The notes under the pieces: model-generated | The model's input: the letters and a program-made list of their open reading frames with translations, nothing else | What the model was told of the DNA's origin: nothing | The model's database searches: none | Assembly: GCA_019637265.1 (NCBI GenBank) | Contig: JAHBVY010000006.1 | Span: forward strand, 1 to 64,000 | Direction: 5' to 3' | Source: Polyangiaceae bacterium | GTDB taxonomy: Bacteria > Myxococcota_A > Polyangia > Polyangiales > Polyangiaceae | Length of the DNA stretch: 64,000 nucleotides | Made by a program: the position numbers and the translations under genes | Shown: one piece after another, positions 1 through 64,000 of the stretch | Numbering within the stretch: the stretch's first letter is position 1 | Layout: each line of letters starts with the position of its first letter

Positions 1-45
1 TGAGCGCCCAGAATGCAACCGATCGCGGGGAGCGAAGCCTGCCGA

Positions 46-597
46 ATGACCAAGGACATAACTCAGCACTTGGAGCGCCATCTGGGAGAGATTGCCCGAG
101 GCTGGAAAGGCAGCAGGCATATTGGGGTCGCAGAATTTCCCAACCAACCCCAGCCAGGCGTCATGACGTACACTACTCTAGGATTGAGTGTCAACCCGCT
201 GCCAATGGCGCGGGAAAGAACGGTGCGTCAGGAGCTAGTAGTCTCCGCGTACCAATCGTTCGATCCGGACAATGTGGCGTCCTTTCTTGTGACGTTCGCC
301 GAGTATATCTGTGCGCAGAGTCGCGCGCTGCTTAGAGGTGACGTTGTTGGGCCGGCCGATCCGCTTATTCCGGGGGTGCGTGCTAGCGCGGTGTACGCGT
401 CTATTCCAGTATTCTTTGATGATGATTTCTCAGTATATCAGGATAGCTCGCCGCCGACGGTGCTCGTATGGCTGATTCCGCTACCGCGTGAGGACGCTGA
501 ATTCGTGAAGACTCAAGGATGGGAGCCGTTCGAAGATATGCTTGAGTCCACTGCTGTGGACTTCTGGGATCTGAACCGTCCGCCGCTAGCTAGGTAA
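46..597 (+). CDS. Suppressor-of-fused (SUFU) domain protein
   Basis: A 183-residue cytoplasmic protein without signal peptide. The order of conserved pieces (RHIGVAEFPNQPQPGVMTYTTLGLS near residues 25-50, a central strand with ELVVSAY, and the C-terminal VWLIPLPREDAEFVKTQGWEPFEDML) matches the bacterial SUFU family. Bacterial SUFU proteins are often immunity proteins of polymorphic toxin systems, or orphan copies of these. No toxin is visible to the right; the left side is cut by the window edge. The ATG at 46 is preferred over the one at 13 because a GGGGAG stretch precedes it. Its codons are less GC-rich than the rest of the window, which suggests acquisition by transfer. Confidence 0.75.
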   Translation: MTKDITQHLERHLGEIARGWKGSRHIGVAEFPNQPQPGVMTYTTLGLSVNPLPMARERTVRQELVVSAYQSFDPDNVASFLVTFAEYICAQSRALLRGDVVGPADPLIPGVRASAVYASIPVFFDDDFSVYQDSSPPTVLVWLIPLPREDAEFVKTQGWEPFEDMLESTAVDFWDLNRPPLAR

Positions 598-644
598 AGT
601 TCCGGGCCTGTTGACAGAGTTCAGAACGTGCTGTGCGGATCAAC

Positions 645-998
645 TCAGCGCAGCGCCTCCCGCACCCTCACGAGCGCCTCAGGCAACCGCCGCATGACAA
701 GCTGCGCCTCGATGCGGAGCACGCGATACCCAAGGCGCCGGAGCTTCCTATCCCGCCGGGCATCAGCTGCTCGCTGCCGCTGATGGTGAGCACCATCGAC
801 CTCGACGATGAGCTTGCACTTGGCGGCGACGAAGTCACAGATGTACCCTGCGATGGTCACTTGTCGACGGAATGCGACCCCATCGAGCTTGCAGCCGACG
901 AGCGCCGCCCAGAGGAGCGCCTCCGGCGGCGATGGGTCATGGCGCATGGTGGCGGCACGGGAAGCGAGCAAGGCGGCGCGTTTGGTGGCGTAACTCAT
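645..998 (-). CDS. DUF559 endonuclease-domain protein
   Basis: A 117-residue protein covering a complete DUF559 domain, related to very-short-patch-repair and other PD-(D/E)XK nucleases. Visible landmarks are the N-terminal SPPEALLWAAL helix, the FRRQVTIAGYICDFV strand, the LIVEVDGAHH core with the acidic residue, and the RRDRKLRRLGYRVLRIE segment. The ATG at 998 has a GGAGAG Shine-Dalgarno a few bases upstream; a longer in-frame extension to 1304 is low-complexity and unlikely to be translated. It converges on the SUFU gene. The family is common as an orphan in accessory regions and its substrate is unknown. Confidence 0.8.
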   Translation of the reverse strand: MSYATKRAALLASRAATMRHDPSPPEALLWAALVGCKLDGVAFRRQVTIAGYICDFVAAKCKLIVEVDGAHHQRQRAADARRDRKLRRLGYRVLRIEAQLVMRRLPEALVRVREALR

Positions 999-1594
999 AG
1001 TTCTCTCCGGAGCCCAGCAGAGCGGCTGGGCTTCGCGCCCCGCCGCGCAGGCGCGGTGCAAGGCTCCCACCGTGAGGCGCCAAACAGCGCCCGCCTGGCG
1101 CCGCGGTTGCGCGCCCCAAGCGGAGCCCAGCCGCGCGGGCTCCGCGCCCCAGCTGTTGTCGAGGGCGACCTGCAATGAATGCCGTGCGGAAAAACACCGC
1201 ACATCCATCGCGCCCCGTTCCTGTGGGTCTGCTGGCCTGCACCACCCTGCTCGCCCTCTCACCGCGAGGCACGCCCACTCCCCCACACGCCCGAGCACCC
1301 TCAACCCGCGTCAAACCAGCCGAAGCCCATACACCAAACAAGAGCGTAACCTTCACCAATCACGCCCAACCCGCCCCTCCACCCGCCTGCAAGAGCTCTG
1401 GCGCTCCCTCCAAGCGCTCATCCTCACGTTAGTCACCCTGACACCCCATGTTCACCCGGCAGCCATCATCGGCTTGCTCTCGGCAGACCCCTCCCATGGC
1501 CGCCCGCAGGGGGCTTGCCCCCGAGGACGGACATCGGGGAGGGGTAGGACGCGCGCAGGCCCAAGGGGCCGCGCACGGAACGGGGTGGGCAACC
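999..1594. other. Non-coding, GC-rich accessory spacer
   Basis: No convincing gene lies in these roughly 600 bases; all frames give Arg/Pro/Ala-rich junk. Two small hairpins stand out: GTGCGG/CCGCAC with an A-rich loop at 1184-1202, and GGGGGC/GCCCCC near 1508-1521. The right end abuts the surviving tail of a nucleotide-sugar dehydrogenase, so this stretch probably contains the breakpoint of a deletion or insertion. Confidence 0.5.
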
Positions 1595-1702
1595 CAAGAT
1601 CACGCCGCGGTGGACTACGCGGAGGTGGTGACGCATGCTCGCCTGGTGATCGACAGCCGAGGCGTGTATCGCGAGCCGCTCCCCAACGTGGTGAAGGCAT
1701 GA
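1595..1702 (+). pseudogene. 3' remnant of a UDP-sugar (GlcNAc-type) dehydrogenase
   Basis: About 35 codons survive, reading QDHAAVDYAEVVTHARLV then IDSRGVYREPLPNVVKA and a TGA. This is the typical C-terminus of UDP-glucose/UDP-N-acetyl-hexosamine dehydrogenases: the DHxAxDY strand, the (V/I)DTRGVYR loop and the terminal NVVKA. The rest of the roughly 420-residue enzyme, including the Rossmann domain and catalytic Cys, is absent upstream. The TGA overlaps the ATG of the following epimerase as ATGA, so the two were an operon. Seen directly: the tail and the overlap. Inferred: the 5' part was lost by rearrangement. Confidence 0.75.
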
Positions 1703-2652
1703 GCGCGGAGCTCGCCGGCGCGCGCGTGGTGGTGACCGGCGGGGCCGGGTTCATCGGCTCGCATTTGGTCGAAGGGCTGCTCGAGGCGGGCGCGCGGGTG
1801 ACCGTGCTGGATGACTTCTCCACGGGGCATCGCGCGAACCTTCAGCCGATGCTGAAGGACATCGAGCTGGTGGAGGGGGACATCCGCGATCTCGCGCTGT
1901 GCCAGCGGGTGATCGCCGGCGCGCGCTACGTGCTGCATCAAGCGGCGCTCGGTTCGGTGCCGCAGTCCATCGCGGAGCCGGCCACCGCCATCGCCGTCAA
2001 CGTGGGGGGCACCGCCAACGTGTTCACGGCGGCGCGCGACGCGGGGGTGCGCCGGGTGGTGTACGCCTCCTCGTCCAGCGTGTACGGCGAGAGTGAGGCG
2101 CTGCCGAAGCGGGAGGGGGAGGAGGGCGCGCTGCTCTCGCCCTACGCCGTCTCGAAGTGGATGGATGAAGAGCTCGCGCTGCTGTTCGCGAAGAGCTACC
2201 CGCTTCAGCTGGTGGGGCTGCGTTACTTCAACGTGTACGGCCCGCGGCAAGATCCGCGCGGCGCTTACGCCGCGGTGGTGCCGCGCTTCTTCGCCAGCTG
2301 CTTCGCGGGGGAGGCGCCCGTCATCTTCGGGGACGGCCAGCAGACGCGCGATTTCACCTACGTGAAGGACGTGGTGCGAGCGAACTTGATGGCGCTCGTC
2401 AGCCCAGAGGGCAGCGGCGCTGCCTACAACGTGGGCGCTGGCACCAAGACCTCGGTGGTGGAGCTGGCGGAGACCATCATCGCCGTGACCGGCTTCACGG
2501 GCTCACCCGAGTATCAGCCGGCGCGCGCGGGGGACATCCGTCACTCGGTGGCCGACACCCAGCGGGCTGAAGCGGCGCTCGGCTGGCGCGCGACGACGAG
2601 CCTCACGGAGGGCCTGGCCGAAGCCGCCGCGAGCTACCGCCCCGGCGGCTAG
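1699..2652 (+). CDS. NAD-dependent sugar-nucleotide epimerase (UDP-GlcNAc/UDP-glucose 4-epimerase type)
   Basis: A 317-residue extended short-chain dehydrogenase. Rossmann motif GGAGFIGSH lies near residue 13, LDDFSTG and EGDIRD follow, the catalytic YxxxK is in SPYAVSKW near residue 150, and the RYFNVYGPRQDP substrate loop and DGQQTRDFTYVKD signature are intact. It resembles WbpP/GalE-type epimerases of surface polysaccharide synthesis. The ATG at 1699 overlaps the stop of the dehydrogenase remnant. Such dehydrogenase-epimerase pairs make uronic-acid sugar nucleotides, so the loss of its partner may leave this enzyme without its original pathway. The exact sugar cannot be read from the sequence. 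Confidence 0.88.
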   Translation: MSAELAGARVVVTGGAGFIGSHLVEGLLEAGARVTVLDDFSTGHRANLQPMLKDIELVEGDIRDLALCQRVIAGARYVLHQAALGSVPQSIAEPATAIAVNVGGTANVFTAARDAGVRRVVYASSSSVYGESEALPKREGEEGALLSPYAVSKWMDEELALLFAKSYPLQLVGLRYFNVYGPRQDPRGAYAAVVPRFFASCFAGEAPVIFGDGQQTRDFTYVKDVVRANLMALVSPEGSGAAYNVGAGTKTSVVELAETIIAVTGFTGSPEYQPARAGDIRHSVADTQRAEAALGWRATTSLTEGLAEAAASYRPGG

Positions 2653-2788
2653 ACTGCTAATCTGACGATACGGTGCTCGAGCCGTGTGTCGTGGAGTATT
2701 GACTACCCGTCCAACCAGCTCTTCAGCGTCCCAAGGTTGTACACAAAGCTCCTTCAAAGCCGCACGAGGACGCCCATGAGGTCGAGGA

Positions 2789-2810
2789 CCGTGCTCCAAG
2801 CGGAGCACGG
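2789..2810. terminator. Perfect 9-bp hairpin in the epimerase/SprT convergent gap
   Basis: CCGTGCTCC and GGAGCACGG flank an AAGC loop. The hairpin lies about 140 bases after the epimerase stop, between convergent genes. There is no T-run after it, so intrinsic termination is only possible. A second GGGGGG/CCCTCC stem lies at about 2853-2871, just beyond the stop of the minus-strand SprT-like gene. The gap also contains TGACTACCCGTCCAACC near 2698, a fragment shared with 7688. Confidence 0.4.
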
Positions 2811-2877
2811 CGAATAAACAGCACCTCTCAAATGACACAGCACGAACTGGGAGGGAGTGAACCCCCCGATCCTGGGC

Positions 2878-3957
2878 CTACGACTTCAGCAGCTTAGGCC
2901 GTGCACCTGACGAACCTTGGGTCACGCCTTGGTGCAGCACGATGCGCTGCCCGGCGCGGTGCCCTGCTTGGTGCGCCTCGCGGTGCTGCGTGGTCACGTG
3001 CCGCGTGAAGCGCACCCGCGGATGTCGCCGCTTGGCGAAGCCTTGCAGCGCCGGATCCCCCACCCACACCAGCCCCTCCGTCGCCGCGCGGCGCTGCTCT
3101 GCCTCGAGCTTGGCTTGGAAGCCGTACATCACCCCGGCGACGAAGGCGCGCCTATCGCGGTCGCCGCGGATCTGATGCGCGCGCCGGTGCGCCTTCCACA
3201 GCTGCTCGCCGGTGTGGAGCAGGAAGTCGTAGACGTAGGCGGCGATCTCCAAGTTGGCGACCGTGCCCATCACCTCCAGCACGCTGCCCGGCTTGCCCTC
3301 CTGGGGGCGCCACACGGAGACCCAGATCGCGTCCACGAAGAAGTGCGCGGAGAGCAGCGCCGAGAGCACCCGCTCCGCCTCGCTCACGCGCCCCGTGGGC
3401 TTGCCCAGGTGCCGCGCGTGGTGCGTCGCGCGCGTCTCCTGAGCTATTTCCGTGAGGTTATATTTCAGCATCAGGCGCCGCGCCTGGTTCATGGCGGCCT
3501 GCGCCTCGTGCTCATTGGGGCTCTCCGCCAGCGCCAGCAGCTTCGCGATGCGCTCCAGGGTGCGCTCGGCCTCGGGCGTCTGCTCGGTGCCGGTCGGGAC
3601 CCCTGCGGCGCGCGCGTCGAAGCCATGCAGACGGCACACCTCGCGGAAAGCAGGGCCGTGGGGCGCGCCGTCCGGGTCGCCGAGGTGCTCGTGCACGTAC
3701 TGATGCGCCATCTCGTGCTTCAGCACCTCGAGGGTGACGCCCCAGGGGTGCTCGAACACCAAGCGCCGCGACAGCTCGATGCCGCGCGGCGCCGTGACGT
3801 AGCGGGCGAGCTCCGCGCCCAAGTCCACGAGCGACAGCGGCGGCTGCCGCAGCGCCCCATGAAAGTAAGTGTGATTGACGGAATAGTAAGCGCGCTGCAG
3901 CGCCTTGAGCGTCGCGCGCTCCAGGGCCGCTTGCACCTCGCCTCCGACCTCGGTCAC
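2878..3957 (-). CDS. SprT-like zinc metallopeptidase domain plus DUF2786
   Basis: A 359-residue protein starting at GTG. Residues about 15-120 are SprT-like: YSVNHTYFHGAL, then the zinc-binding HExxH in KHEMAHQYVHEH and GPAFREVCRLHGF. Residues about 130-170 are the DUF2786 helical repeat, RIAKLLALAESPNEHEAQAAM and LMLKYNL. The C-terminal half continues as the wider family seen in phages and bacteria, ending in a His/Arg-rich basic tail. SprT proteins act on DNA-bound proteins in eukaryotes; the bacterial SprT-DUF2786 combination has no settled role. No signal peptide is present, so it should be cytoplasmic. Confidence 0.85.
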   Translation of the reverse strand: MTEVGGEVQAALERATLKALQRAYYSVNHTYFHGALRQPPLSLVDLGAELARYVTAPRGIELSRRLVFEHPWGVTLEVLKHEMAHQYVHEHLGDPDGAPHGPAFREVCRLHGFDARAAGVPTGTEQTPEAERTLERIAKLLALAESPNEHEAQAAMNQARRLMLKYNLTEIAQETRATHHARHLGKPTGRVSEAERVLSALLSAHFFVDAIWVSVWRPQEGKPGSVLEVMGTVANLEIAAYVYDFLLHTGEQLWKAHRRAHQIRGDRDRRAFVAGVMYGFQAKLEAEQRRAATEGLVWVGDPALQGFAKRRHPRVRFTRHVTTQHREAHQAGHRAGQRIVLHQGVTQGSSGARPKLLKS

Positions 3958-3976
3958 GTCGCCCGGGTTTTGGAGG

Positions 3977-4396
3977 CTAGCCCTTGGTGCCGCAGCTGAC
4001 CCTCGCGCCAGGCTCCGACGCCGGTGAGCCCCGGAACAAGAGCTCGGAGGCGCTGGCCCCCGCCGCCAAGGTCAGGTGCACGCCGCTCGGGTTCGACTGG
4101 GTGGTGACGTGGCAGCGCCGCGCCTCCGCGCACCGACTGGTCAGGTGGACCCAATGATCGTAGCCGTAGTTCTGGTAGCGCGACTCGGCGCGGTAGCTGA
4201 CGCAGGCAGCGCCGTCCGCCTCGGCGGCTTCCCGTGGCTCACCCCCGCTCAGCGGCTGATCGACTGCGGGCACGCTCGGTGGTCCGCTCATCGCCGACCC
4301 GGCAGCTGACGTGGGAGCCAGCGTCAGCGAGCCGAGCGCCGCGAGGGCCCCGCTGAGCGCCGCACGGCGCAGCCCGGGTGACGGTTTGGCGGCCAT
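3977..4396 (-). CDS. Secreted protein of unknown function
   Basis: A 139-residue protein with an N-terminal export signal (GLRRAALSGALAALGSLTLAPTSAAG) and a mature part with four cysteines. The block CVSYRAESRYQNYGYDHWVHL followed by a SRCAEARRCHVTTQSNPSGV segment looks like a small disulfide-stabilised beta domain. I recognise no named family. It is divergent from the S1 protein gene at 4530 across a 133-base gap that contains a GCTCACC/GGTGAGC inverted repeat. The ATG at 4396 is chosen because it starts directly before the basic n-region. Confidence 0.7.
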   Translation of the reverse strand: MAAKPSPGLRRAALSGALAALGSLTLAPTSAAGSAMSGPPSVPAVDQPLSGGEPREAAEADGAACVSYRAESRYQNYGYDHWVHLTSRCAEARRCHVTTQSNPSGVHLTLAAGASASELLFRGSPASEPGARVSCGTKG

Positions 4397-4529
4397 GGGC
4401 TCACCATGGAGCACCGCCGTAGGGAAGGCAAATTGAGCGCTGTTTTGCGGCGGTGAGCGAGACGGATGGCTCCGAATCGCACCGGCCGGCGTTGTGCAGC
4501 GCGCGGCCTTCGTCCAGAGTTCGCACCGC

Positions 4530-5948
4530 ATGAGCACCAAGGACGATTTCGCATCACTGATGGAAGCCGCGGGCGACGCGGCCACGGCGCGTTCGGCGCG
4601 CCAGCTGCGCGTGGGGGAGCAGGTGGAGGGCGTCGTGCTGCAGATCGGCGCCGATCGCGTGTTCCTCGACGTCGGCGCGGCGCGCGACGCCAGCATCGAT
4701 CGCGGGGAGCTCGTGGATAAGTCAGGAATGTTAACTGTCTCCGTGGGGGATCGCTTGCGCGCCACGGTGGTGAGCACGGGCGGCGAGGAGGGGCTCAAGC
4801 TCAGCGTGGCGATGGGGCGTCAGGGCTCGCTCGACGTGCAGACGCTGACGCTGGCGCTCGAGAGCGGCGCGCCGGTGTCGGGTGAGGTGGCCGCCGCGGT
4901 GAAGGCGGGGCTCGAGGTGGACCTCGGCGGCGTGCGCGCCTTCTGCCCCGCCTCACAGGTGGAGGCGGGCTTCGCCGCGGACTTGAGCCCTTACGTGGGG
5001 CAGACGCTCGAGTTCAAGGTGCTCGAGGTGAAGGAGGGTGGGCGCCGGGTGGTGGTGTCGCGGCGCGCGCTGCTCCTGGAGCGCCGCGAGCAGCGCGCGC
5101 TGGAGCTCGAGGCGGAGCTCACGCCGGGCAAGGACATCGAAGGTCAGGTCACCTCACTTCAGAAGTACGGAGCGCTGGTCGATCTCGGCGGGGTGGAGGG
5201 GATGATCCACGTCTCTGAGCTGGCGCACGGCCGGGTGGATCGGGTGGAGGACGTGGTGCAGGTGGGTGAGCGCGTGACGGTGCGAGTGCTCGGCGTGGAG
5301 CGCGACCGTCGCGGGGAGCTCCGCGTGCGGCTCTCGCTGCGCGCGTTGGTGGAGCGCCCCGCTGCGTCGACCCCCGAGCGGGATGAGGTGCTCGAGGGCA
5401 CGGTGACGCGCACCTCGAGCTTCGGTGTGTTCGTCGCGACGCCCAAGGGGGAGGGGTTGGTGCCGCTGCGCGACTTGGCGCTCGCGCCGGGCGCCGATCA
5501 CCGCAAGGCCTTCCCAGCGGACAAGCCGCTGCAGGTGGTGGTGGCCGGCGTGGACCCGAAGTCAGGTCGGCTGCGCTTGAGCGTCTCCGGTGTGGATCGC
5601 GTGATCGAGCGCAGCAACTTCAAGAGCTACCGCGAGGGCGCCGCGAGCGGCGGCGGTGGCTTGGGGAGCCTGGGCGATGTGCTGCGGGCCAAGCTCGGTC
5701 TCCCCGCGGAGGCACCTAGCGCGCCGGCACCCAGCGCACCTGCACCGGTGCAAGCGCCTGCGGCGTCCACCCCGACGCACCCCTCATCGGCGCCCTCCCC
5801 GACGCACCCCTCATCAGCGCCTGCGCCAGCCGCCGCGCCTCCCGCGCCCGTCAAGGCAGCGCCGGCACCCGTCGTGACACAGGCAGCGCCGCAGAAGGAC
5901 AGGCCGCCGATCCGTCACGACGGCGTGGTCCGTCGCCGCCGCCCGTAG
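4530..5948 (+). CDS. S1 RNA-binding domain protein (ribosomal S1-like)
   Basis: A 472-residue protein with four S1/OB folds at about 27-90, 105-170, 190-265 and 285-365. The third is the most canonical (GQVTSLQKYGALVDLGGVEGMIHVSEL). The tail from about 395 is an Ala/Pro/Ser-rich disordered region with a repeated THPSSAP unit and a basic end (RHDGVVRRRRP). It is shorter than ribosomal protein S1 (about 550 residues, six domains) and lacks the S1 N-terminal ribosome-binding part. A role in binding mRNA or rRNA is likely but unproven. The ATG at 4530 gives the natural MSTKDDF start; an in-frame upstream ATG exists at 4494. Confidence 0.85.
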   Translation: MSTKDDFASLMEAAGDAATARSARQLRVGEQVEGVVLQIGADRVFLDVGAARDASIDRGELVDKSGMLTVSVGDRLRATVVSTGGEEGLKLSVAMGRQGSLDVQTLTLALESGAPVSGEVAAAVKAGLEVDLGGVRAFCPASQVEAGFAADLSPYVGQTLEFKVLEVKEGGRRVVVSRRALLLERREQRALELEAELTPGKDIEGQVTSLQKYGALVDLGGVEGMIHVSELAHGRVDRVEDVVQVGERVTVRVLGVERDRRGELRVRLSLRALVERPAASTPERDEVLEGTVTRTSSFGVFVATPKGEGLVPLRDLALAPGADHRKAFPADKPLQVVVAGVDPKSGRLRLSVSGVDRVIERSNFKSYREGAASGGGGLGSLGDVLRAKLGLPAEAPSAPAPSAPAPVQAPAASTPTHPSSAPSPTHPSSAPAPAAAPPAPVKAAPAPVVTQAAPQKDRPPIRHDGVVRRRRP

Positions 5949-5978
5949 AGCGCCTGGCCCATCGGCGCGCAGCGCACT

Positions 5979-5996
5979 GCCAAACCCCCAAAAAAA
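5979..5996. repeat. Dispersed intergenic repeat, copy 1
   Basis: GCCAAACCCCCAAAAAAA between convergent genes. The right flank (GACCCTGACGA then GCCTCAGGGA) resembles the right flank of the copy at 28880, so the unit is longer than the core. Confidence 0.8.
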
Positions 5997-6100
5997 CACG
6001 CGACCCTGACGATTGCCTCAGGGAGGCCTGTGGCGGTTCTTCCGGGTTCGTGCCCATCGAGGCACGCGCGCCTGAGTCACGCTTCTTCAGGGAGACGTGC

Positions 6101-7009
6101 TCAGTAGCGCGGCACCGTCTCGTCCACTTCCTGCGACCAGCGGTCGATGCCGCCCACCACGTTGAACACGCGGCTGAAGCCCTGCGCCAGGAAGTGCTCG
6201 CAGGCGGTGTGGCTGCGGCCGCCCAGGTGGCACATGAAGTAGAGCGGCGTGGTGCGAGGCAGGCTCATGATGTGATCCTGCGCGGCCTCGTCGAGCAGGC
6301 GCGCGCCGATGCTCGCCTTCGCTTGCTCCTCCGGCGTGCGCACGTCGAACAGCTCGAGCGCCTCCCCCGCGTCGAGCAGGCTCTTGAGCTCCTGCACGCT
6401 CACACCTCGCACCTTCGCGGGCTCACGCGGGTTGTCGATGCGGAACGCATCACCGTCAGGCGTCTTGACGAAATGGATCTCCACGCCGTCGGCCCGGCGC
6501 GCGCTGGCGCTGTCCAGCACCAGCTTCAGCTGACCCACCTCGATCTCGATGTCCTTCGGCTCGCGCGGCCCGATCGAGAGGCCGTGCTGGTAGCTCGCGT
6601 CGATCTCCAGGCGCACCCGATCGGCGTCGCTCTCCAGCGCGCCGAGCAGCGCGGCCTCTGCGCCGGGGGTGATGTGCACCGTCGGCTGAGGCGGCGCCGC
6701 CAGCGCGCCCAGCTGCCGCTCGAGCTCACCCGTTTGGTGCAGCTCGCGCATGATGTCGCAGCCCCCGATGAACTCCCCGCGCAGGTACACCTGGGGGATG
6801 GTGGGCCAGCTGGAGTAGTCCTTGATGCCTTGGCGCAGCGCCGGATCTTCCAGCACGTTGATGGTCTGGTAGTCGTCCAAAAGCGAATCGAGGATGCTCA
6901 CCACCTGCGCGCTGAAGCCGCACTGTGGCATGCGCCGGGTGCCCTTCATGAACACCACCACCTCGGAACCTTCGACCAGCTGCTTGATCTGCGCGCTCAC
7001 GTCCGTCAT
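6101..7009 (-). CDS. Monothiol glutaredoxin / A-type-like / rhodanese fusion
   Basis: A 302-residue three-domain protein. Residues 1-105 are a Grx4-type monothiol glutaredoxin: [12 protein letters not shown] active site, the WPTIPQVY cis-Pro strand and GGCDIMREL glutathione site. Residues about 108-200 follow the IscA/ErpA (HesB) fold pattern ([26 protein letters not shown]) but lack all three iron-ligating cysteines. Residues about 205-300 are a rhodanese domain with the active cysteine in [17 protein letters not shown]. Monothiol Grx proteins carry [2Fe-2S] clusters, so a role in cluster trafficking or sulfur transfer is plausible. The cysteine-free middle domain may be a structural adaptor. 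Confidence 0.88.
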
Positions 7010-7113
7010 CAGGCGGCGTCTACCTTACGTTACGTCACTCGTCCACCAGCCTCGTCCGTTTGGGCGCAGCGGGACCCCAGGCGCCCGCTGCGACGTTTCA
7101 GCGCGCCCTCCTG

Positions 7114-7134
7114 AGAGTCAGTCATTCTGACTCT
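7114..7134. repeat. 8-bp inverted repeat spanning a stop codon (AGTCAG-type palindrome)
   Basis: AGAGTCAG and CTGACTCT are separated by TCATT. The palindrome overlaps the last codons and TGA of the thioesterase gene. It has the same AGTCAG-N5-CTGACT layout as elements inside coding linkers at 38404, 38459, 44772 and 48972. It could also act as a terminator stem. Confidence 0.7.
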
Positions 7135-7579
7135 GGATCCGGACCCCCTGACCCGCCAGCGCCGCGCCCGCCTCGAGGCACAGCAGCCGCACTCGCCCGA
7201 CCGCGACGGCTCGCCCCTGCTCATCGGTGACCGTCGCCTCCCACACCTGGGAGCGCCGCCCACGGTGCAGCGGTGTCGCGCGCACCGTGAGCACGCCGCC
7301 GCGCACCGCGCGCAAGAACGACGTCTGGTTCTCGAGCCCCACCACGCTGGCGCCGCTCGGCATCGCGTGCACCGCGGCCCCCGTCGAGCACACCGCCTCG
7401 ATCACCCCGCAATGCACGCCACCATGCACGATTCCATACGGCTGCAGGTGCTCTGGCCCCACCGTCCAGCTGGCCACCACCTCGTCCGCCGAGGCCGCCG
7501 TGAAGCGCAGGCCCATCGCGTGGTTCCAGCCGGTTTGGGGCGCGTTCAGCTGCTCCAGCAGCGCTTCGGGGGTGATCAT
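7118..7579 (-). CDS. PaaI-type hotdog thioesterase
   Basis: A 153-residue single hotdog-fold protein. The signature GIVHGGVHCGVIEAVCSTGA near residues 50-70 carries the conserved HGG and the catalytic acidic residue (E) of the PaaI/YdiI group, which hydrolyses acyl-CoA thioesters, often phenylacetyl- or hydroxybenzoyl-CoA. ENQTSFLRAV and the LHRGRRSQVWEATVTDEQGR strand complete the fold. The ATG at 7579 gives the normal N-terminus; an in-frame extension to 7648 looks non-coding. Substrate not determinable. It is divergent from the ArsR-methyltransferase gene. Confidence 0.85.
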   Translation of the reverse strand: MITPEALLEQLNAPQTGWNHAMGLRFTAASADEVVASWTVGPEHLQPYGIVHGGVHCGVIEAVCSTGAAVHAMPSGASVVGLENQTSFLRAVRGGVLTVRATPLHRGRRSQVWEATVTDEQGRAVAVGRVRLLCLEAGAALAGQGVRIQSQND

Positions 7580-7840
7580 GCGCGGAGCCTGGGGCCCGCG
7601 CAGCGCGTCGGCAACTGGCGGCTCGACGCGAAGACGCTGGAACCTCACCGAGGGCGCCCGCGGCTAGGCGATGAAGGTCAGCCAAACTAATGACTACCCG
7701 TCTAACCCCCCGAACGAGACCCCACTCAGCTGGGTGCAGAGGCGCTGCCTGCCCAGCGATCCTCTCCAAATTCGGCCAATCGGCCAGCTCACCACTTAGG
7801 TCGACGCACGGCCTTGCGTTGGCGGCCAGCCAGGTTCAAT

Positions 7841-7864
7841 ATCCTTCCATCTTGATGGCCGGAT
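7841..7864. promoter_or_regulatory. 24-bp palindromic operator candidate upstream of the ArsR-methyltransferase/metH unit
   Basis: The site reads ATCC-TT-CCATC-TT-GATGG-CC-GGAT: all nine positions of each half outside the variable pairs are complementary. It ends 46 bases before the GTG of the regulator gene. ArsR-family repressors bind such dyads, and ArsR-type regulators of the methionine cycle (SahR) are known to act on metH-type genes. Autoregulation of the operon is inferred from position and symmetry. Confidence 0.65.
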
Positions 7865-7895
7865 GGTTCACGGGTGAGGTCCCTGCTGAAGCGGG

Positions 7896-7910
7896 TTTTG
7901 GGGGTTGGAC
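7896..7910. repeat. Dispersed intergenic repeat, copy 2
   Basis: TTTTGGGGGTTGGAC directly abuts the GTG start at 7911. Another fragment of the family (GTCTAACCCCCC) lies near 7697 in the same gap. The rest of the 330-base gap holds the operator at 7841 and no gene. Confidence 0.75.
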
Positions 7911-8943
7911 GTGACCACGCTCGAAGGCGCCGTGAGCTTGCTCAGCCTCCTCAGCGACCCCACACGCATCCGCTTGATGGCGCTGTTGCGCCGTGAGGAG
8001 CTGAGCGTGGTGGAGCTCACCCGGGTGCTGCAGCTGTCCCAGTCGCGGGTCTCCACGCACCTCGGGCGCCTGCGTGAGGCGGGGCTGCTGCGCGATCGGC
8101 GGCTCGGCAGCTCCACCCTGTACGCCGCCATCGAGGGCGACGCCGCGGCGCTCCCGTCGCGCCTCTGGAGCACCCTGCTCGGCGCGCTGGACGACGGCGT
8201 GATCGAGGCGGACTGGCAGCGCTGTGAGGCGCTGGTCGCCGCGCGCGCCTCCGCGGAAGATTGGCCCGACTCCATCGCCGGGCAGCTCGAGCGCTACTAC
8301 TCGCCGGGCCGCACCTGGGAGGCGACGGCGCGCGGCCTGGTGGGGCTGCTCCGGCTCGGCGACGTGCTCGACGTGGGCGCGGGCGACGGCGTGGTGAGCG
8401 AGCTGCTCAGCTGTTCGGCCACGAGCATCACCTTGCTCGATCGCAGCGAGCGGATGATCGAGGCCGCGCGGAAGCGCCTGGGGTCGCTCCCCAGCGCGCG
8501 TTTCCATGTGGGAGACATGCACCAGCTGCCGATGGCGGAGGAGAGCTTCGATCAGGTGCTCTTGTTCAACTGCCTGACTTACTCGCGGGCGCCGGCGCGC
8601 GCCATCGCCGAGGCGAGCCGGGTGCTGCGCCCGGGCGGCAGGCTGGTGGTGGTCACCTTGAACCAGCACACCCACGGCCACATCACGCAGACCTACTCCC
8701 ACGTGAACAGCGGCTTCAGCCCCGAGGCGCTCGCGGCGCTCCTCGAGGGCGCTGGGCTCTCGGTGCGGCGCGCGAGCGTCAGCTCCCGGGAGAAGAAGGT
8801 GCCCTACTTCGAGGTGGTGTCCGCGTTCGCGGACAAGCCGGGGAGCGCCGCGGCTCGGGCCATGAACGGGCATGAAGCGCGCCATCGAGGCGCGCGAGTC
8901 GATGCGCCCTCGAAGGGCTTTGGGGCGGGACAGAAAGAGCAGT

Positions 8944-8951
<8 letters not shown>
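7911..8951 (+). CDS. ArsR-family regulator fused to SAM-dependent methyltransferase
   Basis: A 346-residue protein. Residues 1-85 are an ArsR winged helix ([13 protein letters not shown], then [26 protein letters not shown] as recognition helix) without an obvious metal-binding cysteine pair. Residues about 120-290 are a class I methyltransferase: motif [43 protein letters not shown] and the [12 protein letters not shown] post-motif. The last 50 residues are unstructured. It overlaps metH by 8 bases, so the two are translationally coupled. The simplest reading is a repressor that senses SAM or S-adenosylhomocysteine through its second domain; this is inference. The start is GTG 7911, with TTG 7905 as the alternative inside the repeat. 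Confidence 0.85.
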
Positions 8952-12687
<3,736 letters not shown>

Positions 12688-12702
12688 CCCGTCGCGGCCG
12701 TC

Positions 12703-12766
12703 TGGCGAGCCAGTAGCGCAGTCCCCGCAGGATTTTTCGGGGGAGCTGCGCCTTCTTTGCTCGCCA
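12703..12766. terminator. Nested 64-nt palindromic structure after metH
   Basis: Outer arms TGGCGAGC and GCTCGCCA enclose inner arms GCGCAG and CTGCGC, which enclose CCCC and GGGG around a loop containing ATTTTTC. It begins 15 bases after the metH stop. The rest of the 190-base gap shows nothing else. The structure is likely a terminator or mRNA-stabilising element; there is no 3' T-tract. Confidence 0.55.
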
Positions 12767-12875
12767 CCGCATCAGGCTCCCCCGCCTTGTCCCTCGCTGG
12801 GGAGCGTGGGAGAGTGAGCCGGCGTCACTTAGGGTTGGGAGACGTCGCTTGAGCCGCCCGCGAGACACCGAACGC

Positions 12876-13604
12876 ATGAGCCCGGAGGAGCTCCCCCAGG
12901 AGGATCCTAGCGTGCACGCGTCCAGTCACGTGGCGCCGCACGCGGTGCCTCGCGCCACGCCTCACCGCACGCTGGAGATCGACACCGTTCAGGTGCCGGA
13001 GGAGAAGCAGGCGCGCATGGCGCCCACGGTGCGTGCCTTGAAGCCCCCGGTGGTCGCGCCCCTGGGGCAGCCCACCCCGCTGGGCGGCGCGTTCCAGGGC
13101 GCCGGCCGGGTGCTGTGGGCGGGGTTCGCGCTGGCGTTCCTCGTCGTGTTCTCAGGTGTGTACTTGCTGGTGAAGCTGAGCAGGTCGACTGACGAAGAGC
13201 CCACGGCGGACACCGCTGAGCTAGCGCCCGCGGCTGCCGAGCCCAGCGTGGCGCTGCCCGGCGCCGAGCCAGAGGTCATTGAGCCTGCCCTACCGGCGAG
13301 CGCAGCGGGTATCGAGGCCGCCCCGAGCGTGAGCATCGAGGCCGCCCCGGTCGGGAGCGCTGAGGCCGCGCCGGTCGTGAGCGGGGCGCCTGCTGCGAGC
13401 GTCGCCGCCGCCCCGGCTGCTCCGGTGAGCGCGGCGCCCGCGCCGAGCGTCAAGGCGGCTGCCCAACCAAGCCCGAGCGCGAAGTCGGCGTCGGCCGCCC
13501 CGAAGCCCGGGCCCCAGCCTTCGCCGAGCAAGGTGCCAGCGGCCAAGCCCGCGCCCAAGCAGCAGCCAGGCAAGGGTAAGTCTCAATGGGAAGAGTGGCT
13601 GTGA
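12876..13604 (+). CDS. Single-pass membrane protein with Ala/Pro-rich periplasmic tail
   Basis: A 242-residue protein. Residues about 1-75 are a charged cytoplasmic segment, about 80-105 a transmembrane helix (LWAGFALAFLVVFSGVYLLVKL), and the rest a low-complexity tail of Ala, Pro, Ser and Val with a repeated EAAPS/EAAPV unit, ending in a basic KQQPGKGKSQWEEWL segment. No enzymatic domain is visible. It ends 13 bases before the alpha/beta hydrolase, so they may be co-transcribed. The ATG at 12876 is chosen; a TTG at 12849 is also in frame. Confidence 0.65.
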   Translation: MSPEELPQEDPSVHASSHVAPHAVPRATPHRTLEIDTVQVPEEKQARMAPTVRALKPPVVAPLGQPTPLGGAFQGAGRVLWAGFALAFLVVFSGVYLLVKLSRSTDEEPTADTAELAPAAAEPSVALPGAEPEVIEPALPASAAGIEAAPSVSIEAAPVGSAEAAPVVSGAPAASVAAAPAAPVSAAPAPSVKAAAQPSPSAKSASAAPKPGPQPSPSKVPAAKPAPKQQPGKGKSQWEEWL

Positions 13605-13617
13605 TGAGGAGCACGCG

Positions 13618-14439
13618 ATGAGGAAGCGGACGCAAGCGATCATGCCGGGCGCGGAGCCGTGGTCCAGCCCGGGGCACGGTGAGCTTGGGCGCATCGGCAT
13701 CGTGCTCTCACACGGCATCACCGGGAGCCCCATCAGCATACGCTGGGCCGCAGAGCAGCTCGCGGCGCGCGGCTTCGCGGTGGAGCTGCCGCGCCTGCCA
13801 GGGCACGGCACCAGCTGGCTCGACATGGCGCGCACCACCTACGACGACTGGCGTCAGGAGGTGCTGGAGACCGTCGATGAGCTGACTCAGCGAACGGACG
13901 CCGTGATCCTCGGCGGGCTGTCGATGGGCGGCACCTTGGCGCTCGACATTGGTTGGCAGCGCGAGCGGCAGCTCGCGGGGCTGGTGGCCATCAACGCCAC
14001 GGTGCTCCCGCGCGCCGGGGTGCTCGCCAAGATCGCGCCGGTGTTGAAGTACGTGGTGCCCGTCGCGCCCTCCAAGGCAGCGGGCCTGGTGGAGAACGAC
14101 GCGGCGCGCGCCGGGGTGGACGAGCGCGCTTACTCGATGTTGCCGGCCGGCGCCGCGAACTCCTTCCTCGCGGTGCTGCCGCGGGTGCGTCGGCAGCTCC
14201 GGCAGCTGCGGCTCCCGGTGCTGGTCGCCTACGCGCCGCAAGATCACAGCGTGCCAGCGGCGAACTCGCGCGCCATCCTCGACACCCTCGGCGGTTTCGG
14301 TGAGGAGCTGGTGCTCGAGCGCTCGTATCACCTGGCCACCATGGATTTGGATCGGGAGCTGCTGGTGGATCGCATCGCGGCCTTCGCCGAGCGCGTCGCG
14401 AAGGAGCGCTGGGCCGCCGCCGAAGCCGCCGCGCCGTGA
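13618..14439 (+). CDS. Alpha/beta hydrolase, carboxylesterase/monoacylglycerol-lipase type
   Basis: A 273-residue cytoplasmic hydrolase. The oxyanion strand IVLSHGITGSP is near residues 25-35, the nucleophile elbow GLSMGGT near residue 100, the acid in VAYAPQDHSVPA and the catalytic His in ERSYHLATMDLD near the C-terminus. The pattern matches Est30-like bacterial carboxylesterases and monoacylglycerol lipases. GAGGAG lies 6 bases before the ATG at 13618, fixing the start. Natural substrate unknown. Confidence 0.85.
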   Translation: MRKRTQAIMPGAEPWSSPGHGELGRIGIVLSHGITGSPISIRWAAEQLAARGFAVELPRLPGHGTSWLDMARTTYDDWRQEVLETVDELTQRTDAVILGGLSMGGTLALDIGWQRERQLAGLVAINATVLPRAGVLAKIAPVLKYVVPVAPSKAAGLVENDAARAGVDERAYSMLPAGAANSFLAVLPRVRRQLRQLRLPVLVAYAPQDHSVPAANSRAILDTLGGFGEELVLERSYHLATMDLDRELLVDRIAAFAERVAKERWAAAEAAAP

Positions 14440-14515
14440 CGCTCTGTCCACGCGTCGCCTGCGCAGGTGAGCTCCAAGCGTTGCGTGGTGCGGGCGGTGG
14501 CACTAGAGAAGGCGC

Positions 14516-15331
14516 ATGACGCGTGAGCCGGGAGCCGGCACTCCCGAGCTCGACACCGAAGCGCCCGAGTCCGGCTCGAAACCGGATCCTATCGAGGCGG
14601 CCCTCGAGCCCGCCCGCTCCGAAGAGCCCGAGGGCGACGCGCCCGCGAGTGAGCCACCGCCGGAGCTCGATCCCGCCACGCGTCAGCGGCGCCGCTTGCA
14701 CCTCACGCTGCTGCTCGGCGGCATGGTGGCGGTGGGCATCATGGGCACGGTGGGCACGGCGCTGAGCCCGAAGCTGCTCGCGAACTACCCGCTGCTCCTG
14801 ATCGCCTTGGCCCCGGGGATGCCGAACCTCGTCACCGTGGCGCCCGCGACGGAGCTGGTGCCGTTCCTCGGCGTGGCGGTGCTGCGGCTCTTGCTGGCCG
14901 ATCCGCTCTACTTCGCGCTCGGTCGTTGGTTTCACAAGGACGCGGTGGCGTGGGCCGAGCGCCGCGCGGGTCGCTTCGGCGCCACCATCCGCGAGCTGGA
15001 GGAGGCCTTCTCGCGCTGGGGCTCGCCGTTGGTGCTCATATTCCCGTATGGAATCGTGTGCCTGCTGGCCGGCGCCTCGAAGATGACGAGCGCCCGCTTC
15101 TGGACGTTGAACGTCATCGGCACCCTCGGCACCGCGCTGGTGGTGCGCCTGTTCGGCGAGTCGCTGTCTTCCCCCATCGCGCGCCTCACCGGTTGGGTCG
15201 ACAGCAACTCCACCTGGCTCACCTACGTCATCGTCGGGATCATCGTGGTGAGCTACGTCGCGCGGCGCCTCGGCGGCAAGCAGCCGTCTCAGGGCATCGA
15301 TCAGGAGATAGACCTCGACTCACGCCGCTGA
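14516..15331 (+). CDS. DedA/VTT-like integral membrane protein
   Basis: A 271-residue protein with a 60-residue acidic/proline-rich cytoplasmic N-terminus and four to five hydrophobic segments at about 63-85, 92-112, 120-140, 170-195 and 235-255. The FLGVAVLRLLLADPLYFALGRWF segment and the later RWGSPLVLIFPYGIVCLLAGASKM segment resemble the two re-entrant regions of DedA/VTT proteins (lipid scramblase or transporter-like). The match is remote. It lies alone between the hydrolase and the convergent DTW gene. Confidence 0.6.
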   Translation: MTREPGAGTPELDTEAPESGSKPDPIEAALEPARSEEPEGDAPASEPPPELDPATRQRRRLHLTLLLGGMVAVGIMGTVGTALSPKLLANYPLLLIALAPGMPNLVTVAPATELVPFLGVAVLRLLLADPLYFALGRWFHKDAVAWAERRAGRFGATIRELEEAFSRWGSPLVLIFPYGIVCLLAGASKMTSARFWTLNVIGTLGTALVVRLFGESLSSPIARLTGWVDSNSTWLTYVIVGIIVVSYVARRLGGKQPSQGIDQEIDLDSRR

Positions 15332-15374
15332 TCCGCGCGCTCGAGCGAGTCAGGCTTTTCGCCCGCGCTGAGTG

Positions 15375-15440
15375 TTTTCTTTTGGGGGTTGGACGGCACC
15401 GCGCCATCCCCAGGCGCACGCAGCGCCGCGCGCCCGAGCG
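15375..15440. repeat. Dispersed intergenic repeat, long copy 3
   Basis: Core TTTTGGGGGTTGGAC followed by GGCACCGCGCC. Read on the minus strand, the roughly 55 nt including GGCGCTGCGTGCG and GCGGTGCCGTCCAAC closely match the copy at 18653-18713. It lies between convergent genes. Confidence 0.85.
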
Positions 15441-15499
15441 TGACCCTGGCGAGCCACCGCTCGTCACCTGACCCACTCCGACGTCGTCCGTCGATCGCT

Positions 15500-16822
15500 T
15501 CACGCCGCGCGTCCCCCGCCTACGCGGAGCAGCTCCACCATGGCGAGCGCCGCGCCCAGGCGGGCGCCGGCGCGCCCTGGGAGCCCCGTGTCGTGCGGCG
15601 TGAGGCCCTCCAGCGCTACCAGCTGCTCGATCGTCCCGCGGTGCTCGCCGCGCCGGAGGTTGTAGTAAGCGGCCTTGAGCAGCACGAAGGGCACTTCATC
15701 AGTGATACTGTCTACTTGGTGATTGTCAGTTTCACTGCCTGAGCGCGCCCCCACCTCATCCGTATCACTGACGATGTGTGAGCCTCCCTCGGGATCGCCG
15801 CGGAGGCGCGCCTCCGCTTCACGGAGCACGTTCCAGGTGGACTGGTTCCAGGTGGCGACGAAGTCCGTCGGGCGGAGGAAGCGCCGCCAGGCGCTGAGCG
15901 CCTCGCGCAGCGTCGGCGCGGCCTCGAGCGCCGCGCGGTCGAGCCCCAGGTGCCCCAGGTGCTGATCGCTCACCGGCTGCTCTGGCCGCACCAGGGTGGC
16001 GAAGCGCTCCCCGGTGGCGGGGCGCATCGCCACCCAGTAGATGAGCTGGCTCTTGGCCGGCGTGGCGCCCGCTGGGAGCATGAACCGCGGCTCGGCCGAG
16101 GACTCCCCGCACGCCACCACCAAGCGCTCGTAGTCCTCCGTGAGCACGCTCGGCACCGCGCGGCTCGGGCGCGGCGCTCGGGGCCGATGCGCGCGCCCGC
16201 GACGCACCTTCGCGTGCTCCACCTGATCGTCGATCATCCGATCGAAGCGCGCGAGCAGCCGCTCCGCGCCCGGCGTCTCCGGCTCGAGCACCTGGAGCGC
16301 CTCGAGGATCGCCTCCAGCGTGGAGATGTAGTCAGCCCGTGGTTCTTTACGGATCCGGTAGCGGCTCGGCGCGGCTGGGTCCAGGCGGTAGTGAGGCAGC
16401 GCGGCGAGCCACGGGGTGTCGCGGTACAGCGCGCGCGCTTGGTACCAAGTGCCGTCCAGCACCACCAGCTGCTCGGGCCGCTCGCTTAGAGCCAGCGTGG
16501 CGAGGTCGCGCGCGCCTTCGCTCGGGTAGAGCAGGCCCGCGCGCGGGCCCAGGCTCGGGCGCTCCCCCTCGAAGCGCGGCGCGCCCTCATAGCCGAACGC
16601 GCGCTCGGGCCAGCACACCAGGCGCCGCACCCGGCGGAGCCCCAGCTCCGCCAGCCGCGCGGTGCCGATGGGGTGGAAGCGCTCGCGCGGGTGCTGCAGG
16701 ATAATGATTTCCGTGCGGTTATTTAACGGCTCGAGGTCGTGGCACACGCACAGCTGGGCCGGCTTGTGGCAGCGGTAGCAGCGCTCGCGCGCGGCGTGGA
16801 CCTCGGGCTCAGTCACCTTCAC
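15500..16822 (-). CDS. DTW-domain tRNA-uridine aminocarboxypropyltransferase with C-terminal exonuclease-like domain
   Basis: A 440-residue protein starting at GTG in a GTGA overlap with the upstream LD-transpeptidase gene. Residues about 5-200 are a DTW domain: zinc-type CYRCHKPAQLCVC, HPRERFHPIGTARL and the name motif DGTWYQAR. DTW enzymes (TapT/DTWD) install the acp group on tRNA uridine using SAM. Residues about 235-440 are unlike the usual short DTW proteins and weakly follow a DEDD 3'-5' exonuclease layout (VVACGESSAEPRF first strand, TWNQSTWNVL middle, HDTGLPGRAGARLGAALAMVELL last), with acidic catalytic positions mostly missing. Two decayed CAG-N5-CTG palindromes lie in a linker around 15699-15740. 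Confidence 0.8.
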   Translation of the reverse strand: MKVTEPEVHAARERCYRCHKPAQLCVCHDLEPLNNRTEIIILQHPRERFHPIGTARLAELGLRRVRRLVCWPERAFGYEGAPRFEGERPSLGPRAGLLYPSEGARDLATLALSERPEQLVVLDGTWYQARALYRDTPWLAALPHYRLDPAAPSRYRIRKEPRADYISTLEAILEALQVLEPETPGAERLLARFDRMIDDQVEHAKVRRGRAHRPRAPRPSRAVPSVLTEDYERLVVACGESSAEPRFMLPAGATPAKSQLIYWVAMRPATGERFATLVRPEQPVSDQHLGHLGLDRAALEAAPTLREALSAWRRFLRPTDFVATWNQSTWNVLREAEARLRGDPEGGSHIVSDTDEVGARSGSETDNHQVDSITDEVPFVLLKAAYYNLRRGEHRGTIEQLVALEGLTPHDTGLPGRAGARLGAALAMVELLRVGGGRAA

Positions 16823-18510
16823 CGAACGATGAGCTGGGTGGCCGGCTCTTCGCTCGGGCGCCAGCGGACGCCGTGCCAACCCTCGGGGAGCGCTGGCTCC
16901 GTGAAGTCGAACAGCCATTTGCCGTCGATGGGTGACAGGTTCACGCAGCCGGCGCTCATGCGCTCGCCCCAGCGGTCGTGCCAGTAGGCGCCGTGCAGCG
17001 CGTGGGGGCCGCTGAAGTTCTGCGCCCAAGGGACGTCCGAGTGGATGAACTCGCCGGGCGCCTCCATGGTGGCCGTCGCGAACTTGCCGGTGATCTTGAA
17101 GCTCCCGGTCGGGGTCGCCGCGGTGTCGATGGCGGGCACGCCGGGCGTCGGCGTGCCGCCGCGGCCGGGCGAGATGAGGGTGATGTACACCACCTGGGTG
17201 CCCTCATAGGCCACCAGCCAGCCCTGCCACACGTTCGTCTCCACCCAGGTGGCGCGCCCCTTCGGGGCGAGGCCGGTTTCGTCAGGCTGACCGACCACCG
17301 CGCCCCAGGGCGTCTCCGTACGGATCTCGGGGAGCACCGCGTCCGTCCGCTTCAGCCAAGCGCCGCCCTGGACCTCGAGGTAGCTGGCGCCGCTCACCTC
17401 ACGCTGCTGCCCCGTGAGCTCCACCCAGGAGAGCCGCGCGAACACCTGCCCCGGCACCGGCTCGAAGCCGTCACTCGCGGGGCGGTAATGTGGCCTGTCT
17501 TCCTTACGGAAGAAGGCGACGCGCGGCAGCGCGCCGCCGGTGAGCCGCAAGTCTTCGCCCACCCGGATCCCGCGGAAGTCGATCTTCGGGTAGGGCACCA
17601 CGCGCGTCTTGGGCACCCACATCAGGTCCGCGGTGAGTAAGAGCGGGGTCCCCTCGAAGGTCGCCTCGGCGCTGTAGGCGACGGTGGACAGCGGCAGCAG
17701 CCGATTCCTCGGCTCGTTCAAGGTGGAGGGGTAGGCGCCGAGGTCCATCGGCGCCGCGGTGGGCAGGCTCAAGTCCACGCCTTGGAGCCGCTCGTCGTGC
17801 TCACGCTGCTTCGTGCTGGCGCCCTCGTCCGTCGCCTCACCGCGGGCGCGCGCCAGCGCGGCCTCGTGCTCAGGCAGATCCCACTCGCGGCGCCGCCGCT
17901 CGGCGCGGGTGGGGGGCGCCTTGTATTTCTGGATCCCGCGGCTCTCGCCGTACTGGTGCGGCCACGGCGTGTCGGTGCGTGGCGCGTGAGGCAAGGTCGC
18001 TTGGAGCGCTGGGTCGTCAGCGTCCAGCGTCGCGGTGTTGCCGTCCACGCACACGTAACCGAACGGCTCGATCGCGTACCACAGGCTGTTGTTCTCCGGC
18101 CCGGGGCAACCAGGGCCGATCGCGGGCTCCGCTTCGCGCAGCTTCGCGCTGCCGCCCAGCCACAGGAAGCCGACCCAGCCGTTCGGGTTGGGCTGAGGGC
18201 GCACCCACACGAAGCGCGACTTGGCGTACACGCGCGGCCCATCTCGGGGCAGCTCGGGGCGCGGTGGCTCGCTCGGCTTCGCCTCACCCAGGCTCACCGT
18301 GGTGCCCATGGTGCCGCAGCCGCCGGTGCCGAGCGCTTCGCCCTCGGCGTCAGCGCCGCTGTCCATACGCGGCGCAGCCATCGCGCTCGCGCCCTCGGCG
18401 TGGGCACCGCCCGCGGCTGACCGCTCCTGCTCCGCCGGGTTGGGTGTGCCAGCGCAGGCCACGAGCGGCGCCACCCAGGAGCCGAGCAGGAGCAGGCGCG
18501 CGCTTCGCAT
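16819..18510 (-). CDS. LD-transpeptidase (YkuD) lipoprotein
   Basis: A 563-residue protein with a lipoprotein signal (RLLLLGSWVAPLVAC, acylated Cys near residue 19). The YkuD catalytic domain is at the C-terminus (about 430-550): SPGRGGTPTPGVPAIDTAATPTGSF opens it, and HGAYWHDRWGERMSAGCVNLS holds the catalytic His and Cys. These enzymes crosslink peptidoglycan (3-3 links) or attach proteins to it in the periplasm. The middle 300 residues include strands such as YAKSRFVWVRPQPNPNGWVGFLWLGGS that may bind cell wall. The stop overlaps the start of the DTW gene. Confidence 0.88.
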   Translation of the reverse strand: MRSARLLLLGSWVAPLVACAGTPNPAEQERSAAGGAHAEGASAMAAPRMDSGADAEGEALGTGGCGTMGTTVSLGEAKPSEPPRPELPRDGPRVYAKSRFVWVRPQPNPNGWVGFLWLGGSAKLREAEPAIGPGCPGPENNSLWYAIEPFGYVCVDGNTATLDADDPALQATLPHAPRTDTPWPHQYGESRGIQKYKAPPTRAERRRREWDLPEHEAALARARGEATDEGASTKQREHDERLQGVDLSLPTAAPMDLGAYPSTLNEPRNRLLPLSTVAYSAEATFEGTPLLLTADLMWVPKTRVVPYPKIDFRGIRVGEDLRLTGGALPRVAFFRKEDRPHYRPASDGFEPVPGQVFARLSWVELTGQQREVSGASYLEVQGGAWLKRTDAVLPEIRTETPWGAVVGQPDETGLAPKGRATWVETNVWQGWLVAYEGTQVVYITLISPGRGGTPTPGVPAIDTAATPTGSFKITGKFATATMEAPGEFIHSDVPWAQNFSGPHALHGAYWHDRWGERMSAGCVNLSPIDGKWLFDFTEPALPEGWHGVRWRPSEEPATQLIVR

Positions 18511-18652
18511 CGGCCCTGACGCTAGCACGGCACGCGCGGGTTGGCGGGGTGACGCGGCCTTGGAGCGACTCTCGTCCAACCGGCTCTTCGACGCCTCGAG
18601 GCTCACACAGCGCGCTTCATGGCGGCATGAAGTCGCCTGGACGTCGAGGACG

Positions 18653-18713
18653 AGCGACGCGCGGCGCTGCGTGCGGCTGGAGTTGGAGCGGTGCCGTCCA
18701 ACCCCCAAAAAAA
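18653..18713. repeat. Dispersed intergenic repeat, long copy 4
   Basis: Ends in GCGGTGCCGTCCAAC then CCCCAAAAAAA; the upstream part contains GACGCGCGGCGCTGCGTGCG. It is the reverse-orientation partner of the copy at 15375. A related CGTCCAACCGGCTCTTC word is present near 18573 and again near 2706. The divergent gap it sits in has no gene. Confidence 0.85.
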
Positions 18714-18774
18714 CCAGCGTCGGGCGCCTCATCCGGGGATTGCGCGGCTCCTTGGACCGCACTAGGTGCTGCGC

Positions 18775-19146
18775 ATGAGTCGAGCCATTTTGGACGAGGC
18801 GCGCATCCACCCGGCGATCCGTGAGCGCATCGCGGCGAACCATCGAGACATCGTGGAGGAGGTGGAGCGCGCCGTTTCGGCGCACGACGTGGTGGTGGTG
18901 GGGATGAAGCAGAACCCCGTCCCTCGCAAGGCGCGGGCGCTGCTCGAGCGTGAGGGCATCGCCTTCGAGTACCTCGAGTATGGGAGTTACTTGAACACGT
19001 GGCGGCGTCGCAACGCGCTCAAGATGTGGACAGGTTGGCCTACCTTCCCGATGATCTTCATCAAGGGGCAGCTGATCGGCGGCTTCGAGGACTTGCAGGC
19101 GCTGGTGAGCTCTGGCGCGCTGCGAGAGCTGCTCGGCGAGCGCTGA
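18775..19146 (+). CDS. Glutaredoxin-like protein lacking active-site cysteines
   Basis: A 123-residue protein with a clear glutaredoxin fold: VVVVGMKQNPVPRKARALLE at the active-site position, the WTGWPTFPMIFIKGQ strand with the cis-proline, and the LIGGFEDLQAL glutathione-site motif. Where CPYC or CGFS is expected it reads NPVPRK, and the whole protein has no cysteine. It therefore cannot do thiol-disulfide exchange and may bind glutathione or a partner protein only. It ends directly before the GTG of mutH, so both are probably one transcript. Confidence 0.85.
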   Translation: MSRAILDEARIHPAIRERIAANHRDIVEEVERAVSAHDVVVVGMKQNPVPRKARALLEREGIAFEYLEYGSYLNTWRRRNALKMWTGWPTFPMIFIKGQLIGGFEDLQALVSSGALRELLGER

Positions 19147-19938
19147 GTGTCGCGCCGCCGGTCGGATCCTGCTGACTCATCGGGCGCGCCCGACGCTGCT
19201 TCGACGGATCCATCGAGCCTCACCGCAGCGCAGCGGGGCGCTCCAAGCGCGGCTCGGGTGCCGGTCTTCGTCGCGCCGCCTGCGAGCGAGGCGGAGCTCG
19301 TCAGTCGCGCTGAGCAGCTCGCGGGGGAGCCGCTCGGCGTGCTCGCAGCACGCGTGGGTTGGGAGGCGCCAGCGGACCTCAGGCGGCACAAGGGCTTCAC
19401 CGGGCAGCTGATGGAGCGACTGCTCGGGGCCACGGGGGGCTCGCGCGCCGTCGCGGATTTTCCGGAGCTCGGCGTGGAATTGAAGACCTTGCCCGTGGAC
19501 GCGCGGGGGGTGCCGAGTGAGTCGACCTTCGTGACGAGCATCCCGCTCGGGGAGATCGGCGACGTGGAGTTCGAGCAGTCGCGCGTGGTGCGCAAGCTCT
19601 CGCGGGTGCTGTGGGTGCCAGTGGAGGGCACGCGCTCGCTGCCGGTGGCGGAGCGGCGCGTGGGGACGCCGCTCATCTGGAGCCCGAGCGCGGAGGAGCT
19701 CAGTGTGCTGCGGAGCGATTGGGAGTCACTCTGCCTGCTCATCGCGCAGGGGCAGGTGGAGTCGGTCACGGGGCACCTGGGGCGCTACCTTCAGGTGCGC
19801 CCCAAGGCGCGCGATGGCAGCGCGCGGCGCGTGGCTTACGACGAAGATGGCGCGCGCTTGCTGGCGAATCCGCGCGGTTTCTACCTGCGGGCGCGCTTCA
19901 CGCAGCAGATCCTGGCGCGGCACTTCCGTTTGGGCTGA
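19147..19938 (+). CDS. mutH: MutH-type DNA mismatch repair endonuclease
   Basis: A 263-residue protein. After a 35-residue disordered N-terminus, residues about 45-260 match MutH throughout: KGFTGQLMERLLGATGGSRAV, DFPELGVELKTLPVD, ESTFVTSIPL, RKLSRVLWVPVEG, TPLIWSPSAEE and the C-terminal RFTQQILARHF helix. The catalytic triad is intact as D104, E111 and K113, with the same spacing as E. coli D70/E77/K79. MutH nicks the unmethylated strand at hemimethylated GATC when activated by MutS/MutL. No dam, mutS or mutL is in the window. It starts at GTG adjacent to the previous stop. Confidence 0.93.
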   Translation: MSRRRSDPADSSGAPDAASTDPSSLTAAQRGAPSAARVPVFVAPPASEAELVSRAEQLAGEPLGVLAARVGWEAPADLRRHKGFTGQLMERLLGATGGSRAVADFPELGVELKTLPVDARGVPSESTFVTSIPLGEIGDVEFEQSRVVRKLSRVLWVPVEGTRSLPVAERRVGTPLIWSPSAEELSVLRSDWESLCLLIAQGQVESVTGHLGRYLQVRPKARDGSARRVAYDEDGARLLANPRGFYLRARFTQQILARHFRLG

Positions 19939-19969
19939 GGCGCGCGAGGCGATCGAGCTCTCTGATCCG

Positions 19970-20000
19970 AGCACGACAACGGTAGCCCGTTCGTCGTGCT
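19970..20000. repeat. REP-like hairpin between mutH and the radical SAM gene
   Basis: AGCACGACAACGG and CCGTTCGTCGTGCT pair over a TAGC loop with a single bulge. The arm core CGACGAACGG/CCGTTCGTCG recurs in the hairpin at 59478. No T-run follows. The GTG at 19996 lies inside the 3' arm, which argues for a later start of the next gene. Confidence 0.6.
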
Positions 20001-20013
20001 AGAGTGGGTAGGC

Positions 20014-21240
20014 TTGGCGAACATCGGCTACATCCAAGTGGTGAGGCACTGTAACCACTTCTGTGGCTTCTGCTCCAACCCCACCACGCCCTACACCCAC
20101 ACCTTCGAGAGCATGAAGGTGCTGGTGGATGATTTCGTCAGGCGCGGTTACTTTGGCGTGATCTTGACGGGGGGTGAGCCCACGCTGCACCCGGAGCTGC
20201 CGCGCATCTGCGCTTACGCGCGCGACCAGGGGCTGCACGTCCGCATGATCACCAACGGCTCGCGCCTGGCGGATCCTGAGTTCGCGCGTGAGATGAGCGA
20301 GGCGGGGCTCCAGCTGGTGCACGTGTCCGTGTACAGCACGCGGCCCGAGGTGGAGGCGGTGCTGCGCGGCATGCAAGGCAGCCTGCCCAAGGCCTTCGCC
20401 GCGGTGAAGAACGCGCATGAGCACGGCGTGGAGGTGAACATCAACTGCGTGATCAACAAGCTCAACGCGGATCACCTCCACGAGAACATCGAATACTGGA
20501 TAGAGCACCACCCTTACATCCGCCATTTCGTCTGGAACAACCTGGACCCTTCCATGGGGCGGGCGGAGGTGAATCAAGCCGAGTTCACCCCGCGCCTGCG
20601 AGACTTCGAGGTAAGCTTGTTCCGCGCGCTGAGCCTGCTCTACAAGAGCGGGCGCACATTCCGCGTGGAAAAGGTACCGCTCTGCTACATGACGGAGTTC
20701 GCCTGGGCCAGCACGGAGACGCGGAAGATCGTGAAGGGGGAGGAGCGCATCGTTCACTTCCTCGATCAAAAGCAGACCGTGCGCCAGACGGATTGGGAGC
20801 ACATCTACGCGGGGGGCTGCTCGCACTGCTCGCTCCGCACCATCTGCGGTGGGCTGTTCGATCGCGGCAATGGCTATGACCCAGCGGAGCTCGCGCCGGT
20901 GTTCGTGGATCGCGACGCCATCGTGCTCCGCATCCTCAAAGACGAGACGGACCCGAGTTACCGGTTCAAGTCGCTCGCGGCGTGGCGCGCCGACTTCGAG
21001 CAGCGTTGCCAGGAGACGCTGGAGGGGCGCGCCGAGAAGCGACCCGCGGGCGCAGAGGAGCCCAGCCGCGATCCGAATGGGCCAGGAGCGATGGCGCGCT
21101 TCTCTTTGAACGGCGGGCCGGCGGTGGGTCAGATCACGCCGGAGGGTCAGCGGCTGTACGAGGCCAAGCGCCGCGCGGAGGCGAAGAAGGCCGATCGCCT
21201 CGGCGTGCGTCTGGAGCGCGCCGAGCTGGAAGACAAATGA
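20014..21240 (+). CDS. Radical SAM protein with C-terminal cysteine-rich region
   Basis: A 408-residue enzyme. The [4Fe-4S] ligands are CNHFCGFC near residues 13-20, followed by the GGEP loop (LTGGEPTLHPEL) and the SAM-binding strands MITNGS and HVSVYSTRPEV. A C-terminal CSHCSLRTICGGLFDRG segment near residue 270 resembles a twitch/SPASM-type auxiliary cluster region. The last 60 residues are charged. The family is radical SAM/SPASM-like of unknown substrate. TTG 20014 (MANIGYIQ) is preferred because GTG 19996 is inside a hairpin; the latter would add six residues. Confidence 0.85.
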   Translation: MANIGYIQVVRHCNHFCGFCSNPTTPYTHTFESMKVLVDDFVRRGYFGVILTGGEPTLHPELPRICAYARDQGLHVRMITNGSRLADPEFAREMSEAGLQLVHVSVYSTRPEVEAVLRGMQGSLPKAFAAVKNAHEHGVEVNINCVINKLNADHLHENIEYWIEHHPYIRHFVWNNLDPSMGRAEVNQAEFTPRLRDFEVSLFRALSLLYKSGRTFRVEKVPLCYMTEFAWASTETRKIVKGEERIVHFLDQKQTVRQTDWEHIYAGGCSHCSLRTICGGLFDRGNGYDPAELAPVFVDRDAIVLRILKDETDPSYRFKSLAAWRADFEQRCQETLEGRAEKRPAGAEEPSRDPNGPGAMARFSLNGGPAVGQITPEGQRLYEAKRRAEAKKADRLGVRLERAELEDK

Positions 21241-21609
21241 GGGTCCGCTCGGCCCGCCCACACGGATGAGGTTGGACGGCACCGCAGCGGGGCGGCGCCG
21301 CGAGCACCGATGAGGCGTCGTAGGGGCGCGTCTCGAGCCCGCCCACACCCAGGGCGCGTCTCATGATGCTTCAGGGGTCCTTGGTCGTCAGCACACGCCA
21401 ACTGGCCAGACCAGTAGCGTGCGGTGAGCGCGCGCGTGCGCTTGCTCGTGGCGCGTGGTAGTCGACGCGTGCTCTCAGGCGCTGAAGATTCCTAAGAATT
21501 TCCACAAGGAATCATTCGGCGCGGAGCGCTCCCTGCCACATCCAAGCTGGCGCTGGCCTGAGGCCATGTCGCCATGATGAGGTGGCCTTCCTTTCGAGGT
21601 GCTCAGGCG
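21241..21609. other. Non-coding gap with repeat fragments
   Basis: No gene is seen. A truncated repeat copy (GTTGGACGGCACCGC) lies at 21271-21285 without its G/T-run. The AT-rich stretch 21485-21515 contains ATTTCC-ACAA-GGAAT, one of the recurring TTCC-N4-GGAA palindromes, and could hold the promoter of the acyl-CoA dehydrogenase. Confidence 0.5.
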
Positions 21610-23520
21610 ATGGCGAACTACTTCAGCGACAACCCGGATCTCCAGTATTACTTCGATCGCGGCGTCGATTGGCGGCGGCTCGCGGAGCTCGTGGAGCAGG
21701 GTTTTCGCCTGCCGGATGGGCACGCCTCGGCGGAGGAGGCGCTCGAGTTCTACCGTGAGGTGGCGAGCGTGGTGGGGGAGGTCGCGGCCACGGTGATCGA
21801 GCCGCGCGCGGCGGCGATTGACGCTCAGGGGATGCAGCTCAGCGGTGGGGAGGTGGTGGCGCCCCCCGAGCACGACGAGATTTTCAGTCAGCTAGGCGAG
21901 CTGGGCCTTCACGGCCTCGTCATCCCGCGTGAGCTGGGCGGCCAGAACGCGCCGGCGCTCCTCTACTTCATGAATGGCGAGCTCCTGAGCCGCGCGGACA
22001 CCAGCGTGATGACCCATCACGGGTTTCACGGCGGCATCGCGATGGTCTTGTACCTGCTGAGCTTGGCGGAGGGCACCACGCGCTTCGACCCGGAGACGGG
22101 CCTGGTCACGGAGACGCGTTTCCCCGAGGAAATGGCGGAGGTCGCGCGCGGCGAGGCCTGGGGCTGCATGGACATCACCGAGCCCGACGCCGGCAGCGAC
22201 ATGGCGGCGCTCAGCGCCTACGCCGAGCAGGACGAGGACGGGCGCTGGTACGTGACGGGGCAGAAGATCTTCATCACCTCGGGTCACGGGAAGTATCACT
22301 TCGTGATCGCTCGCACCGATCGCGACCCGAAGAGCGGCCTGGGTGGGCTCGGCATGTTCCTGGTGCGCGCCTATGAGGACGAGGCGTCCGGCCGCCGCCG
22401 GGTGGTGACCATCGATCGCCTGGAGGAGAAGCTCGGTCACCATGGCTCGGCCACCGCCAGCTTGAGCTTCGAGCGGGCGCCGGCTGAGCTGATCGGTGCG
22501 CCGGGCGAGGGCTTCCGCTACATGCTGGTGCTGATGAACAACGCCCGCGTGAGCGTCGGCTTCGAGAGCCTGGGCTTGATGGAGGCGGCCTACCGCCGCG
22601 CGGCGGAGTACGCCGCGGGTCGCGTATCCATGGGGAAAACCATCGATCGCCACGAGATGATCGCGGACGCCCTGGACGAGATGCGCACGGACATCCAGGC
22701 GCTCCGCGCGCTGGCCGTCTCCGCGGCGCTCCACGAGGAGCTGGCGACGCGGCTCGGGCGCATCGCCCAGCTCACCACGAAAGACGAGGTGGAGCAGCAG
22801 CGGCTGCGCCGCGAAGGCCAGCAGCACCAGCGGGAGGCGCGGCGGCTGACGCCGCTGCTCAAGTACCTGGCGGCGGAGAAGGCGGTGGAGCACGCGCGGC
22901 GCGCGATGCAAATCCACGGAGGCAACGGCTACATCGTGGAGTACGGCGTGGAGCGGCTCCTGCGCGACGCGCTGGTCTTGCCCATCTACGAGGGCACCAG
23001 TCAAATCCAGGCGCTGATGGCGATGCGCGACACCTTGATGGCCATCATCAAGAGCCCGCAGGATTTCGTGCGTCGGGTGGCGGAGGCGCGCTGGCGCGCG
23101 CTCTCATCGCGTGATCCGCTCGCGCGCCGGGTAGCGCGCGTCAGCCTGCTGGTGCGCGGCGCGGAGCAGCACCTGGTGGCGCGCACCGCGGGCGCGAAGT
23201 TCCGTGAGCTGGTGTCGCGCCCCGTCTCCGAGTGGTCATCTGCACTGTCCAGTGGTTGGGATCCCAAGCGCGACTTCCGCTTCGCGATGCTCCACGCCGA
23301 GCGGCTGTGTCACCTCCTGGCGGACGAAGCCATCTTGGAGATCCTGCTCGAGCAGGCGCAGCGCCACCCCGAGCGCGCGGAGCTCTTGGAGCGCGCGCTG
23401 GAGCGCGCCGAGCCCCGCATGCGGAGCCTGCACGACGTCATCACCACCACCGGCGCCCGGCTCATCGAGCAACTCTCCGACACTGAAGACCTCGACCCAG
23501 GCGTCGCCGCCACGGCGTGA
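21610..23520 (+). CDS. Acyl-CoA dehydrogenase, large (about 600-residue) type
   Basis: A 636-residue flavoprotein of fatty-acid oxidation. The N-terminal helical domain (about 1-155) starts with YFSDNPDLQYYFD, typical of the long AcdA/DUF1974-like subgroup. The FAD/substrate middle domain has WGCMDITEPDAGSDMAAL and KIFITSGHGKYHFVIART. The C-terminal helical domain has RRAMQIHGGNGYIVEYGVERLLRDALVLPIYEGTSQIQ, where the Glu of YEGTSQIQ is the usual catalytic base. An extra 130-residue C-terminal extension follows. The ATG at 21610 (MANYF) follows a GAGGTG ribosome-binding site. Confidence 0.93.
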   Translation: MANYFSDNPDLQYYFDRGVDWRRLAELVEQGFRLPDGHASAEEALEFYREVASVVGEVAATVIEPRAAAIDAQGMQLSGGEVVAPPEHDEIFSQLGELGLHGLVIPRELGGQNAPALLYFMNGELLSRADTSVMTHHGFHGGIAMVLYLLSLAEGTTRFDPETGLVTETRFPEEMAEVARGEAWGCMDITEPDAGSDMAALSAYAEQDEDGRWYVTGQKIFITSGHGKYHFVIARTDRDPKSGLGGLGMFLVRAYEDEASGRRRVVTIDRLEEKLGHHGSATASLSFERAPAELIGAPGEGFRYMLVLMNNARVSVGFESLGLMEAAYRRAAEYAAGRVSMGKTIDRHEMIADALDEMRTDIQALRALAVSAALHEELATRLGRIAQLTTKDEVEQQRLRREGQQHQREARRLTPLLKYLAAEKAVEHARRAMQIHGGNGYIVEYGVERLLRDALVLPIYEGTSQIQALMAMRDTLMAIIKSPQDFVRRVAEARWRALSSRDPLARRVARVSLLVRGAEQHLVARTAGAKFRELVSRPVSEWSSALSSGWDPKRDFRFAMLHAERLCHLLADEAILEILLEQAQRHPERAELLERALERAEPRMRSLHDVITTTGARLIEQLSDTEDLDPGVAATA

Positions 23521-23588
23521 GCCTCACGGGTATTCGATCCGCGCGTGGTGCGTGAGCTGGTGGTGAGCGCGCTCTATCTTCGGGCGGC

Positions 23589-23626
23589 TTGCCAAGCGGA
23601 GCCCTGGACCGTATCTTTTATACGGT
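23589..23626 (+). promoter_or_regulatory. Promoter and operator of the AbiE-like cassette
   Basis: TTGCCA (23589-23594) and TATCTT (23612-23617) are spaced by 17 bases. A perfect 7-bp inverted repeat, ACCGTAT and ATACGGT with a 5-base spacer, covers 23608-23626 and so overlaps the -10 element. AbiEi antitoxins are known to repress their own promoter by binding inverted repeats, and this arrangement fits. The assignment is by inspection. Confidence 0.65.
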
Positions 23627-23646
23627 AGATAAAGAACGGATAAGCC

Positions 23647-24231
23647 ATGACCGCCGCCACACAGCCCGAGCTCAACCCGGGGCAGACGTATCGCACGCGT
23701 GACCTCGCTCGCTGGGGAAGGAACCCGGCGCGGCTGGCCCGGCGCCTCGTGCGTGAGGGGCGGCTGCGCGAGGTCACCCACGGTCTCTACTACACGCCGA
23801 TGCCGTCCAAGTTCGGCCCAGCACCAGTCTCGGACGAGGTGCTGCTGCGCGCCTTCCTCAATGGTGAGCCGTTCATCATCTCGGGCTCGCCACGTTGGAA
23901 CCCGCTCGGCCTCGGCTCGACAGCGATGTTCGCGTCGACGCTCGTCTACAACACCTTGCGCACGGGCGAATTCAAGCTCGCTGGGCGCACCTTCGTGTTG
24001 CGCCGGGTCTACTTCCCCGAGAAGCCCACGCCCGAGTGGTTCGTGGTGGACCTGCTCAAGCACCACGACATGGCGGGCATCGGGCTGAGCGAGGTGCGCG
24101 CGAACCTCGTGGACACGCTGCGGCTCGGACGTTGGAACGTCGAGCGGCTGCGTGAGATGGCTGCCACCTACGGCACGAAGGCGATCGCCGCTCTCATCGA
24201 CGAGTGCATCGTGGAGGCACGCGCCTCGTGA
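23647..24231 (+). CDS. AbiEi-type antitoxin/transcriptional repressor
   Basis: A 194-residue protein with an N-terminal winged helix (about 10-60: TYRTRDLARWGRNPARLARRLVREGRLREVTHGLYYTP) and a C-terminal domain with ISGSPRWNPLGLGSTAMF and ALIDECIVEARAS. This is the architecture of type IV antitoxin AbiEi. Its stop overlaps the GTG of the toxin gene by four bases (GTGA). It should repress the operon and counter the nucleotidyltransferase. Confidence 0.85.
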   Translation: MTAATQPELNPGQTYRTRDLARWGRNPARLARRLVREGRLREVTHGLYYTPMPSKFGPAPVSDEVLLRAFLNGEPFIISGSPRWNPLGLGSTAMFASTLVYNTLRTGEFKLAGRTFVLRRVYFPEKPTPEWFVVDLLKHHDMAGIGLSEVRANLVDTLRLGRWNVERLREMAATYGTKAIAALIDECIVEARAS

Positions 24232-25184
24232 GCTTCATCCACGACGATCCCGAGTTCGCGAAGCTCTTGCAACTCGTCACCGACGAGACGCGCATCGATC
24301 CTTCGCTCGTCGAGAAGGACTACTGGGTCACTCACTGCATGTGGGCGATCCACCAGACGGGCCTCGACCTCTGGTTCAAGGGCGGCACCAGCCTCTCGAA
24401 GGGCTATGGCGTCATTCGGCGGTTCTCGGAGGACCTCGACCTGATGGTTCAGCACGGCAGCGTCGCAGGACTTCCTCCCGTGACGAACTGGACCAGCGTG
24501 AACAAGGGGCCGATCGCAGCGCGCCGCGCGTTCTACGAGGCGCTCCCCAGCGCGTTCGTCATCCCCGGCGTGAAGGTTGAGCTCGACGAGCGCACGCAGG
24601 ACAAGTACGCGCGCGGCATCAACCTCATCGGCCGCTACCCGGGTCGGATGCTCGCCGACATTGCAGAAGCAATGAGGCCCTACGTGCTCTTCGAGATTGG
24701 CCGCGCGCGTGTCGTTCCATTTGTCGAGAAGCCGCTCACCTCATTCGTTCATGACCTTCTCGAGCGTCGCGGTCAGCTCGGCGCATACGCTGACAATCGC
24801 CCGCGCGCCGTGCGTTGTGTGCACCCTTTGGTGACGCTGCTCGAAAAGCTCGACGCGCTGTCGCGCCGGTATGGCCGAGAGAGAATCGAGCCTGACGGCT
24901 TCGCGCGACACTACGAGGATGCGGCGCAGATCATCCGGGCGCTGTCGAAGCTGCCTCCCGCTTCGCTGTCGCCACGCGCGCTCGCCGACGAGATGCTCGG
25001 CGAGAAGGACCTCGTGGCGATCCCCAGCCCCGACGAGCCCGCGCTGGTGCTGAGCGACGGCGAGCGTCGGGCGGCCGTCGAGCGTGCGCTCGCGCGCATC
25101 CAGACGATGTTCTGGGGGCCGCGCATTCCCGTCGACGAAGCCTGCGAGACGATCCGTGAGTGGATTCGGGGGAACCTCGGATGA
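24228..25184 (+). CDS. AbiEii-type nucleotidyltransferase toxin
   Basis: A 318-residue protein of the AbiEii/AbiGii family. The nucleotidyltransferase motif is intact: FKGGTSLSKGYGVIRRFSEDLDLMV, with the GGTSLSK and the D-x-D pair; LVEKDYWVTH precedes it and KLDALSRRYGRE follows as the usual lysine-containing motif. Family members transfer nucleotides to targets such as tRNA and stop growth, giving phage abortive infection. Start at GTG overlapping the antitoxin stop; end overlapping the next ATG. Confidence 0.9.
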   Translation: MSFIHDDPEFAKLLQLVTDETRIDPSLVEKDYWVTHCMWAIHQTGLDLWFKGGTSLSKGYGVIRRFSEDLDLMVQHGSVAGLPPVTNWTSVNKGPIAARRAFYEALPSAFVIPGVKVELDERTQDKYARGINLIGRYPGRMLADIAEAMRPYVLFEIGRARVVPFVEKPLTSFVHDLLERRGQLGAYADNRPRAVRCVHPLVTLLEKLDALSRRYGRERIEPDGFARHYEDAAQIIRALSKLPPASLSPRALADEMLGEKDLVAIPSPDEPALVLSDGERRAAVERALARIQTMFWGPRIPVDEACETIREWIRGNLG

Positions 25185-25456
25185 ACAAGCGGCTCCACAA
25201 GAAGAAGCGCGTCGGCGAGTTCAAGGCGCTCGGCCTCGAGCCGCGCGGCGACCTGCGCCCCGGCATCTCCGGCGAGGAGGCCTTGGATGAGATCACGGGT
25301 GAGGTCGAGGTCGTCGTGCGACCCATCGAACCGAAGCACGTCGAGTCAGCTCAGGACGTGTTCGAGTTCATTCGATCTCTCCCGCCCGGCACGCGCTCCA
25401 AAGAGGACATCGATCGGCAAATCGCTGAAGAACGCGCCTCTCGGGGCGAGGAGTAG
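25181..25456 (+). CDS. YggL-like small protein linked to the AbiE cassette
   Basis: A 91-residue acidic protein with a basic start. MNKRLHKKKRVGEFKALGLEP is very like the N-terminus of YggL/DUF469 proteins (ribosome-associated in E. coli), while the second half (ESAQDVFEFIRSLPPGTRSKEDIDRQIAEE) is not typical and recalls short DNA-binding or antitoxin tails. The ATG overlaps the toxin stop (ATGA), so it is coupled to abiEii. It could be a third component tuning toxin activity on translation; this is inference. Confidence 0.65.
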   Translation: MNKRLHKKKRVGEFKALGLEPRGDLRPGISGEEALDEITGEVEVVVRPIEPKHVESAQDVFEFIRSLPPGTRSKEDIDRQIAEERASRGEE

Positions 25457-25508
25457 CTGTCCGGTTCAGCACCCCAAAGCTCTGAAGCGCGCTCTAAGGC
25501 AGCGCGCC

Positions 25509-25769
25509 TCACCCGCTGGGCGTGGCCATGGCGGCCTTCACCGCCTGGGCGAGGTGCTGCGCGAAGGGCACGCAGCTCGCGTGGATCGGAACGGCGGGCG
25601 GGCGCCCGTTTCGCGTCGCGATCTTCAGCGAGACGTTGCCGCCACGCTCCGGTTCGAGATCGAACTGAGTGAGCATCGCCACCGGGACACGCCTGGAGCT
25701 GACGTCCCTCGAATCCGCGAAGAGCTCGATCACGTGGCCATCGAAGACGGCGTAGCGGGCTTGATCCAA
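25509..25769 (-). CDS. Small PH-like beta-domain protein, possibly truncated
   Basis: An 86-residue frame from a TTG start. ARYAVFDGHVIELFADSRDVSSRRVP, then KIATRNGRPPAVPIHA and a final amphipathic helix FAQHLAQAVKAAMA, resemble bacterial PH-like domains. The same frame stays open upstream to about 25878 and still reads protein-like (WGDECFDAVPRP, GPLGLPYGCDAQR) but contains no ATG or GTG before a TAG. The gene may have lost its 5' end next to the gor promoter region, or it uses TTG. Confidence 0.5.
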   Translation of the reverse strand: MDQARYAVFDGHVIELFADSRDVSSRRVPVAMLTQFDLEPERGGNVSLKIATRNGRPPAVPIHASCVPFAQHLAQAVKAAMATPSG

Positions 25770-25911
25770 CCTTTGAGCATCACAGCCGTAGGGTAGTCCG
25801 AGCGGGCCGTCGATGGGCCGAGGAACAGCGTCGAAGCACTCATCCCCCCAATTGCGAGCCCCCTCCCAACCGACTATCTAACCCGCGCGGCGTGTGCTGC
25901 GTGGAGGAAGT

Positions 25912-27276
25912 GTGGAGGAGCTCGACTACATCGTCATCGGAGCAGGCAGTGGGGGGCTGGCTTCGGCGCGCCGGGCGGCGCAGCGGGGCGCGCGGGTGGC
26001 GTTGGTGGAGGTGGGGCGGCTCGGGGGCACTTGCGTGAACGTGGGCTGCGTTCCGAAGAAGGTGATGTGGAACGCGGCCAGCTTGGCGGAGGGCGCCCAA
26101 GTCGCGCAGGGCTACGGCTTCACGGGGGAGCTGACGCTGGATTTCGCGAAGCTCAAGGCGGGGCGGGACGCTTACCTGGTGCGCCTGAACCAGATCTACG
26201 CGAAGAACCTCGACGCGGACGGCGTGCAGCTGGTGACGGGGCGCGGTCGCCTCACGGGGCCAGGGGAGGTGCGCGTCGAGGCGCCAGGGTCGAATCCAGA
26301 CGCCGAGCCGCGCACGCTCCGCGCGCCGCACGTCCTCCTGGCGACGGGTGGTCGCCCGCGGCGCCCAGAGCTGCCAGGGCAGGAGCTGGGGATCACGAGC
26401 GATGGCTTCTTCGAGCTGACGGAGCTGCCACGAAGCGTCGTCATCGTGGGCGGTGGCTACATCTCGGTGGAGCTGGCGGGGGTGCTCCGCGCGCTGGGCT
26501 CGGAGGTGACGCTGTGGGTGCGTAAGGCCCAGGTGCTCACCGGCTTCGATCCGCTGATCCGTGACGCGCTCACGGAGGAGCTCGTCAAAGCGGGGATCCA
26601 CATCGAGGTGGAGGCGGAGCCGACGGGCATCGTTCGAGAGGCGGACGGGCTCACGGTGAGGGGGGTCGGGCACGAGACGCGCGGTGTGGATCAGGTGCTG
26701 TGGGCCATCGGGCGGGAGCCCAACACCGCTGAGCTGGGGCTCGAGTCAGTTGGGCTGACGACGGATGAGGGCGGGACGATCTCGGTGGACGCCTACCAGA
26801 ACACCTCAGTGCCCGGCGTGTACGCGGTGGGCGACATCACCGGGAGGTGGCCGCTCACGCCGGTCGCCATCGCCGCGGGGCGCAAGCTCGCCGATCGCCT
26901 GTTCGGCGGCGCCGCGGAGGCGCGCCTCGACTACGAGGACATCCCCACGGTGGTGTTCAGCCACCCGCCCATCGGCACCGTGGGCCTCACCGAGCCCGAA
27001 GCGCGCGAGCGTCATGGAAGCGCCGTGCGCTGCTACCAGACCCGCTTCACCAACCTCTACTACGCCTTGGTCGATCACAAGGTGAGCACCGTGATGAAGC
27101 TCGTGACGGTGGGCCCCGAGGAGCGCGTGGTGGGGATCCACGTGATGGGGCTGGGAGCTGACGAGATGATTCAAGGCTTCGCGGTGGCGCTCCGGATGGG
27201 CGCCACCAAGGCGGACCTGGATCGCACCGTCGCCATCCACCCCACCGCCGCCGAAGAGCTGGTGACCCTGCGGTAG
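25912..27276 (+). CDS. gor: Glutathione-disulfide reductase
   Basis: A 454-residue flavoprotein, near the 450 of E. coli Gor. FAD motif [15 protein letters not shown], redox-active [12 protein letters not shown] near residues 39-50, NAD(P) motif [14 protein letters not shown] with downstream [11 protein letters not shown], the second FAD motif [12 protein letters not shown], and the interface histidine [12 protein letters not shown] are all intact. It reduces glutathione disulfide with NADPH in the cytoplasm. The GTG at 25912 has GGAGGAA just upstream. Confidence 0.93.
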
Positions 27277-27400
27277 CGCCCAAATGGGGGTGCGGGGACG
27301 CCGCCCATCCGGCCGGCCTGTCAGCAGGTTCGCGGGTTTGGAGCGACTAGCGAAGCCGTTTGCCGCCCCCACCCCGCTGGGATACCCACGGGGCACCGTC

Positions 27401-28867
27401 ATGACGCCCCACGCCACCCGCCGTTCGGTTCATTCCTTCCCCGCGCTCTCCCTGGCCGCCACCTTGCTGCTGGCCTCGTTCGGAGCACTGACCGCCTGCG
27501 GTCCGCCGAACCCGGCTAACTCAGGCAACCTGACGGACGACACCGCGATCGGCAAGAACCGCTGCGCGGACGCGGCCACCGGCCAGCTGCGGCCGTTCAT
27601 CGTGGAGTGGGACGCGACGGACCTCGCGGGCTTCGAGGCCAAGGCCGCGCGTGACTTGGTGTTCGTCAAGTACGAGGGCTGCTCGCTCACGGTGCTGGAG
27701 GGCTGCAGCGACGCGGGGATCCCAGGTCGCTACGGCACCTATCAGCCGCCGGTGTTCACGAGCGGCACGCTGGAGTCGTTCGAGATCGCGACGGAGGATG
27801 AGCTCTACGCCAAGCTGCCGCTCGGGGTGGCTTCGTTCGGCGGTCGGCTTTCCATGGGGGAACAACTCAAGCTGAGCTACTACGTCACCGGGACGCGCAA
27901 CGCGGCGCGTGAGTCGGTGAGCGCCGAGACGCTGGCGCAGAACCCGAAGTGCGCCCAGGCGACGCACTTCGTCTCCAGCTACCACCTCGGCGCCTTCGAG
28001 CTGGACAGCCGCGAGCAGCGCGCGGCGGAGGCCGAGGTAGGGGTGGGTAAGGTGGGCGGTGGCGGCAGCAGCAAGCGCAGCGAGAAGAACCTGAAGAAGG
28101 GCGGTGAGCTGTCCGACTGTCAGACGCAAAGTCAGCGTGCCTGCCGGGTGCCGATCCGAGTGGTGTTGCAGCCGCTGGGGGGCGGCGCGGGTGAGGTCGC
28201 GGGCGTCGCCGGACCGCCCGTCAGTGCTCCTGCCGATGAGACGCCGGAGGGCGCCGCGCGGGCGCTGCGCGCTGGCGCCCGCCAGAAGCGCGATCGCGCG
28301 GATGGCCCGGGGTGCCTGGAGGACTTGGATCGCGCCGATCGCCTCGACCCGCACAACGCCCATCAAGAGGGCTACACCCGCGCCCTGTGCGAGATGCAGG
28401 CGGGGCAGTGCGAGGCGGGCAAGCGGCGCCTGCGTGACGTGCTGGCGGCGCAGGACACGGGGCGCCAGAAGAGCGACGCCGAGCTCGATCAGCAGGTGAA
28501 GATCTTGGGCGACAGCCAGTGCCTGTCCTCGGAGGGCACGCCGGAGGAGCGCATCAACCGCGCGCTCGCGGCGGTGGGCGCGGCCAGCGCCCGGGGTGAC
28601 ACCGCGCGCTGCGTCGCGGAGGGCGAGTCCATCGCCAAGCTCATCCCGAGCCTCCCCATGCCGAAGCACCTGCCGCCGCGCGCGACCGCCAACGTGGTGC
28701 TGATGCACACCGCGAACTGCCTGCTCGCCGCGAAGCAGTGTGACGGCGCGCGCACCTGGTTCGACCGCTACTACGAAGCGCAGTTCAAGGGCACCATGAG
28801 CGACGCCGAGTACGCCAAGCTCGCGAAGCAGCAGAGCGATCAGTTCGTCTCACGCTGCACCCCTTAG
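27401..28867 (+). CDS. Lipoprotein of unknown function with tetratricopeptide-like C-terminus
   Basis: A 488-residue protein. The signal peptide ends at a lipobox (FGALTACGPP, Cys near residue 33). The N-terminal part contains beta-rich blocks (RPFIVEWDATDLAGFEAKA, EQLKLSYYVTGTRNA); a glycine/lysine linker with GGGGSSKRSEKNLKKGG follows; the second half is alpha-helical with repeated helix pairs and paired cysteines (GCLEDLDRADRLDPHNAHQEGYTRALCEMQ, CLLAAKQCDGARTWFDRYY), TPR-like. The family looks restricted to myxobacteria-like genomes, from memory only. The ATG at 27401 is directly before the basic n-region. Confidence 0.75.
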   Translation: MTPHATRRSVHSFPALSLAATLLLASFGALTACGPPNPANSGNLTDDTAIGKNRCADAATGQLRPFIVEWDATDLAGFEAKAARDLVFVKYEGCSLTVLEGCSDAGIPGRYGTYQPPVFTSGTLESFEIATEDELYAKLPLGVASFGGRLSMGEQLKLSYYVTGTRNAARESVSAETLAQNPKCAQATHFVSSYHLGAFELDSREQRAAEAEVGVGKVGGGGSSKRSEKNLKKGGELSDCQTQSQRACRVPIRVVLQPLGGGAGEVAGVAGPPVSAPADETPEGAARALRAGARQKRDRADGPGCLEDLDRADRLDPHNAHQEGYTRALCEMQAGQCEAGKRRLRDVLAAQDTGRQKSDAELDQQVKILGDSQCLSSEGTPEERINRALAAVGAASARGDTARCVAEGESIAKLIPSLPMPKHLPPRATANVVLMHTANCLLAAKQCDGARTWFDRYYEAQFKGTMSDAEYAKLAKQQSDQFVSRCTP

Positions 28868-28879
28868 GTGGTGCGCAGC

Positions 28880-28904
28880 GCGGTGCCGTCTAACCCCCAA
28901 AAAA
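28880..28904. repeat. Dispersed intergenic repeat, copy 5
   Basis: GCGGTGCCGTCTAACCCCC followed by six A, between convergent genes. Downstream GACCTGACGA and GCCTCCAGGAA match the flank of the copy at 5979. Confidence 0.8.
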
Positions 28905-29019
28905 CAATTGACCTGACGAGCGCCTCCAGGAACCATTTACCTCCGGGACCCCATCGCGCACACCTGCTGCGCGCGCGTGATGGCGCCCTCGCGTCGCGCC
29001 ATCAGGCAGCCACGCTGAC

Positions 29020-29439
29020 CTAACGTCGCTCGATGTCCGCGACGATGCTGGCGGCGGTGTCCGAGTCGATCTCCAAGGCCTCCGCCGTCTCCAAGATCAG
29101 CTCGCGCTCGCTGGTGCGGATGATGCCGTCGGCGGCGGTGAGCTGCACCGCGAGGCTCAGCGCGACCTTGCGTGCGCCGGCGTCGGGTAGGCGCTCCTTC
29201 ACGCTCGCGAGTCGCGCGCTGCGCCCTTCGCTGCTTAGCGCCTGGCTCACCTTGGCGAAGAAGGCCTCGAAGCGATCGGCGCCGAAGCGCCCATTGGTGA
29301 GCGACTCGAGGCTGGTCTGAAAGTGCGCGCGCTCTTCGGCGCTGAAGTCGCCGTCGGCGGAGGCCGCCAAGAACATGACTTCAGTCAGGGCTTCGAGCTT
29401 GGGATCGTCGAAGTCGCGGAGAAACTCGGGGTTGGTCAT
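29020..29439 (-). CDS. TerB-like helical protein
   Basis: A 139-residue all-alpha protein matching the TerB (tellurite resistance/DjlA-like) fold: two similar halves beginning LTEVMFLAASADGDFSAEERAHF and LAVQLTAADGIIRTSERELILETAEAL, each with the acidic A-DG-S-E-E metal-binding loop. TerB-like proteins are cytoplasmic and associated with stress or membrane sensing. No other ter genes are nearby. It lies downstream of truD in the same orientation. Confidence 0.85.
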   Translation of the reverse strand: MTNPEFLRDFDDPKLEALTEVMFLAASADGDFSAEERAHFQTSLESLTNGRFGADRFEAFFAKVSQALSSEGRSARLASVKERLPDAGARKVALSLAVQLTAADGIIRTSERELILETAEALEIDSDTAASIVADIERR

Positions 29440-29462
29440 CGGCGCGAGTATAACGCGCGCGG

Positions 29463-29535
29463 CCTCGCGGCACCTAGGCTCGTGGCGCGTGGGTCTCGCG
29501 GCACCTAGACCTCGCGGCGCCTAGACCTCGCGGCG
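29463..29535. repeat. Imperfect tandem repeat CTCGCGGC(A/G)CCTAG
   Basis: Three to four imperfect units of about 14-30 bases with core CTCGCGGCACCTAG or CTCGCGGCGCCTAG. The last units reach into the final codons and TAG stop of truD, so the array has replaced or extended the 3' end of the gene. Confidence 0.7.
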
Positions 29536-30582
29536 CGCGGGGCTCCCGGTGAGCGCCTCCACCAGCTCCGTGGCGTAGCTGCCGGAGGGCAGGGTGAAGC
29601 TCAGGCGGAAGCTGCCGCGCTCGGGCTCGGGCACGAGCTCCAAATCCTCCGGGTACACCATCAAGTCGCGGCGGGTGCCGGGGGCGAGCTTCGCGAACGC
29701 GCGGGGGAGCTCCTCCAAGATCCCGGCGGCTGCGGCGCGCTCGAGCTCGAGCGCCTCGTGCTCTGCGAAGAGCGCCTTGGGCCCGGGCATGGGGCCCGTG
29801 GGGTGGAGGTCGCGCTTTTCCCAGCGCGGGCGCTCCGCCTCCACATTATCTACACGGAAATGCTTGCCGGCGCCGTGGAGGCGCACCACCTCACCGCGGA
29901 GCGGCGCCTCGAGGCCCCGCGCGTAGCGCGCCGCGAGGTAGCGATTGAACACCTCCGCCTGGAGCACGCTGGCGTAGAGCTTGGGCTGAAAGCCGCGCCC
30001 CCCGGCGCCGCGCCGAAGCCAGGTGAGCGCGTGGGTCAGGTTCATGCCGCCGCGACCGAAGCGCTGAGCGCCGAAGCTGTTGAAGGTGCCTTCGCGCCGC
30101 GCGGCCTCGAGCAGGGCCACCGCGCGCGCCTCAGCGTCGGGCTCGCAGCCGATGAGCCTGAGCCAGAAGCGGTTCGCCAGCAGGTGCCCGGTGCGGAGCT
30201 TGTTGCCATGGAGCGTTTCCTTGAGGATTTTCAAGCCGCTCGGCAGCGGCCACTCGAGCGCGCTCGCTGGAGCTTCGCCCTGCGCCGCGCGCGCCGGCAG
30301 GCTGATCCACTGGCGCGTCACCGCGTGGCGATCCTTCAGCCCCGCGGCGCCCACCTCTTGCTCCGGCACGCCAGCAACCTTCGCCAGCTGACGGACCACG
30401 TCGCGCGTGTTGTGGCCGCGCTTCTCCACCCACAGGTAGCGGTGCGCGCCCTCACCGCTCGGCTGATACAGCGGGACCTCCTCCACCTCGAAGTCTTCGG
30501 GCGCCTCGCCCAGGTGTCCGCCGAGCTTAGGGAGGTCAGGGCACCATACTGGAGGCCTGGTGGGGATGATGAGGTCGCTCAT
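29521..30582 (-). CDS. truD: tRNA pseudouridine(13) synthase
   Basis: A 353-residue enzyme of the TruD family. EDFEVEEVPLYQPSGEGAHRYLWVEKRGHNT opens the protein; the catalytic aspartate is in GLKDRHAVTRQW near residue 83, and NSFGAQRFGRGG and the TRRDLMVYPEDLEL C-terminal block complete it. It makes pseudouridine at position 13 of tRNA. The ATG at 30582 is followed by a normal N-terminus. The last residues come from the tandem repeat. Confidence 0.95.
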   Translation of the reverse strand: MSDLIIPTRPPVWCPDLPKLGGHLGEAPEDFEVEEVPLYQPSGEGAHRYLWVEKRGHNTRDVVRQLAKVAGVPEQEVGAAGLKDRHAVTRQWISLPARAAQGEAPASALEWPLPSGLKILKETLHGNKLRTGHLLANRFWLRLIGCEPDAEARAVALLEAARREGTFNSFGAQRFGRGGMNLTHALTWLRRGAGGRGFQPKLYASVLQAEVFNRYLAARYARGLEAPLRGEVVRLHGAGKHFRVDNVEAERPRWEKRDLHPTGPMPGPKALFAEHEALELERAAAAGILEELPRAFAKLAPGTRRDLMVYPEDLELVPEPERGSFRLSFTLPSGSYATELVEALTGSPARREV

Positions 30583-30912
30583 AATATTTCTTTATGGAAA
30601 CTAGGCATCGGACGCGCGGGGTGTCCGTCGTCTAGCACGCGGCGCTGCTCGGGCGGGGAGCGGAAGTGAGCCCCCTGTGAGGGGAGACGCGGCGTCGCGC
30701 CCAGGGACTTGGAGCGCAGCTGGGGGGCCACGTGAACACGGTGCGCGAGAAGCGCCGAAGCCGCCGATTGACCGGCGTCACGCAGTGCGTCAAGATGCCG
30801 CGCCGCGTCGAACGGTGGCCGGTGCCCTGCGGTGCGGAGGCCCACTCAGTGGTCACCGGTTGCACTGAGCGCGAGCGCTACGAAGCATGAGATCTGCGAG
30901 GAATAGAGGAGC
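30583..30912. other. Non-coding divergent gap
   Basis: About 330 bases between divergent genes. The truD side begins with an AT-rich ATTTCTTTATGGAAAC palindrome, a likely promoter or operator. The rest is GC-rich without a readable gene or clear hairpin. GAGGAGC precedes the next ATG. Confidence 0.45.
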
Positions 30913-32223
30913 ATGAGTGAGACGAGCGAGGTGAGCGAGCGCCAGGTGGAGCACGTCGTGGTGCTCGGTGCGAGCGGCACCATGGGCTACGGCAGCGGCG
31001 CGCTGTTCGCGCAAGCGGCTCCGCGCGTCACCTTCCTGGCCCGCACGAAGGAGAAGGCGGAGGCAGGCCTCGCGGCGGCCATTCGTCAGGTCAACTCACC
31101 TGCCATCGCCGAGCGAATCACCACGGCTAGCTACGAGGAGCTCCCGCGCGCCTTGGGCGACGCTGATTTGATCTTCGAGGCGCTGTCGGAAGATCTGGAG
31201 CTGAAGCGTGAGTTCTTCGAGCGGGTGGACGCCGCGCGGCGCCCGGATTCCATCGTGGCCACCGTGACCTCGGGGCTCTCCATCAACCGCCTGGCGGAGG
31301 GGCGCAGCGAGGCGTTCCGCCGTCATTTCTTGGGGCTCCACCTCTTCAATCCGCCGCACGTCATCGTGGGCACGGAGCTCATCTGCGGCGCCGAGACGGA
31401 CCCAGGGCTCGCTCGCTTCGTGCAGCGCTACGCGGAGCAGCGCCTGGGGCGCAGGGTGATCCTGGCGGAGGACACCCCTGGCTTCGCGGGCAACCGCGTC
31501 GGCTTCCGGGTGATGAACGAGGTGGCGCAGCTGGCGGAGGAGTACGGGCCCGCGCTGATGGATCAGCTGATCGGACCCTACACCGGGCGCGCCCTCGCGC
31601 CGCTCGCGACCATCGATTGGGTCGGGTGGGATGTCCATCGCGCCATCGTGAACAACATCTATCAGCTGACGAACGATGAGGCGCACGAGCGCCTCGCGCT
31701 GCCGCCCCGCATGGCGGCGCTGATCGAGCGCGGCACCTTGGGCAACAAGGGTGGCGGCGGCTTCTTCCGGCGCACCAAGGACAAGGAGAAGCTCGTGATC
31801 GACCTCGAGACGGGGGAGTATCACCCGCTGGCATCGGTCAAGTTGCCTGACCTGAGCTTCATCGACGAGCAAATCGCGCTGATCCGCGCGGGGCGCCATC
31901 AGGAGGCGCTCGCCGTGTTCGCGAAGGCGCCAGGGGAGCTGGCGCGTCTCGCGCGGCGCGTGATCGCCGGCTACATCGGCTACGCGTTCAGCCGCGTGGG
32001 GGACTGCGCGCCGCGCATCGAGGACATCGATCTCATCATGGGCACCGGCTTCAATTGGGCGCCGCCGAGCGCGCTGGTGGACCTGCTCGGCCTGGAGGTC
32101 ACGAAGGAGCTGCTCGCGGAGGCGGGCGTGCCGTTGCCGCCGCTGCTCGCGAGCGCCGAGCCGGGCCGTCGCTTATTCAGCCACGTCGACCTGGATCTCG
32201 CGCGCTTCTTCGTCGTTCGTTGA
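30913..32223 (+). CDS. 3-hydroxyacyl-CoA dehydrogenase
   Basis: A 436-residue NAD-dependent dehydrogenase of beta-oxidation. The Rossmann motif VLGASGTMGYGSGALFA is near residue 18, DADLIFEALSEDLELKREFF follows, and the HAD signature FLGLHLFNPPHVI with ERxEDTPGFAGNRVGFRVMNE (here ILAEDTPGFAGNRVG) contains the catalytic His-Glu pair region. A second C-terminal domain repeat (VIAGYIGYAFSRVGD) follows. Unlike FadB it has no enoyl-CoA hydratase domain. The acyl-CoA dehydrogenase at 21610 could act upstream in the same pathway. Confidence 0.9.
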   Translation: MSETSEVSERQVEHVVVLGASGTMGYGSGALFAQAAPRVTFLARTKEKAEAGLAAAIRQVNSPAIAERITTASYEELPRALGDADLIFEALSEDLELKREFFERVDAARRPDSIVATVTSGLSINRLAEGRSEAFRRHFLGLHLFNPPHVIVGTELICGAETDPGLARFVQRYAEQRLGRRVILAEDTPGFAGNRVGFRVMNEVAQLAEEYGPALMDQLIGPYTGRALAPLATIDWVGWDVHRAIVNNIYQLTNDEAHERLALPPRMAALIERGTLGNKGGGGFFRRTKDKEKLVIDLETGEYHPLASVKLPDLSFIDEQIALIRAGRHQEALAVFAKAPGELARLARRVIAGYIGYAFSRVGDCAPRIEDIDLIMGTGFNWAPPSALVDLLGLEVTKELLAEAGVPLPPLLASAEPGRRLFSHVDLDLARFFVVR

Positions 32224-32285
32224 GGGGCTCCGCTCGGGCTCCTTGGGTCGCCGCGTGTCGTGCGGCGCGGTGCTATGCTCGGGGT

Positions 32286-32927
32286 GTGCTGCGCTTCGTC
32301 ACCCTGAGCCTCGGCCTCACGCCGGTCGCCTGCGTGGTGCTCGCGTGCGGTGGTGATCCGGAGCGCGCCCCGCCGGCGGACCTCAATGACGCCGCCACGG
32401 TTTGGATCGGTCCAGGGGACGCAGGTCCGCGCGAGGGCGGCTCGCAGAGCGGCACCTGCGCGGCGGCCAAGGCGCCGTTCGGGATCGACAAGGAGTTCGG
32501 GCAGAGCTTCCCGGATCACCCTTACCTCACCTGCGATGGCGAGGTCGTCAGTGCCCGTGACATGCGCTGTGAGCACCAGCTCACGCTGGTGTCCATCGGC
32601 GCCGGCTGGTGTGAGCCTTGCGAGGCGGAGGCGCTGGTGCTGGAGGACTTGTACCAGCGTTATCGCCGGCGCGGCCTCGGCGTGGTGCAGCTGATGTACG
32701 CGGACCGTCAGGGGTTCGTACCAGGCCTCTCCTTCTGCGCCGCCTGGCAACGCGAGTTCGCGCTCAGTTACCCTGTCTACATCGACGTCCAGAAGAGCTC
32801 GCTCCAGTACCTGAACATCGGCGTCACCCCGCTGAACTTCGTGATGAACCAACGCGGCCAGGTGATCTGGGCGGGCTTCGGCGTGCTCCCAGCGGACATC
32901 GAGGCCTACCTCGACGCCTGGCTTTGA
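32286..32927 (+). CDS. Thioredoxin-fold (TlpA-like) lipoprotein
   Basis: A 213-residue exported protein; the GTG start gives a signal peptide with lipobox VVLACGG near residue 20. The thioredoxin-like domain has the active site GAGWCEPCEAEALVL near residue 110 and the cis-proline strand VTPLNFVMNQRGQVIWAG. The CEPC pair suggests a periplasmic thiol reductase or oxidase. Additional cysteines occur at DMRCEHQ and SFCAAW. A second thioredoxin-fold lipoprotein with the same WCEPC follows 200 bases downstream. Confidence 0.85.
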   Translation: MLRFVTLSLGLTPVACVVLACGGDPERAPPADLNDAATVWIGPGDAGPREGGSQSGTCAAAKAPFGIDKEFGQSFPDHPYLTCDGEVVSARDMRCEHQLTLVSIGAGWCEPCEAEALVLEDLYQRYRRRGLGVVQLMYADRQGFVPGLSFCAAWQREFALSYPVYIDVQKSSLQYLNIGVTPLNFVMNQRGQVIWAGFGVLPADIEAYLDAWL

Positions 32928-33043
32928 AGCTCCTCCCTGCGAGTCGTTAGCCAAGCTGGCTAGCGCACCACGAGCCTATGCGCCCAGTCGGTCAGTTAAG
33001 ATGTCCAGTGCCTCGCCCCAGGCGGAGGCCGCCCACGCATGGA

Positions 33044-33060
33044 TTTTTAGGGGGGTTGGC
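33044..33060. repeat. Dispersed intergenic repeat, copy 6 (degenerate)
   Basis: TTTTTAGGGGGGTTGGC between two co-oriented lipoprotein genes; the G-run is interrupted by A and lengthened. Confidence 0.65.
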
Positions 33061-33127
33061 TCACGCCGAGCGGCGCCTCACGTCCCTCGCGCCTGGCGCT
33101 GAGCCCGCTCGGTGATATGCGCCTTCC

Positions 33128-33649
33128 GTGCGCCTCCTCACCGCCCTGCTCGCTTCGCTCGTGCTCCCAGTTGGCCTCGGTTGCGACGCGTCACCCGCGT
33201 CAGGCTCCGCCGCGCCCGCGCCGAGCGGCGCGGCGCTCGCATCGAGTGCCCGCCCTAGCGATGCCCCGCGCTTCGTCCCCGGTGAGACGAGCGCCGGGGT
33301 CGCGGCGGCGGTCGCTGCGCAGCTGGCCAAGTCACCTGACCAGCGTGTGCTGGTGTACGTCGGCGCGAGCTGGTGTGAGCCGTGTCACGTGTTCCACCGC
33401 GCCGTTACGGCGGGCGCGGTGGACGAGGCGCTGCCAGGCGTCGTGTTCGTCGAGTACGATTGGGATCGAGACAGCGCGGCGCTGAAGGCGGCGGGCTACG
33501 ACACGAAGATGCTGCCGCTGTTCGCGGTGCCGGAGGCGTCGGGGCGCGCCTCCGGGAGGCAGATCGCGGGCTCGATCAAGGGCCCTGGCGCGACCCAGAA
33601 CCTGGTGCCGCGCCTCACGCGGCTGCTCGCGGGCGAGTCGGTCGACTGA
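33128..33649 (+). CDS. Thioredoxin-fold lipoprotein
   Basis: A 173-residue exported protein from a GTG start. The signal peptide MRLLTALLASLVLPVGLGC ends in a lipobox Cys near residue 19, followed by an Ala/Pro/Ser linker. The thioredoxin-like domain has VYVGASWCEPCHVFHRAV, FVEYDWDRDSAALKAAGYDTKMLPLFAVPE with the cis-proline. It resembles DsbD-gamma or thioredoxin-7-type periplasmic thiol proteins. Same WCEPC active site as the preceding gene, probably an old duplication or partner. Confidence 0.85.
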   Translation: MRLLTALLASLVLPVGLGCDASPASGSAAPAPSGAALASSARPSDAPRFVPGETSAGVAAAVAAQLAKSPDQRVLVYVGASWCEPCHVFHRAVTAGAVDEALPGVVFVEYDWDRDSAALKAAGYDTKMLPLFAVPEASGRASGRQIAGSIKGPGATQNLVPRLTRLLAGESVD

Positions 33650-33753
33650 GCGCCGCTCGAGAGCGCACGCAGCCGCATCACGCGCTGACTTCAGCCACCG
33701 CAGGCTGAGCGCCATGGCTCCCCGTGGCGCCGCGTTTCGGCTATGGAGCGGGC

Positions 33754-34842
33754 GTGACCACGCCCACCATCCCCACCATCGATCTCGCGGCGCTCACTGG
33801 CGCCCCCGAGCAGGCCGCCGAGCAAGCCCGCGCCGTCGCGAGCGCCTTCGACCAAGTGGGGTTAGTCTACCTGACGAACCACGGCGTCTCGCTCGAGCGC
33901 ATGCACCTGCTCTACGACGAGTACCAGCGCTTCACCGCGGAGCCGCTGGAGAAGAAAGAGCGGCTGTCTAGCGGGGACATCTGGTATCAGCGCGGGTGGA
34001 CACCGCCGAACACCGAGCGCGCGGTGGTGGCCGGGGGGCAGCCGGACTTCAAGGAGTGCTACTTCGCGGCGCCGCTCGAGAGCGCCCCGGAGGACGCCCT
34101 GGATTACCCAGAGCTGTACGCCGACAACCGCTGGCCAGCGGGTTACGCCACCTTCGCCGAGCTGTACCTCGAGCTGGGGCGCGCGGTGCACCGCGCCGGT
34201 GAGGCGCTGCTCTCGCTCGCGGCGCTCGCCTTGGGCGAGCCGGCGGACACCTTCACGCGGCGGATCCAAGGCGGGCCCCACGTGTTCCGCTTGCTCCGTT
34301 ACCTGCCGCTCAGCGCGGAGCAGATTGAAGCGAACGTGCTGTGGGGCGAGGAGCACACGGACTTCAACTTGCTCACCTTGCTGCCCGGCGGTCGCTTCCA
34401 TGGGCCCACGGGGGAGCGCGCCGCGCGCCCGGATGATGGCTCCGGTTTGTTCCTCCGCGCGCACCCCGACGCCGACCACCCGAAAGGTCAGCTCATCGCC
34501 GGGACGCCGCCGCCCGGCTGCCTCGTAGCCCAGGTGGGTCAGCAGCTGGAGATCTTGAGCGGCGGCCGCTTCCACGCCACGCCGCACATCATCACCGCGC
34601 CGCGCACCCCTGGTTACTCACGGCTGAGCGCCGCGCACTTCGTTCACCTGCACAGCCGCGAGGTGCTGGCCCCCTTGCCGAGCTGCCTCACCGAAGCCAG
34701 CCGCCGCGCCTACAGCCCGCCGGTCTTGGCGGGCACCTACAGCATCAAGACGTTGGTGGACATCGGCCTGGCGCCCCCCAGTGCCCTCGACCAGCTCGGC
34801 TACCGTCACTACGCGCGCCTCGCCGAAGTGCGCGCCGATTGA
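33754..34842 (+). CDS. 2-oxoglutarate/Fe(II) oxygenase, isopenicillin-N-synthase-like
   Basis: A 362-residue non-haem iron oxygenase. The N-terminal DIOX_N part has IPTIDLAALTG and FDQVGLVYLTNHGVS; the catalytic core has the iron ligands H-x-D in WGEEHTDFNLLTLL near residue 206 and the distal His in GRFHATPHIIT, with R of YSRLSAAHF as the co-substrate arginine. Substrate unknown; relatives oxidise amino acids, peptides and plant-type metabolites. The GTG at 33754 has GGAG six bases upstream and is preferred over GTG 33724. Confidence 0.87.
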   Translation: MTTPTIPTIDLAALTGAPEQAAEQARAVASAFDQVGLVYLTNHGVSLERMHLLYDEYQRFTAEPLEKKERLSSGDIWYQRGWTPPNTERAVVAGGQPDFKECYFAAPLESAPEDALDYPELYADNRWPAGYATFAELYLELGRAVHRAGEALLSLAALALGEPADTFTRRIQGGPHVFRLLRYLPLSAEQIEANVLWGEEHTDFNLLTLLPGGRFHGPTGERAARPDDGSGLFLRAHPDADHPKGQLIAGTPPPGCLVAQVGQQLEILSGGRFHATPHIITAPRTPGYSRLSAAHFVHLHSREVLAPLPSCLTEASRRAYSPPVLAGTYSIKTLVDIGLAPPSALDQLGYRHYARLAEVRAD

Positions 34843-34891
34843 GCGTTACGTCAGGTTAGGTGACTATCGCGACCCTGAGGCGCCACCGCCC

Positions 34892-34919
34892 GTAGGGGCG
34901 CAGCGTGCTGCGCCCCTAC
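34892..34919. terminator. GTAGGGGCG palindrome 1 (bidirectional hairpin)
   Basis: GTAGGGGCGCAGC and GCTGCGCCCCTAC pair as a 13-bp stem with a GT loop, in the convergent gap after the oxygenase. It is preceded by CCACCGCCC, as is the second copy 49 bases further on. This kind of palindrome is widely dispersed in bacterial genomes. Confidence 0.65.
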
Positions 34920-34940
34920 CTCAACGCGCAGCCACCGCCC

Positions 34941-34968
34941 GTAGGGGTGAATGACTATTCGCCCCTAC
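34941..34968. terminator. GTAGGGGTG palindrome 2 overlapping a stop codon
   Basis: GTAGGGGTGAAT and ATTCGCCCCTAC form a 12-bp stem. The TAG of the minus-strand gene (34955-34957) is inside it and the final residues RGRGE are encoded by the palindrome arm, so the element has been used to end the reading frame. Confidence 0.65.
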
Positions 34969-35731
34969 CTCTCGTTTGGGCGAGCTCCAGCTCGAGCTGG
35001 GCGAAGGCTTTGCGGAGCTTGTCGCTGCCGCCCTTACCGGCGTAGCTGAGGGGCAGCGACTTGAGGCGCGCGGCGCTCACCAGGGGCTCCGTGTGCTTGT
35101 GGTTCAGGTTGCCTTCCATCAGCACCAGGGCGCCCACGCGGCCATCACGGATCCGCCGCTCGAGGTTCCCCACGGAGGCCACCGAGTGTTGACTGGTGTC
35201 GATCCACTCGGGCTCGAGCTCTAGCTCGCGGCTGAGCGCCTCCAAGCGAGGGCGGTTGCCGAGGCGCCCAAGGATGACGAGGGGGCGCAGCTGACTGAGC
35301 GCTTGGAGCCGGGGGTAGGGGCTCGAGGCGCTTTGCGCGCTCGAGGCGCTTTGCGCGCTCGAGGCGCTCTGGGCGCCAAGCGCAGGATGACTGCCTTCTT
35401 GGTAGACGGCAGGTATGCTGTCTTTCTGGATCGTCCGCGCTGCCTGGTCGCTCGGCGCCTTGCTCGGCGGTGCCTGCTTGCCGGTGAGCTCGGGCAGCGC
35501 TTGCACGCGCGCGAGCAGCGCCTCGGCGGCGGCTTGCGCGCTTTGCCCAGCGGGGGGCGCGCCGAAGCCGTGGGTGTGACTGAACTCGCGCACCGCGTCG
35601 CGCTCCACCGCGGTGAGGTAGGCGCGGAGCGCCTCTTCCACGGCGCTCGCGCGCTGCTCGGCGGCGGCGCGGCGGGCGTGCAGGGACGCGCGCAGCTGGG
35701 TCAGCAGCTCATCGATGGGGGAGCTCGCCAT
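34955..35731 (-). CDS. DUF2325-like protein with repetitive linker
   Basis: A 258-residue cytoplasmic protein. Residues 1-60 are a helical, coiled-coil-like segment; the middle carries an AQSASS unit three times, encoded by an 18-base tandem repeat near 35325-35370. Residues about 155-245 (LVILGRLGNRPRLEALSRELEL, DGRVGALVLMEGNLNHKHTEPLVSAARLKSLPL) follow the pattern of DUF2325, a receiver-like fold that ends in an NHK..v..A+ segment. Function unknown. The ATG at 35731 is chosen; an upstream extension is not protein-like. Confidence 0.65.
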   Translation of the reverse strand: MASSPIDELLTQLRASLHARRAAAEQRASAVEEALRAYLTAVERDAVREFSHTHGFGAPPAGQSAQAAAEALLARVQALPELTGKQAPPSKAPSDQAARTIQKDSIPAVYQEGSHPALGAQSASSAQSASSAQSASSPYPRLQALSQLRPLVILGRLGNRPRLEALSRELELEPEWIDTSQHSVASVGNLERRIRDGRVGALVLMEGNLNHKHTEPLVSAARLKSLPLSYAGKGGSDKLRKAFAQLELELAQTRGRGE

Positions 35732-35764
35732 GGCCTCGCAGCATACGAGCAACCGGGGACTGTG

Positions 35765-35803
35765 GTGACGCGCGGCGCCGTGAGCCTGGGCCAACCCCCA
35801 AAA
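35765..35803. repeat. Dispersed intergenic repeat, copy 7 (with GTGACGCGCGGCGCCG arm)
   Basis: GTGACGCGCGGCGCCG, 9 variable bases, then GCCAACCCCCAAAA. The same 16-base arm precedes the copy at 51123 at nearly the same distance, and a 14/16 match precedes the copy at 18653. Divergent gap. Confidence 0.8.
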
Positions 35804-35971
35804 CCCGAACACGCATCGGGTGGCCAGCGCCTCGTCCATGGGACGGCTTGCGGCGCTATGTGGCTGGATCCCATGGAAATCATTGAACTTTTTGACTTGG
35901 TGTCGGGAGCAGGTGCCTGCGGGCCTCGGCTCGGGGGCGGCGCTCGAGTCGCTCAGGGTCGCGGCCTGGCA

Positions 35972-35990
35972 ATCTTAGTCTGATTAAGAT
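35972..35990. promoter_or_regulatory. 19-bp palindrome abutting the MpaB-like gene
   Basis: ATCTTA and TAAGAT flank a TC-T-GA centre, so 16 of 19 positions are symmetric. It ends one base before the ATG at 35991. Such dyads are typical TetR-family operators; no TetR gene is in the window. A protein bound here would block transcription or initiation. Confidence 0.55.
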
Positions 35991-37202
35991 ATGCCGAGGG
36001 GCATGGCGATCCACACCCCCCGTGAGGAGCTCTGCCGCATCCCGCGGCTCGGCGACATCCAGTATGGAAAGGCTCACACCGAGGAGGAGCTCCAGGCGCA
36101 GCGCGCGGTGGGGGACCCGCTGGCAGACGACGCGATCGGTGAGCTGCGGCGCGTGCATCCAATTCGGAGCCCTGACGACATGCTGACGGAGGTTCGGCGT
36201 CTGGCGGCTGAGGGGGGCGACAACGTCTACACGCGTTTCCTCGAGGAAACGTCCCGGGTGCCTGCGTGGGCGGACTTCCGCCGGATGGAGCGCGGGCAGC
36301 GCCTGCTCGCGATCCATGGACCGTTCATGGGGCTCAGCCTGCTCACGGGGAGCCTGGTGGGCGGCTACATGTTCAAGAAGATGGCGATGGTGACGGCGAT
36401 CACCGGGCGCTTGGGGATGCCGGGGGACATCTCGCGGCGCCTGAAGGAGACGTCGGCCCTGGTGTTCAGCATGGCGCTGCCCGGGGAGCTTCAGCCGGGC
36501 GGCCGCGCGCACGAGATCTTGGTGCGGGTGCGGCTGCTCCACGGCGCCATCCGTCAGTGGATGGCGGACTCAGGCCGCTGGAAGGCGGACTGGGATACGC
36601 CCATCAACCAAGAAGATTTGTCGATCACGCTGTCTTTGTTCTCATGTTGGAACATCCAGAGCCTGCTCAGGATGGGGGTCCGCCTGAGCGACGAGGACAT
36701 CGAGAGCCATCACCTGGTGTGGCGCTACGCGGGGCACGTGCTCGGCATCCAGGAGACGCTGCTCACCGAGCACTTCGACGCGGAGGTGGTGCAGTACCGC
36801 GAGATGCTGAAGCACCAGGCGCGGCCCGCGGAGTGCCCGCCATACGGCAAGAAGATCTTGGACGAGGTGGCGAGTAAGGTGCCGCTCTTGCCTGAGTCCG
36901 TGAGCCGCGAGTTCCTCTATCAAACCACGCGCTACCTAATAGGTGATGAGCTGGTCTCCGGCCTCGAGATCGAGCCGCGGCGTGGCTACCCAGGGATCGC
37001 CGTGCTCAAGCTGGCGGGGCGCGCCGCGAGCGCCCTCCGCAGCCTGCCCGGAGGCGATGAGCTGTTGTTCCGCTTCGGCGCCCGGAGCTACAAGCGAGAG
37101 CTCGCGCGCATGGCGAGCAAGAAGCGCCTCAGCTACGGCGTGAAGACGCACAGCGTCGAGTCCGTCCGCCGCGCCCACGGCCTCGCGACCGTGTCTGCTT
37201 GA
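35991..37202 (+). CDS. MpaB/Lcp-like oxygenase (DUF2236-type)
   Basis: A 403-residue protein of the haem-b oxygenase superfamily that includes MpaB and latex-clearing protein. Landmarks: RVPAWADFRRMERGQRLL, FMGLSLLTGSLVGGYMFKKMAMVTAITGRL, RLKETSALVFSMALPGELQPGGRAHEILVRVRLLHGAIRQW with the putative haem-ligand His in LLHGAIR, and SHHLVWRYAGHVLGI. Probably a haem-dependent oxygenase of unknown substrate. The start may also be ATG 36003. It is preceded immediately by a palindrome and AT-rich promoter-like sequence around 35875-35905. Confidence 0.82.
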   Translation: MPRGMAIHTPREELCRIPRLGDIQYGKAHTEEELQAQRAVGDPLADDAIGELRRVHPIRSPDDMLTEVRRLAAEGGDNVYTRFLEETSRVPAWADFRRMERGQRLLAIHGPFMGLSLLTGSLVGGYMFKKMAMVTAITGRLGMPGDISRRLKETSALVFSMALPGELQPGGRAHEILVRVRLLHGAIRQWMADSGRWKADWDTPINQEDLSITLSLFSCWNIQSLLRMGVRLSDEDIESHHLVWRYAGHVLGIQETLLTEHFDAEVVQYREMLKHQARPAECPPYGKKILDEVASKVPLLPESVSREFLYQTTRYLIGDELVSGLEIEPRRGYPGIAVLKLAGRAASALRSLPGGDELLFRFGARSYKRELARMASKKRLSYGVKTHSVESVRRAHGLATVSA

Positions 37203-37231
37203 CGCGGCTCCGCGGAGATCTCCGTCGTGCC

Positions 37232-37275
37232 TTGACGGGTGTGCACCATCTTGGTATACACACTCTTCGATGGTG
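37232..37275 (+). promoter_or_regulatory. Near-consensus sigma70 promoter and operator of the HigBA-type module
   Basis: TTGACG (37232-37237) and TATACA (37255-37260) are spaced by exactly 17 bases. CACCATC (37244-37250) and GATGGTG (37269-37275) form a 7-bp inverted repeat around the -10, reaching into the start codon region, a likely site for autorepression by the antitoxin. Confidence 0.75.
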
Positions 37276-37554
37276 ATTCGCCACGTGGAGCTCTCGAAGC
37301 GGGCGAAGAAAGATCTCCACAGGGCTCCACGGCACATCGCGCACGCGCTACTCGCGTGGATTGATGCGGTGGCTGTGGAGGGGCTCGCCGCGGTTCGTAA
37401 GATCCCCGGCTACCATGATGAGCCGCTCCATGGTGATCGGAAGGGTGAGCGATCGATCCGCTTGTCATCCAAGTGGCGCGCGATTTACGTCGAAGTTCGA
37501 AGCGGAGAGTTCGAGATCGCCCGTGTCGAAGAGGTGACGCCTCACAAGTATTGA
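37270..37554 (+). CDS. HigB/RelE-type mRNA interferase toxin
   Basis: A 94-residue protein of the plasmid-maintenance killer (RelE/HigB) fold: IRHVELSKRAKKDLHRAPRHIAHAL, IPGYHDEPLHGDRKGERSIRLSSKWRAIYVE with the basic catalytic surface, and VEEVTPHKY at the end. Such toxins cleave mRNA on the ribosome. Gene order toxin-before-antitoxin is the HigBA arrangement. The stop is 11 bases before the antitoxin ATG. Confidence 0.88.
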   Translation: MVIRHVELSKRAKKDLHRAPRHIAHALLAWIDAVAVEGLAAVRKIPGYHDEPLHGDRKGERSIRLSSKWRAIYVEVRSGEFEIARVEEVTPHKY

Positions 37555-37565
37555 TGGAGGACCCG

Positions 37566-37880
37566 ATGAAGAACACGAAGCAGCCCAGCGCCGAGGCACG
37601 ACGGTTTCTCGAGCGGCTCTCGGAGCCCCTCACCTTCCGTTCGTGGATTCGTGCGATTAGGCTGGGTGAGGAGCTCTCTCTCGCGCAGTTCGCTGAGCGT
37701 TTGGGGGTGAGTCGGACGTACCTGTGCTCCATCGAGCAGGGGCGTAGGCGCCCGAGCGTCAAGCGCGCTGCCGAGTGGGGGCGGCTCTTGGGCTATGGTG
37801 AGGCGCAGTTCGTCCGGCTCGTGCTGCAGGACGAGCTCGATGCGGCGAAGGTCAAGCTTCGGGTGAGCGTGGCCGCGTGA
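37566..37880 (+). CDS. HigA-type XRE antitoxin
   Basis: A 104-residue protein with a central helix-turn-helix (LGEELSLAQFAERLGVSRTYLCSIEQGRRRPSVKRAAEWGRLLGY, about residues 35-80). The N-terminal arm SAEARRFLERLSEPLTF may bind the toxin. GGAGG lies just upstream of ATG 37566, which favours this start over the overlapping ATG 37554. It should neutralise the preceding toxin and repress the promoter at 37232. Confidence 0.88.
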   Translation: MKNTKQPSAEARRFLERLSEPLTFRSWIRAIRLGEELSLAQFAERLGVSRTYLCSIEQGRRRPSVKRAAEWGRLLGYGEAQFVRLVLQDELDAAKVKLRVSVAA

Positions 37881-37991
37881 GGTAGCCGAGTCCCCTGACT
37901 TGCTCCGCGCGCAGGCTGGCTTGGGGGCCTTGCACCTCGATCGCCTGGTTCCGGTCGCTCGGCGTGGGGGGGCTCGTGGTAGGGGAGGGGG

Positions 37992-40271
37992 ATGACGCGA
38001 GCTGTTCGTTCTTTGCTTCCAGATTCTCTACCTCCGCGCGCACAGCAGCGGCCGGCTCGGCGCGTGGTGCATGGTGACGAGCGGGTGGACGACTACGAGT
38101 GGCTGCGGGACGCGGCTTATCCGGAGGTGAAGGATCCGGAGATCCTGCGCTACCTCACGGCGGAGAACGCGTACCTGGAGCAGGCGCTCGCGCCGGTGGC
38201 GACGCTGCGCGAGGCGCTCTACCAGGAGCTGCGCGGCCGCGTCGCGGAGGACGATGACTCGGTGCCGTTCTTGAAGGGCGGCTACTACTACCAGACGCGC
38301 TACCGGCAGGGGCGGGAGTACCCGGAGCTCGTGCGCTGGGCGGCCCCTGCGCCTGAACGCGCCGCTGAGAGCGGGCCAGCTGCGACGGCGTCTGATCGGG
38401 TAAAGTCAGATAAGCTGACTGATGGAGCTTTTCGGCAGGCAACGGAGCCCGTGCAGAGTCAGTCAGAAAAGCTGACTGAAGGAGCTGGCTCAGCGGCGGT
38501 CCAGCCGATGGGGAGCTTGGCGGCGGCACCCCCAGAGCAGGTGGAGCAGCTGCTCGATTTGAACCAGCTCGCGGAGGGGCACGAGTACCTCGATCTAGGG
38601 GATTTCAGCGTCTCCCCGGATCAGGCGCTATTCGCCTACAGCTTGGACCTCACGGGCTCCGAGCGTCACGAGGTGCACCTGATGCGGGCTGGGGTGGGGC
38701 CGCTCGAGGATCGGATCCCGAACACCCAGGGCTCACTCGTCTGGTCGGCTGACGGAGAGTGGCTGTTCTACGCCGAGCTCGACGCCCAGCTGCGGCCGAG
38801 CCGCGTGTACCGTCACCGCGTGGGCACGCCGCGCGAGGCGGATGTGCTGGTGTACGAGGAGACGGACCCCGCCTTCTGGCTCGGGATCGGGCAGACGCAG
38901 GACGAGGCCTTCATCGTCGTCGCCACCAGCGACAAGCAGACCTCTGAGGTGCGCCTCATCCCCAGTCACGCACCGACCGAGGAGCCGCTGGTGGTGGCGC
39001 CGCGCCGCGCCGGGCACGAGTACGACGTGGAGCACCACGACGGTCAGCTCATCATCCGCACCAACGACACCCACACCAACTTCCGCATCGTGACGGCGAG
39101 CGTACAGGCGCCCGGGGAGGCGAGCTGGCGCCCGCTGATCGCGCCGAGCGACGCGTGCTACCTGCGCGCGGTGCTCCCGCTCCGGCGTCACCTGGTGATC
39201 TTGGAGCGCGAGGCGGGGCTACCGCATGTGCGCGTGCGGGAGGTGGCGAGCGGCGCGGAGCACCGCATCACCTTCCCCGACCCGGTGTACACCGTGAGCT
39301 TCGGTGAGAACCCGGAGTTCGATCGTCAGGTAGTCAGGCTTCAGTATCAATCGCTGGTCGCGCCGCCGAGCGTGGTGGACTACGATCTCGAGCGCCGGAG
39401 CCTCACGACGCTCAAGGTGCAGCGGATCCCGAGCGGGTACGACGTGAGCGAGCTCGCGAGCGAGCGGCGCTTCGCCACCGCGGCGGACGGCGTTCAGGTC
39501 CCGATTTCGCTGGTGTACCACCGGGATTCACCGCCCACGCCGAGCTCACCGGTCTACCTCTACGTGTACGGCTCCTACGGGATGAGCCTGGATCCTTACT
39601 TCAGCGCCAACCGGCTGAGCCTGCTCCGGCGCGGCTTCGTGTTCGCCATCGCCCACGTGCGCGGCGGCAGCACCATGGGCCGCGCTTGGTATGAGGACGG
39701 CAAGCTGATGAAGAAGGAGAACACCTTCACGGACATCATCCGCGCTGTGGAGCACCTGGCGGAGGCCGGCTACACGAGCCTCGGGCGCGTCACGTTGAGC
39801 GGCGGCTCCGCCGGGGGGATGGCGGTGGGCGCCGTCATCAACCGCGCGCCTGGCCATTTCCACGCGGCAGTGGCGTCGGTGCCCTTCGTGGACGTGATGA
39901 ACACCATGCTCGACTCGAGCTTGCCCCTCACGCCGCCCGAGTACACCGAGTGGGGTAACCCGGAGCTCGACCCGGAGGTGTACCGCTACATCCAGGGCTA
40001 CAGCCCTTATGACAACGTGACGGCGCAGCCTTACCCGCACCTGCTCGTCACCGCTGGGATCTCCGATCCGCGCGTGACCTACTGGGAGCCCGCGAAGTGG
40101 GTCGCGAAGCTGCGGCAGCTGAAGACGGACGACCACCTCCTCTTGCTCCACACCAACATGAGCGCGGGGCACGGCGGCGCGAGCGGGCGGTTCGAGGCGC
40201 TGAAGGAGCTCGCGCGGGAGTACGCGTTCCTGCTGTGGGTGTATCAGCACCCCGACGCGGTGAGCGCGTAG
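37992..40271 (+). CDS. ptrB: Oligopeptidase B (S9A prolyl-oligopeptidase family)
   Basis: A 759-residue serine peptidase that cuts short peptides after basic residues. The N-terminal DYEWLRD signature near residue 34 opens the beta-propeller; the catalytic domain has SYGMSLDPYFS, the nucleophile GGSAGGMAVG near residue 606, the Asp in TAGISDPRVTYWEPAKW and the His in MSAGHGGASGR. About 60 residues around 120-185 form a non-homologous, low-complexity insert carrying KSDKLTDG and QSEKLTEG, encoded by two palindromic elements. GGAGGGGG precedes the ATG. It is followed by a dispersed repeat. Confidence 0.93.
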   Translation: MTRAVRSLLPDSLPPRAQQRPARRVVHGDERVDDYEWLRDAAYPEVKDPEILRYLTAENAYLEQALAPVATLREALYQELRGRVAEDDDSVPFLKGGYYYQTRYRQGREYPELVRWAAPAPERAAESGPAATASDRVKSDKLTDGAFRQATEPVQSQSEKLTEGAGSAAVQPMGSLAAAPPEQVEQLLDLNQLAEGHEYLDLGDFSVSPDQALFAYSLDLTGSERHEVHLMRAGVGPLEDRIPNTQGSLVWSADGEWLFYAELDAQLRPSRVYRHRVGTPREADVLVYEETDPAFWLGIGQTQDEAFIVVATSDKQTSEVRLIPSHAPTEEPLVVAPRRAGHEYDVEHHDGQLIIRTNDTHTNFRIVTASVQAPGEASWRPLIAPSDACYLRAVLPLRRHLVILEREAGLPHVRVREVASGAEHRITFPDPVYTVSFGENPEFDRQVVRLQYQSLVAPPSVVDYDLERRSLTTLKVQRIPSGYDVSELASERRFATAADGVQVPISLVYHRDSPPTPSSPVYLYVYGSYGMSLDPYFSANRLSLLRRGFVFAIAHVRGGSTMGRAWYEDGKLMKKENTFTDIIRAVEHLAEAGYTSLGRVTLSGGSAGGMAVGAVINRAPGHFHAAVASVPFVDVMNTMLDSSLPLTPPEYTEWGNPELDPEVYRYIQGYSPYDNVTAQPYPHLLVTAGISDPRVTYWEPAKWVAKLRQLKTDDHLLLLHTNMSAGHGGASGRFEALKELAREYAFLLWVYQHPDAVSA
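38404..38479. repeat. Two AGTCAG-N5-CTGACT palindromes inside oligopeptidase B
   Basis: Copy one, 38404-38420: AGTCAG and CTGACT around ATAAG. Copy two, 38459-38479: TCAGTCAG and CTGACTGA around AAAAG. Both are followed by GA-GGAGC-like bases (TGATGGAGC, TGAAGGAGC) and both are read in the same frame, giving SDKLTDGA and SEKLTEGA. They are AT-richer than the surrounding gene. Confidence 0.8.
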
Positions 40272-40291
40272 GCGCGCTCCTAGTAGTCTGG

Positions 40292-40320
40292 TTTTTTTGG
40301 GGGTTGGACGGCACCGCGCC
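40292..40320. repeat. Dispersed intergenic repeat, copy 8
   Basis: Seven T, GGGGGTTGGACGGCACCGC and GCC; identical to the copy at 15375 over the last 20 bases. Convergent gap. Confidence 0.85.
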
Positions 40321-40382
40321 GCGTGAGCCTCACGGCCGCACCCTGCGCCGACTCTCGTACGCCTAGCTGACGCTGTCAGCCC

Positions 40383-41594
40383 TTACAAAAAGCACCAGCC
40401 CTCACCGCGATAGGTCTTGGTGCGCCCCGTGAGCTCTCCACCTTGAAACAGCAGGTACTCCTCGAAGCGCTCCGCCAGCTCGCCCGCTTTGGCGTGGCGG
40501 AAGACGACGGGGCTACCGAGCGGCAGTGAGAGGCCGCGCGGCAGCTGAAGCGGGGTTTGCACTTCGCCCGCCATCTCCTGAGGCAGCAGGCGGAGGCCGG
40601 GCGGCAGGTGGGGGCGGGGCGCCTTGTCTTCCCCTGGCGTGCCCGAGGCGACGTAGCCGCCGCCCGCGCAGGTGACGAAGCCTGGCGCGGGGTGCCGCGT
40701 CACCTCCAGCGCGAAGAACGCGGCCGGCTCCAGCTCGTTCATGTGCGGGTCGCGGTAGTAGTCGAACAGGTGGCTCTTCAAGAAGGCGGAGCCGGCGGTG
40801 ACCTCGGTGACGCCCGTGGCAGCGGTGGTGGCGGCGAGGGAGCCGCTGCCGCCGCCGTTGACGAGCCGCGGCGAGAGGCCCGCTTTCGTCAGCTCTTCGA
40901 CCATTTCTCGACGTCGCGCGCCCAGCTCTCGCATCGAGGCGCGGCGCAGGGCGGCTTTGATGGGGTTCTGAGCGCGCGCGAAGGGGCTCGCGTCGCCGAG
41001 GCCTGCCACTTGCGCTTCGTACGCCATCAGGCCTTGGAAGCTGAGCCCGGGGGTGCTTGCCACCACGCGCGCGAGCGCCACCACCTGCGCAGGCGTGTGC
41101 AGCGGCGAGCGCCGCACCCCGAGGTGCACCGCGCCGCCGAGCAGGACAAGGCTCATGTCCACGCAGAGCAGCACGGGGAGCTCCGTGTGTTTGGCGCGCG
41201 CCGCCTCACCCAAGCGCCGCGCGCCCGCTTCGGAGTCTGTCACCACGTGGAGCTTCACGCCGCGCGCGGCTACGTCCGCGAGCAGCTCGAGATCAGCGCT
41301 TTGATGGGCCGGGTAGGCGAGCAGCAGATCATCGATGCCGCGCGCCGCGAGCGCCGCCAGCTCACGCGCACAGAAGCACATCACGCCGCGGATCCGCCCG
41401 CTCGGGTGCGCGAGCAGCCGCTCGAGCAGCGTCACGACGCGCAGTGACTTGCTGGCGGGCCTGAGGCTGAGCCCTGGCTCCAGCGTCGCCAAGACGCGCT
41501 CCGTGTTGCGGTCGAACGCGTCCAGATCGACGAACGCCGCGGGGAGCCGCTCGCCTTTCAGGCTTCGGGAGAGCTCTGAGTAGCTGAGCGCCAT
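40383..41594 (-). CDS. Amino-acid deaminase/aldolase, D-threonine-aldolase-like (PLP, fold type III)
   Basis: A 403-residue enzyme with an alanine-racemase-like N-terminal TIM barrel. The PLP lysine is in LRPASKSLRVV near residue 49; GVMCFCARELAALAARGIDDLLLAYP and VNGGGSGSLAATTAATGVTEVTAGS are the phosphate-binding regions. The C-terminal beta-barrel has FVTCAGGGYVASGTPGEDKAP. Relatives are D-threonine aldolase and D-serine dehydratase, which act on beta-hydroxy D-amino acids. The exact substrate is not clear. Confidence 0.87.
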   Translation of the reverse strand: MALSYSELSRSLKGERLPAAFVDLDAFDRNTERVLATLEPGLSLRPASKSLRVVTLLERLLAHPSGRIRGVMCFCARELAALAARGIDDLLLAYPAHQSADLELLADVAARGVKLHVVTDSEAGARRLGEAARAKHTELPVLLCVDMSLVLLGGAVHLGVRRSPLHTPAQVVALARVVASTPGLSFQGLMAYEAQVAGLGDASPFARAQNPIKAALRRASMRELGARRREMVEELTKAGLSPRLVNGGGSGSLAATTAATGVTEVTAGSAFLKSHLFDYYRDPHMNELEPAAFFALEVTRHPAPGFVTCAGGGYVASGTPGEDKAPRPHLPPGLRLLPQEMAGEVQTPLQLPRGLSLPLGSPVVFRHAKAGELAERFEEYLLFQGGELTGRTKTYRGEGWCFL

Positions 41595-41700
41595 GCTGTC
41601 TCCGTGGCTGACCTATTGGTACACGTCACTGACGCATGGGGCGAGCCGCGCGGCTCCGCGCGGTGACTGCAGCGCCTCTGGGGGCGCCAAAGCGGGGGCG

Positions 41701-41715
41701 AACCCCCAAAAAAAA
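41701..41715. repeat. Dispersed intergenic repeat, copy 9
   Basis: AACCCCCAAAAAAAA in the gap between two minus-strand genes. The left flank differs (GGGGGCG instead of GCC), so this is a diverged copy. Confidence 0.7.
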
Positions 41716-41724
41716 CAGCTTGAT

Positions 41725-42912
41725 TCACTGACCTAGCGGGTCCACCTCACCCGGCTTGTAGATGGGCTCGCCGAAGGACTCCACCTCGCGCTGCTCCTCT
41801 TCCGTGAGGCTCATGAAGCTCAAGGTGCCGGTGGTGGGGTCCTCGCCACGGCCGTTGATTTGCACCTTGCGGATGCTGGCGCTGCCGCTGCCGCGCCAGC
41901 GCCCCGTGCTGTCTTGCGCGAGCTGCCCGATGATCACGGTGTCCACCGCGGTGATGCGCACGCCGCCGGCGGCGCCGATGGTGATGTCGATGGGGAACTC
42001 CGGGGTGCCGATGCCGGTGGTGCCGTCAGGCAAATCGGCGGTGTAGCCGCTGCCGAGGAAGGTGTAGCCGAGCGGGCGATCCTTGATCGGGATCATGTCG
42101 CGGAACTCGTCGATGGAGCCCATGTTGGTGGAGGGCCTCACGCAGTTCGGTGAGGGGTACAGCTGGCACACGTCCAAGCCGCAGTTCGATGGGCAGCCAG
42201 GCCGACTATTCAGCGCCGTGGTGCGGTTGGCGTCGGTGAACAGGCCCACCCACTCCCCGGTGGTTTGGTTCACGTCGAGCCAGGCGTAGAGCCGGAGCTG
42301 CTGCTGGATGGGCGGCGGCGCGATGTCGAACAGGAAGAAGTAGGGCCCGGTGGGCAGCGAGCTCGGCCCCGGCAAGAACGCGCGGTACGCGAACTCCACC
42401 TTCTGCCGCACGCGCGACTCGTTGCCTTCGAGATCGCGCAGGCCCGGCTCGATGATGAGCATGTAGGGGACGGCGATGCGCGGCGCTTCGTCAGGCTTGA
42501 TGATGATGCGGCGGCCGTCGACGCTCACCCGACCCCCCTCGGCGCGATCGCTGGCACCGTCGTAGTAGACGGACTGCGCTAGGCCTTCGTTGGTGCAGCA
42601 GGGGGCGGGCACCGCGCCATCGCACTGACCGCGGGCGCGCTGAGGACCGCAGTAGTCGGGCTCGTCAGCGAGCTTGCCTTCCGGGTCGATGTCGAGGGCC
42701 TTGTCGGCGCGGACGATGCGGAGCCGCAGGCTCGAGCGCTCGAAGTCCTCGTTGAAGCTGATCACGATGTCGCTGCCGGGCGCCTCGGTCATGAAGCCGC
42801 CCACGGCGCCGTGAAGCTCGACCTTGGGGGGCGGGTCGAAGGTCTCGCAGCTGAAGAGGGTCAGGCCGGCGAGGAGCACCCCGCAGCGCGCGCTTAGCGT
42901 TCTCAAGCTCAT
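41725..42912 (-). CDS. Lipoprotein with Ig-like bacterial domain
   Basis: A 395-residue exported protein. The signal peptide ends at lipobox LTLFSC (Cys near residue 21). Residues about 30-185 read as a Big-type beta sandwich: DIVISFNEDFERSSLRLRIVRA near the start and VPYMLIIEPGLRDLEGNESRVRQKVEFAYRAF at its end. The second half has strands such as GPYFFLFDIAPPPIQQQLRLYAWLDVNQTTGEW and a cysteine cluster (GCPSNCGLDVCQLYPSPNC). Surface or periplasmic location; function unknown. Confidence 0.75.
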   Translation of the reverse strand: MSLRTLSARCGVLLAGLTLFSCETFDPPPKVELHGAVGGFMTEAPGSDIVISFNEDFERSSLRLRIVRADKALDIDPEGKLADEPDYCGPQRARGQCDGAVPAPCCTNEGLAQSVYYDGASDRAEGGRVSVDGRRIIIKPDEAPRIAVPYMLIIEPGLRDLEGNESRVRQKVEFAYRAFLPGPSSLPTGPYFFLFDIAPPPIQQQLRLYAWLDVNQTTGEWVGLFTDANRTTALNSRPGCPSNCGLDVCQLYPSPNCVRPSTNMGSIDEFRDMIPIKDRPLGYTFLGSGYTADLPDGTTGIGTPEFPIDITIGAAGGVRITAVDTVIIGQLAQDSTGRWRGSGSASIRKVQINGRGEDPTTGTLSFMSLTEEEQREVESFGEPIYKPGEVDPLGQ

Positions 42913-43009
42913 GATCTGGTGGTTCTCCCGCGCAAGGGGGCGTGATGCGCCTCCCCCGAGGCTAACACGAGGCCTCGCTCCGGGGCGCGGCGATCGGTGG
43001 CTCTGAAGG

Positions 43010-45049
43010 ATGGAGGAAGGTAGAAGGGGCGGCGTGCCGCTACTCACCGCCAAGGGACTCACCAGGCAGTATGGATCGCAGGTCGTGCTGGCTGGGGTGG
43101 ATCTGCACATCCGGCGCGGTGAGAGGATTGGGCTGGTGGGCAACAACGGCTCGGGCAAGAGCACGCTCGCGCGCATCTTGGCGCAGCGCGAGGAGCCTGA
43201 CGCGGGGCAGGTCGCGCAGCGACGGGAGACGCGCCTCGTGTACCTGGAGCAGGAGCCGCGCTTCGATCCCGAGCTGACGGCGACCCAGGCGGCGCTGCTC
43301 GGGCTCGGTCCCTGGGGCGCGGCGCTCGCGCGCTATCACGCGGCGTGTCACGCGCTCGAAGCGGGCGGTGATTCGACAACGCTGCTGACGGCGCAGGCGG
43401 AGGCCGCCTCCGAGGTGGAGCGGCTCGGGGGTTGGGAGCCGGCGCGCCAGGCCGAGAGCTTGCTGTCGGCGTTCGGCCTCGAGCGGCTCGAAGGCCTCAT
43501 GGGTCAGCTGAGCGGGGGTGAGCGGCGCCGGGTGGCGCTCGCGCAGGCGCTGCTCTCGGCGCCGGACTTGGCGATTTTGGATGAGCCGACCAACCACCTG
43601 GACGCCGACACCATCGAGTGGCTGGAGCGCTACCTGCTCGAGCAGTACCGCGGCGCGCTCCTGCTCATCACCCACGATCGCTACGTGCTCGATCGAGTGG
43701 TGGAACGCACCGTGGAGCTCGATCAGGGGCAGCTCTACTCCTACGCTGGGGGCTTCAGCGCTTACTTGGAGGGGAAGGCGGAGCGGCAGGCGCTCACGGC
43801 GCGCGCGGAGAGCAATCGCCAGAACCTGCTGCGGCGCGAGCTCGAGTGGCTCCGGCGTCAACCCAAGGCGCGCGGTGGGAAGCAGAAGGCGCGCGCCTCG
43901 CGGGCGGAGGCGGCGCGTGACGCGGGGCCGCCGCAGGAAGAACGTCGAGCTGACTTGAAGCTCTCCACCACGCGCCTCGGCAGCCGCGTGATCGATCTGG
44001 ATGACGTGACCCTGGAGGTCGGTGGGCGCGCCCTGGTGCAAGGCCTCAGCTTGAAGCTCACGCGCGGGATGCGGCTCGGCATCATCGGCCCGAACGGCGC
44101 CGGGAAGACGAGCCTCGTGCGGGCCATCTTGGGTGAGCTGCCGGTCTCGGCGGGCACGCTGCGCGTGGGCGACAACACGCGCATCGCGTACTTCGATCAG
44201 GCGCGGAGCGGGCTCGAAGATGAGAAGAGCGTGCTCGAGAACGTGGCGCCGGGCAGTGATTGGGTGGATTGGAATGGCAACCGGGTGAGCGTGTACTCGT
44301 ACCTCGAGCGGCTCCTGTTCCCGCCGGACAGGCAGCGCACGCCGGTGGGCGCGCTGAGCGGTGGTGAGCGCGCGCGGGTGGCGCTGGCCAAGCTGATGCT
44401 GGGTGAGGCCAACGTCCTGATCTTGGATGAGCCGACCAATGATCTCGACATCACCACGTTGGCGTCCCTCGAAGAGCTCTTGGTGGAGCTCAGGGCCGTG
44501 ACCCTGGTGGTGACGCACGATCGCTATTTCCTCGATCGGGTGGCGACGGATCTGCTCGTGTTCGAGCAGGAGCCGAGCGGTGAGCGTGTCGTGCGCCACT
44601 ACGTGGGTGGCTACACCACCTACCAGCGCCTGCGCCGTGAGCGCCGCGCGGAGGAGAGCCGCGCTGAGGAGGGCCAGCAGCTGTCGAAGACAGGGAAACC
44701 GACGACTGGAGCGAGCGGTGTTGCTCGCGCTGGCGACTCCGAGGGCACCGTCGGCGCCGTGAGCGCATCAAAGTCAGATAATCTGTCAGATCAGCCGGGC
44801 GCCCCGGCGCTCGCGCTGAAGAAGCTCACCTACGCGGAGCGCAAGGAGCTCGACGGCTTGGGCGCCCTGATCGAGGCGGCGGAGGCGGCGGAGGCCGCGC
44901 TCAAGGCCGAGGTGGCCGATCCCGAGACCTACAAGAGCCGCGCCGCGGAGGTCCCCGAGCTGACGATGCGCCTGGCGGCCGCGACCGCGGAGGTGGAGCG
45001 CCTGATGGCGCGCTGGGAGGAGCTCGAGACGCGCGCCAGCGTGCGCTGA
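43010..45049 (+). CDS. ABC-F family ATPase (Uup-like)
   Basis: A 679-residue protein with two ABC cassettes and no membrane domain. Cassette one: Walker A GNNGSGKST near residue 46, signature LSGGERRR, Walker B LAILDEPTNHLD. Cassette two: GPNGAGKTS near residue 362, LSGGERAR, LILDEPTNDLD. The inter-domain linker EGKAERQALTARAESNRQNLLRRELEWLRRQPKARG and the DWNGNRVSVYSYLERLLFP segment are Uup features. A C-terminal coiled coil (about 600-675) is the Uup-type nucleic-acid-binding domain. It works on ribosomes or DNA. A palindromic element sits in the linker before the coiled coil. Confidence 0.92.
   Translation: MEEGRRGGVPLLTAKGLTRQYGSQVVLAGVDLHIRRGERIGLVGNNGSGKSTLARILAQREEPDAGQVAQRRETRLVYLEQEPRFDPELTATQAALLGLGPWGAALARYHAACHALEAGGDSTTLLTAQAEAASEVERLGGWEPARQAESLLSAFGLERLEGLMGQLSGGERRRVALAQALLSAPDLAILDEPTNHLDADTIEWLERYLLEQYRGALLLITHDRYVLDRVVERTVELDQGQLYSYAGGFSAYLEGKAERQALTARAESNRQNLLRRELEWLRRQPKARGGKQKARASRAEAARDAGPPQEERRADLKLSTTRLGSRVIDLDDVTLEVGGRALVQGLSLKLTRGMRLGIIGPNGAGKTSLVRAILGELPVSAGTLRVGDNTRIAYFDQARSGLEDEKSVLENVAPGSDWVDWNGNRVSVYSYLERLLFPPDRQRTPVGALSGGERARVALAKLMLGEANVLILDEPTNDLDITTLASLEELLVELRAVTLVVTHDRYFLDRVATDLLVFEQEPSGERVVRHYVGGYTTYQRLRRERRAEESRAEEGQQLSKTGKPTTGASGVARAGDSEGTVGAVSASKSDNLSDQPGAPALALKKLTYAERKELDGLGALIEAAEAAEAALKAEVADPETYKSRAAEVPELTMRLAAATAEVERLMARWEELETRASVR
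44772..44788. repeat. AGTCAG-type palindrome inside the ABC-F linker
   Basis: AGTCAG-ATAAT-CTGTCA; it differs from the 38404 copy (AGTCAG-ATAAG-CTGACT) by few bases and encodes KSDNLSDQ. It lies in a disordered linker. Confidence 0.7.
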
Positions 45050-45115
45050 GGTCGCAGCTGATCCTGGAGGATTCGTGAGATCCCGATAGCGCGCCGTGCC
45101 CTTCTGTTCGGCGGG

Positions 45116-45132
45116 TTTTGGGGGTTTGGCAG
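45116..45132. repeat. Dispersed intergenic repeat, copy 10
   Basis: TTTTGGGGGTTTGGCAG, preceded by GCGGG as in the copies at 7896, 50174 and 58581. It lies between two co-oriented genes. Confidence 0.8.
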
Positions 45133-45194
45133 TGCTCTCTACGGCCGTGCCCTGGTGTGCTGCCGGTTCACTCGGGGCGTGGTAAGCGAGTGCG

Positions 45195-46844
45195 ATGTTC
45201 ACTCGTGCGTCACGCGGTGTCGGTTTGGGGATTTTGCTGGTGAGCGGGGCGCTGGCTACGGCGAGCGGCTGCTCGGAGGAGGGCGCTTCGGAGGACGTGA
45301 CGCCGTCGGGTTTTGGACAGCTGGGCTCGCTCAGCGCGCCATCCGGTAAGGGCAGCTTCCGTTTTGGCGCGGCCAGCGCCGACACCCAAATCGAAGATCA
45401 GAACCAGCGCACGGACTGGTGGTTCTTCACCGATCGTGAGGAGGGGCTCGGCAAGGGCAGCGCGGCGGTGGGGGAGGCGACGCGCGGCTACAGCATGGCG
45501 ATGGATGACATCCAGCTGATGGTGGCCATGGGCCTCGACAGCTACCGCTTCAGCATGAGCTGGGCGCGCATCGAGCCGGTGCGCGACCAAATCGACGAGG
45601 AGGCGCTCGACCACTACTCGCGCTTCATCGACGCCCTGCTCGCCGCGGGCATCAAGCCGAACGTCACCCTGCACCACTTCAGCAACCCGGTGTGGATCGA
45701 CGATCCGCGCGACACCGACTGTGAGAGCGGCCCCACCAGCGAGAACCTGTGCGGCGTGGGCCACCCGGAGGGCGGGCCGCTGGTGGTGGAGGAGATGCGG
45801 CAGCACGCGGCGCTGCTCGCCCAGCGCTTCGGCGACCGCGTGGACGACTGGGCCACGGTGAACGAGCCGGTGAACTACCTGCTCGCGGCCCAGGGGATCG
45901 GTGTATTCCCGCCTGGTAAATCAAAGATCTTCAGCCTTCAGACGGCCTTCATCCCCGTGGTGCGCGACTACATCAGCGGTCACGCGGCGATGTATCACGC
46001 CCTCAAGGAGCACGACACCATCGACGCGGACGGGGACGGCGTCGCCGCCAGCGTCGGCCTCACCTTGAGCGTCGCCGAGTGGACCCCGGCGCGCGAGAAC
46101 GAGGTGAGCCATGACCCAGTGGACGTGGGCGCCGCCGAGCGCCTCAACTACGTGTTCCACTACCTCTTGGTGGACGCGATCCGGAGCGGCGTGTTCGACG
46201 CCGATTTAGACGGCACCCCTGACGAGCCGCAGCCGAGCTGGAAGGACACCCTGGATTGGCTCGGGGTGCAGTATTACTTCCGCGCGGGCGTCCGGGGGGA
46301 CGGGCTGTTGCCAGCGCCGCTCAGCCTCACGCCCTGCTTCGGCAGCTTCGACTTCGGCGCCTGCCTGCTGCCGCAAGACCCCACTTGGTGCGTCCCAGAG
46401 ATGCACTACGAGTACGCGCCCGAGGGACTTTACAAGGTGCTGAAGGCCTTCAGTGAGCGCTACCCGGGGCTGCCGCTCCTGGTGTCGGAGTCGGGCATCG
46501 CCACGAGCGTTGGTGAGCGTCGCGCCGCCAACATCGTGCGCGCCTTGGAGCAGATCGAGCGCGCGCAGCGGGGGGGCGCCGACGTCCGCGGCTATTACTA
46601 CTGGAGCCTGACGGACAACTTCGAGTGGGCCGAGGGCTACGGCCCGCGCTTCGGGCTCTACTCGGTGGACTACACCACGTACCAGCGCACCCCGACGCTC
46701 GGCGCCGAGGTGCTGAAGGGCATCATCCAAACGCGCCAGCTGAGCCAGGCGCTGCGCGACGAGTACGGCGGCTTGGGGCCCATGCCGCCAGAAGAGAGCA
46801 CCGGTAACGCGCGCACGCTGTGCACCGGGCGCGAGCTGCCCTGA
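45195..46844 (+). CDS. Glycoside hydrolase family 1 lipoprotein (beta-glucosidase-like)
   Basis: A 549-residue exported enzyme. The signal peptide ends near residue 26 (ALATASGC), suggesting lipidation. The GH1 barrel has FRFGAASADTQIED at its start, DSYRFSMSWARIEP, HHFSNPVWI, acid/base Glu in ATVNEPVNYL near residue 224 and nucleophile Glu in LLVSESGIA near residue 432, then YYYWSLTDNFEWAEGYGPRFGLYSVDY. It should hydrolyse beta-glycosides at the cell surface. Two unusual disulfide-prone inserts (DTDCESGPTSENLCGVG, PCFGSFDFGACLLPQDPTWC) are present. Confidence 0.93.
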   Translation: MFTRASRGVGLGILLVSGALATASGCSEEGASEDVTPSGFGQLGSLSAPSGKGSFRFGAASADTQIEDQNQRTDWWFFTDREEGLGKGSAAVGEATRGYSMAMDDIQLMVAMGLDSYRFSMSWARIEPVRDQIDEEALDHYSRFIDALLAAGIKPNVTLHHFSNPVWIDDPRDTDCESGPTSENLCGVGHPEGGPLVVEEMRQHAALLAQRFGDRVDDWATVNEPVNYLLAAQGIGVFPPGKSKIFSLQTAFIPVVRDYISGHAAMYHALKEHDTIDADGDGVAASVGLTLSVAEWTPARENEVSHDPVDVGAAERLNYVFHYLLVDAIRSGVFDADLDGTPDEPQPSWKDTLDWLGVQYYFRAGVRGDGLLPAPLSLTPCFGSFDFGACLLPQDPTWCVPEMHYEYAPEGLYKVLKAFSERYPGLPLLVSESGIATSVGERRAANIVRALEQIERAQRGGADVRGYYYWSLTDNFEWAEGYGPRFGLYSVDYTTYQRTPTLGAEVLKGIIQTRQLSQALRDEYGGLGPMPPEESTGNARTLCTGRELP

Positions 46845-46869
46845 TGCGCTCGGTGAGGATCCGAAGGCG

Positions 46870-46966
46870 GCGCGCCGGTTCATTAGCCGCCTCGACGAGC
46901 AGGGCGGCGGCTCACTGCGCCTTGGTTGTCCAGGGCCTGCGCGCCAGTTCGTCAGCCGCCTCGACG
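46870..46966. repeat. 29-base direct repeat in a convergent gap
   Basis: GCGCGCC(G/A)GTTC then AGCCGCCTCGACGA occurs at 46870 and again at 46939, a 69-base period. On the minus strand it continues the frame of the Asp-rich gene past its stop and encodes EAADELARR and EAANEPARR, hinting at former coding sequence. Confidence 0.65.
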
Positions 46967-46986
46967 ACTACCGGCGCGGCGGACGA

Positions 46987-47433
46987 TCAATCGTCATCAT
47001 CGTCGTCGTCATCATCGTCATCGTCGTCTTCGCCGCAGAAGCACTCGGCGCCCTCTTCCGGGGCGCAGGCCTTGCGCTTGGCCTCGTCCTTCTCGATCGA
47101 GTTGATGGAGGGCTCCGCCTTGCACTCCGTCTTCCCCGCCAGCGCGCCGCACTCCGGCTTGTTCGGGTACTTCCACTCGAAGCAGTCACCATCGGGCGAC
47201 TCGAGCGGGATGGCGGGGTTGTCCGTGACCTCGCCCGCCTGCTCTGCGACGCCGCCCAAGGCGTCAGCCGCCAGGACCACCTGGGCGCTCTTCGCTTCGG
47301 CGCCGCTGGAGGTGACGAGCGGGAACGCGATCAAGCCCGCTGCCACGAGCAGCGACAGGGCGAGGCCCACCTGACGCGGTGAGCGATGGCTGGCCGAGAT
47401 GACTTGAGGTTCGGGGCGTGGCTCCATGGCCAA
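46987..47433 (-). CDS. Membrane-anchored or secreted protein ending in an Asp13 tract
   Basis: A 148-residue protein with one N-terminal hydrophobic helix (about 22-42: VGLALSLLVAAGLIAFPLV), an exported domain with five or six cysteines (DGDCFEWKYPNKPECGALAGKTECKAE, KACAPEEGAECFCGED) and thirteen consecutive aspartates before TGA. The Cys pattern suggests a small disulfide-bonded domain; the acidic tail could bind Ca2+. No known family. It is divergent from the large lipoprotein gene at 47497. After the stop, the same frame reads on with a protein-like duplicated segment. Confidence 0.65.
   Translation of the reverse strand: MAMEPRPEPQVISASHRSPRQVGLALSLLVAAGLIAFPLVTSSGAEAKSAQVVLAADALGGVAEQAGEVTDNPAIPLESPDGDCFEWKYPNKPECGALAGKTECKAEPSINSIEKDEAKRKACAPEEGAECFCGEDDDDDDDDDDDDD
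46990..47028 (-). repeat. GAT/GAC trinucleotide tract
   Basis: Thirteen Asp codons mixing GAT and GAC. The mixed codons lower slippage compared with a pure repeat, so the tract is probably maintained for its protein sequence, but its length could still vary between strains. Confidence 0.8.
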
Positions 47434-47496
47434 GCCGTAGCATCGCTCGGGGGGCGCTGGCTATCCCTTCCGTGGCCTTCCGCCGCTCCTCGATGG

Positions 47497-50133
47497 GTGG
47501 CCCTCGCTTCGGCCCTGGTTTTTTTCGGGGGTTTGGCAGGGTGCCGCGAGGCTCGTTCCACGGACCCAAGCCCCGCTAGCAGCAGTGAGGCACCGGACCT
47601 CGACGCGGCCCCGAGCTCCGTGGAAGCCGACGAGGAGGCGCTCGACCCCGCCATCTACCGTCCCGCGTCGACCGTCGCCGCCCCCTCCGAAGACACCCCG
47701 GAGGGGATCGCGGAGCGGCTCCGCGCCGAGCCCGATCACCCGCGCGCCGCCGAGCTGCGTCAGCGTCACGACGCGCTGCTCGCCCCCTGCGTGCCCGCGT
47801 CGACCGTCCCTTCGGGCGCGACGGGTCCTCAAGTCGCCTCCTGTAACCCGGAGCACCCCCTGCTGGCGGAGGGGGTGCTGGCGCGCGCCGAGCGCTACCT
47901 CGCAGAGTGCCTGGATTGCCGCGATCGCAACAGCGTGACGGCGCTCCGCACCCGCATGCGACAAGCGGCCCCCACCGCGCGCCGTGAGCTGGCTTACCGC
48001 AGCCTGGAGCTCGGGCTCGCCGCGGGCGACGTGGCGCTGGCCCAACAGACCATCGCCGATCACGCGAGCCTCGGTGAGCCCTTCCTCGGCTACGCGCGGC
48101 GCAAGCTCTCGCGTCGCTTCTCGCCCGAGGTGCTGGCCGGCGACTTGGGCGACCCGGCTTGCTCGAGCGGCGCGCTGCCCGGCTCCGGCAGCGCCTGGCT
48201 GCTCTCACCGGAGCGCCCTCGCGCCGGTGAGTCGTTCCGAATCCTGACGGTCAGTGAATCCGATTTACCGGGCGCGGTGATCGAGCTTCGAGACACGCGC
48301 GGTGAGCGGCGTGAGAGCGGCCCCGGTGAGCTGCGCCGTGGGGGTGGCCCACCGTGGTTCTGGTGGACGGAGGCGGAGCTGCCGGAGGGGCGCTATCGCG
48401 TCACGCTCACGCGCGAGGGGAGGGTGGTGTCGTGTCGCCGCTTCAACGTGGGGGGGCGCAGCGCGCCGAGCGAGCGCGGGGACGGGGAGCTGTGGCGCGC
48501 CGTGCGCGGTTGGGACCGCGACTACGAGAACCTCTACTCTGCGTGGATCAGCGTGCTGTTCGACGCGCCGGAGGCGACCACCTGGCGCGGTTTCCACAGC
48601 GTGACGCAAGAGCGCGAGCGTAACCTCCTGTTTGGTCACCTGGGGCTCGGGGAAGATCGCGAGGCGGGCGAGAACGCCGTGCGCATGACGCCGGACTGCG
48701 CCGACGCGCCGCATTTCTTCCGCGCCTACTTCGCCTGGAAGCTCGGGCTCCCCTTCGCCTACCACCGCTGTCGGTTTGGCAGCCCCAGCGGCGCACCGAA
48801 GTGCGCGGACTGGACCACGAATCAAGGCGTGGTGGAGGAGCCCAGCAAGCGAACGGAGCGCGCGGGGACCGCCAAGCGCGCTGAGGCTGCTGAGCCCGCT
48901 GTGCGCGCGGAGCCTGACGAAGCCGACGAACCTGGCGAGCTCGCGGTAAAAGACGGTGATCGGGCCGAATCCGTCAGTAAGGCTGACGCAGGTGGAGCCG
49001 ATCGCACGGCGCGAGCCTCCGGCAAGGACGGCGCGCGCCGCGCGGTGCCGTTCGTCCGCTTCAGCGAGCCGCGCGATCCGCCTGGCGTCGAGCTCACGCG
49101 CTTCTTCGGCCTCATCAAGAACGAGATCACCGCGCGCAGCCTGCGCACCGACTTCACGGACAGCGCGACGGACCTTTACCCAGTGCCCCTGACGAAGGAC
49201 GCGCTCCGCCCCGGCGCGGTCTACTCGGATCCGTACGGGCACACCTACACCTTGGTCCGCTGGATCGCGCAGACCGAGAGCAGCCCGGGCGTGCTGCTCG
49301 CCGTCGACGCCCAACCGGACGAGACGCTGAACATCAAGCGCTTCTGGCGCGGCAACTTCCTGTTCTCCGCGGTGAGTCGTCGCGAGGGGCACGGCTTCAA
49401 GGCGTTTCGCCCCATCGTGCAAAGTGACGTGCCCGGCCAGGTGCGGCAAGAGCTGAGCCTCCTCAGCAACGCGCAGATCGCTCTGGCGCGCGGCTACGGT
49501 AACTACAGCGCTGAGCAAGCAGCGCTCGATGTGCCTGGCTTCTACGGCAGGATGGAGCAGCTCATCAATCCATCGCCGCTGTCGCCGGTGACGGCGTACA
49601 AGGAGCTTCACCGCGCGCTCCACCGTCAGCTCCGTCAGCGCGTGCGCGAGATCGACTTGGCGGAGGAGTACCGGCGCCGGAACCCCGGTGAGGTGATCCC
49701 GATGCCTGAAGGTCAGGCTATTTTCCGAACCACCGGGCCGTGGGAAGCGCTCAGCACGCCGTGCCGTGATCTGCGGCTGCTCGTCGGCGTGGACGCGTTG
49801 CGCGACTTCCCGGAGCAGGTGATCCGCGTCGCCCCTCAGTCCGACGTGCTGCGGGAGCACCTCGCCGCGCTGCATCGTAAATGGTCAGCTGAGATGATTT
49901 TCAGCTACACCCGGAGCGATGGCGTGAAGCAGCGCCTGACGCTGGCGGAGGCGCTCGGTCGCGTCACCGCGCTCGAGCTGGGGTGGAACCCCAATGACTG
50001 CCCCGAGCGGCGCTGGGGCGCGCCGGAGGGCAGCGCGGAGGCCAGTGCCTGCACGTCGCGCGCGCCCGAGGAGCAAGCCAAGCGCATGGAAGCCTTCCGC
50101 CATTGGTTCGCGCGCCGCTACAGCTGCGGCTGA
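47497..50133 (+). CDS. Large lipoprotein with transglutaminase/papain-like core (proposed)
   Basis: An 878-residue protein from GTG 47497; the signal VALASALVFFGGLAGC has its lipobox partly encoded by a dispersed repeat. ATG 47386 is an alternative but overlaps the divergent gene. The first 300 residues are helical then beta-rich (SGSAWLLSPERPRAGESFRI). The later part contains PDCADAPHFFRAYFAWKLGLPFAYH, then after a charged, variable linker YGHTYTLVRW and LLAVDAQPDETLNI: Cys, His and Asp in the order and spacing style of transglutaminase-like papain folds. That domain call is my inference. The linker contains a palindromic element. Confidence 0.65.
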   Translation: MALASALVFFGGLAGCREARSTDPSPASSSEAPDLDAAPSSVEADEEALDPAIYRPASTVAAPSEDTPEGIAERLRAEPDHPRAAELRQRHDALLAPCVPASTVPSGATGPQVASCNPEHPLLAEGVLARAERYLAECLDCRDRNSVTALRTRMRQAAPTARRELAYRSLELGLAAGDVALAQQTIADHASLGEPFLGYARRKLSRRFSPEVLAGDLGDPACSSGALPGSGSAWLLSPERPRAGESFRILTVSESDLPGAVIELRDTRGERRESGPGELRRGGGPPWFWWTEAELPEGRYRVTLTREGRVVSCRRFNVGGRSAPSERGDGELWRAVRGWDRDYENLYSAWISVLFDAPEATTWRGFHSVTQERERNLLFGHLGLGEDREAGENAVRMTPDCADAPHFFRAYFAWKLGLPFAYHRCRFGSPSGAPKCADWTTNQGVVEEPSKRTERAGTAKRAEAAEPAVRAEPDEADEPGELAVKDGDRAESVSKADAGGADRTARASGKDGARRAVPFVRFSEPRDPPGVELTRFFGLIKNEITARSLRTDFTDSATDLYPVPLTKDALRPGAVYSDPYGHTYTLVRWIAQTESSPGVLLAVDAQPDETLNIKRFWRGNFLFSAVSRREGHGFKAFRPIVQSDVPGQVRQELSLLSNAQIALARGYGNYSAEQAALDVPGFYGRMEQLINPSPLSPVTAYKELHRALHRQLRQRVREIDLAEEYRRRNPGEVIPMPEGQAIFRTTGPWEALSTPCRDLRLLVGVDALRDFPEQVIRVAPQSDVLREHLAALHRKWSAEMIFSYTRSDGVKQRLTLAEALGRVTALELGWNPNDCPERRWGAPEGSAEASACTSRAPEEQAKRMEAFRHWFARRYSCG
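47519..47538. repeat. Dispersed intergenic repeat, copy 11, inside a signal peptide
   Basis: Seven T, C, GGGGGTTTGGCA. If translation starts at 47386 or 47497, this copy encodes VFFGGLA of the lipobox region. It is the only copy that appears to lie in coding sequence. Confidence 0.75.
48972..48988. repeat. GTCAG-N5-CTGAC palindrome inside the linker of the large lipoprotein
   Basis: CGTCAG-TAAGG-CTGACG, encoding SVSKADA in a disordered, charged insert between the putative catalytic Cys and His blocks. Confidence 0.7.
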
Positions 50134-50173
50134 GGTGCGCCGCCCGAGGCGCGGCGTGCGTTGCGAGATCGGG

Positions 50174-50190
50174 TTTTGGGGGTTTGGCAC
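50174..50190. repeat. Dispersed intergenic repeat, copy 12
   Basis: TTTTGGGGGTTTGGCAC then GGCGCTAC; between co-oriented genes, very close to the copy at 58581 (GGCGCTCG follows there). Confidence 0.8.
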
Positions 50191-50255
50191 GGCGCTACAC
50201 GGCTGTGCGGCGATGCGTCGACGGCTCGCGCTGGGTGTGCTTAGGTCGCGCCGCT

Positions 50256-51116
50256 ATGAGCTCAGTCATCGTCCCTCGTCGCAGCGTGCTCTACATGCCC
50301 GGCTCGAACAGCCGCGCGCTGGAGAAGGCGAAGAGCCTCCCGGCGGATGGCCTGATCCTCGATTTGGAGGACGCGACGGCGCCGGACAAGAAGGAGGAAG
50401 CGCGCGAGCTGGTGTGCCAAGCGGTGGCGGCGGGCGGCTACGGCTCACGCGAGCTCTTGATCCGCATCAACGGCCTCGACACCGCGTGGGGGGAGGCGGA
50501 CGCGCGCGCCGCCGCGGCGACGCCGTGTCACGGGATCTTGCTCCCCAAGGTGGAGCGCCCAGAAGAGGTGGTGGCGCTCGCCGAGCTCACCCAGGCCTCG
50601 CGCGCGGGTCTCTGGTGCATGCTGGAGACGCCGCTCGGGGTGCTGAACGCGCAGGCCATCGCCAGCGCGCACCCACGGCTTCAGGGCTTCGTGATGGGCA
50701 CCAGCGACCTGACCAAGGACTTGTACGCGCGCCACACGCCGAACCGGCTCCCGATGCTCACCTCGCTCAGCCTGTGCCTGCTCGCGGCGCGCGCTCACGG
50801 CCTCGCCATCCTCGACGGCGTGCACCTCGACCTGAACGACGAAGCGGGGTTTCGAGCGAGCTGCGTGCAGGGGCTCGAGCTCGGCTTCGACGGCAAGACG
50901 TTGATCCACCCGAAGCAGATCGAGCCGTGCAACGAGGTGTTCGCGCCAGATCCCGGCGCCGTGGAGGAGGCGCGCCGCGTCATCGTGGCCTATGAGGCCG
51001 CGCTCGCCGAGGGCAAGAACGTGTGCCTCGTGGACGGCAAGTTGGTGGAGAACCTGCACGCCGCCGCGGCGCGCCGTTTGGTGAGTGTGGCTGACGCCAT
51101 CAGTCAGCGCAGCTGA
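50256..51116 (+). CDS. HpcH/HpaI-CitE family lyase (malyl-CoA/citramalyl-CoA lyase-like)
   Basis: A 286-residue TIM-barrel enzyme. RRSVLYMPGSNSRALEKAKSLPADGLILDLEDATAPDKKEEAR is the CitE N-terminus with the metal-binding acidic residues; RINGLDT, ILLPKVERPEEV, CMLETPLGVLNA with the catalytic/metal Glu, and FDGKTLIHPKQIEPCNEVF follow. Members cleave (S)-citramalyl-CoA, malyl-CoA or similar thioesters. Substrate is not decided by sequence. ATG 50256 follows a dispersed repeat. Confidence 0.9.
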   Translation: MSSVIVPRRSVLYMPGSNSRALEKAKSLPADGLILDLEDATAPDKKEEARELVCQAVAAGGYGSRELLIRINGLDTAWGEADARAAAATPCHGILLPKVERPEEVVALAELTQASRAGLWCMLETPLGVLNAQAIASAHPRLQGFVMGTSDLTKDLYARHTPNRLPMLTSLSLCLLAARAHGLAILDGVHLDLNDEAGFRASCVQGLELGFDGKTLIHPKQIEPCNEVFAPDPGAVEEARRVIVAYEAALAEGKNVCLVDGKLVENLHAAAARRLVSVADAISQRS

Positions 51117-51122
51117 TTGGTA

Positions 51123-51166
51123 GTGACGCGCGGCGCCGAACAGCGCACCCCAACCCCCAAAAAAAA
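51123..51166. repeat. Dispersed intergenic repeat, copy 13 (with GTGACGCGCGGCGCCG arm)
   Basis: The 16-base arm, a short spacer, then CCAACCCCCAAAAAAAA. Partner of the copy at 35765. Convergent gap between the lyase and prfC. Confidence 0.85.
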
Positions 51167-51205
51167 GAGAATGAACCAGCGCGGGCAGCGTTCGGGGGCG
51201 CGCGC

Positions 51206-52786
<1,581 letters not shown>

Positions 52787-52958
52787 GGCTGCCTCTCGGG
52801 AGGGCCGGCTTAGCACCTAATTCGCGCGGCGGATCGGCGCTCGGTGGCTCGATGTGGGTCGCGCCTGGGAGGCGGCGCCTGGGGGATTCGCGCGTCCTGT
52901 GCTTGGCGGCGCCTCACGAAATCTTGGAGCTTTGCGCGTGGCGCCTTATGAAAGCCCG

Positions 52959-54173
52959 ATGCCGCCCCTGCCAGCGAGTCGTGAGGCGACCGCGGAGCTC
53001 GAGCGCCGGATCGAGCGCTCGCTCAGTCGGGGCTTGGCGGCGCGCTGGCCGTTCCCGGAGGACGAGGGGCGGCGGCTCCACCTCTCGGCGGGCGATCACC
53101 TCAGCTGGGTGATCGAGAGCCGCGGTGGGCGCGTCGTGTGGCGCGCGCGGCGGCCCCGCTCGGCGGACGCCCAGGTGCACACGGATCTGCACACCTTGGC
53201 CGAGCTGCTCGAGGGGCAGCGCTCCGGCGTGGAGCTTTGGCTCAAGGGGTACCTTCGGGTGCGCGGCTCCATCGCCCTGGCGCTGAAGCTCGAGGCGCTG
53301 ATTCAGGCGCCGCGCCCGGCGCACTTCTCGCGCCCGCGGCGGGTGAGGGCGGGCGGCATCGACACCTTCATCCTCGAAGCGGGCGAGCAGCGGGGGAGCG
53401 AGCCGCCGGTGATCTTGCTCCACGGGCTCGGCGCCACCCTGGCCTCGATGCTACCCACGCTGGCCGCGCTGTCGGAGACGCGCCGGGTGATCGCGGCGGA
53501 TCTGCCCGGGTTCGGTGACAGCGACAAGCCGCTCGTGGCGTACGACGCGCGCTTCTTCGCGCGCTGGGCGGTGGATCTATTGGACGCGCTCGGTATCGAG
53601 CGCGCGAGCTTCGTGGGCAACTCCATGGGTGGCCGCATCTCCATCGAGGTGGGGCTCCGCTACCCGGAGCGCGTGGCGAAGCTCGCGCTGTATTGCCCGG
53701 CGGTCGCGTTCCGTCGCCTGCGTCAGCTGGTGCCGTTGGTGCGCCTCGCGCGGCCGGAGCTGGGCGTGGTGCCGCTCGCGGTGCCGCGGCGGGTGATGCT
53801 GGCGGTGATGCAGCAGATCTTCTCCAAGCCCGATCGGGTGCCGGCGCCGTGGTTCGACGCGGCGGCTGACGAGTTCTCGCGGGTGTTCGCGACGCGCCGC
53901 GGGCGCATCGCGCTGTTCTCCGCCGCGCGCCAGATCTACCTCGATAGTCCTTTTGGAGACCGGGGGTTCTGGGAGCAGCTCCGGGGCCTCACGCCGCCCG
54001 CGCTGTTCGTGTGGGGCGACCGCGACGTGCTGATCCCGAGCGGCTTCGCGCGTCACGTGGAAGAGGCGCTGCCGAGCGCCGTGTCTCGTGTGCTCGAAGA
54101 TTGCGGGCACGTGCCGCAGTTCGAGCTACCTCACGTGCTGCACCCGCTGGTGCTGAGCTTCCTCGACGGTTGA
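52959..54173 (+). CDS. SCP2-like sterol-binding domain fused to alpha/beta hydrolase
   Basis: A 404-residue protein. Residues about 20-110 resemble an SCP2 lipid-binding domain (DHLSWVIESRGGRVVWRAR, DLHTLAELLEGQRSGVELWLKGYLRVRG). Residues about 125-400 are an alpha/beta hydrolase: ILLHGLGATLASM, IAADLPGFGDSDKP, nucleophile FVGNSMGGRIS near residue 221, acid in FVWGDRDVLIPS and His in LEDCGHVPQFE. The fusion suggests hydrolysis of a lipid or steroid ester presented by the SCP2 part. The start could also be GTG 52938. Confidence 0.87.
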   Translation: MPPLPASREATAELERRIERSLSRGLAARWPFPEDEGRRLHLSAGDHLSWVIESRGGRVVWRARRPRSADAQVHTDLHTLAELLEGQRSGVELWLKGYLRVRGSIALALKLEALIQAPRPAHFSRPRRVRAGGIDTFILEAGEQRGSEPPVILLHGLGATLASMLPTLAALSETRRVIAADLPGFGDSDKPLVAYDARFFARWAVDLLDALGIERASFVGNSMGGRISIEVGLRYPERVAKLALYCPAVAFRRLRQLVPLVRLARPELGVVPLAVPRRVMLAVMQQIFSKPDRVPAPWFDAAADEFSRVFATRRGRIALFSAARQIYLDSPFGDRGFWEQLRGLTPPALFVWGDRDVLIPSGFARHVEEALPSAVSRVLEDCGHVPQFELPHVLHPLVLSFLDG

Positions 54174-54441
54174 GGTCTTGTGAGCCTGCGCGCTGCCCGA
54201 GCCGTGCTCGCCGTGGAGCGCCTCGGTTGCGCGGCGCTCGCGACCGCGCCGAGCGGCTACGTGGGACCCTACCTGCACCCGCGGCGCGCTGCGCTTTCAA
54301 GGGCTCGGTTTTGGTACCACGTTCGGGCGCTTCGGCTAAGCTGCCCGCGGGATGCGGATCGCAGGCACGGCGCCACGGCTCGAGGAAGCGGCTCAAGGCC
54401 TCCGGTGCTGCGCGGGGGCGCGCCTCACGGGAGGCCGCTGA

Positions 54442-54984
54442 GTGGCCGCGCGTAAGCCGCCGCCGCTGCCCGCGCGGCCATCGGTCAGGGCACCTCATGA
54501 GCCAGCGCGGGCCCCAGGCTCCGCGAGCGAGCTCACGACCCGGCGTCCGCCGCCCGCCGCGCCAGCGCGCGCGGGGGCTGAAGGGAGCGCCCCGCCCGGC
54601 GCCCCCGTCGCGCGTACACCCGAGCGGGGTGGAGCGCGCCGCGGGAGGTCGGACAAGGAGCCGCTCGACACCTTGGCCATCGACTTCGGCTGGGAGCTGT
54701 CATCACCCTCCGCGCCCCGCGCGGCTCCCAAGCCGCCGCGCCGCGGTCCACCCATCGCGCCGAGCCCATCGTCAGTGTCCAGTCCTTCATCGGGGTCCAG
54801 CGCGGCGTCCGAGCCTCGGTCGCGCCGCAAGCCGGGCCCCCCGCTGCCAGAGCCTCGCGCGGCGCAGCCCACCCTGCTCGAGATCGACCCCTTGCAGTAC
54901 GATCGTGAGGTCGAGAGCGCGCGGGAGGCGATGCCCACCTTACGGGAGCTGGATCCCCTGAAGTACGACCGTGAGGTCGACTGA
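54442..54984 (+). CDS. Putative disordered protein with duplicated LDPLKYDREV motif
   Basis: A 180-residue Pro/Ala/Ser/Arg-rich frame from GTG 54442. Little fold is visible, but PTLLEIDPLQYDREVE and PTLRELDPLKYDREVD form a clean duplicated motif at the C-terminus, and LDTLAIDFGWEL looks like a conserved short segment, which argues for a real gene. It ends 46 bases before the sigma54 activator. The 268 bases upstream (54174-54441) contain no other convincing gene. Confidence 0.45.
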   Translation: MAARKPPPLPARPSVRAPHEPARAPGSASELTTRRPPPAAPARAGAEGSAPPGAPVARTPERGGARRGRSDKEPLDTLAIDFGWELSSPSAPRAAPKPPRRGPPIAPSPSSVSSPSSGSSAASEPRSRRKPGPPLPEPRAAQPTLLEIDPLQYDREVESAREAMPTLRELDPLKYDREVD

Positions 54985-55030
54985 CGTCACCGCGGGCGCC
55001 TTGGCTCGCGCTGAACTGGTTTGAGGTGTC

Positions 55031-56347
55031 ATGACGCTCCGTTCGCTCCTGCTCGGCGCCTTGACGGAGATGGCGGGCGCTGCGGTGGTGCTCGATCCGC
55101 GGCTGCGCATCGTGGAGCGCACTCAGGCGGCGCTGGCGCTCACCGGCAGCCCCCTCACGCTCGGCGCGCTGGCGCCCAAGCTGCTGTGCGGTGAGTCAGG
55201 TGCCCGTCCTATCGCGGAGGCGCTGGCGGCGGGGCGAGCGGGCGTGGGGCGGCTCACCCGGCTCGGGGAAGATGGCCGCGCGCGCGTGCTGGTGGTGCGC
55301 GCGGTGCCGCTAGGGACACCGCCCGAGGGTTGGCTCCTGGTGCTCACGCCGGAGCCGACGGACATGGCGGGCGAGGGCGCGGTGTCGTTTCATGGGATCC
55401 GCACGCGGGATCCACGGATGAAGGCGCTGTTCGCCGACATCACCAAGGTGGCCTTGGCTGACTCCAGCGTGGTGATCCGCGGGGAGACGGGGAGCGGGAA
55501 GGAGCTGGTCGCCGCTGCGCTGCACGCCGAGTCGGGCCGCCGCTCCGCGCCGTTCCGTGCGCTGAACTGCGCCGCGCTCCCGGCGCAGCTGCTCGAGAGT
55601 GAGCTGTTTGGTCACGCGCGGGGGGCGTTCACCGGCGCCGTGCGTGACTATGAGGGTCACTTCCGGATGGCGCACCGCGGGACGCTGTTCTTGGATGAGG
55701 TGGCGGAGCTGCCGCTCGAGATCCAGGCGAAGCTGCTGCGGGTGTTGCAAGAGCGCACGGTGCTGCCGCTCGGCGGTCGCGACCCCATCCCGGTGGACGT
55801 GCGGGTGCTGGCGGCGACGCACAGGTCGCTGCGCGCGGAGGTGGCCGCTGGTAGATTCCGCGCGGATTTGATGTATCGCCTGCGGGTGATCCCGCTGTTC
55901 CTGCCGGCGCTGCGCGAGCGCGCGGGGGACATCGAGCTCTTGAGCCACCACTTCATCTCCCAGCTGGGCGCGCGTGGCGTGAGGGTGGTGAAGGGGCTCA
56001 GCCCCGGTGCTCTCGCGGCGCTCGCTCGTTACCCCTGGCCTGGCAATGTGCGCGAGCTGATGAACGCCATCGAGTACGCCTTCGTGATGGGCACGGGGGA
56101 GCTCTTGACGGAGGACGAGCTCCCGCCAGAAATCCGCGGTGAAGAGCCGGGCGCCATCCCGCTCAATGACGGACCGAGTGACGCGCTCCAGGATCTGCCG
56201 AGCGCCTCGGAGCTCCCCAAGGAGGCGCGGCGTCTACTTCAGGCGCTGGAGCGCGCCGGCGGCAGCCGCGAGCGCGCCGCCAAGAGCCTCGGCATCAGCC
56301 GCTCCACCCTGTGGCGTCGGCTCCAGCGCTACGGGTTAGGGAGCTAG
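55031..56347 (+). CDS. Sigma54-dependent enhancer-binding protein
   Basis: A 438-residue activator. Residues 1-110 are a PAS-like sensor (MAGAAVVLDPRLRIVERTQAALALTG). Residues about 125-365 are the AAA+ domain: Walker A GETGSGKE near residue 153, ESELFGHARGAFTGA with the sigma54-contacting GAFTGA intact near residue 198, Walker B GTLFLDEVAEL, and RFRADLMYRLRVIPLFLPALRER. Residues about 398-437 are a Fis-type HTH (RERAAKSLGISRSTLWRRLQRYG). No receiver domain, so it is not a two-component regulator. Its neighbour operon has a sigma54 promoter, making it the likely activator. Confidence 0.93.
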   Translation: MTLRSLLLGALTEMAGAAVVLDPRLRIVERTQAALALTGSPLTLGALAPKLLCGESGARPIAEALAAGRAGVGRLTRLGEDGRARVLVVRAVPLGTPPEGWLLVLTPEPTDMAGEGAVSFHGIRTRDPRMKALFADITKVALADSSVVIRGETGSGKELVAAALHAESGRRSAPFRALNCAALPAQLLESELFGHARGAFTGAVRDYEGHFRMAHRGTLFLDEVAELPLEIQAKLLRVLQERTVLPLGGRDPIPVDVRVLAATHRSLRAEVAAGRFRADLMYRLRVIPLFLPALRERAGDIELLSHHFISQLGARGVRVVKGLSPGALAALARYPWPGNVRELMNAIEYAFVMGTGELLTEDELPPEIRGEEPGAIPLNDGPSDALQDLPSASELPKEARRLLQALERAGGSRERAAKSLGISRSTLWRRLQRYGLGS

Positions 56348-56356
56348 GCGCTGCCC

Positions 56357-56797
56357 CTACAGGCTGGCGTCAGCGGGCGATAGTGCGTCCCGCTGGCGGA
56401 CGCGGGTGAACACCAGCATCCCGACAATCATACTGACGGTGAACAAGAGCGCCTGACGGCTGAGGCCGCCCATCGCCACCAGGGCGGGGCCTGGGCAGTA
56501 GCCGCCGAGCGCCCACCCAACCCCAAAAATCCCTGAGCCGATCAAGAGCCGACGATCGAGATCGCGCCGCGTGGGCAGCTCGAAGTGCCCGCTGAACAGC
56601 GGCGAGGGGCGCCGCAAGACCAGGCGATACAGCACGAAGTGCACCCCGATGGCGCCGAGCATCACGAAGGCGAGGCTCGGGTCCCAGCGCCCTGCCAGAT
56701 CCAAGAAGCCAATCACCTTGGCGGGCTGCGTCATCCCCGAGAGCGCGAGCCCCACCGAGAACAAGAGCCCCGCGAAGAGCGCCGCGACGTGCCTCAC
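56357..56797 (-). CDS. YeeE/YedE-family membrane protein (DUF6691-like half)
   Basis: A 146-residue integral membrane protein with about four helices. [45 protein letters not shown] and [25 protein letters not shown] are the hallmarks; the second block holds the conserved Cys of the thiosulfate/sulfur-transport family. Start is GTG 56797 overlapping the previous stop (GTGA). It pairs with the upstream YeeE half, as these two-gene transporters usually do. Confidence 0.88.
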
Positions 56798-57237
56798 GAA
56801 GCGCTCCCCAGCAGGTGGTGGACGATGAAGGTGGTGACCATCGCGGTGACCATGAAGGTGCCGGTCGCGGCGAGCGAGCGCGGCGAGAGTCGACTGATCC
56901 CGCACACCCCGTGACCGCTGGTGCAGCCCGAGCCGAGGCGCGCCCCGAAGCCGACCAGCAGCCCCGCCACGATCACGACGGGCCAGCTGACGTTCGTCTC
57001 CACCGCGAGCGCCGATGGGAACAGCCAGAACAGCGGGAGCCCGCCGCCGATGAGGCCCACCAAGAACAGCGCGCGCCAGGCGCGGTCTGAGGCGCGGGGG
57101 GATAGCAGTGAGCCCAGGATGCCGCTGATGCCCGCCACGCGGCCGTGGCTGAGTAGGAGCAAGCTGGCGCTGAGGCCGATCAGCGCGCCGCCGAGGGCGG
57201 CGGAGCCAGGGGTAAAGCGATCGAAGGCGATGTCCAT
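56794..57237 (-). CDS. YeeE/YedE-family sulfur-compound transporter protein
   Basis: A 147-residue integral membrane protein with about four helices. [29 protein letters not shown] and [35 protein letters not shown] are the family signatures, with the Cys residues of [10 protein letters not shown] lining the thiosulfate path in characterised YeeE. It is followed with overlap by the DUF6691-like partner and preceded by the persulfide dioxygenase gene 47 bases away, so the three are one operon. Confidence 0.9.
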
Positions 57238-57284
57238 GGGCGTCTGATCCGTGAAGGAGTCCGGTTAATGTCTGGGTGACTGAC

Positions 57285-58313
57285 TCACGCTGGGATGGCC
57301 GAAGCGGCGGCGCGATTGTACGCGAGCATCCCGCCTTCGAGGTTCGCGACCTGCTCGAAGCCGAGCGCCACCAGGCTCGCGGCAGCCGTCGCCGATCGCC
57401 GCCCCGAGTGGCACACCAGCACCAGCGGCTCCGCCTTGGGCCAGCTCTGCGCAGCGCCTTGCACGTCGGCCATCGGCACTAGCTCCGCCCCTTCGATGTG
57501 CCCGAGCTCCCCGGTGAACTCCTGTGGCTCGCGCACGTCGACGATGCGCGGCGGGGCGGCTTGGCCTAGCAGCGCCTCGGCCTCCAGCTGGAAGTACCCC
57601 TCGCTCGCCTTCGGCGCGCCATCGAAGCTCATCGCGGTCCGCCCGCACACGCGGTTCGCCGGCACCGCCTCGTCGATGCGCTTCGGGCGAGCGAGCTTCA
57701 GATCAGTCATGATCCTGACGAACTCCTGCTCGGTCTTCCCGCTGAGCCGCGGGTTGTGCACGCGCTCCTCGTCAATGGTACTGACCGTGAAGCCTCGGTA
57801 GTCGTGACCTGGGTAGACCACGGTGTCGCCGGGCAGCGTGAACAGCACCTCGGTGATGCTGCGGTACAGCGCCTGGGGGTCGCCGTTCTGAAAATCCGTG
57901 CGGCCGCAGCCACGGATCAAGAGCGCGTCCCCGGTGAACACCGCCTGACCCACGCGGTAACTGAGGCTGTCATCGGTGTGGCCCGGGGTGCTCAGCACCT
58001 CGATGCGCAGCGAGCCGAGCGGCAGCACGTCACCATGCCCCACGTGGCGCGTGGCGCAGGGCGCGCCGCCGTGCGCTGCCACGCTCTCGGCGTTCGTCTG
58101 CGCGACCAAGTCGCCGCTGCCCGTGACGTGATCGGCGTGGACGTGGGTGTCGATGGAGTAGACGAGCGTGAGCCCGAGCTCTTGGATGAGCTTCAGGTCG
58201 CGCGCCACCTGCTCCTTCACTGGATCGATCAGCGCGGCCTCGCGCGTCGCTTCGTCGGCGATGAGGTAGGTGTAGGTCGAGCTCTCTTGATCGTACAGTT
58301 GGCGTAGAAGCAT
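57285..58313 (-). CDS. Persulfide dioxygenase (ETHE1-like MBL fold) fused to rhodanese
   Basis: A 342-residue two-domain enzyme. Residues 1-230 are an MBL-fold persulfide dioxygenase: YLIADEATREAALIDPV, metal site THVHADHVTGSGDL, STPGHTDDSLSY, FTGDALLIRGCGRTDFQNGD and YPGHDYRGFTVSTIDEER. Residues about 245-340 are a rhodanese with the active Cys in LVCHSGRRSATAA. It oxidises glutathione persulfide to sulfite, with rhodanese moving sulfane sulfur. GGGAGG precedes the ATG. It heads the operon with the two YeeE/YedE genes under the sigma54 promoter. Confidence 0.94.
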   Translation of the reverse strand: MLLRQLYDQESSTYTYLIADEATREAALIDPVKEQVARDLKLIQELGLTLVYSIDTHVHADHVTGSGDLVAQTNAESVAAHGGAPCATRHVGHGDVLPLGSLRIEVLSTPGHTDDSLSYRVGQAVFTGDALLIRGCGRTDFQNGDPQALYRSITEVLFTLPGDTVVYPGHDYRGFTVSTIDEERVHNPRLSGKTEQEFVRIMTDLKLARPKRIDEAVPANRVCGRTAMSFDGAPKASEGYFQLEAEALLGQAAPPRIVDVREPQEFTGELGHIEGAELVPMADVQGAAQSWPKAEPLVLVCHSGRRSATAAASLVALGFEQVANLEGGMLAYNRAAASAIPA

Positions 58314-58366
58314 CAGGTCCTCCCGGTGGAGCGCCTTGGGCGCGGCTCATATCGCCCAGCCCTATC

Positions 58367-58381
58367 GCAAGGCGCGTGCCA
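58367..58381 (-). promoter_or_regulatory. Sigma54 promoter of the persulfide dioxygenase operon
   Basis: On the minus strand the sequence is TGGCAC-GCGCC-TTGC, an exact match to the sigma54 consensus (TGGCAC-N5-TTGC), with GG and GC ten bases apart. It lies 54 bases before the ATG at 58313, leaving a roughly 40-base leader. Confidence 0.85.
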
Positions 58382-58457
58382 GGCGGGGTGCCTCGCGATT
58401 CGCGTGGCTTCTTGCGGCGACTCGCGGCGCGGGGTGGATCGATGCTTAGCGTCGGCG

Positions 58458-58504
58458 TGAAACGCTGTCGCGTCATGTTGCAGCCGACGTTTCATTTCGT
58501 TTCA
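58458..58504. promoter_or_regulatory. Upstream activating sites TGAAACG for the sigma54 activator
   Basis: TGAAACG at 58458-58464 faces CGTTTCA at 58488-58494 and 58498-58504, giving one inverted and one direct repeat pair. GTCGGC and GCCGAC also form a dyad there. The sites are about 75-125 bases upstream of the sigma54 promoter, the usual place for enhancer binding, and lie between the operon and the divergent exporter gene. Confidence 0.65.
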
Positions 58505-58580
58505 TCGTCAGTCGCAGCCGCGCGCGCCCGTCTGCCCGCTGTAGCCACGTGAAGTGGGTATTTTCTGGCTCAGCGTGGGG

Positions 58581-58596
58581 TTTTGGGGGTTTGGCA
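58581..58596. repeat. Dispersed intergenic repeat, copy 14
   Basis: TTTTGGGGGTTTGGCA followed by TGGCGCTCGC. The 3' part can be read as a weak sigma54-like -24/-12 pair (GG and GC ten bases apart) before the exporter gene; probably coincidental with the repeat. Confidence 0.75.
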
Positions 58597-58630
58597 TGGC
58601 GCTCGCTGAGGCTGCCGCCGAGGTGCGACG

Positions 58631-59479
58631 ATGATGGCGCTCGGGATGCTGTTGGCGGTGGCCGTGGGGCTCTTGCTCGGGATGCTCGGCGGCGGCGGTT
58701 CCATCTTGGCGGTGCCGATCCTGGTGTACGTGATGGGGCTCGGCGCCAAGCAGGCGGTGGCCACCAGCTTGATCGTGGTGGCGATCACGAGCGCGGTGGG
58801 CGCGGTGCAGCACGGACGCACGGGGAGCGTTCGTTGGCGCGTGGGGTTTGGCTTCGGCGCCGCGAGCATGGTCGGGGCTTACGGAGGAGGTCGGGTGGCA
58901 GCCTACCTGCCGGGCACGGTCATCCTCGCGCTGTTCGGGGTGATGCTGCTCGCCACCGCGCTCGCGATGCTGGTGCGCCGCGAGCGGAGCGAGGGATCGC
59001 GTGAGCCGCATCGCCGTTCGGCGTGGTGGATCCCGGTGGAGGGGCTCGTGGTGGGCGCGGTGACGGGGCTGGTGGGCGCGGGTGGCGGCTTCCTGGTGGT
59101 GCCGGCGCTGATCGTCTTGGGTGGCCTCGGCGTGAAGGAGGCGATCGGCACCTCGCTGCTCGTCATCACGCTGAAGTCGGCCGCGGGGGCCGTCGGTTAC
59201 CTTGGCCACGTGGAAATGGATTGGGCGGTCGCGCTCGGGTTCTCTTCGGCGGCGGTGGTGGGCCTCGTGATCGGCGCGCGGCTCGCGGAGCGGCTGCCGG
59301 CCCAGGTGCTCACGCGGGGCTTCGGTGGCTTCGTGCTCCTGGTGGGGGCGAGCCTCAGCGCGGCGGAGCTGGTGCGGGCTGGGCTCGTCGGTTGGCCCGC
59401 GGCGCTGGTGCTCGGCGTGGCCGCGGTGGGTTTGGTGCTGGTCGTCGCGGCGCGGCTCACGCGGCGCGCCGCGGCCTAG
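58631..59479 (+). CDS. TauE/SafE (TSUP) sulfite/organosulfonate exporter
   Basis: A 282-residue membrane protein with about eight helices in two similar halves: LGMLGGGGSILAVPILVYVMGLGAKQAVATSLIVVAITSAVGA and TGLVGAGGGFLVVPALIVLGGLGVKEAIGTSLLVITLKSAAGA. These GGGGS/GAGGGF repeats are the TSUP signature. It likely exports sulfite made by the divergent persulfide dioxygenase pathway. GAGGTG precedes the ATG. Its stop codon is inside a 15-bp hairpin. Confidence 0.9.
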   Translation: MMALGMLLAVAVGLLLGMLGGGGSILAVPILVYVMGLGAKQAVATSLIVVAITSAVGAVQHGRTGSVRWRVGFGFGAASMVGAYGGGRVAAYLPGTVILALFGVMLLATALAMLVRRERSEGSREPHRRSAWWIPVEGLVVGAVTGLVGAGGGFLVVPALIVLGGLGVKEAIGTSLLVITLKSAAGAVGYLGHVEMDWAVALGFSSAAVVGLVIGARLAERLPAQVLTRGFGGFVLLVGASLSAAELVRAGLVGWPAALVLGVAAVGLVLVVAARLTRRAAA

Positions 59480-59509
59480 GACGACGAACGGTTTACCGTT
59501 CGTCGTCCT
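59478..59509. terminator. Perfect 15-bp hairpin overlapping the TSUP stop
   Basis: AGGACGACGAACGGT and ACCGTTCGTCGTCCT with a TT loop. It shares the CGACGAACGG/CCGTTCGTCG core with the hairpin at 19970, so it is a REP-like repeat that probably also terminates transcription. No T-run follows. Confidence 0.65.
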
Positions 59510-59520
59510 CAAATCAGCAA

Positions 59521-59634
59521 CTAGAGCGCCGAGAAGGGAAGCAGCGCCGAGCAGAGGACCAGGGAAACCGTGCCCTCGCCCCGCATGGGAGCGGTTTCCC
59601 TGGTCCGTCTGGCGGCAAACTGATCGCCGCTCTA
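59521..59634. ncRNA. 114-nt highly structured element (structured RNA or MITE-like repeat)
   Basis: Outer arms CTAGAGCG (59521-59528) and CGCTCTAG (59627-59634); inner perfect 15-bp arms GGACCAGGGAAACCG (59556-59570) and CGGTTTCCCTGGTCC (59592-59606) around a 21-base loop; further partial pairing (GCGCCGAGCAG with CTGGCGGC) lies between. The ends are also TIR-like: CTAGAGCG(C/G)CGA on both sides. It has no coding capacity. It could be a small RNA, a mobile palindromic element, or an mRNA leader 80 bases before the next ATG. Confidence 0.55.
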
Positions 59635-59715
59635 GGGGGGTGTGTTTCCAGGGCGAGATGACGCACCCGGCGGAACGGAGTTCACAGCAGGCGACGCTTC
59701 TCCTAAAGAGGGAGG

Positions 59716-61293
59716 ATGCGCGCGTTGGGGATTGGGTCAGTCCGCCTGGTGGGGCGCGCGGCGCTCATCGTCGCCTGCCTCTCGGCAGGGGCGTCGTGGC
59801 GAGCGTCGGCCGAGGCTTGCGTCACGGCGAACGTGGGCGCCACGGGGCCGGAGCCGGCGTGGGTCGTGCTGGGGGAGAGCGAGCTGCCGCAGCACCCGCT
59901 GTCCCTCGACTTGGGGCGCTGCGCGCGGCTCACGCTGTTTGGTTCCGCGCGGATGCGGGTCGAGCGCGTGCCGGAGCTCCACTACGCGGCGCCTCCGGTC
60001 TCGCAGCCACAGGTGGTGGGGGAGCCGCGCCCCGCTTCGTTGGTGCCCGAGCCGCTCACGCGGGTCGGCGCGTCCTTCGATTCGGGTCGGCGCTTCGGGG
60101 ACTTCGTGGTCAGTGCGCTTTACGAGCACGAGCTGGTGAGCGGGCTGCGTGGCCACACGGTGCCGCCGGAGCAGGGGGGTTACCCGCGTGAGGTCCGTTC
60201 GGCTGACGTGAGCGCGGAGCCGCGCCGCGCGTATGGGCGGTTCGCGCTCGGCTCGGTGGTGGGGCTCCAGCTCGGGTTCGACACCAGCCATTTCGGCCTG
60301 GGGCTGGTGGAGAACGACGGCGCGCACGATCCAGCGCCAGGCGCTGCGTCGTTCGCGGATCCGCGCGGGGGCGATCGGGTGCTCGAGGCGCGGCTGTTCA
60401 CCGGGCCGGTGGGGGACGTGGGCTTCTCGAGCTACGTCGCGCTCCAGAGCACGCGTGGCCAGCTGGGTGAGGAAGCGCGGCTCTTGGGGGGCGCGCGCCT
60501 CGGGGTGGATGACATCGACTGGCTCGGCGTGCAGCTGAGCGCGCAGGGGGTGAGCGTGGATGAGGTCGGTGAGGACTACGACCCACGATCGGGTCACAGG
60601 CATCATCGCCTCGGCGTGGCGGGCTCTTACGCGTTCGATTTCGGCGCGGAGCTGCTCTCGATCGAGGCGGAGGTCGCGCGGGAGTGGGGCACGCGGTCGC
60701 CTGCGGGGCGTGCCCTCAGCGCGCACGGCGCGGCGGCGCGCGCGACGCTCAGCGCGGGGCGGCTCACGGTAGGGCTCACCACCTTGTTCGCCAGTGGGGA
60801 CTCCGAACCGACGCGCGGGGAGCGCACGGCGTTCATGGCAGACGCGAACTTCGATCAAGGGCTCCTACTGTTTCGGCGGGTACAAGCGGTTCAGTCAGCG
60901 GGACGGACCACCTCGCAAGGGGTGGCGGGGATTCGAGAGGGTGGTACGGGCGGCGGCGCGAGCAACGCGTTCACGCTGTTCCCGCGGGTCGGTTACCGGC
61001 TGACGACCGGGCTCGATGCGTATGCTGGGGTGCTGTTCGCCTTCGCCGTCACGGCGCCCGTCGCGCCCGATGCGCCTCGTCGCGGGCCGTTCGGCGCGGA
61101 GCCCGGCGGCTACTGGGGGACTGAGTACGATGTCGGCGCGCGCCTGCGCGTGCTCGCTTGGGGCAGCTTGCTCACGCTGGGCGCCGAGGCGGGGGTGCTC
61201 GACCCAGGCAGCGCGCTCGAGGGCAGCCCGGCGGTGCCCGGCGCCGGTGAGGTGGCCGCCCTGGCGCGCGGCTTCGCGAACTTCGATTGGTAG
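59716..61293 (+). CDS. Outer-membrane-type beta-barrel protein
   Basis: A 525-residue exported protein with signal peptide (SVRLVGRAALIVACLSAGASWRASA). The N-terminal 90 residues form a small periplasmic part with a Cys pair (ACVTANV, GRCARLTLF). From about residue 115 alternating amphipathic strands dominate (RFALGSVVGLQLGFDTSHFGLGLVEN, GLDAYAGVLFAFAVTAPV) and the chain ends in FANFDW, a terminal aromatic as in outer-membrane barrels. No specific family is recognised; alginate-export-like porins are the nearest style. Confidence 0.7.
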   Translation: MRALGIGSVRLVGRAALIVACLSAGASWRASAEACVTANVGATGPEPAWVVLGESELPQHPLSLDLGRCARLTLFGSARMRVERVPELHYAAPPVSQPQVVGEPRPASLVPEPLTRVGASFDSGRRFGDFVVSALYEHELVSGLRGHTVPPEQGGYPREVRSADVSAEPRRAYGRFALGSVVGLQLGFDTSHFGLGLVENDGAHDPAPGAASFADPRGGDRVLEARLFTGPVGDVGFSSYVALQSTRGQLGEEARLLGGARLGVDDIDWLGVQLSAQGVSVDEVGEDYDPRSGHRHHRLGVAGSYAFDFGAELLSIEAEVAREWGTRSPAGRALSAHGAAARATLSAGRLTVGLTTLFASGDSEPTRGERTAFMADANFDQGLLLFRRVQAVQSAGRTTSQGVAGIREGGTGGGASNAFTLFPRVGYRLTTGLDAYAGVLFAFAVTAPVAPDAPRRGPFGAEPGGYWGTEYDVGARLRVLAWGSLLTLGAEAGVLDPGSALEGSPAVPGAGEVAALARGFANFDW

Positions 61294-61442
61294 CTCGCGT
61301 GGGCGTTGCCCATCGCGCGCATCCACCACGCCGAGCGGGCGGTGGGGAGTTGGTGAGTTTGGTTGACGGATGGGCGAGAGACGCGAGCGCCTCCGCGATG
61401 CTCGGGGCTTGCTTCTCGCGTGGCGCGGTGAAGGCTTGAGGC

Positions 61443-62570
61443 GTGCCTTGGGCCGCGTCGCTCATCGGGTGGCTCACCGTCGCCCCGCAGATCGTCGTTT
61501 ACACGATGGGGCCAGGGGAGCATGTGTTCGAGCGCTTCGGGCACGCGGCGATCTGCGTGGAGCGGGCGGGGGCGCCGGGGGGCACCTGCTACAACTACGG
61601 CACCACGGACTTTCAGACGCCCGCCGGAGAGATCGGCTGGGACGTGATCCGCGGTCAGTCCGTGTTCTGGGTCTCCACCGCGCCCAAGGAGCGGATGCTG
61701 GCGGCTTATATCCGCGCGGATAGGGACGTGTACCGCCAGGTGCTGAAGCTCCCCCCGGAGCAGGCGCGCGCGCTCGCGACGGCGCTCGCCGCTTCAGCCA
61801 CTGAAGAGCGCCGCTACTACGTTTACCACCACTTCGACGACAACTGCTCCACCCGGGTGCGTGACGCGATCGAGGCGCAAGTGGGCGCGCCGCTCAGCGC
61901 CCCCCAGGGCGAGGCGCAGCCCACGCGTCGTCAGCTCGTGATGCGCGCTTTGGGCGACCTCCCGGAGGCCGCCGTCGCCGTGCAGCTCTTGGGCGGACGG
62001 CGCCTGGACGAGCCGCTCACCCCGCGTGAGGCGCTGTTCCTCCCCGATCAGCTGCGCGAGGCGATCGCGGTCCAGCTCGGCGTCACTCCGGAGCGGGTGC
62101 ACCAGCGCCGCGGTCCGCCCTTCCGCGCAGAGCCGCCCACCACCTGGCCCGTCTTCGCGGCGCTGGCCGTCTTGGTCACGGCGCCGCTCTTGTTGGCGCG
62201 CCGCGCTTGGGCGCGCGTCGTGGCGCTGGGCCTGGCGTCCCTGGTGCTCGGCGGCGTGGGAGCGCTGGTGCTGCTGATGGCTGTCTTCGCGCGCGTCCCC
62301 GAGCTGCAGCTGACCGAGGCGCTCTTGGTGTTCTGGCCGACGGATCTCGCCTGGTGGTGGCTCGCGCGGCGCGGCGAGCGGGGCGTCAAACAAGCCGCCA
62401 TGTACTCGCGGCTCCGGGTGATGAGCCTCGTGGCGGTGCTGGGGCTCTCGTTGGCGGGGCTGTTGCTGCAGCCGCTCACCTGGCTCGTGATCGTCGCCCT
62501 GCTGCCGCACGCGTGGCTGGGGTTCGGCGCGCCAACGCTCCGGAAATTCCAGGCCGCTAGGGGTTCTTGA
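61443..62570 (+). CDS. DUF4105 (Lnb N-terminal-like) membrane protein
   Basis: A 375-residue protein from GTG 61443. A short hydrophobic N-terminus leads into a DUF4105 domain at about 18-170: YTMGPGEHVFERFGHAAICV, CYNYGTTDFQTP, and YYVYHHFDDNCSTRVRDAIE, with the conserved His and the Asn-Cys-Ser-Thr Cys of the papain-like fold. Four to five transmembrane helices follow (about 225-370). In bacteria the domain is periplasmic and thought to be a cysteine peptidase or amidase-like enzyme. Related to the N-terminal part of lacto-N-biosidase chaperone-type proteins only by name. Confidence 0.85.
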   Translation: MPWAASLIGWLTVAPQIVVYTMGPGEHVFERFGHAAICVERAGAPGGTCYNYGTTDFQTPAGEIGWDVIRGQSVFWVSTAPKERMLAAYIRADRDVYRQVLKLPPEQARALATALAASATEERRYYVYHHFDDNCSTRVRDAIEAQVGAPLSAPQGEAQPTRRQLVMRALGDLPEAAVAVQLLGGRRLDEPLTPREALFLPDQLREAIAVQLGVTPERVHQRRGPPFRAEPPTTWPVFAALAVLVTAPLLLARRAWARVVALGLASLVLGGVGALVLLMAVFARVPELQLTEALLVFWPTDLAWWWLARRGERGVKQAAMYSRLRVMSLVAVLGLSLAGLLLQPLTWLVIVALLPHAWLGFGAPTLRKFQAARGS

Positions 62571-62583
62571 TATGCTCGGGGTC

Positions 62584-63648
62584 ATGTCCCGGCAGAGTCC
62601 CCTGAGCGGTCCGGCCGCTCGTCCGCGGCGCCGCGCAGCGACCTCCCAAGCCACCCAGGGCGCCCCCGCACCGCGAGGCCTGGTCAGCGCCCTGTTCGTG
62701 AGCAGCACGGCCTGGGGTGCGCTGGCCTTCGCTGCGGCCTCTGGCTTGGGGTGCTCCCACGCCGCGCCTCGCGCCGCGCAGGCCGCCCCCGCGCCTGCCC
62801 CGTCCCCGCTGCCGAGCCTGGCAGAGCCGCCCCGCAGCGCGCCCGTGGTTGCCACGGCGGAAATGACGGAGCCGGCCCCTGCGCCGCCGCGCCTCGGCTG
62901 GGTGATGCCCGTCGATCACGGCGTCCGCGCCGATCGAGCCGGCGGTGGTCAGTTCCTCGCACCACGTACGCACGGCCGTCACAACGGGGTGGATCTCCTG
63001 GCGCCGCTCGGCACCCCGGTGCTCGCCGCCTGCGATGGCGTCGCGCGCGCCGGCACCCTGGGCGGCTATGGTAAGTACGTCGCCCTGGTGTGCGAGCTGC
63101 CGCCGGAGTGGGGTGGCGCGCACCTGTCGCTGTTCTACTCACACCTCAGCGCCCAAGAGGTGGGCGCGGAGCGCGTTCGAGTGGCGCTCGGTCAGCCGCT
63201 CGGCGCCGTCGGGAAGACGGGCAACGCCGCGGGGCCGAGCGTGATGCCGCACTTGCACCTCGAGCTGATCGTGCACCCGAGCGCCGAGGAGGCGCGCCGC
63301 GAGACGCACTCGGGCCGCGATCAAAGCAACAACCCCGCCGCGGACGCGCTGCTAAGTCAGCTGGACGAACGTTGTTTGCGGCCGCTGGGCCTCACCTCGC
63401 GGCAGCCGCTCCGCCGTGAGCGCCGGCTCGATCCTTACTTGGTGTTGGGCTGCCTCGGCGCGACGAAGCCCGCCTACCAGCGCCCCTCCGGCGAGCTCGC
63501 GGGGGCCAGCTTCCCCTGGCAGGATTACTACCGCGCGCGTGGCGGCGACCCCGAGCCCGTTCTTTTCCGTGCGGAATCATCTGCGCCCGTCCACACGGCG
63601 GCCTGGCTCCAGCGGGAGTCGCGGGAGCTCCGGGCGGGCACACCGTGA
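62584..63648 (+). CDS. M23 (LytM) peptidase-domain lipoprotein
   Basis: A 354-residue exported protein. After a basic n-region and a hydrophobic stretch, the lipobox is ASGLGC near residue 55. Residues about 125-235 are the M23 domain: zinc ligands in HNGVDLLAPLGTPVLAACDG and HLHLELIVHP, with FYSHLSAQ between and GKTGNAAGP before. The catalytic residues are present, so it should cleave peptidoglycan crossbridges. A 110-residue C-terminal region of unknown fold follows. Start ATG 62584 is used; ATG 62572 is possible. Its stop overlaps the next GTG. Confidence 0.87.
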   Translation: MSRQSPLSGPAARPRRRAATSQATQGAPAPRGLVSALFVSSTAWGALAFAAASGLGCSHAAPRAAQAAPAPAPSPLPSLAEPPRSAPVVATAEMTEPAPAPPRLGWVMPVDHGVRADRAGGGQFLAPRTHGRHNGVDLLAPLGTPVLAACDGVARAGTLGGYGKYVALVCELPPEWGGAHLSLFYSHLSAQEVGAERVRVALGQPLGAVGKTGNAAGPSVMPHLHLELIVHPSAEEARRETHSGRDQSNNPAADALLSQLDERCLRPLGLTSRQPLRRERRLDPYLVLGCLGATKPAYQRPSGELAGASFPWQDYYRARGGDPEPVLFRAESSAPVHTAAWLQRESRELRAGTP

Positions 63649-64000
63649 GCGGGCGGCTCCGGCTGTTCGCGGCGGGGCTCACCGACGTGGGCAGGCGCCG
63701 CAGCCACAACGAGGACCACGTCGTGGTGCGCCCCGACATCGGGCTCATGTTGGTCGCCGACGGCGCCGGGGGCCACAACGCGGGGGAGGTGGCCGCGCGC
63801 CTCGCGGGCACCAGCGTGGCCAACTACCTGGGCTCCACGGTGCGGCGCGCGTGGGAAGCGCCCGACTACGATCGCTTCGGCTTGGCCAGCGACGCGCGGC
63901 GCTTGGTGCAGGCGATCCACAAAGCGAACCGCGACGTGGTGGAGATCTCTCGCACCGAGGGTCGCTACCGCGGCATGGGCACCACGGTGGTCGCGATCCT
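63645..64000 (+). CDS. PP2C-type Ser/Thr protein phosphatase, 5' part
   Basis: The first 118 codons of a PP2C phosphatase, cut by the window end. TDVGRRRSHNEDHVVVRP carries motif 1 with the metal-binding Asp, LMLVADGAGGHNAGEVAA is motif 2 (DGxGG), and GRYRGMGTTVVAI is motif 3 with the GT(T)xxA strand. It removes phosphates from Ser/Thr targets of Hanks-type kinases, which are abundant in myxobacteria. Start GTG overlaps the M23 gene stop (GTGA). Confidence 0.93.
   Translation, partial: MSGRLRLFAAGLTDVGRRRSHNEDHVVVRPDIGLMLVADGAGGHNAGEVAARLAGTSVANYLGSTVRRAWEAPDYDRFGLASDARRLVQAIHKANRDVVEISRTEGRYRGMGTTVVAI

Follow-up and report, generated by a model that had tools for sequence, protein, structure and literature searches.

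Methyl-directed mismatch repair is described as restricted to Gammaproteobacteria related to E. coli in the available excerpt of one study (PMC8235422). The MutL of bacteria that lack MutH carries an endonuclease site, D(Q/M)HA(X)2E(X)4E, which a review describes as missing from the MutL of organisms that have MutH (PMC8744996). In NgoL, the residue at the last position of this motif forms a salt bridge with a preceding arginine, according to the available section of the source (PMC2965676). MutH-like enzymes outside Myxococcota and Pseudomonadota are already in print, since an excerpt of another paper reports a MutH-like restriction gene in a protist mitochondrion whose best match is flavobacterial (PMC8099122). 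A search of PubMed Central (open-licence papers, with subscription journals and preprints mostly outside it) found no paper on MutH in myxobacteria or Myxococcota among the titles listed.

The stretch of DNA analysed here (64,000 nucleotides, hereafter the window) carries a mutH gene. Sequence comparisons indicate that this genome combines Dam and MutH with a MutL that keeps the endonuclease site, an unusual combination that, judged by motifs, is common in Myxococcota.

Host genome

The window genome comprises 5.7 Mb in 21 contigs, with the window on contig C18. Among named relatives, a Polyangia MAG (71% identity) and a Polyangiaceae MAG (L032, 63%) have the closest MutH. L032 and G111, the latter belonging to the same family as the window genome (f1), have identical MutH proteins. 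The lineage is therefore Myxococcota, in line with the probable myxobacterium proposed in the initial annotation, and the same relationships identify the searched phylum genomes as Myxococcota.

MutH is best known from Gammaproteobacteria, and the gene might be a contaminant of the bin from that class, an origin that had also been considered for the contig as a whole. Against this, the genome is 98.51% complete and 0.42% contaminated, G+C is even across the 64 kb around mutH, and an unrooted MutH tree refutes it. In this tree, the window MutH groups most closely with members of its own family or with named Polyangia, and a starred branch separates the 43 Pseudomonadota rows from the 109 Myxococcota rows. 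Contamination retains almost no credibility.

Identity of the MutH gene

The reading frame at 19147-19938 is uninterrupted over 263 codons (Table 1). Its product passes the cut-offs of both MutH equivalog models (NCBIfam NF003458, 281.2 bits against 243; TIGR02248, 244.8 bits against 229.9), matches the Pfam MutH family at 1.8e-29, and aligns with E. coli MutH (2azo) over residues 41-261 with an E-value of 1.1e-67, values that make a chance match untenable. An AlphaFold2 model of the protein (mean pLDDT 82.7) superposes on E. coli MutH with a Z-score of 31.5 and an rmsd of 1.5 over 225 residues, and on the MutH–DNA complexes 2aoq and 2aor with Z-scores of 31.2 and 30.5. The structural alignment pairs E. 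coli residues 3-229 with residues 37-263 of the model, giving an offset of 34.

Table 1. Features of mutH and its neighbours in the window
Feature	Position	Strand	Basis or correspondence
Glutaredoxin-fold protein, no cysteine, directly upstream of mutH	18775-19146	+	Family models
mutH ORF, 263 aa	19147-19938	+	Reading frame, family models, alignment, structure model
Catalytic D104 (19456-19458), E111 (19477-19479), K113 (19483-19485)	19456-19485	+	E. coli D70, E77, K79
R218-P219-K220	19798-19806	+	E. coli R184-P185-K186
Y246	19882-19884	+	E. coli Y212
Radical SAM protein, downstream of mutH	19996-21240	+	Also downstream in nearest relative L031
AbiEi/AbiEii-like toxin-antitoxin pair	23647-24231, 24204-25184	+	AbiEii 84.1 bits; AbiEi match below cut-off

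All three catalytic residues are present, which bears out the intact triad reported in the initial annotation. Across the 109 other Myxococcota MutH loci that were aligned, D104 is conserved in every one, and E111 and K113 in 106 each. Residues R218, P219 and K220, whose E. coli counterparts we take from MutH–DNA structures to contact GATC, are conserved in 109, 106 and 107 of these loci, and Y246, the counterpart of a tyrosine that presumably senses adenine methylation, in 108. On family models, residues and modelled fold, 19147-19938 encodes a genuine MutH. The loci that lack the equivalents of E111 and K113 are three divergent copies of a single family code, f35. MutH-like proteins in this family (e.g. 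L383-L385) are divergent, and in two of its genomes, G212 and G057, the gene shares a contig with mutL, at a distance of about 10 kb.

The MutH fold is shared with restriction enzymes of the Sau3AI type, whose target we take to be GATC. The window protein accordingly resembles Sau3AI in structure (Z-score 20.0) and scores 53.8 bits with the NCBIfam Sau3AI model. That score is, however, far below the cut-off of 300, in contrast to the passing of both MutH equivalog cut-offs, and the protein is of MutH length, has no second half and has no methylase adjoining it. Identity as a Sau3AI-type enzyme instead of MutH is very improbable.

Translation initiation and neighbouring genes

Residues 1-34 of the window MutH are modelled with pLDDT below 50, and the first 37 residues are mostly predicted to be disordered and have no conserved counterpart in the nearest relatives. 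Translation from an in-frame GTG at 19258 would yield a protein of 226 residues, about the length of E. coli MutH, and we consider this GTG a likelier start than the annotated one at 19147. Initiation there would separate mutH from its upstream neighbour, and the zero-gap coupling between the two genes may not exist.

The initial annotation had described mutH as coupled to a glutaredoxin-like gene. The upstream protein contains no cysteine at all, and is therefore no glutaredoxin of the ordinary redox kind. A search of 190 MutH loci, within their available flanks, places this glutaredoxin beside MutH at the window locus only; the arrangement is not conserved, and a functional link between the two proteins was rejected. 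A radical SAM gene lies beside mutH in the window and in L031, again among 190 loci within the available flanks. In L031, the gene upstream of mutH reads by eye as a divergent acyl-CoA-dehydrogenase-like gene instead.

Dam, MutS1 and MutL in the window genome

The observation that no dam, mutS or mutL lies near mutH stands for the locus but not for the genome, where a search for the three genes, as the initial annotation had suggested, located all of them on other contigs. Dam is encoded at G000:C19:161677-162462 (263.8 bits, with the cut-off at 114.85) and keeps the DPPY motif. Among solved structures it best matches the DpnII methylase (chain 2dpm, 3e-59) and Dam of the E. coli type (3e-50), both of which presumably methylate GATC. 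No restriction enzyme is obvious beside dam among neighbouring ORFs of at least 200 aa, which appear kinase-like by eye. MutS1 scores 848 bits against a cut-off of 641.7. The mutL gene, on G000:C21, encodes 723 aa and adjoins a gene named miaA-like by eye. Two UvrD/PcrA-like helicases, at 650 and 541 bits, fall short of the cut-off of 1144 for E. coli-type UvrD; one of 14 control genomes passes this cut-off. Dam, MutS1, MutL and MutH are all present in this genome with their motifs intact, and the co-occurrence of the first three with MutH favours the first of the two alternatives offered in the initial annotation, that methyl-directed repair exists in this lineage.

GATC density is normal, with an observed/expected ratio of 0.94 and 6.0 sites per kb over 425,690 bases of the window genome. 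The window itself holds 409 sites, the longest gap being 1226 bases. With GATC at about its expected frequency and gaps of this size, a site lies within reach of almost every mismatch. Across 13 family codes, each with more than 20 kb of sequence, the ratio ranges from 0.89 to 1.18; GATC avoidance, considered as a sign of restriction, was rejected on these values.

Distribution of MutH and Dam in Myxococcota

Of 377 Myxococcota genomes, 128 have MutH, the window genome included, and the MutH sequence was read in 110 of these 128. For comparison, in a phylum-wide set around a Vibrio (itself included), MutH occurs in 35 of 319 genomes. Twelve of the 128 matches, all in f35 and f46, score below 50 bits and may not be ordinary MutH. 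Dam matches (E-values up to 1e-3) occur in 226 of the 377 genomes, 214 of them above the cut-off, and SeqA was found in none of the 377. The presence of Dam in so many genomes and of SeqA in none points to a role for Dam in Myxococcota that is independent of SeqA.

A Dam match accompanies MutH in 110 of 128 genomes and is present in 116 of the 249 genomes that lack MutH (Fisher p 3e-14, a value that is uncorrected for relatedness and does not count as independent evidence given the non-significant result of the controlled comparison). In relatedness-controlled pairs drawn from the MutL N-terminal tree, 3.9 pairs on average show MutH and Dam changing in the same direction and 0.5 the other way (median p 0.25). 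MutH is common among relatives with Dam, and the new role for the nuclease that had been proposed as the second alternative is therefore unneeded.

Another possibility is that nicking is the work of MutL, with MutH either a relic or turned to other tasks, such as GATC-specific defence or the processing of unmethylated DNA. It gains from the 18 MutH genomes in which no Dam match was found, which show that MutH is not always accompanied by a recognised Dam. A wider D12 methylase model, limited to the D12 class, matches in three of these 18 and in none of the other 15, which include the one-contig genome G150. The catalytic, GATC-contacting and methyl-sensing residues of MutH are nonetheless near-universal, which does not fit a relic, the window genome has Dam, and the loss of the MutL endonuclease site in several MutH-bearing clades suggests that MutH can do the job alone. 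A relic or repurposed MutH is improbable.

Family f25 (G013, G018, G023, G033, G042, G062, G072, G116, G150, G187) has MutH and no Dam or other D12 methylase. MutL motifs are intact in this family, and GATC is not avoided (0.95).

The MutL endonuclease site

The MutL of the window genome carries the motifs DQHAAAERVTFD, ACHGSVR and CPHGRP, together with QALLFP, which resembles a clamp-binding motif. All six metal-site residues (D, H and E; C; C and H) are present. The last glutamate of DQHA(X)2E(X)4E is replaced by aspartate.

This replacement bears on a wholly E. coli-like form of repair, in which MutH would be the sole nickase and the MutL motifs would serve folding or zinc binding rather than catalysis. 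The substitution favours such a scheme, as does the state of the site elsewhere: among 111 readable MutH-bearing genomes of the phylum, it is intact in 54, lost in 47 and degenerate in 10. Degradation in so many MutH-bearing lineages suggests that selection on the MutL site is weak once MutH is present. In the window's own family, which has a Dam match in all 23 MutH-bearing genomes, the site is intact in 17 and lost or degenerate in six, and is therefore dispensable in some of them.

Other observations weigh against a sole MutH nickase. Among 28 intact MutLs of genomes that lack MutH, 18 end the motif in E and 10 in H, Q, A or S, which indicates that this glutamate is dispensable even in MutLs that have to nick. 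By analogy with the salt bridge described in the available section on NgoL (PMC2965676), the aspartate of the window MutL could form the same contact with the preceding arginine. In addition, all six metal residues are invariant across ten MutL rows of the window's subclade, which were picked by tree and not by motif, against 75 of 167 C-terminal columns (chance about 0.008). This invariance argues mildly for selection on the site. A similar count over 19 MutLs from f1 and named genomes was rejected as circular, the rows having been picked for intactness. Repair by MutH alone is unlikely, though a real contender beside a scheme in which both MutH and MutL nick.

Among control genomes, the DQHA and CPHGRP motifs are absent from MutL in all 23 MutH-bearing Gammaproteobacteria; the control search covered 29 genomes, of which two are Polyangia and four have no MutL_C match. 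Both named Polyangia relatives have an intact site.

The MutL readings cover 113 of the 128 genomes with MutH, two of them incomplete, and 49 of the 249 that lack it, nine of them incomplete. The latter are a non-random set in which 21 were chosen for weak or missing MutL_C matches and the rest have strong ones. The class of intact sites required agreement of alignment and motif; three MutH-bearing genomes (G376, G092 and G142) are degenerate under this definition and intact by alignment alone. Genomes with MutH and a Dam match divide into 43 intact, 43 lost, nine degenerate and two incomplete, and those with MutH and no Dam match into 11 intact, four lost, one degenerate and none incomplete. 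Without MutH, the counts are 18 intact, two lost and three incomplete where Dam is matched, and 10 intact, 10 lost and six incomplete where it is not. Independent pairs controlled for relatedness give a median p of 0.625 for the association between the MutL site and MutH.

Evolutionary history

The MutL tree requires at least 15 changes of state for the endonuclease site. Lost sites fall in separate MutH-bearing clades (f2, f1, f29/f31, f22, f35/f46, f45, f51, f54 and Gammaproteobacteria) and also in f13, one large family without MutH and Dam. Since regain of a multi-residue metal site is unlikely, we interpret this pattern as a series of losses, most of them in lineages that had MutH. The f13 genomes concerned (G089, G094, G125, G211, G216, G226, G351, G361, G363) have no MutH, no Dam match and a MutL without the endonuclease site. 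They would have repair of the MutS/MutL type with no recognised nickase, through either secondary loss of MutH or an unknown enzyme.

In the MutH tree, the median path is 2.49 between Myxococcota pairs, 1.32 between Pseudomonadota pairs and 2.48 across the two groups, a comparison from which three divergent f35 rows (G107, G212, G227) are omitted. The distance from gammaproteobacterial MutH to Myxococcota therefore does not exceed that within Myxococcota, and faster evolution in Myxococcota could yield the same path lengths. The trees were built by a quick method, the MutL tree without a mixture model, and the MutH tree has no outgroup and gives no direction of transfer.

One tentative scenario is that repair with two nickases, MutH and MutL, is old and widespread in Myxococcota, and that repair of the E. 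coli type with a nuclease-free MutL arose from such a state several times. The more diverse family would then be the myxobacterial one, with gammaproteobacterial MutH as one branch derived within it, and repair of the E. coli type may owe its origin to transfer from myxobacteria. This scenario is possible but doubtful.

Proposed repair mechanism

The favoured reading, with a probability of roughly 0.68, is that the window gene is a genuine mutH acting in methyl-directed mismatch repair, most likely with two nicking activities, those of MutH and MutL. Two activities are likely because MutL keeps both its metal-dependent endonuclease site and its clamp-binding motif. Judged from gene content, methyl-directed mismatch repair very probably exists in the lineage of the window genome.

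Dam, encoded elsewhere in the genome, would methylate GATC, leaving the new strand behind the fork transiently unmethylated. MutS would find the mismatch, and MutL, once loaded, would activate MutH, which would nick the unmethylated strand at GATC, with strand choice set by methylation. MutL could nick without GATC, as in repair of the Bacillus type, either to supply extra nicks or to act where the GATC marks are gone. A UvrD-like helicase and exonucleases would finish the repair. Methylation of GATC in the cell, coupling between MutL and MutH, and activity of both nucleases are steps that we infer from sequence.

About a third of the sampled Myxococcota genomes have MutH, mostly with a Dam match, and about half of those with a readable MutL keep its endonuclease site. 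As general rules, this pattern contradicts both the restriction to E. coli-related Gammaproteobacteria and the pairing of MutH with a nuclease-free MutL, as worded in the available excerpts (PMC8235422, PMC8744996). Myxococcota may represent natural intermediates in the evolution of E. coli repair from a form in which MutL nicks, and would allow both mechanisms of strand choice to be tested within one cell.

Comparison with known systems

The closest counterpart is the Dam–MutS–MutL–MutH system of E. coli, with which the window genome shares the catalytic and GATC-contacting residues of MutH and the presence of a D12-class Dam, MutS1 and MutL in one genome. It differs from this system in belonging to another phylum, in lacking SeqA, in having UvrD-like helicases below the E. 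coli-type cut-off, and in a MutL that keeps the endonuclease metal site missing from every gammaproteobacterial control (23 of 23). With the Sau3AI family of type II restriction enzymes, the window MutH has the MutH/Sau3AI fold in common, but it falls far short of the Sau3AI cut-off, is shorter and has no adjacent methylase. The DQHA(X)2E, ACH and CPHGRP motifs of MutL and its clamp-binding-like motif resemble the MutH-independent repair of Bacillus subtilis and Neisseria. Unlike those systems, the window genome also has MutH and Dam, so that a methylation-based strand signal would be available to it.

Follow-up and report, generated by a model that had tools for sequence, protein, structure and literature searches.

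A probable IS1182-type MITE with CTAG borders and two hairpins in a Polyangiaceae genome

Bacterial MITEs (RUP, NEMIS, ERIC, Nezha and others) are non-coding elements of 70–300 bp with terminal inverted repeats (TIRs) of 15–30 bp and a robust secondary structure, and they are mobilised through their TIRs by a transposase (PMC3733652). The element analyzed here lies in a 64,000-nt stretch of DNA, termed the window, and is set apart from RUP, NEMIS, ERIC and Nezha, going by their descriptions, by different ends, a CTAG target, an IS1182-type parent and a distribution specific to one order. The IS1182 family of insertion sequences (IS) resembles it through full-length elements that possess the same kind of ends and encode transposases scoring above the NCBIfam IS1182 cut-off, whereas the window element itself carries no gene. 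IS1272, which has been assigned to the IS1182 family, is reported to insert by replacing stem-loops and to leave no target duplication (PMC5678879), in contrast to the related IS described below, in which CTAG is duplicated. We are confident that the window element belongs, as a MITE presumably mobilised in trans, to an IS1182-family insertion sequence whose insertion duplicates the 4-bp target CTAG. It is ordinary in kind, yet a search of the open-access literature for an earlier report of this family, or for MITEs in Sorangium or Myxococcus, yielded nothing relevant.

A sequence-only reading of the window had described a 114-nt unit starting at 59521, consisting of a perfect 15-bp inner stem with a 21-base loop enclosed by 8-bp terminal arms. 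The inner stem, GGACCAGGGAAACCG (59556–59570) paired with CGGTTTCCCTGGTCC (59592–59606), is indeed perfect and encloses 21 nt, giving a main hairpin at 59556–59606 on the forward strand. The outer arms are likewise real, with CTAGAGCG at 59521–59528 and its complement CGCTCTAG at 59628–59635, and are prolonged imperfectly to 12 bp; the nested repeat hence ends at 59635 and measures 115 nt (59521–59635, forward strand). The extent of the element had to be revised, as alignment of 29 full copies with their flanks placed the left border at 59476, 45 bp to the left of the proposed start. The conserved unit thus spans 160 bp from CTAG to CTAG (59476–59635, forward strand), which is too short to encode a transposase. 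Within it, the left CTAG (59476–59479) is followed by a second hairpin that had been overlooked, AGGACGACGAACGGT (59478–59492) paired with ACCGTTCGTCGTCCT (59495–59509), whose 15-bp arms are perfect; then come a linker, CAAATCAGCAA, and the nested block, which comprises an inner TIR-like copy of CTAGAGCG, the main hairpin and the right TIR. The left TIR (59480–59495, forward strand) is diverged and lies folded on itself within this first hairpin (59478–59509, forward strand), and the right TIR (59616–59631, reverse strand) precedes the right CTAG (59632–59635). Counting CTAG, 14 of the 20 bases of the left end agree with the right end.

When the window's own genome (G000; 5.7 Mb, 98.5% complete) was searched, the element turned up at about 40 dispersed places, not all of them complete, and identity with the window copy was 74–95%; the check for further genomic copies was thus positive. 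Among the 29 full copies the borders were sharp and the flanking bases unrelated, the mean pairwise identity was 84% (minimum 71%), and the terminal tetranucleotides were CTAG in most cases and had been substituted independently in the others. Other copies were truncated or carried internal deletions. At two loci, L053 and L031, head-to-tail copies share a single CTAG-like junction tetranucleotide (CAAG and CCAG, respectively), as expected if one copy had used the end of another as its target. The window also holds a lone hairpin, AGCACGACAACGGTAGCCCGTTCGTCGTGCT (19970–20002), which has CTAG at its end and resembles hairpin 1 on the other strand; it may be what is left of a further copy.

Transposase genes were found in related genomes on elements whose ends are of the same kind as those of the window copy. 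A 609-bp element in genome G153 encodes the first part of a transposase (PF05598), and this fragment served as the query for full-length elements. These were detected in G093 (1737 bp, three copies, each at its own site, plus diverged ones) and in G173 (1778 bp, two copies), in both cases bounded by ends of the type seen in the MITEs. The encoded proteins of 539 and 567 amino acids both contain PF05598 and PF13751 and score 290.2 and 306.1 bits on the IS1182 model NF033551, for which the NCBIfam cut-off is 270 bits. If CTAG is included, the right end of the window element shares 18 of 20 positions with the right TIR of the 609-bp element; it matches the ends of the full-length IS at 14–17 of 20. 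The left end is more diverged: it agrees with the ends of the IS and of the 609-bp element at 11–14 of 20 positions, and with the left ends of three transposase-bearing elements at 14 of 20; for the left TIR the agreement is 11–15 of 20. An IS1182-type transposase gene was not detected in G000, nor in G046, the genome with the most copies, and no partner of the window's exact subfamily came to light.

Two of the full-length IS insertions in G093 could be compared with sister genomes in which the site is uninterrupted. When the flanks were joined by a single CTAG, they aligned without gaps at 92–94% identity, straight through an intact CTAG. Since the empty sites contain one CTAG and the occupied sites two, CTAG is the target and becomes duplicated; by these alignments the tetranucleotide is best described as duplicated target and not as part of the TIR. 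The MITE sites of G093 are compatible with this pattern. At one site the flanks joined by one CTAG matched the length of the orthologue, and at others the joined flanks restored a reading frame or a stop codon on reading the alignments, with orthologues that had diverged from an exact CTAG. For the G000 copies, matches to the flanks in eight related genomes were one-sided or diverged and provided no informative empty site. The target-site duplication at the CTAG ends is therefore established for the related IS, and for both CTAG copies of the window element we infer it from the family. As a separate observation, locus L225 (G086:C1:118300-118800), which is orthologous to the G093 MITE site L180, contains a different CTAG-bounded insert of about 155 bp, whose ends are unlike the TIRs of the window element.

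Of the 183 genomes of the order, 84 contained the right end (at most two mismatches); about 35 of them had at least five matches, and G046 had the most with about 790. A reversed control pattern gave 0–2 matches per genome, and one or two right-end matches are consequently not evidence of the element. Many of the end matches in G046 lie some 60–250 bases from contig ends; the MITE thus probably breaks the assembly, making the copy numbers lower bounds. Most of the related elements measure 140–190 bp and have inverted ends of the type CTAGAGC..GGTTG. In public genomes, an exact right-end variant occurred in metagenome-assembled genomes (MAGs) labelled Deltaproteobacteria (SZUA-265), Myxococcales and Sorangium sp., among which the whole two-hairpin element was seen only at SZUA-265 loci. 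The plasmid collection that we searched contained no match to the element. Eight MITEs of 160 bp in G093, a genome that has the IS, were 99.8% identical on average. This contrasts with the diverged copies of G000 and its lack of a detected IS1182 gene, and suggests recent MITE activity in G093 and, judging from sequence divergence, stranded copies in G000 that no longer move.

At the window locus, a TauE/SafE family gene of 282 amino acids (58631–59479, forward strand; PF01925, E = 3.6e-54) has its stop codon (TAG, 59477–59479) within the left CTAG. Downstream lies an ORF of 525 amino acids (59716–61293) without a Pfam match. By a rule combining ORFs with third-position G+C, copies were assigned to probable stop codons in 7 of 29 cases in G000 and in 8 of 15 in G093, and the other CTAG sites of the window, which served as background, in 7 of 35. 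Stop-codon targeting beyond the CTAG rule is accordingly not supported in G000, where the rule alone accounts for these copies; the proportion in G093 is suggestive of targeting, with a background that was measured in another genome. CTAG itself is rarer in the window than a Markov model predicts (43 versus 72).

Covariation, which had been named as a check on a structured RNA, was present in both hairpins. Over 28 copies, 97.5% of the cells pair and 11 pairs have changed on both sides, where shuffling leads one to expect 6.2; in 500 shuffles this value was never reached, a count that is not a probability because the copies are related. The signal was abolished when partner columns were slid. 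Changes on both sides affected 3 of 13 consensus pairs in hairpin 1 and 7 of 18 in the helix of the main hairpin. Two hairpins in a comparable arrangement, formed by other stem sequences, were predicted in G046 and in the MAG SZUA-265. In palindromic DNA, one arm can be copied from the other during replication (quasi-palindrome correction). The covariation could thus reflect selection on RNA, selection on a DNA hairpin or self-correction of the palindrome, and the data fit all three. The idea that the element is primarily a structured RNA in the service of the gene downstream, one of the options of the sequence-only reading, is not supported, given that the copies adjoin unrelated genes and that Rfam returned nothing at gathering score (the only hit was RF02796 with 24.1 bits versus 47.4). 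More generally, the element might be a terminator, an mRNA 3′-end stabiliser or a small RNA selected as such, with incidental dispersal. The covariation, the recurrence of the layout in other genera with different stem sequences and the location of some copies directly at stop codons speak for this explanation; we consider it very unlikely in view of the transposon borders and target duplication, the unrelated neighbouring genes, the missing Rfam match, the ability of palindromic arms to correct each other and a stop-codon rate in G000 equal to that of other CTAG sites. The hairpins of the MITE may nevertheless play a secondary role once transcribed. It is conceivable, though we rather doubt it, that the two-hairpin fold, which compensatory changes have preserved and which is seen in three lineages, is itself selected: it could be a 3′-end or terminator module carried to stop codons by a transposase with specificity for CTAG, or a DNA substrate whose folded form the transposase recognises.

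A CTAG next to a hairpin at either end, tandem copies with a CTAG in common and conserved folds would also suit a REP/BIME-like palindromic repeat, which a Y1 (HUH) transposase, either IS200/IS605-like or RAYT-like, would spread as single-stranded DNA and without target duplication. Like REP/BIME sequences with their RAYT, the window family combines a tetranucleotide next to hairpins with multicopy occurrence and occasional tandem arrangement. Unlike them, it has inverted ends, a CTAG duplication and a DDE-type relative, and the Y1 transposase (PF01797) is absent from G000; G046 has one Y1 match and G028 has several, all situated away from any element end. With ends of the same kind on DDE-transposase elements that duplicate CTAG, this route appears highly improbable. 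A chance cluster of inverted repeats has negligible probability. Folded as a single strand, the segment 59511–59644 reached –72.6 kcal/mol, as opposed to –52.0 (sd 4.1) for 200 dinucleotide shuffles of the same segment (z = –5.1), none of which was as good, and the roughly 40 copies refute an accidental origin outright. The earlier judgement that the structure is far beyond chance was thus well founded.

Its suggestion that this is a small mobile element whose ends resemble TIRs is supported by the dispersed copies, their clean borders, the ends held in common with IS1182-type elements and the single-CTAG empty sites of the IS. As is characteristic of MITEs, the window element is short, multicopy and free of an internal transposase gene, shares its TIRs with an autonomous element and has a target duplication of fixed length, the latter taken from the family. 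For its mobilisation in trans, a DDE transposase supplied by a full-length relative would bind the TIRs of about 16 bp just inside CTAG, and insertion would proceed at CTAG with a 4-nt staggered cut, duplicating these 4 bp. The hairpins would arise because the left TIR pairs with its own neighbour and the inner TIR-like copy pairs with the right end.

Taken as such, the element belongs to an order-wide MITE family that is sometimes very abundant and whose IS1182-type relatives have been identified. The single-CTAG empty sites demonstrate a target-duplicating mode of insertion in a family that counts IS1272, reported to be non-duplicating, among its members. Under the CTAG rule, insertion at a CTAG that contains a TAG stop codon would leave the end of the gene intact.
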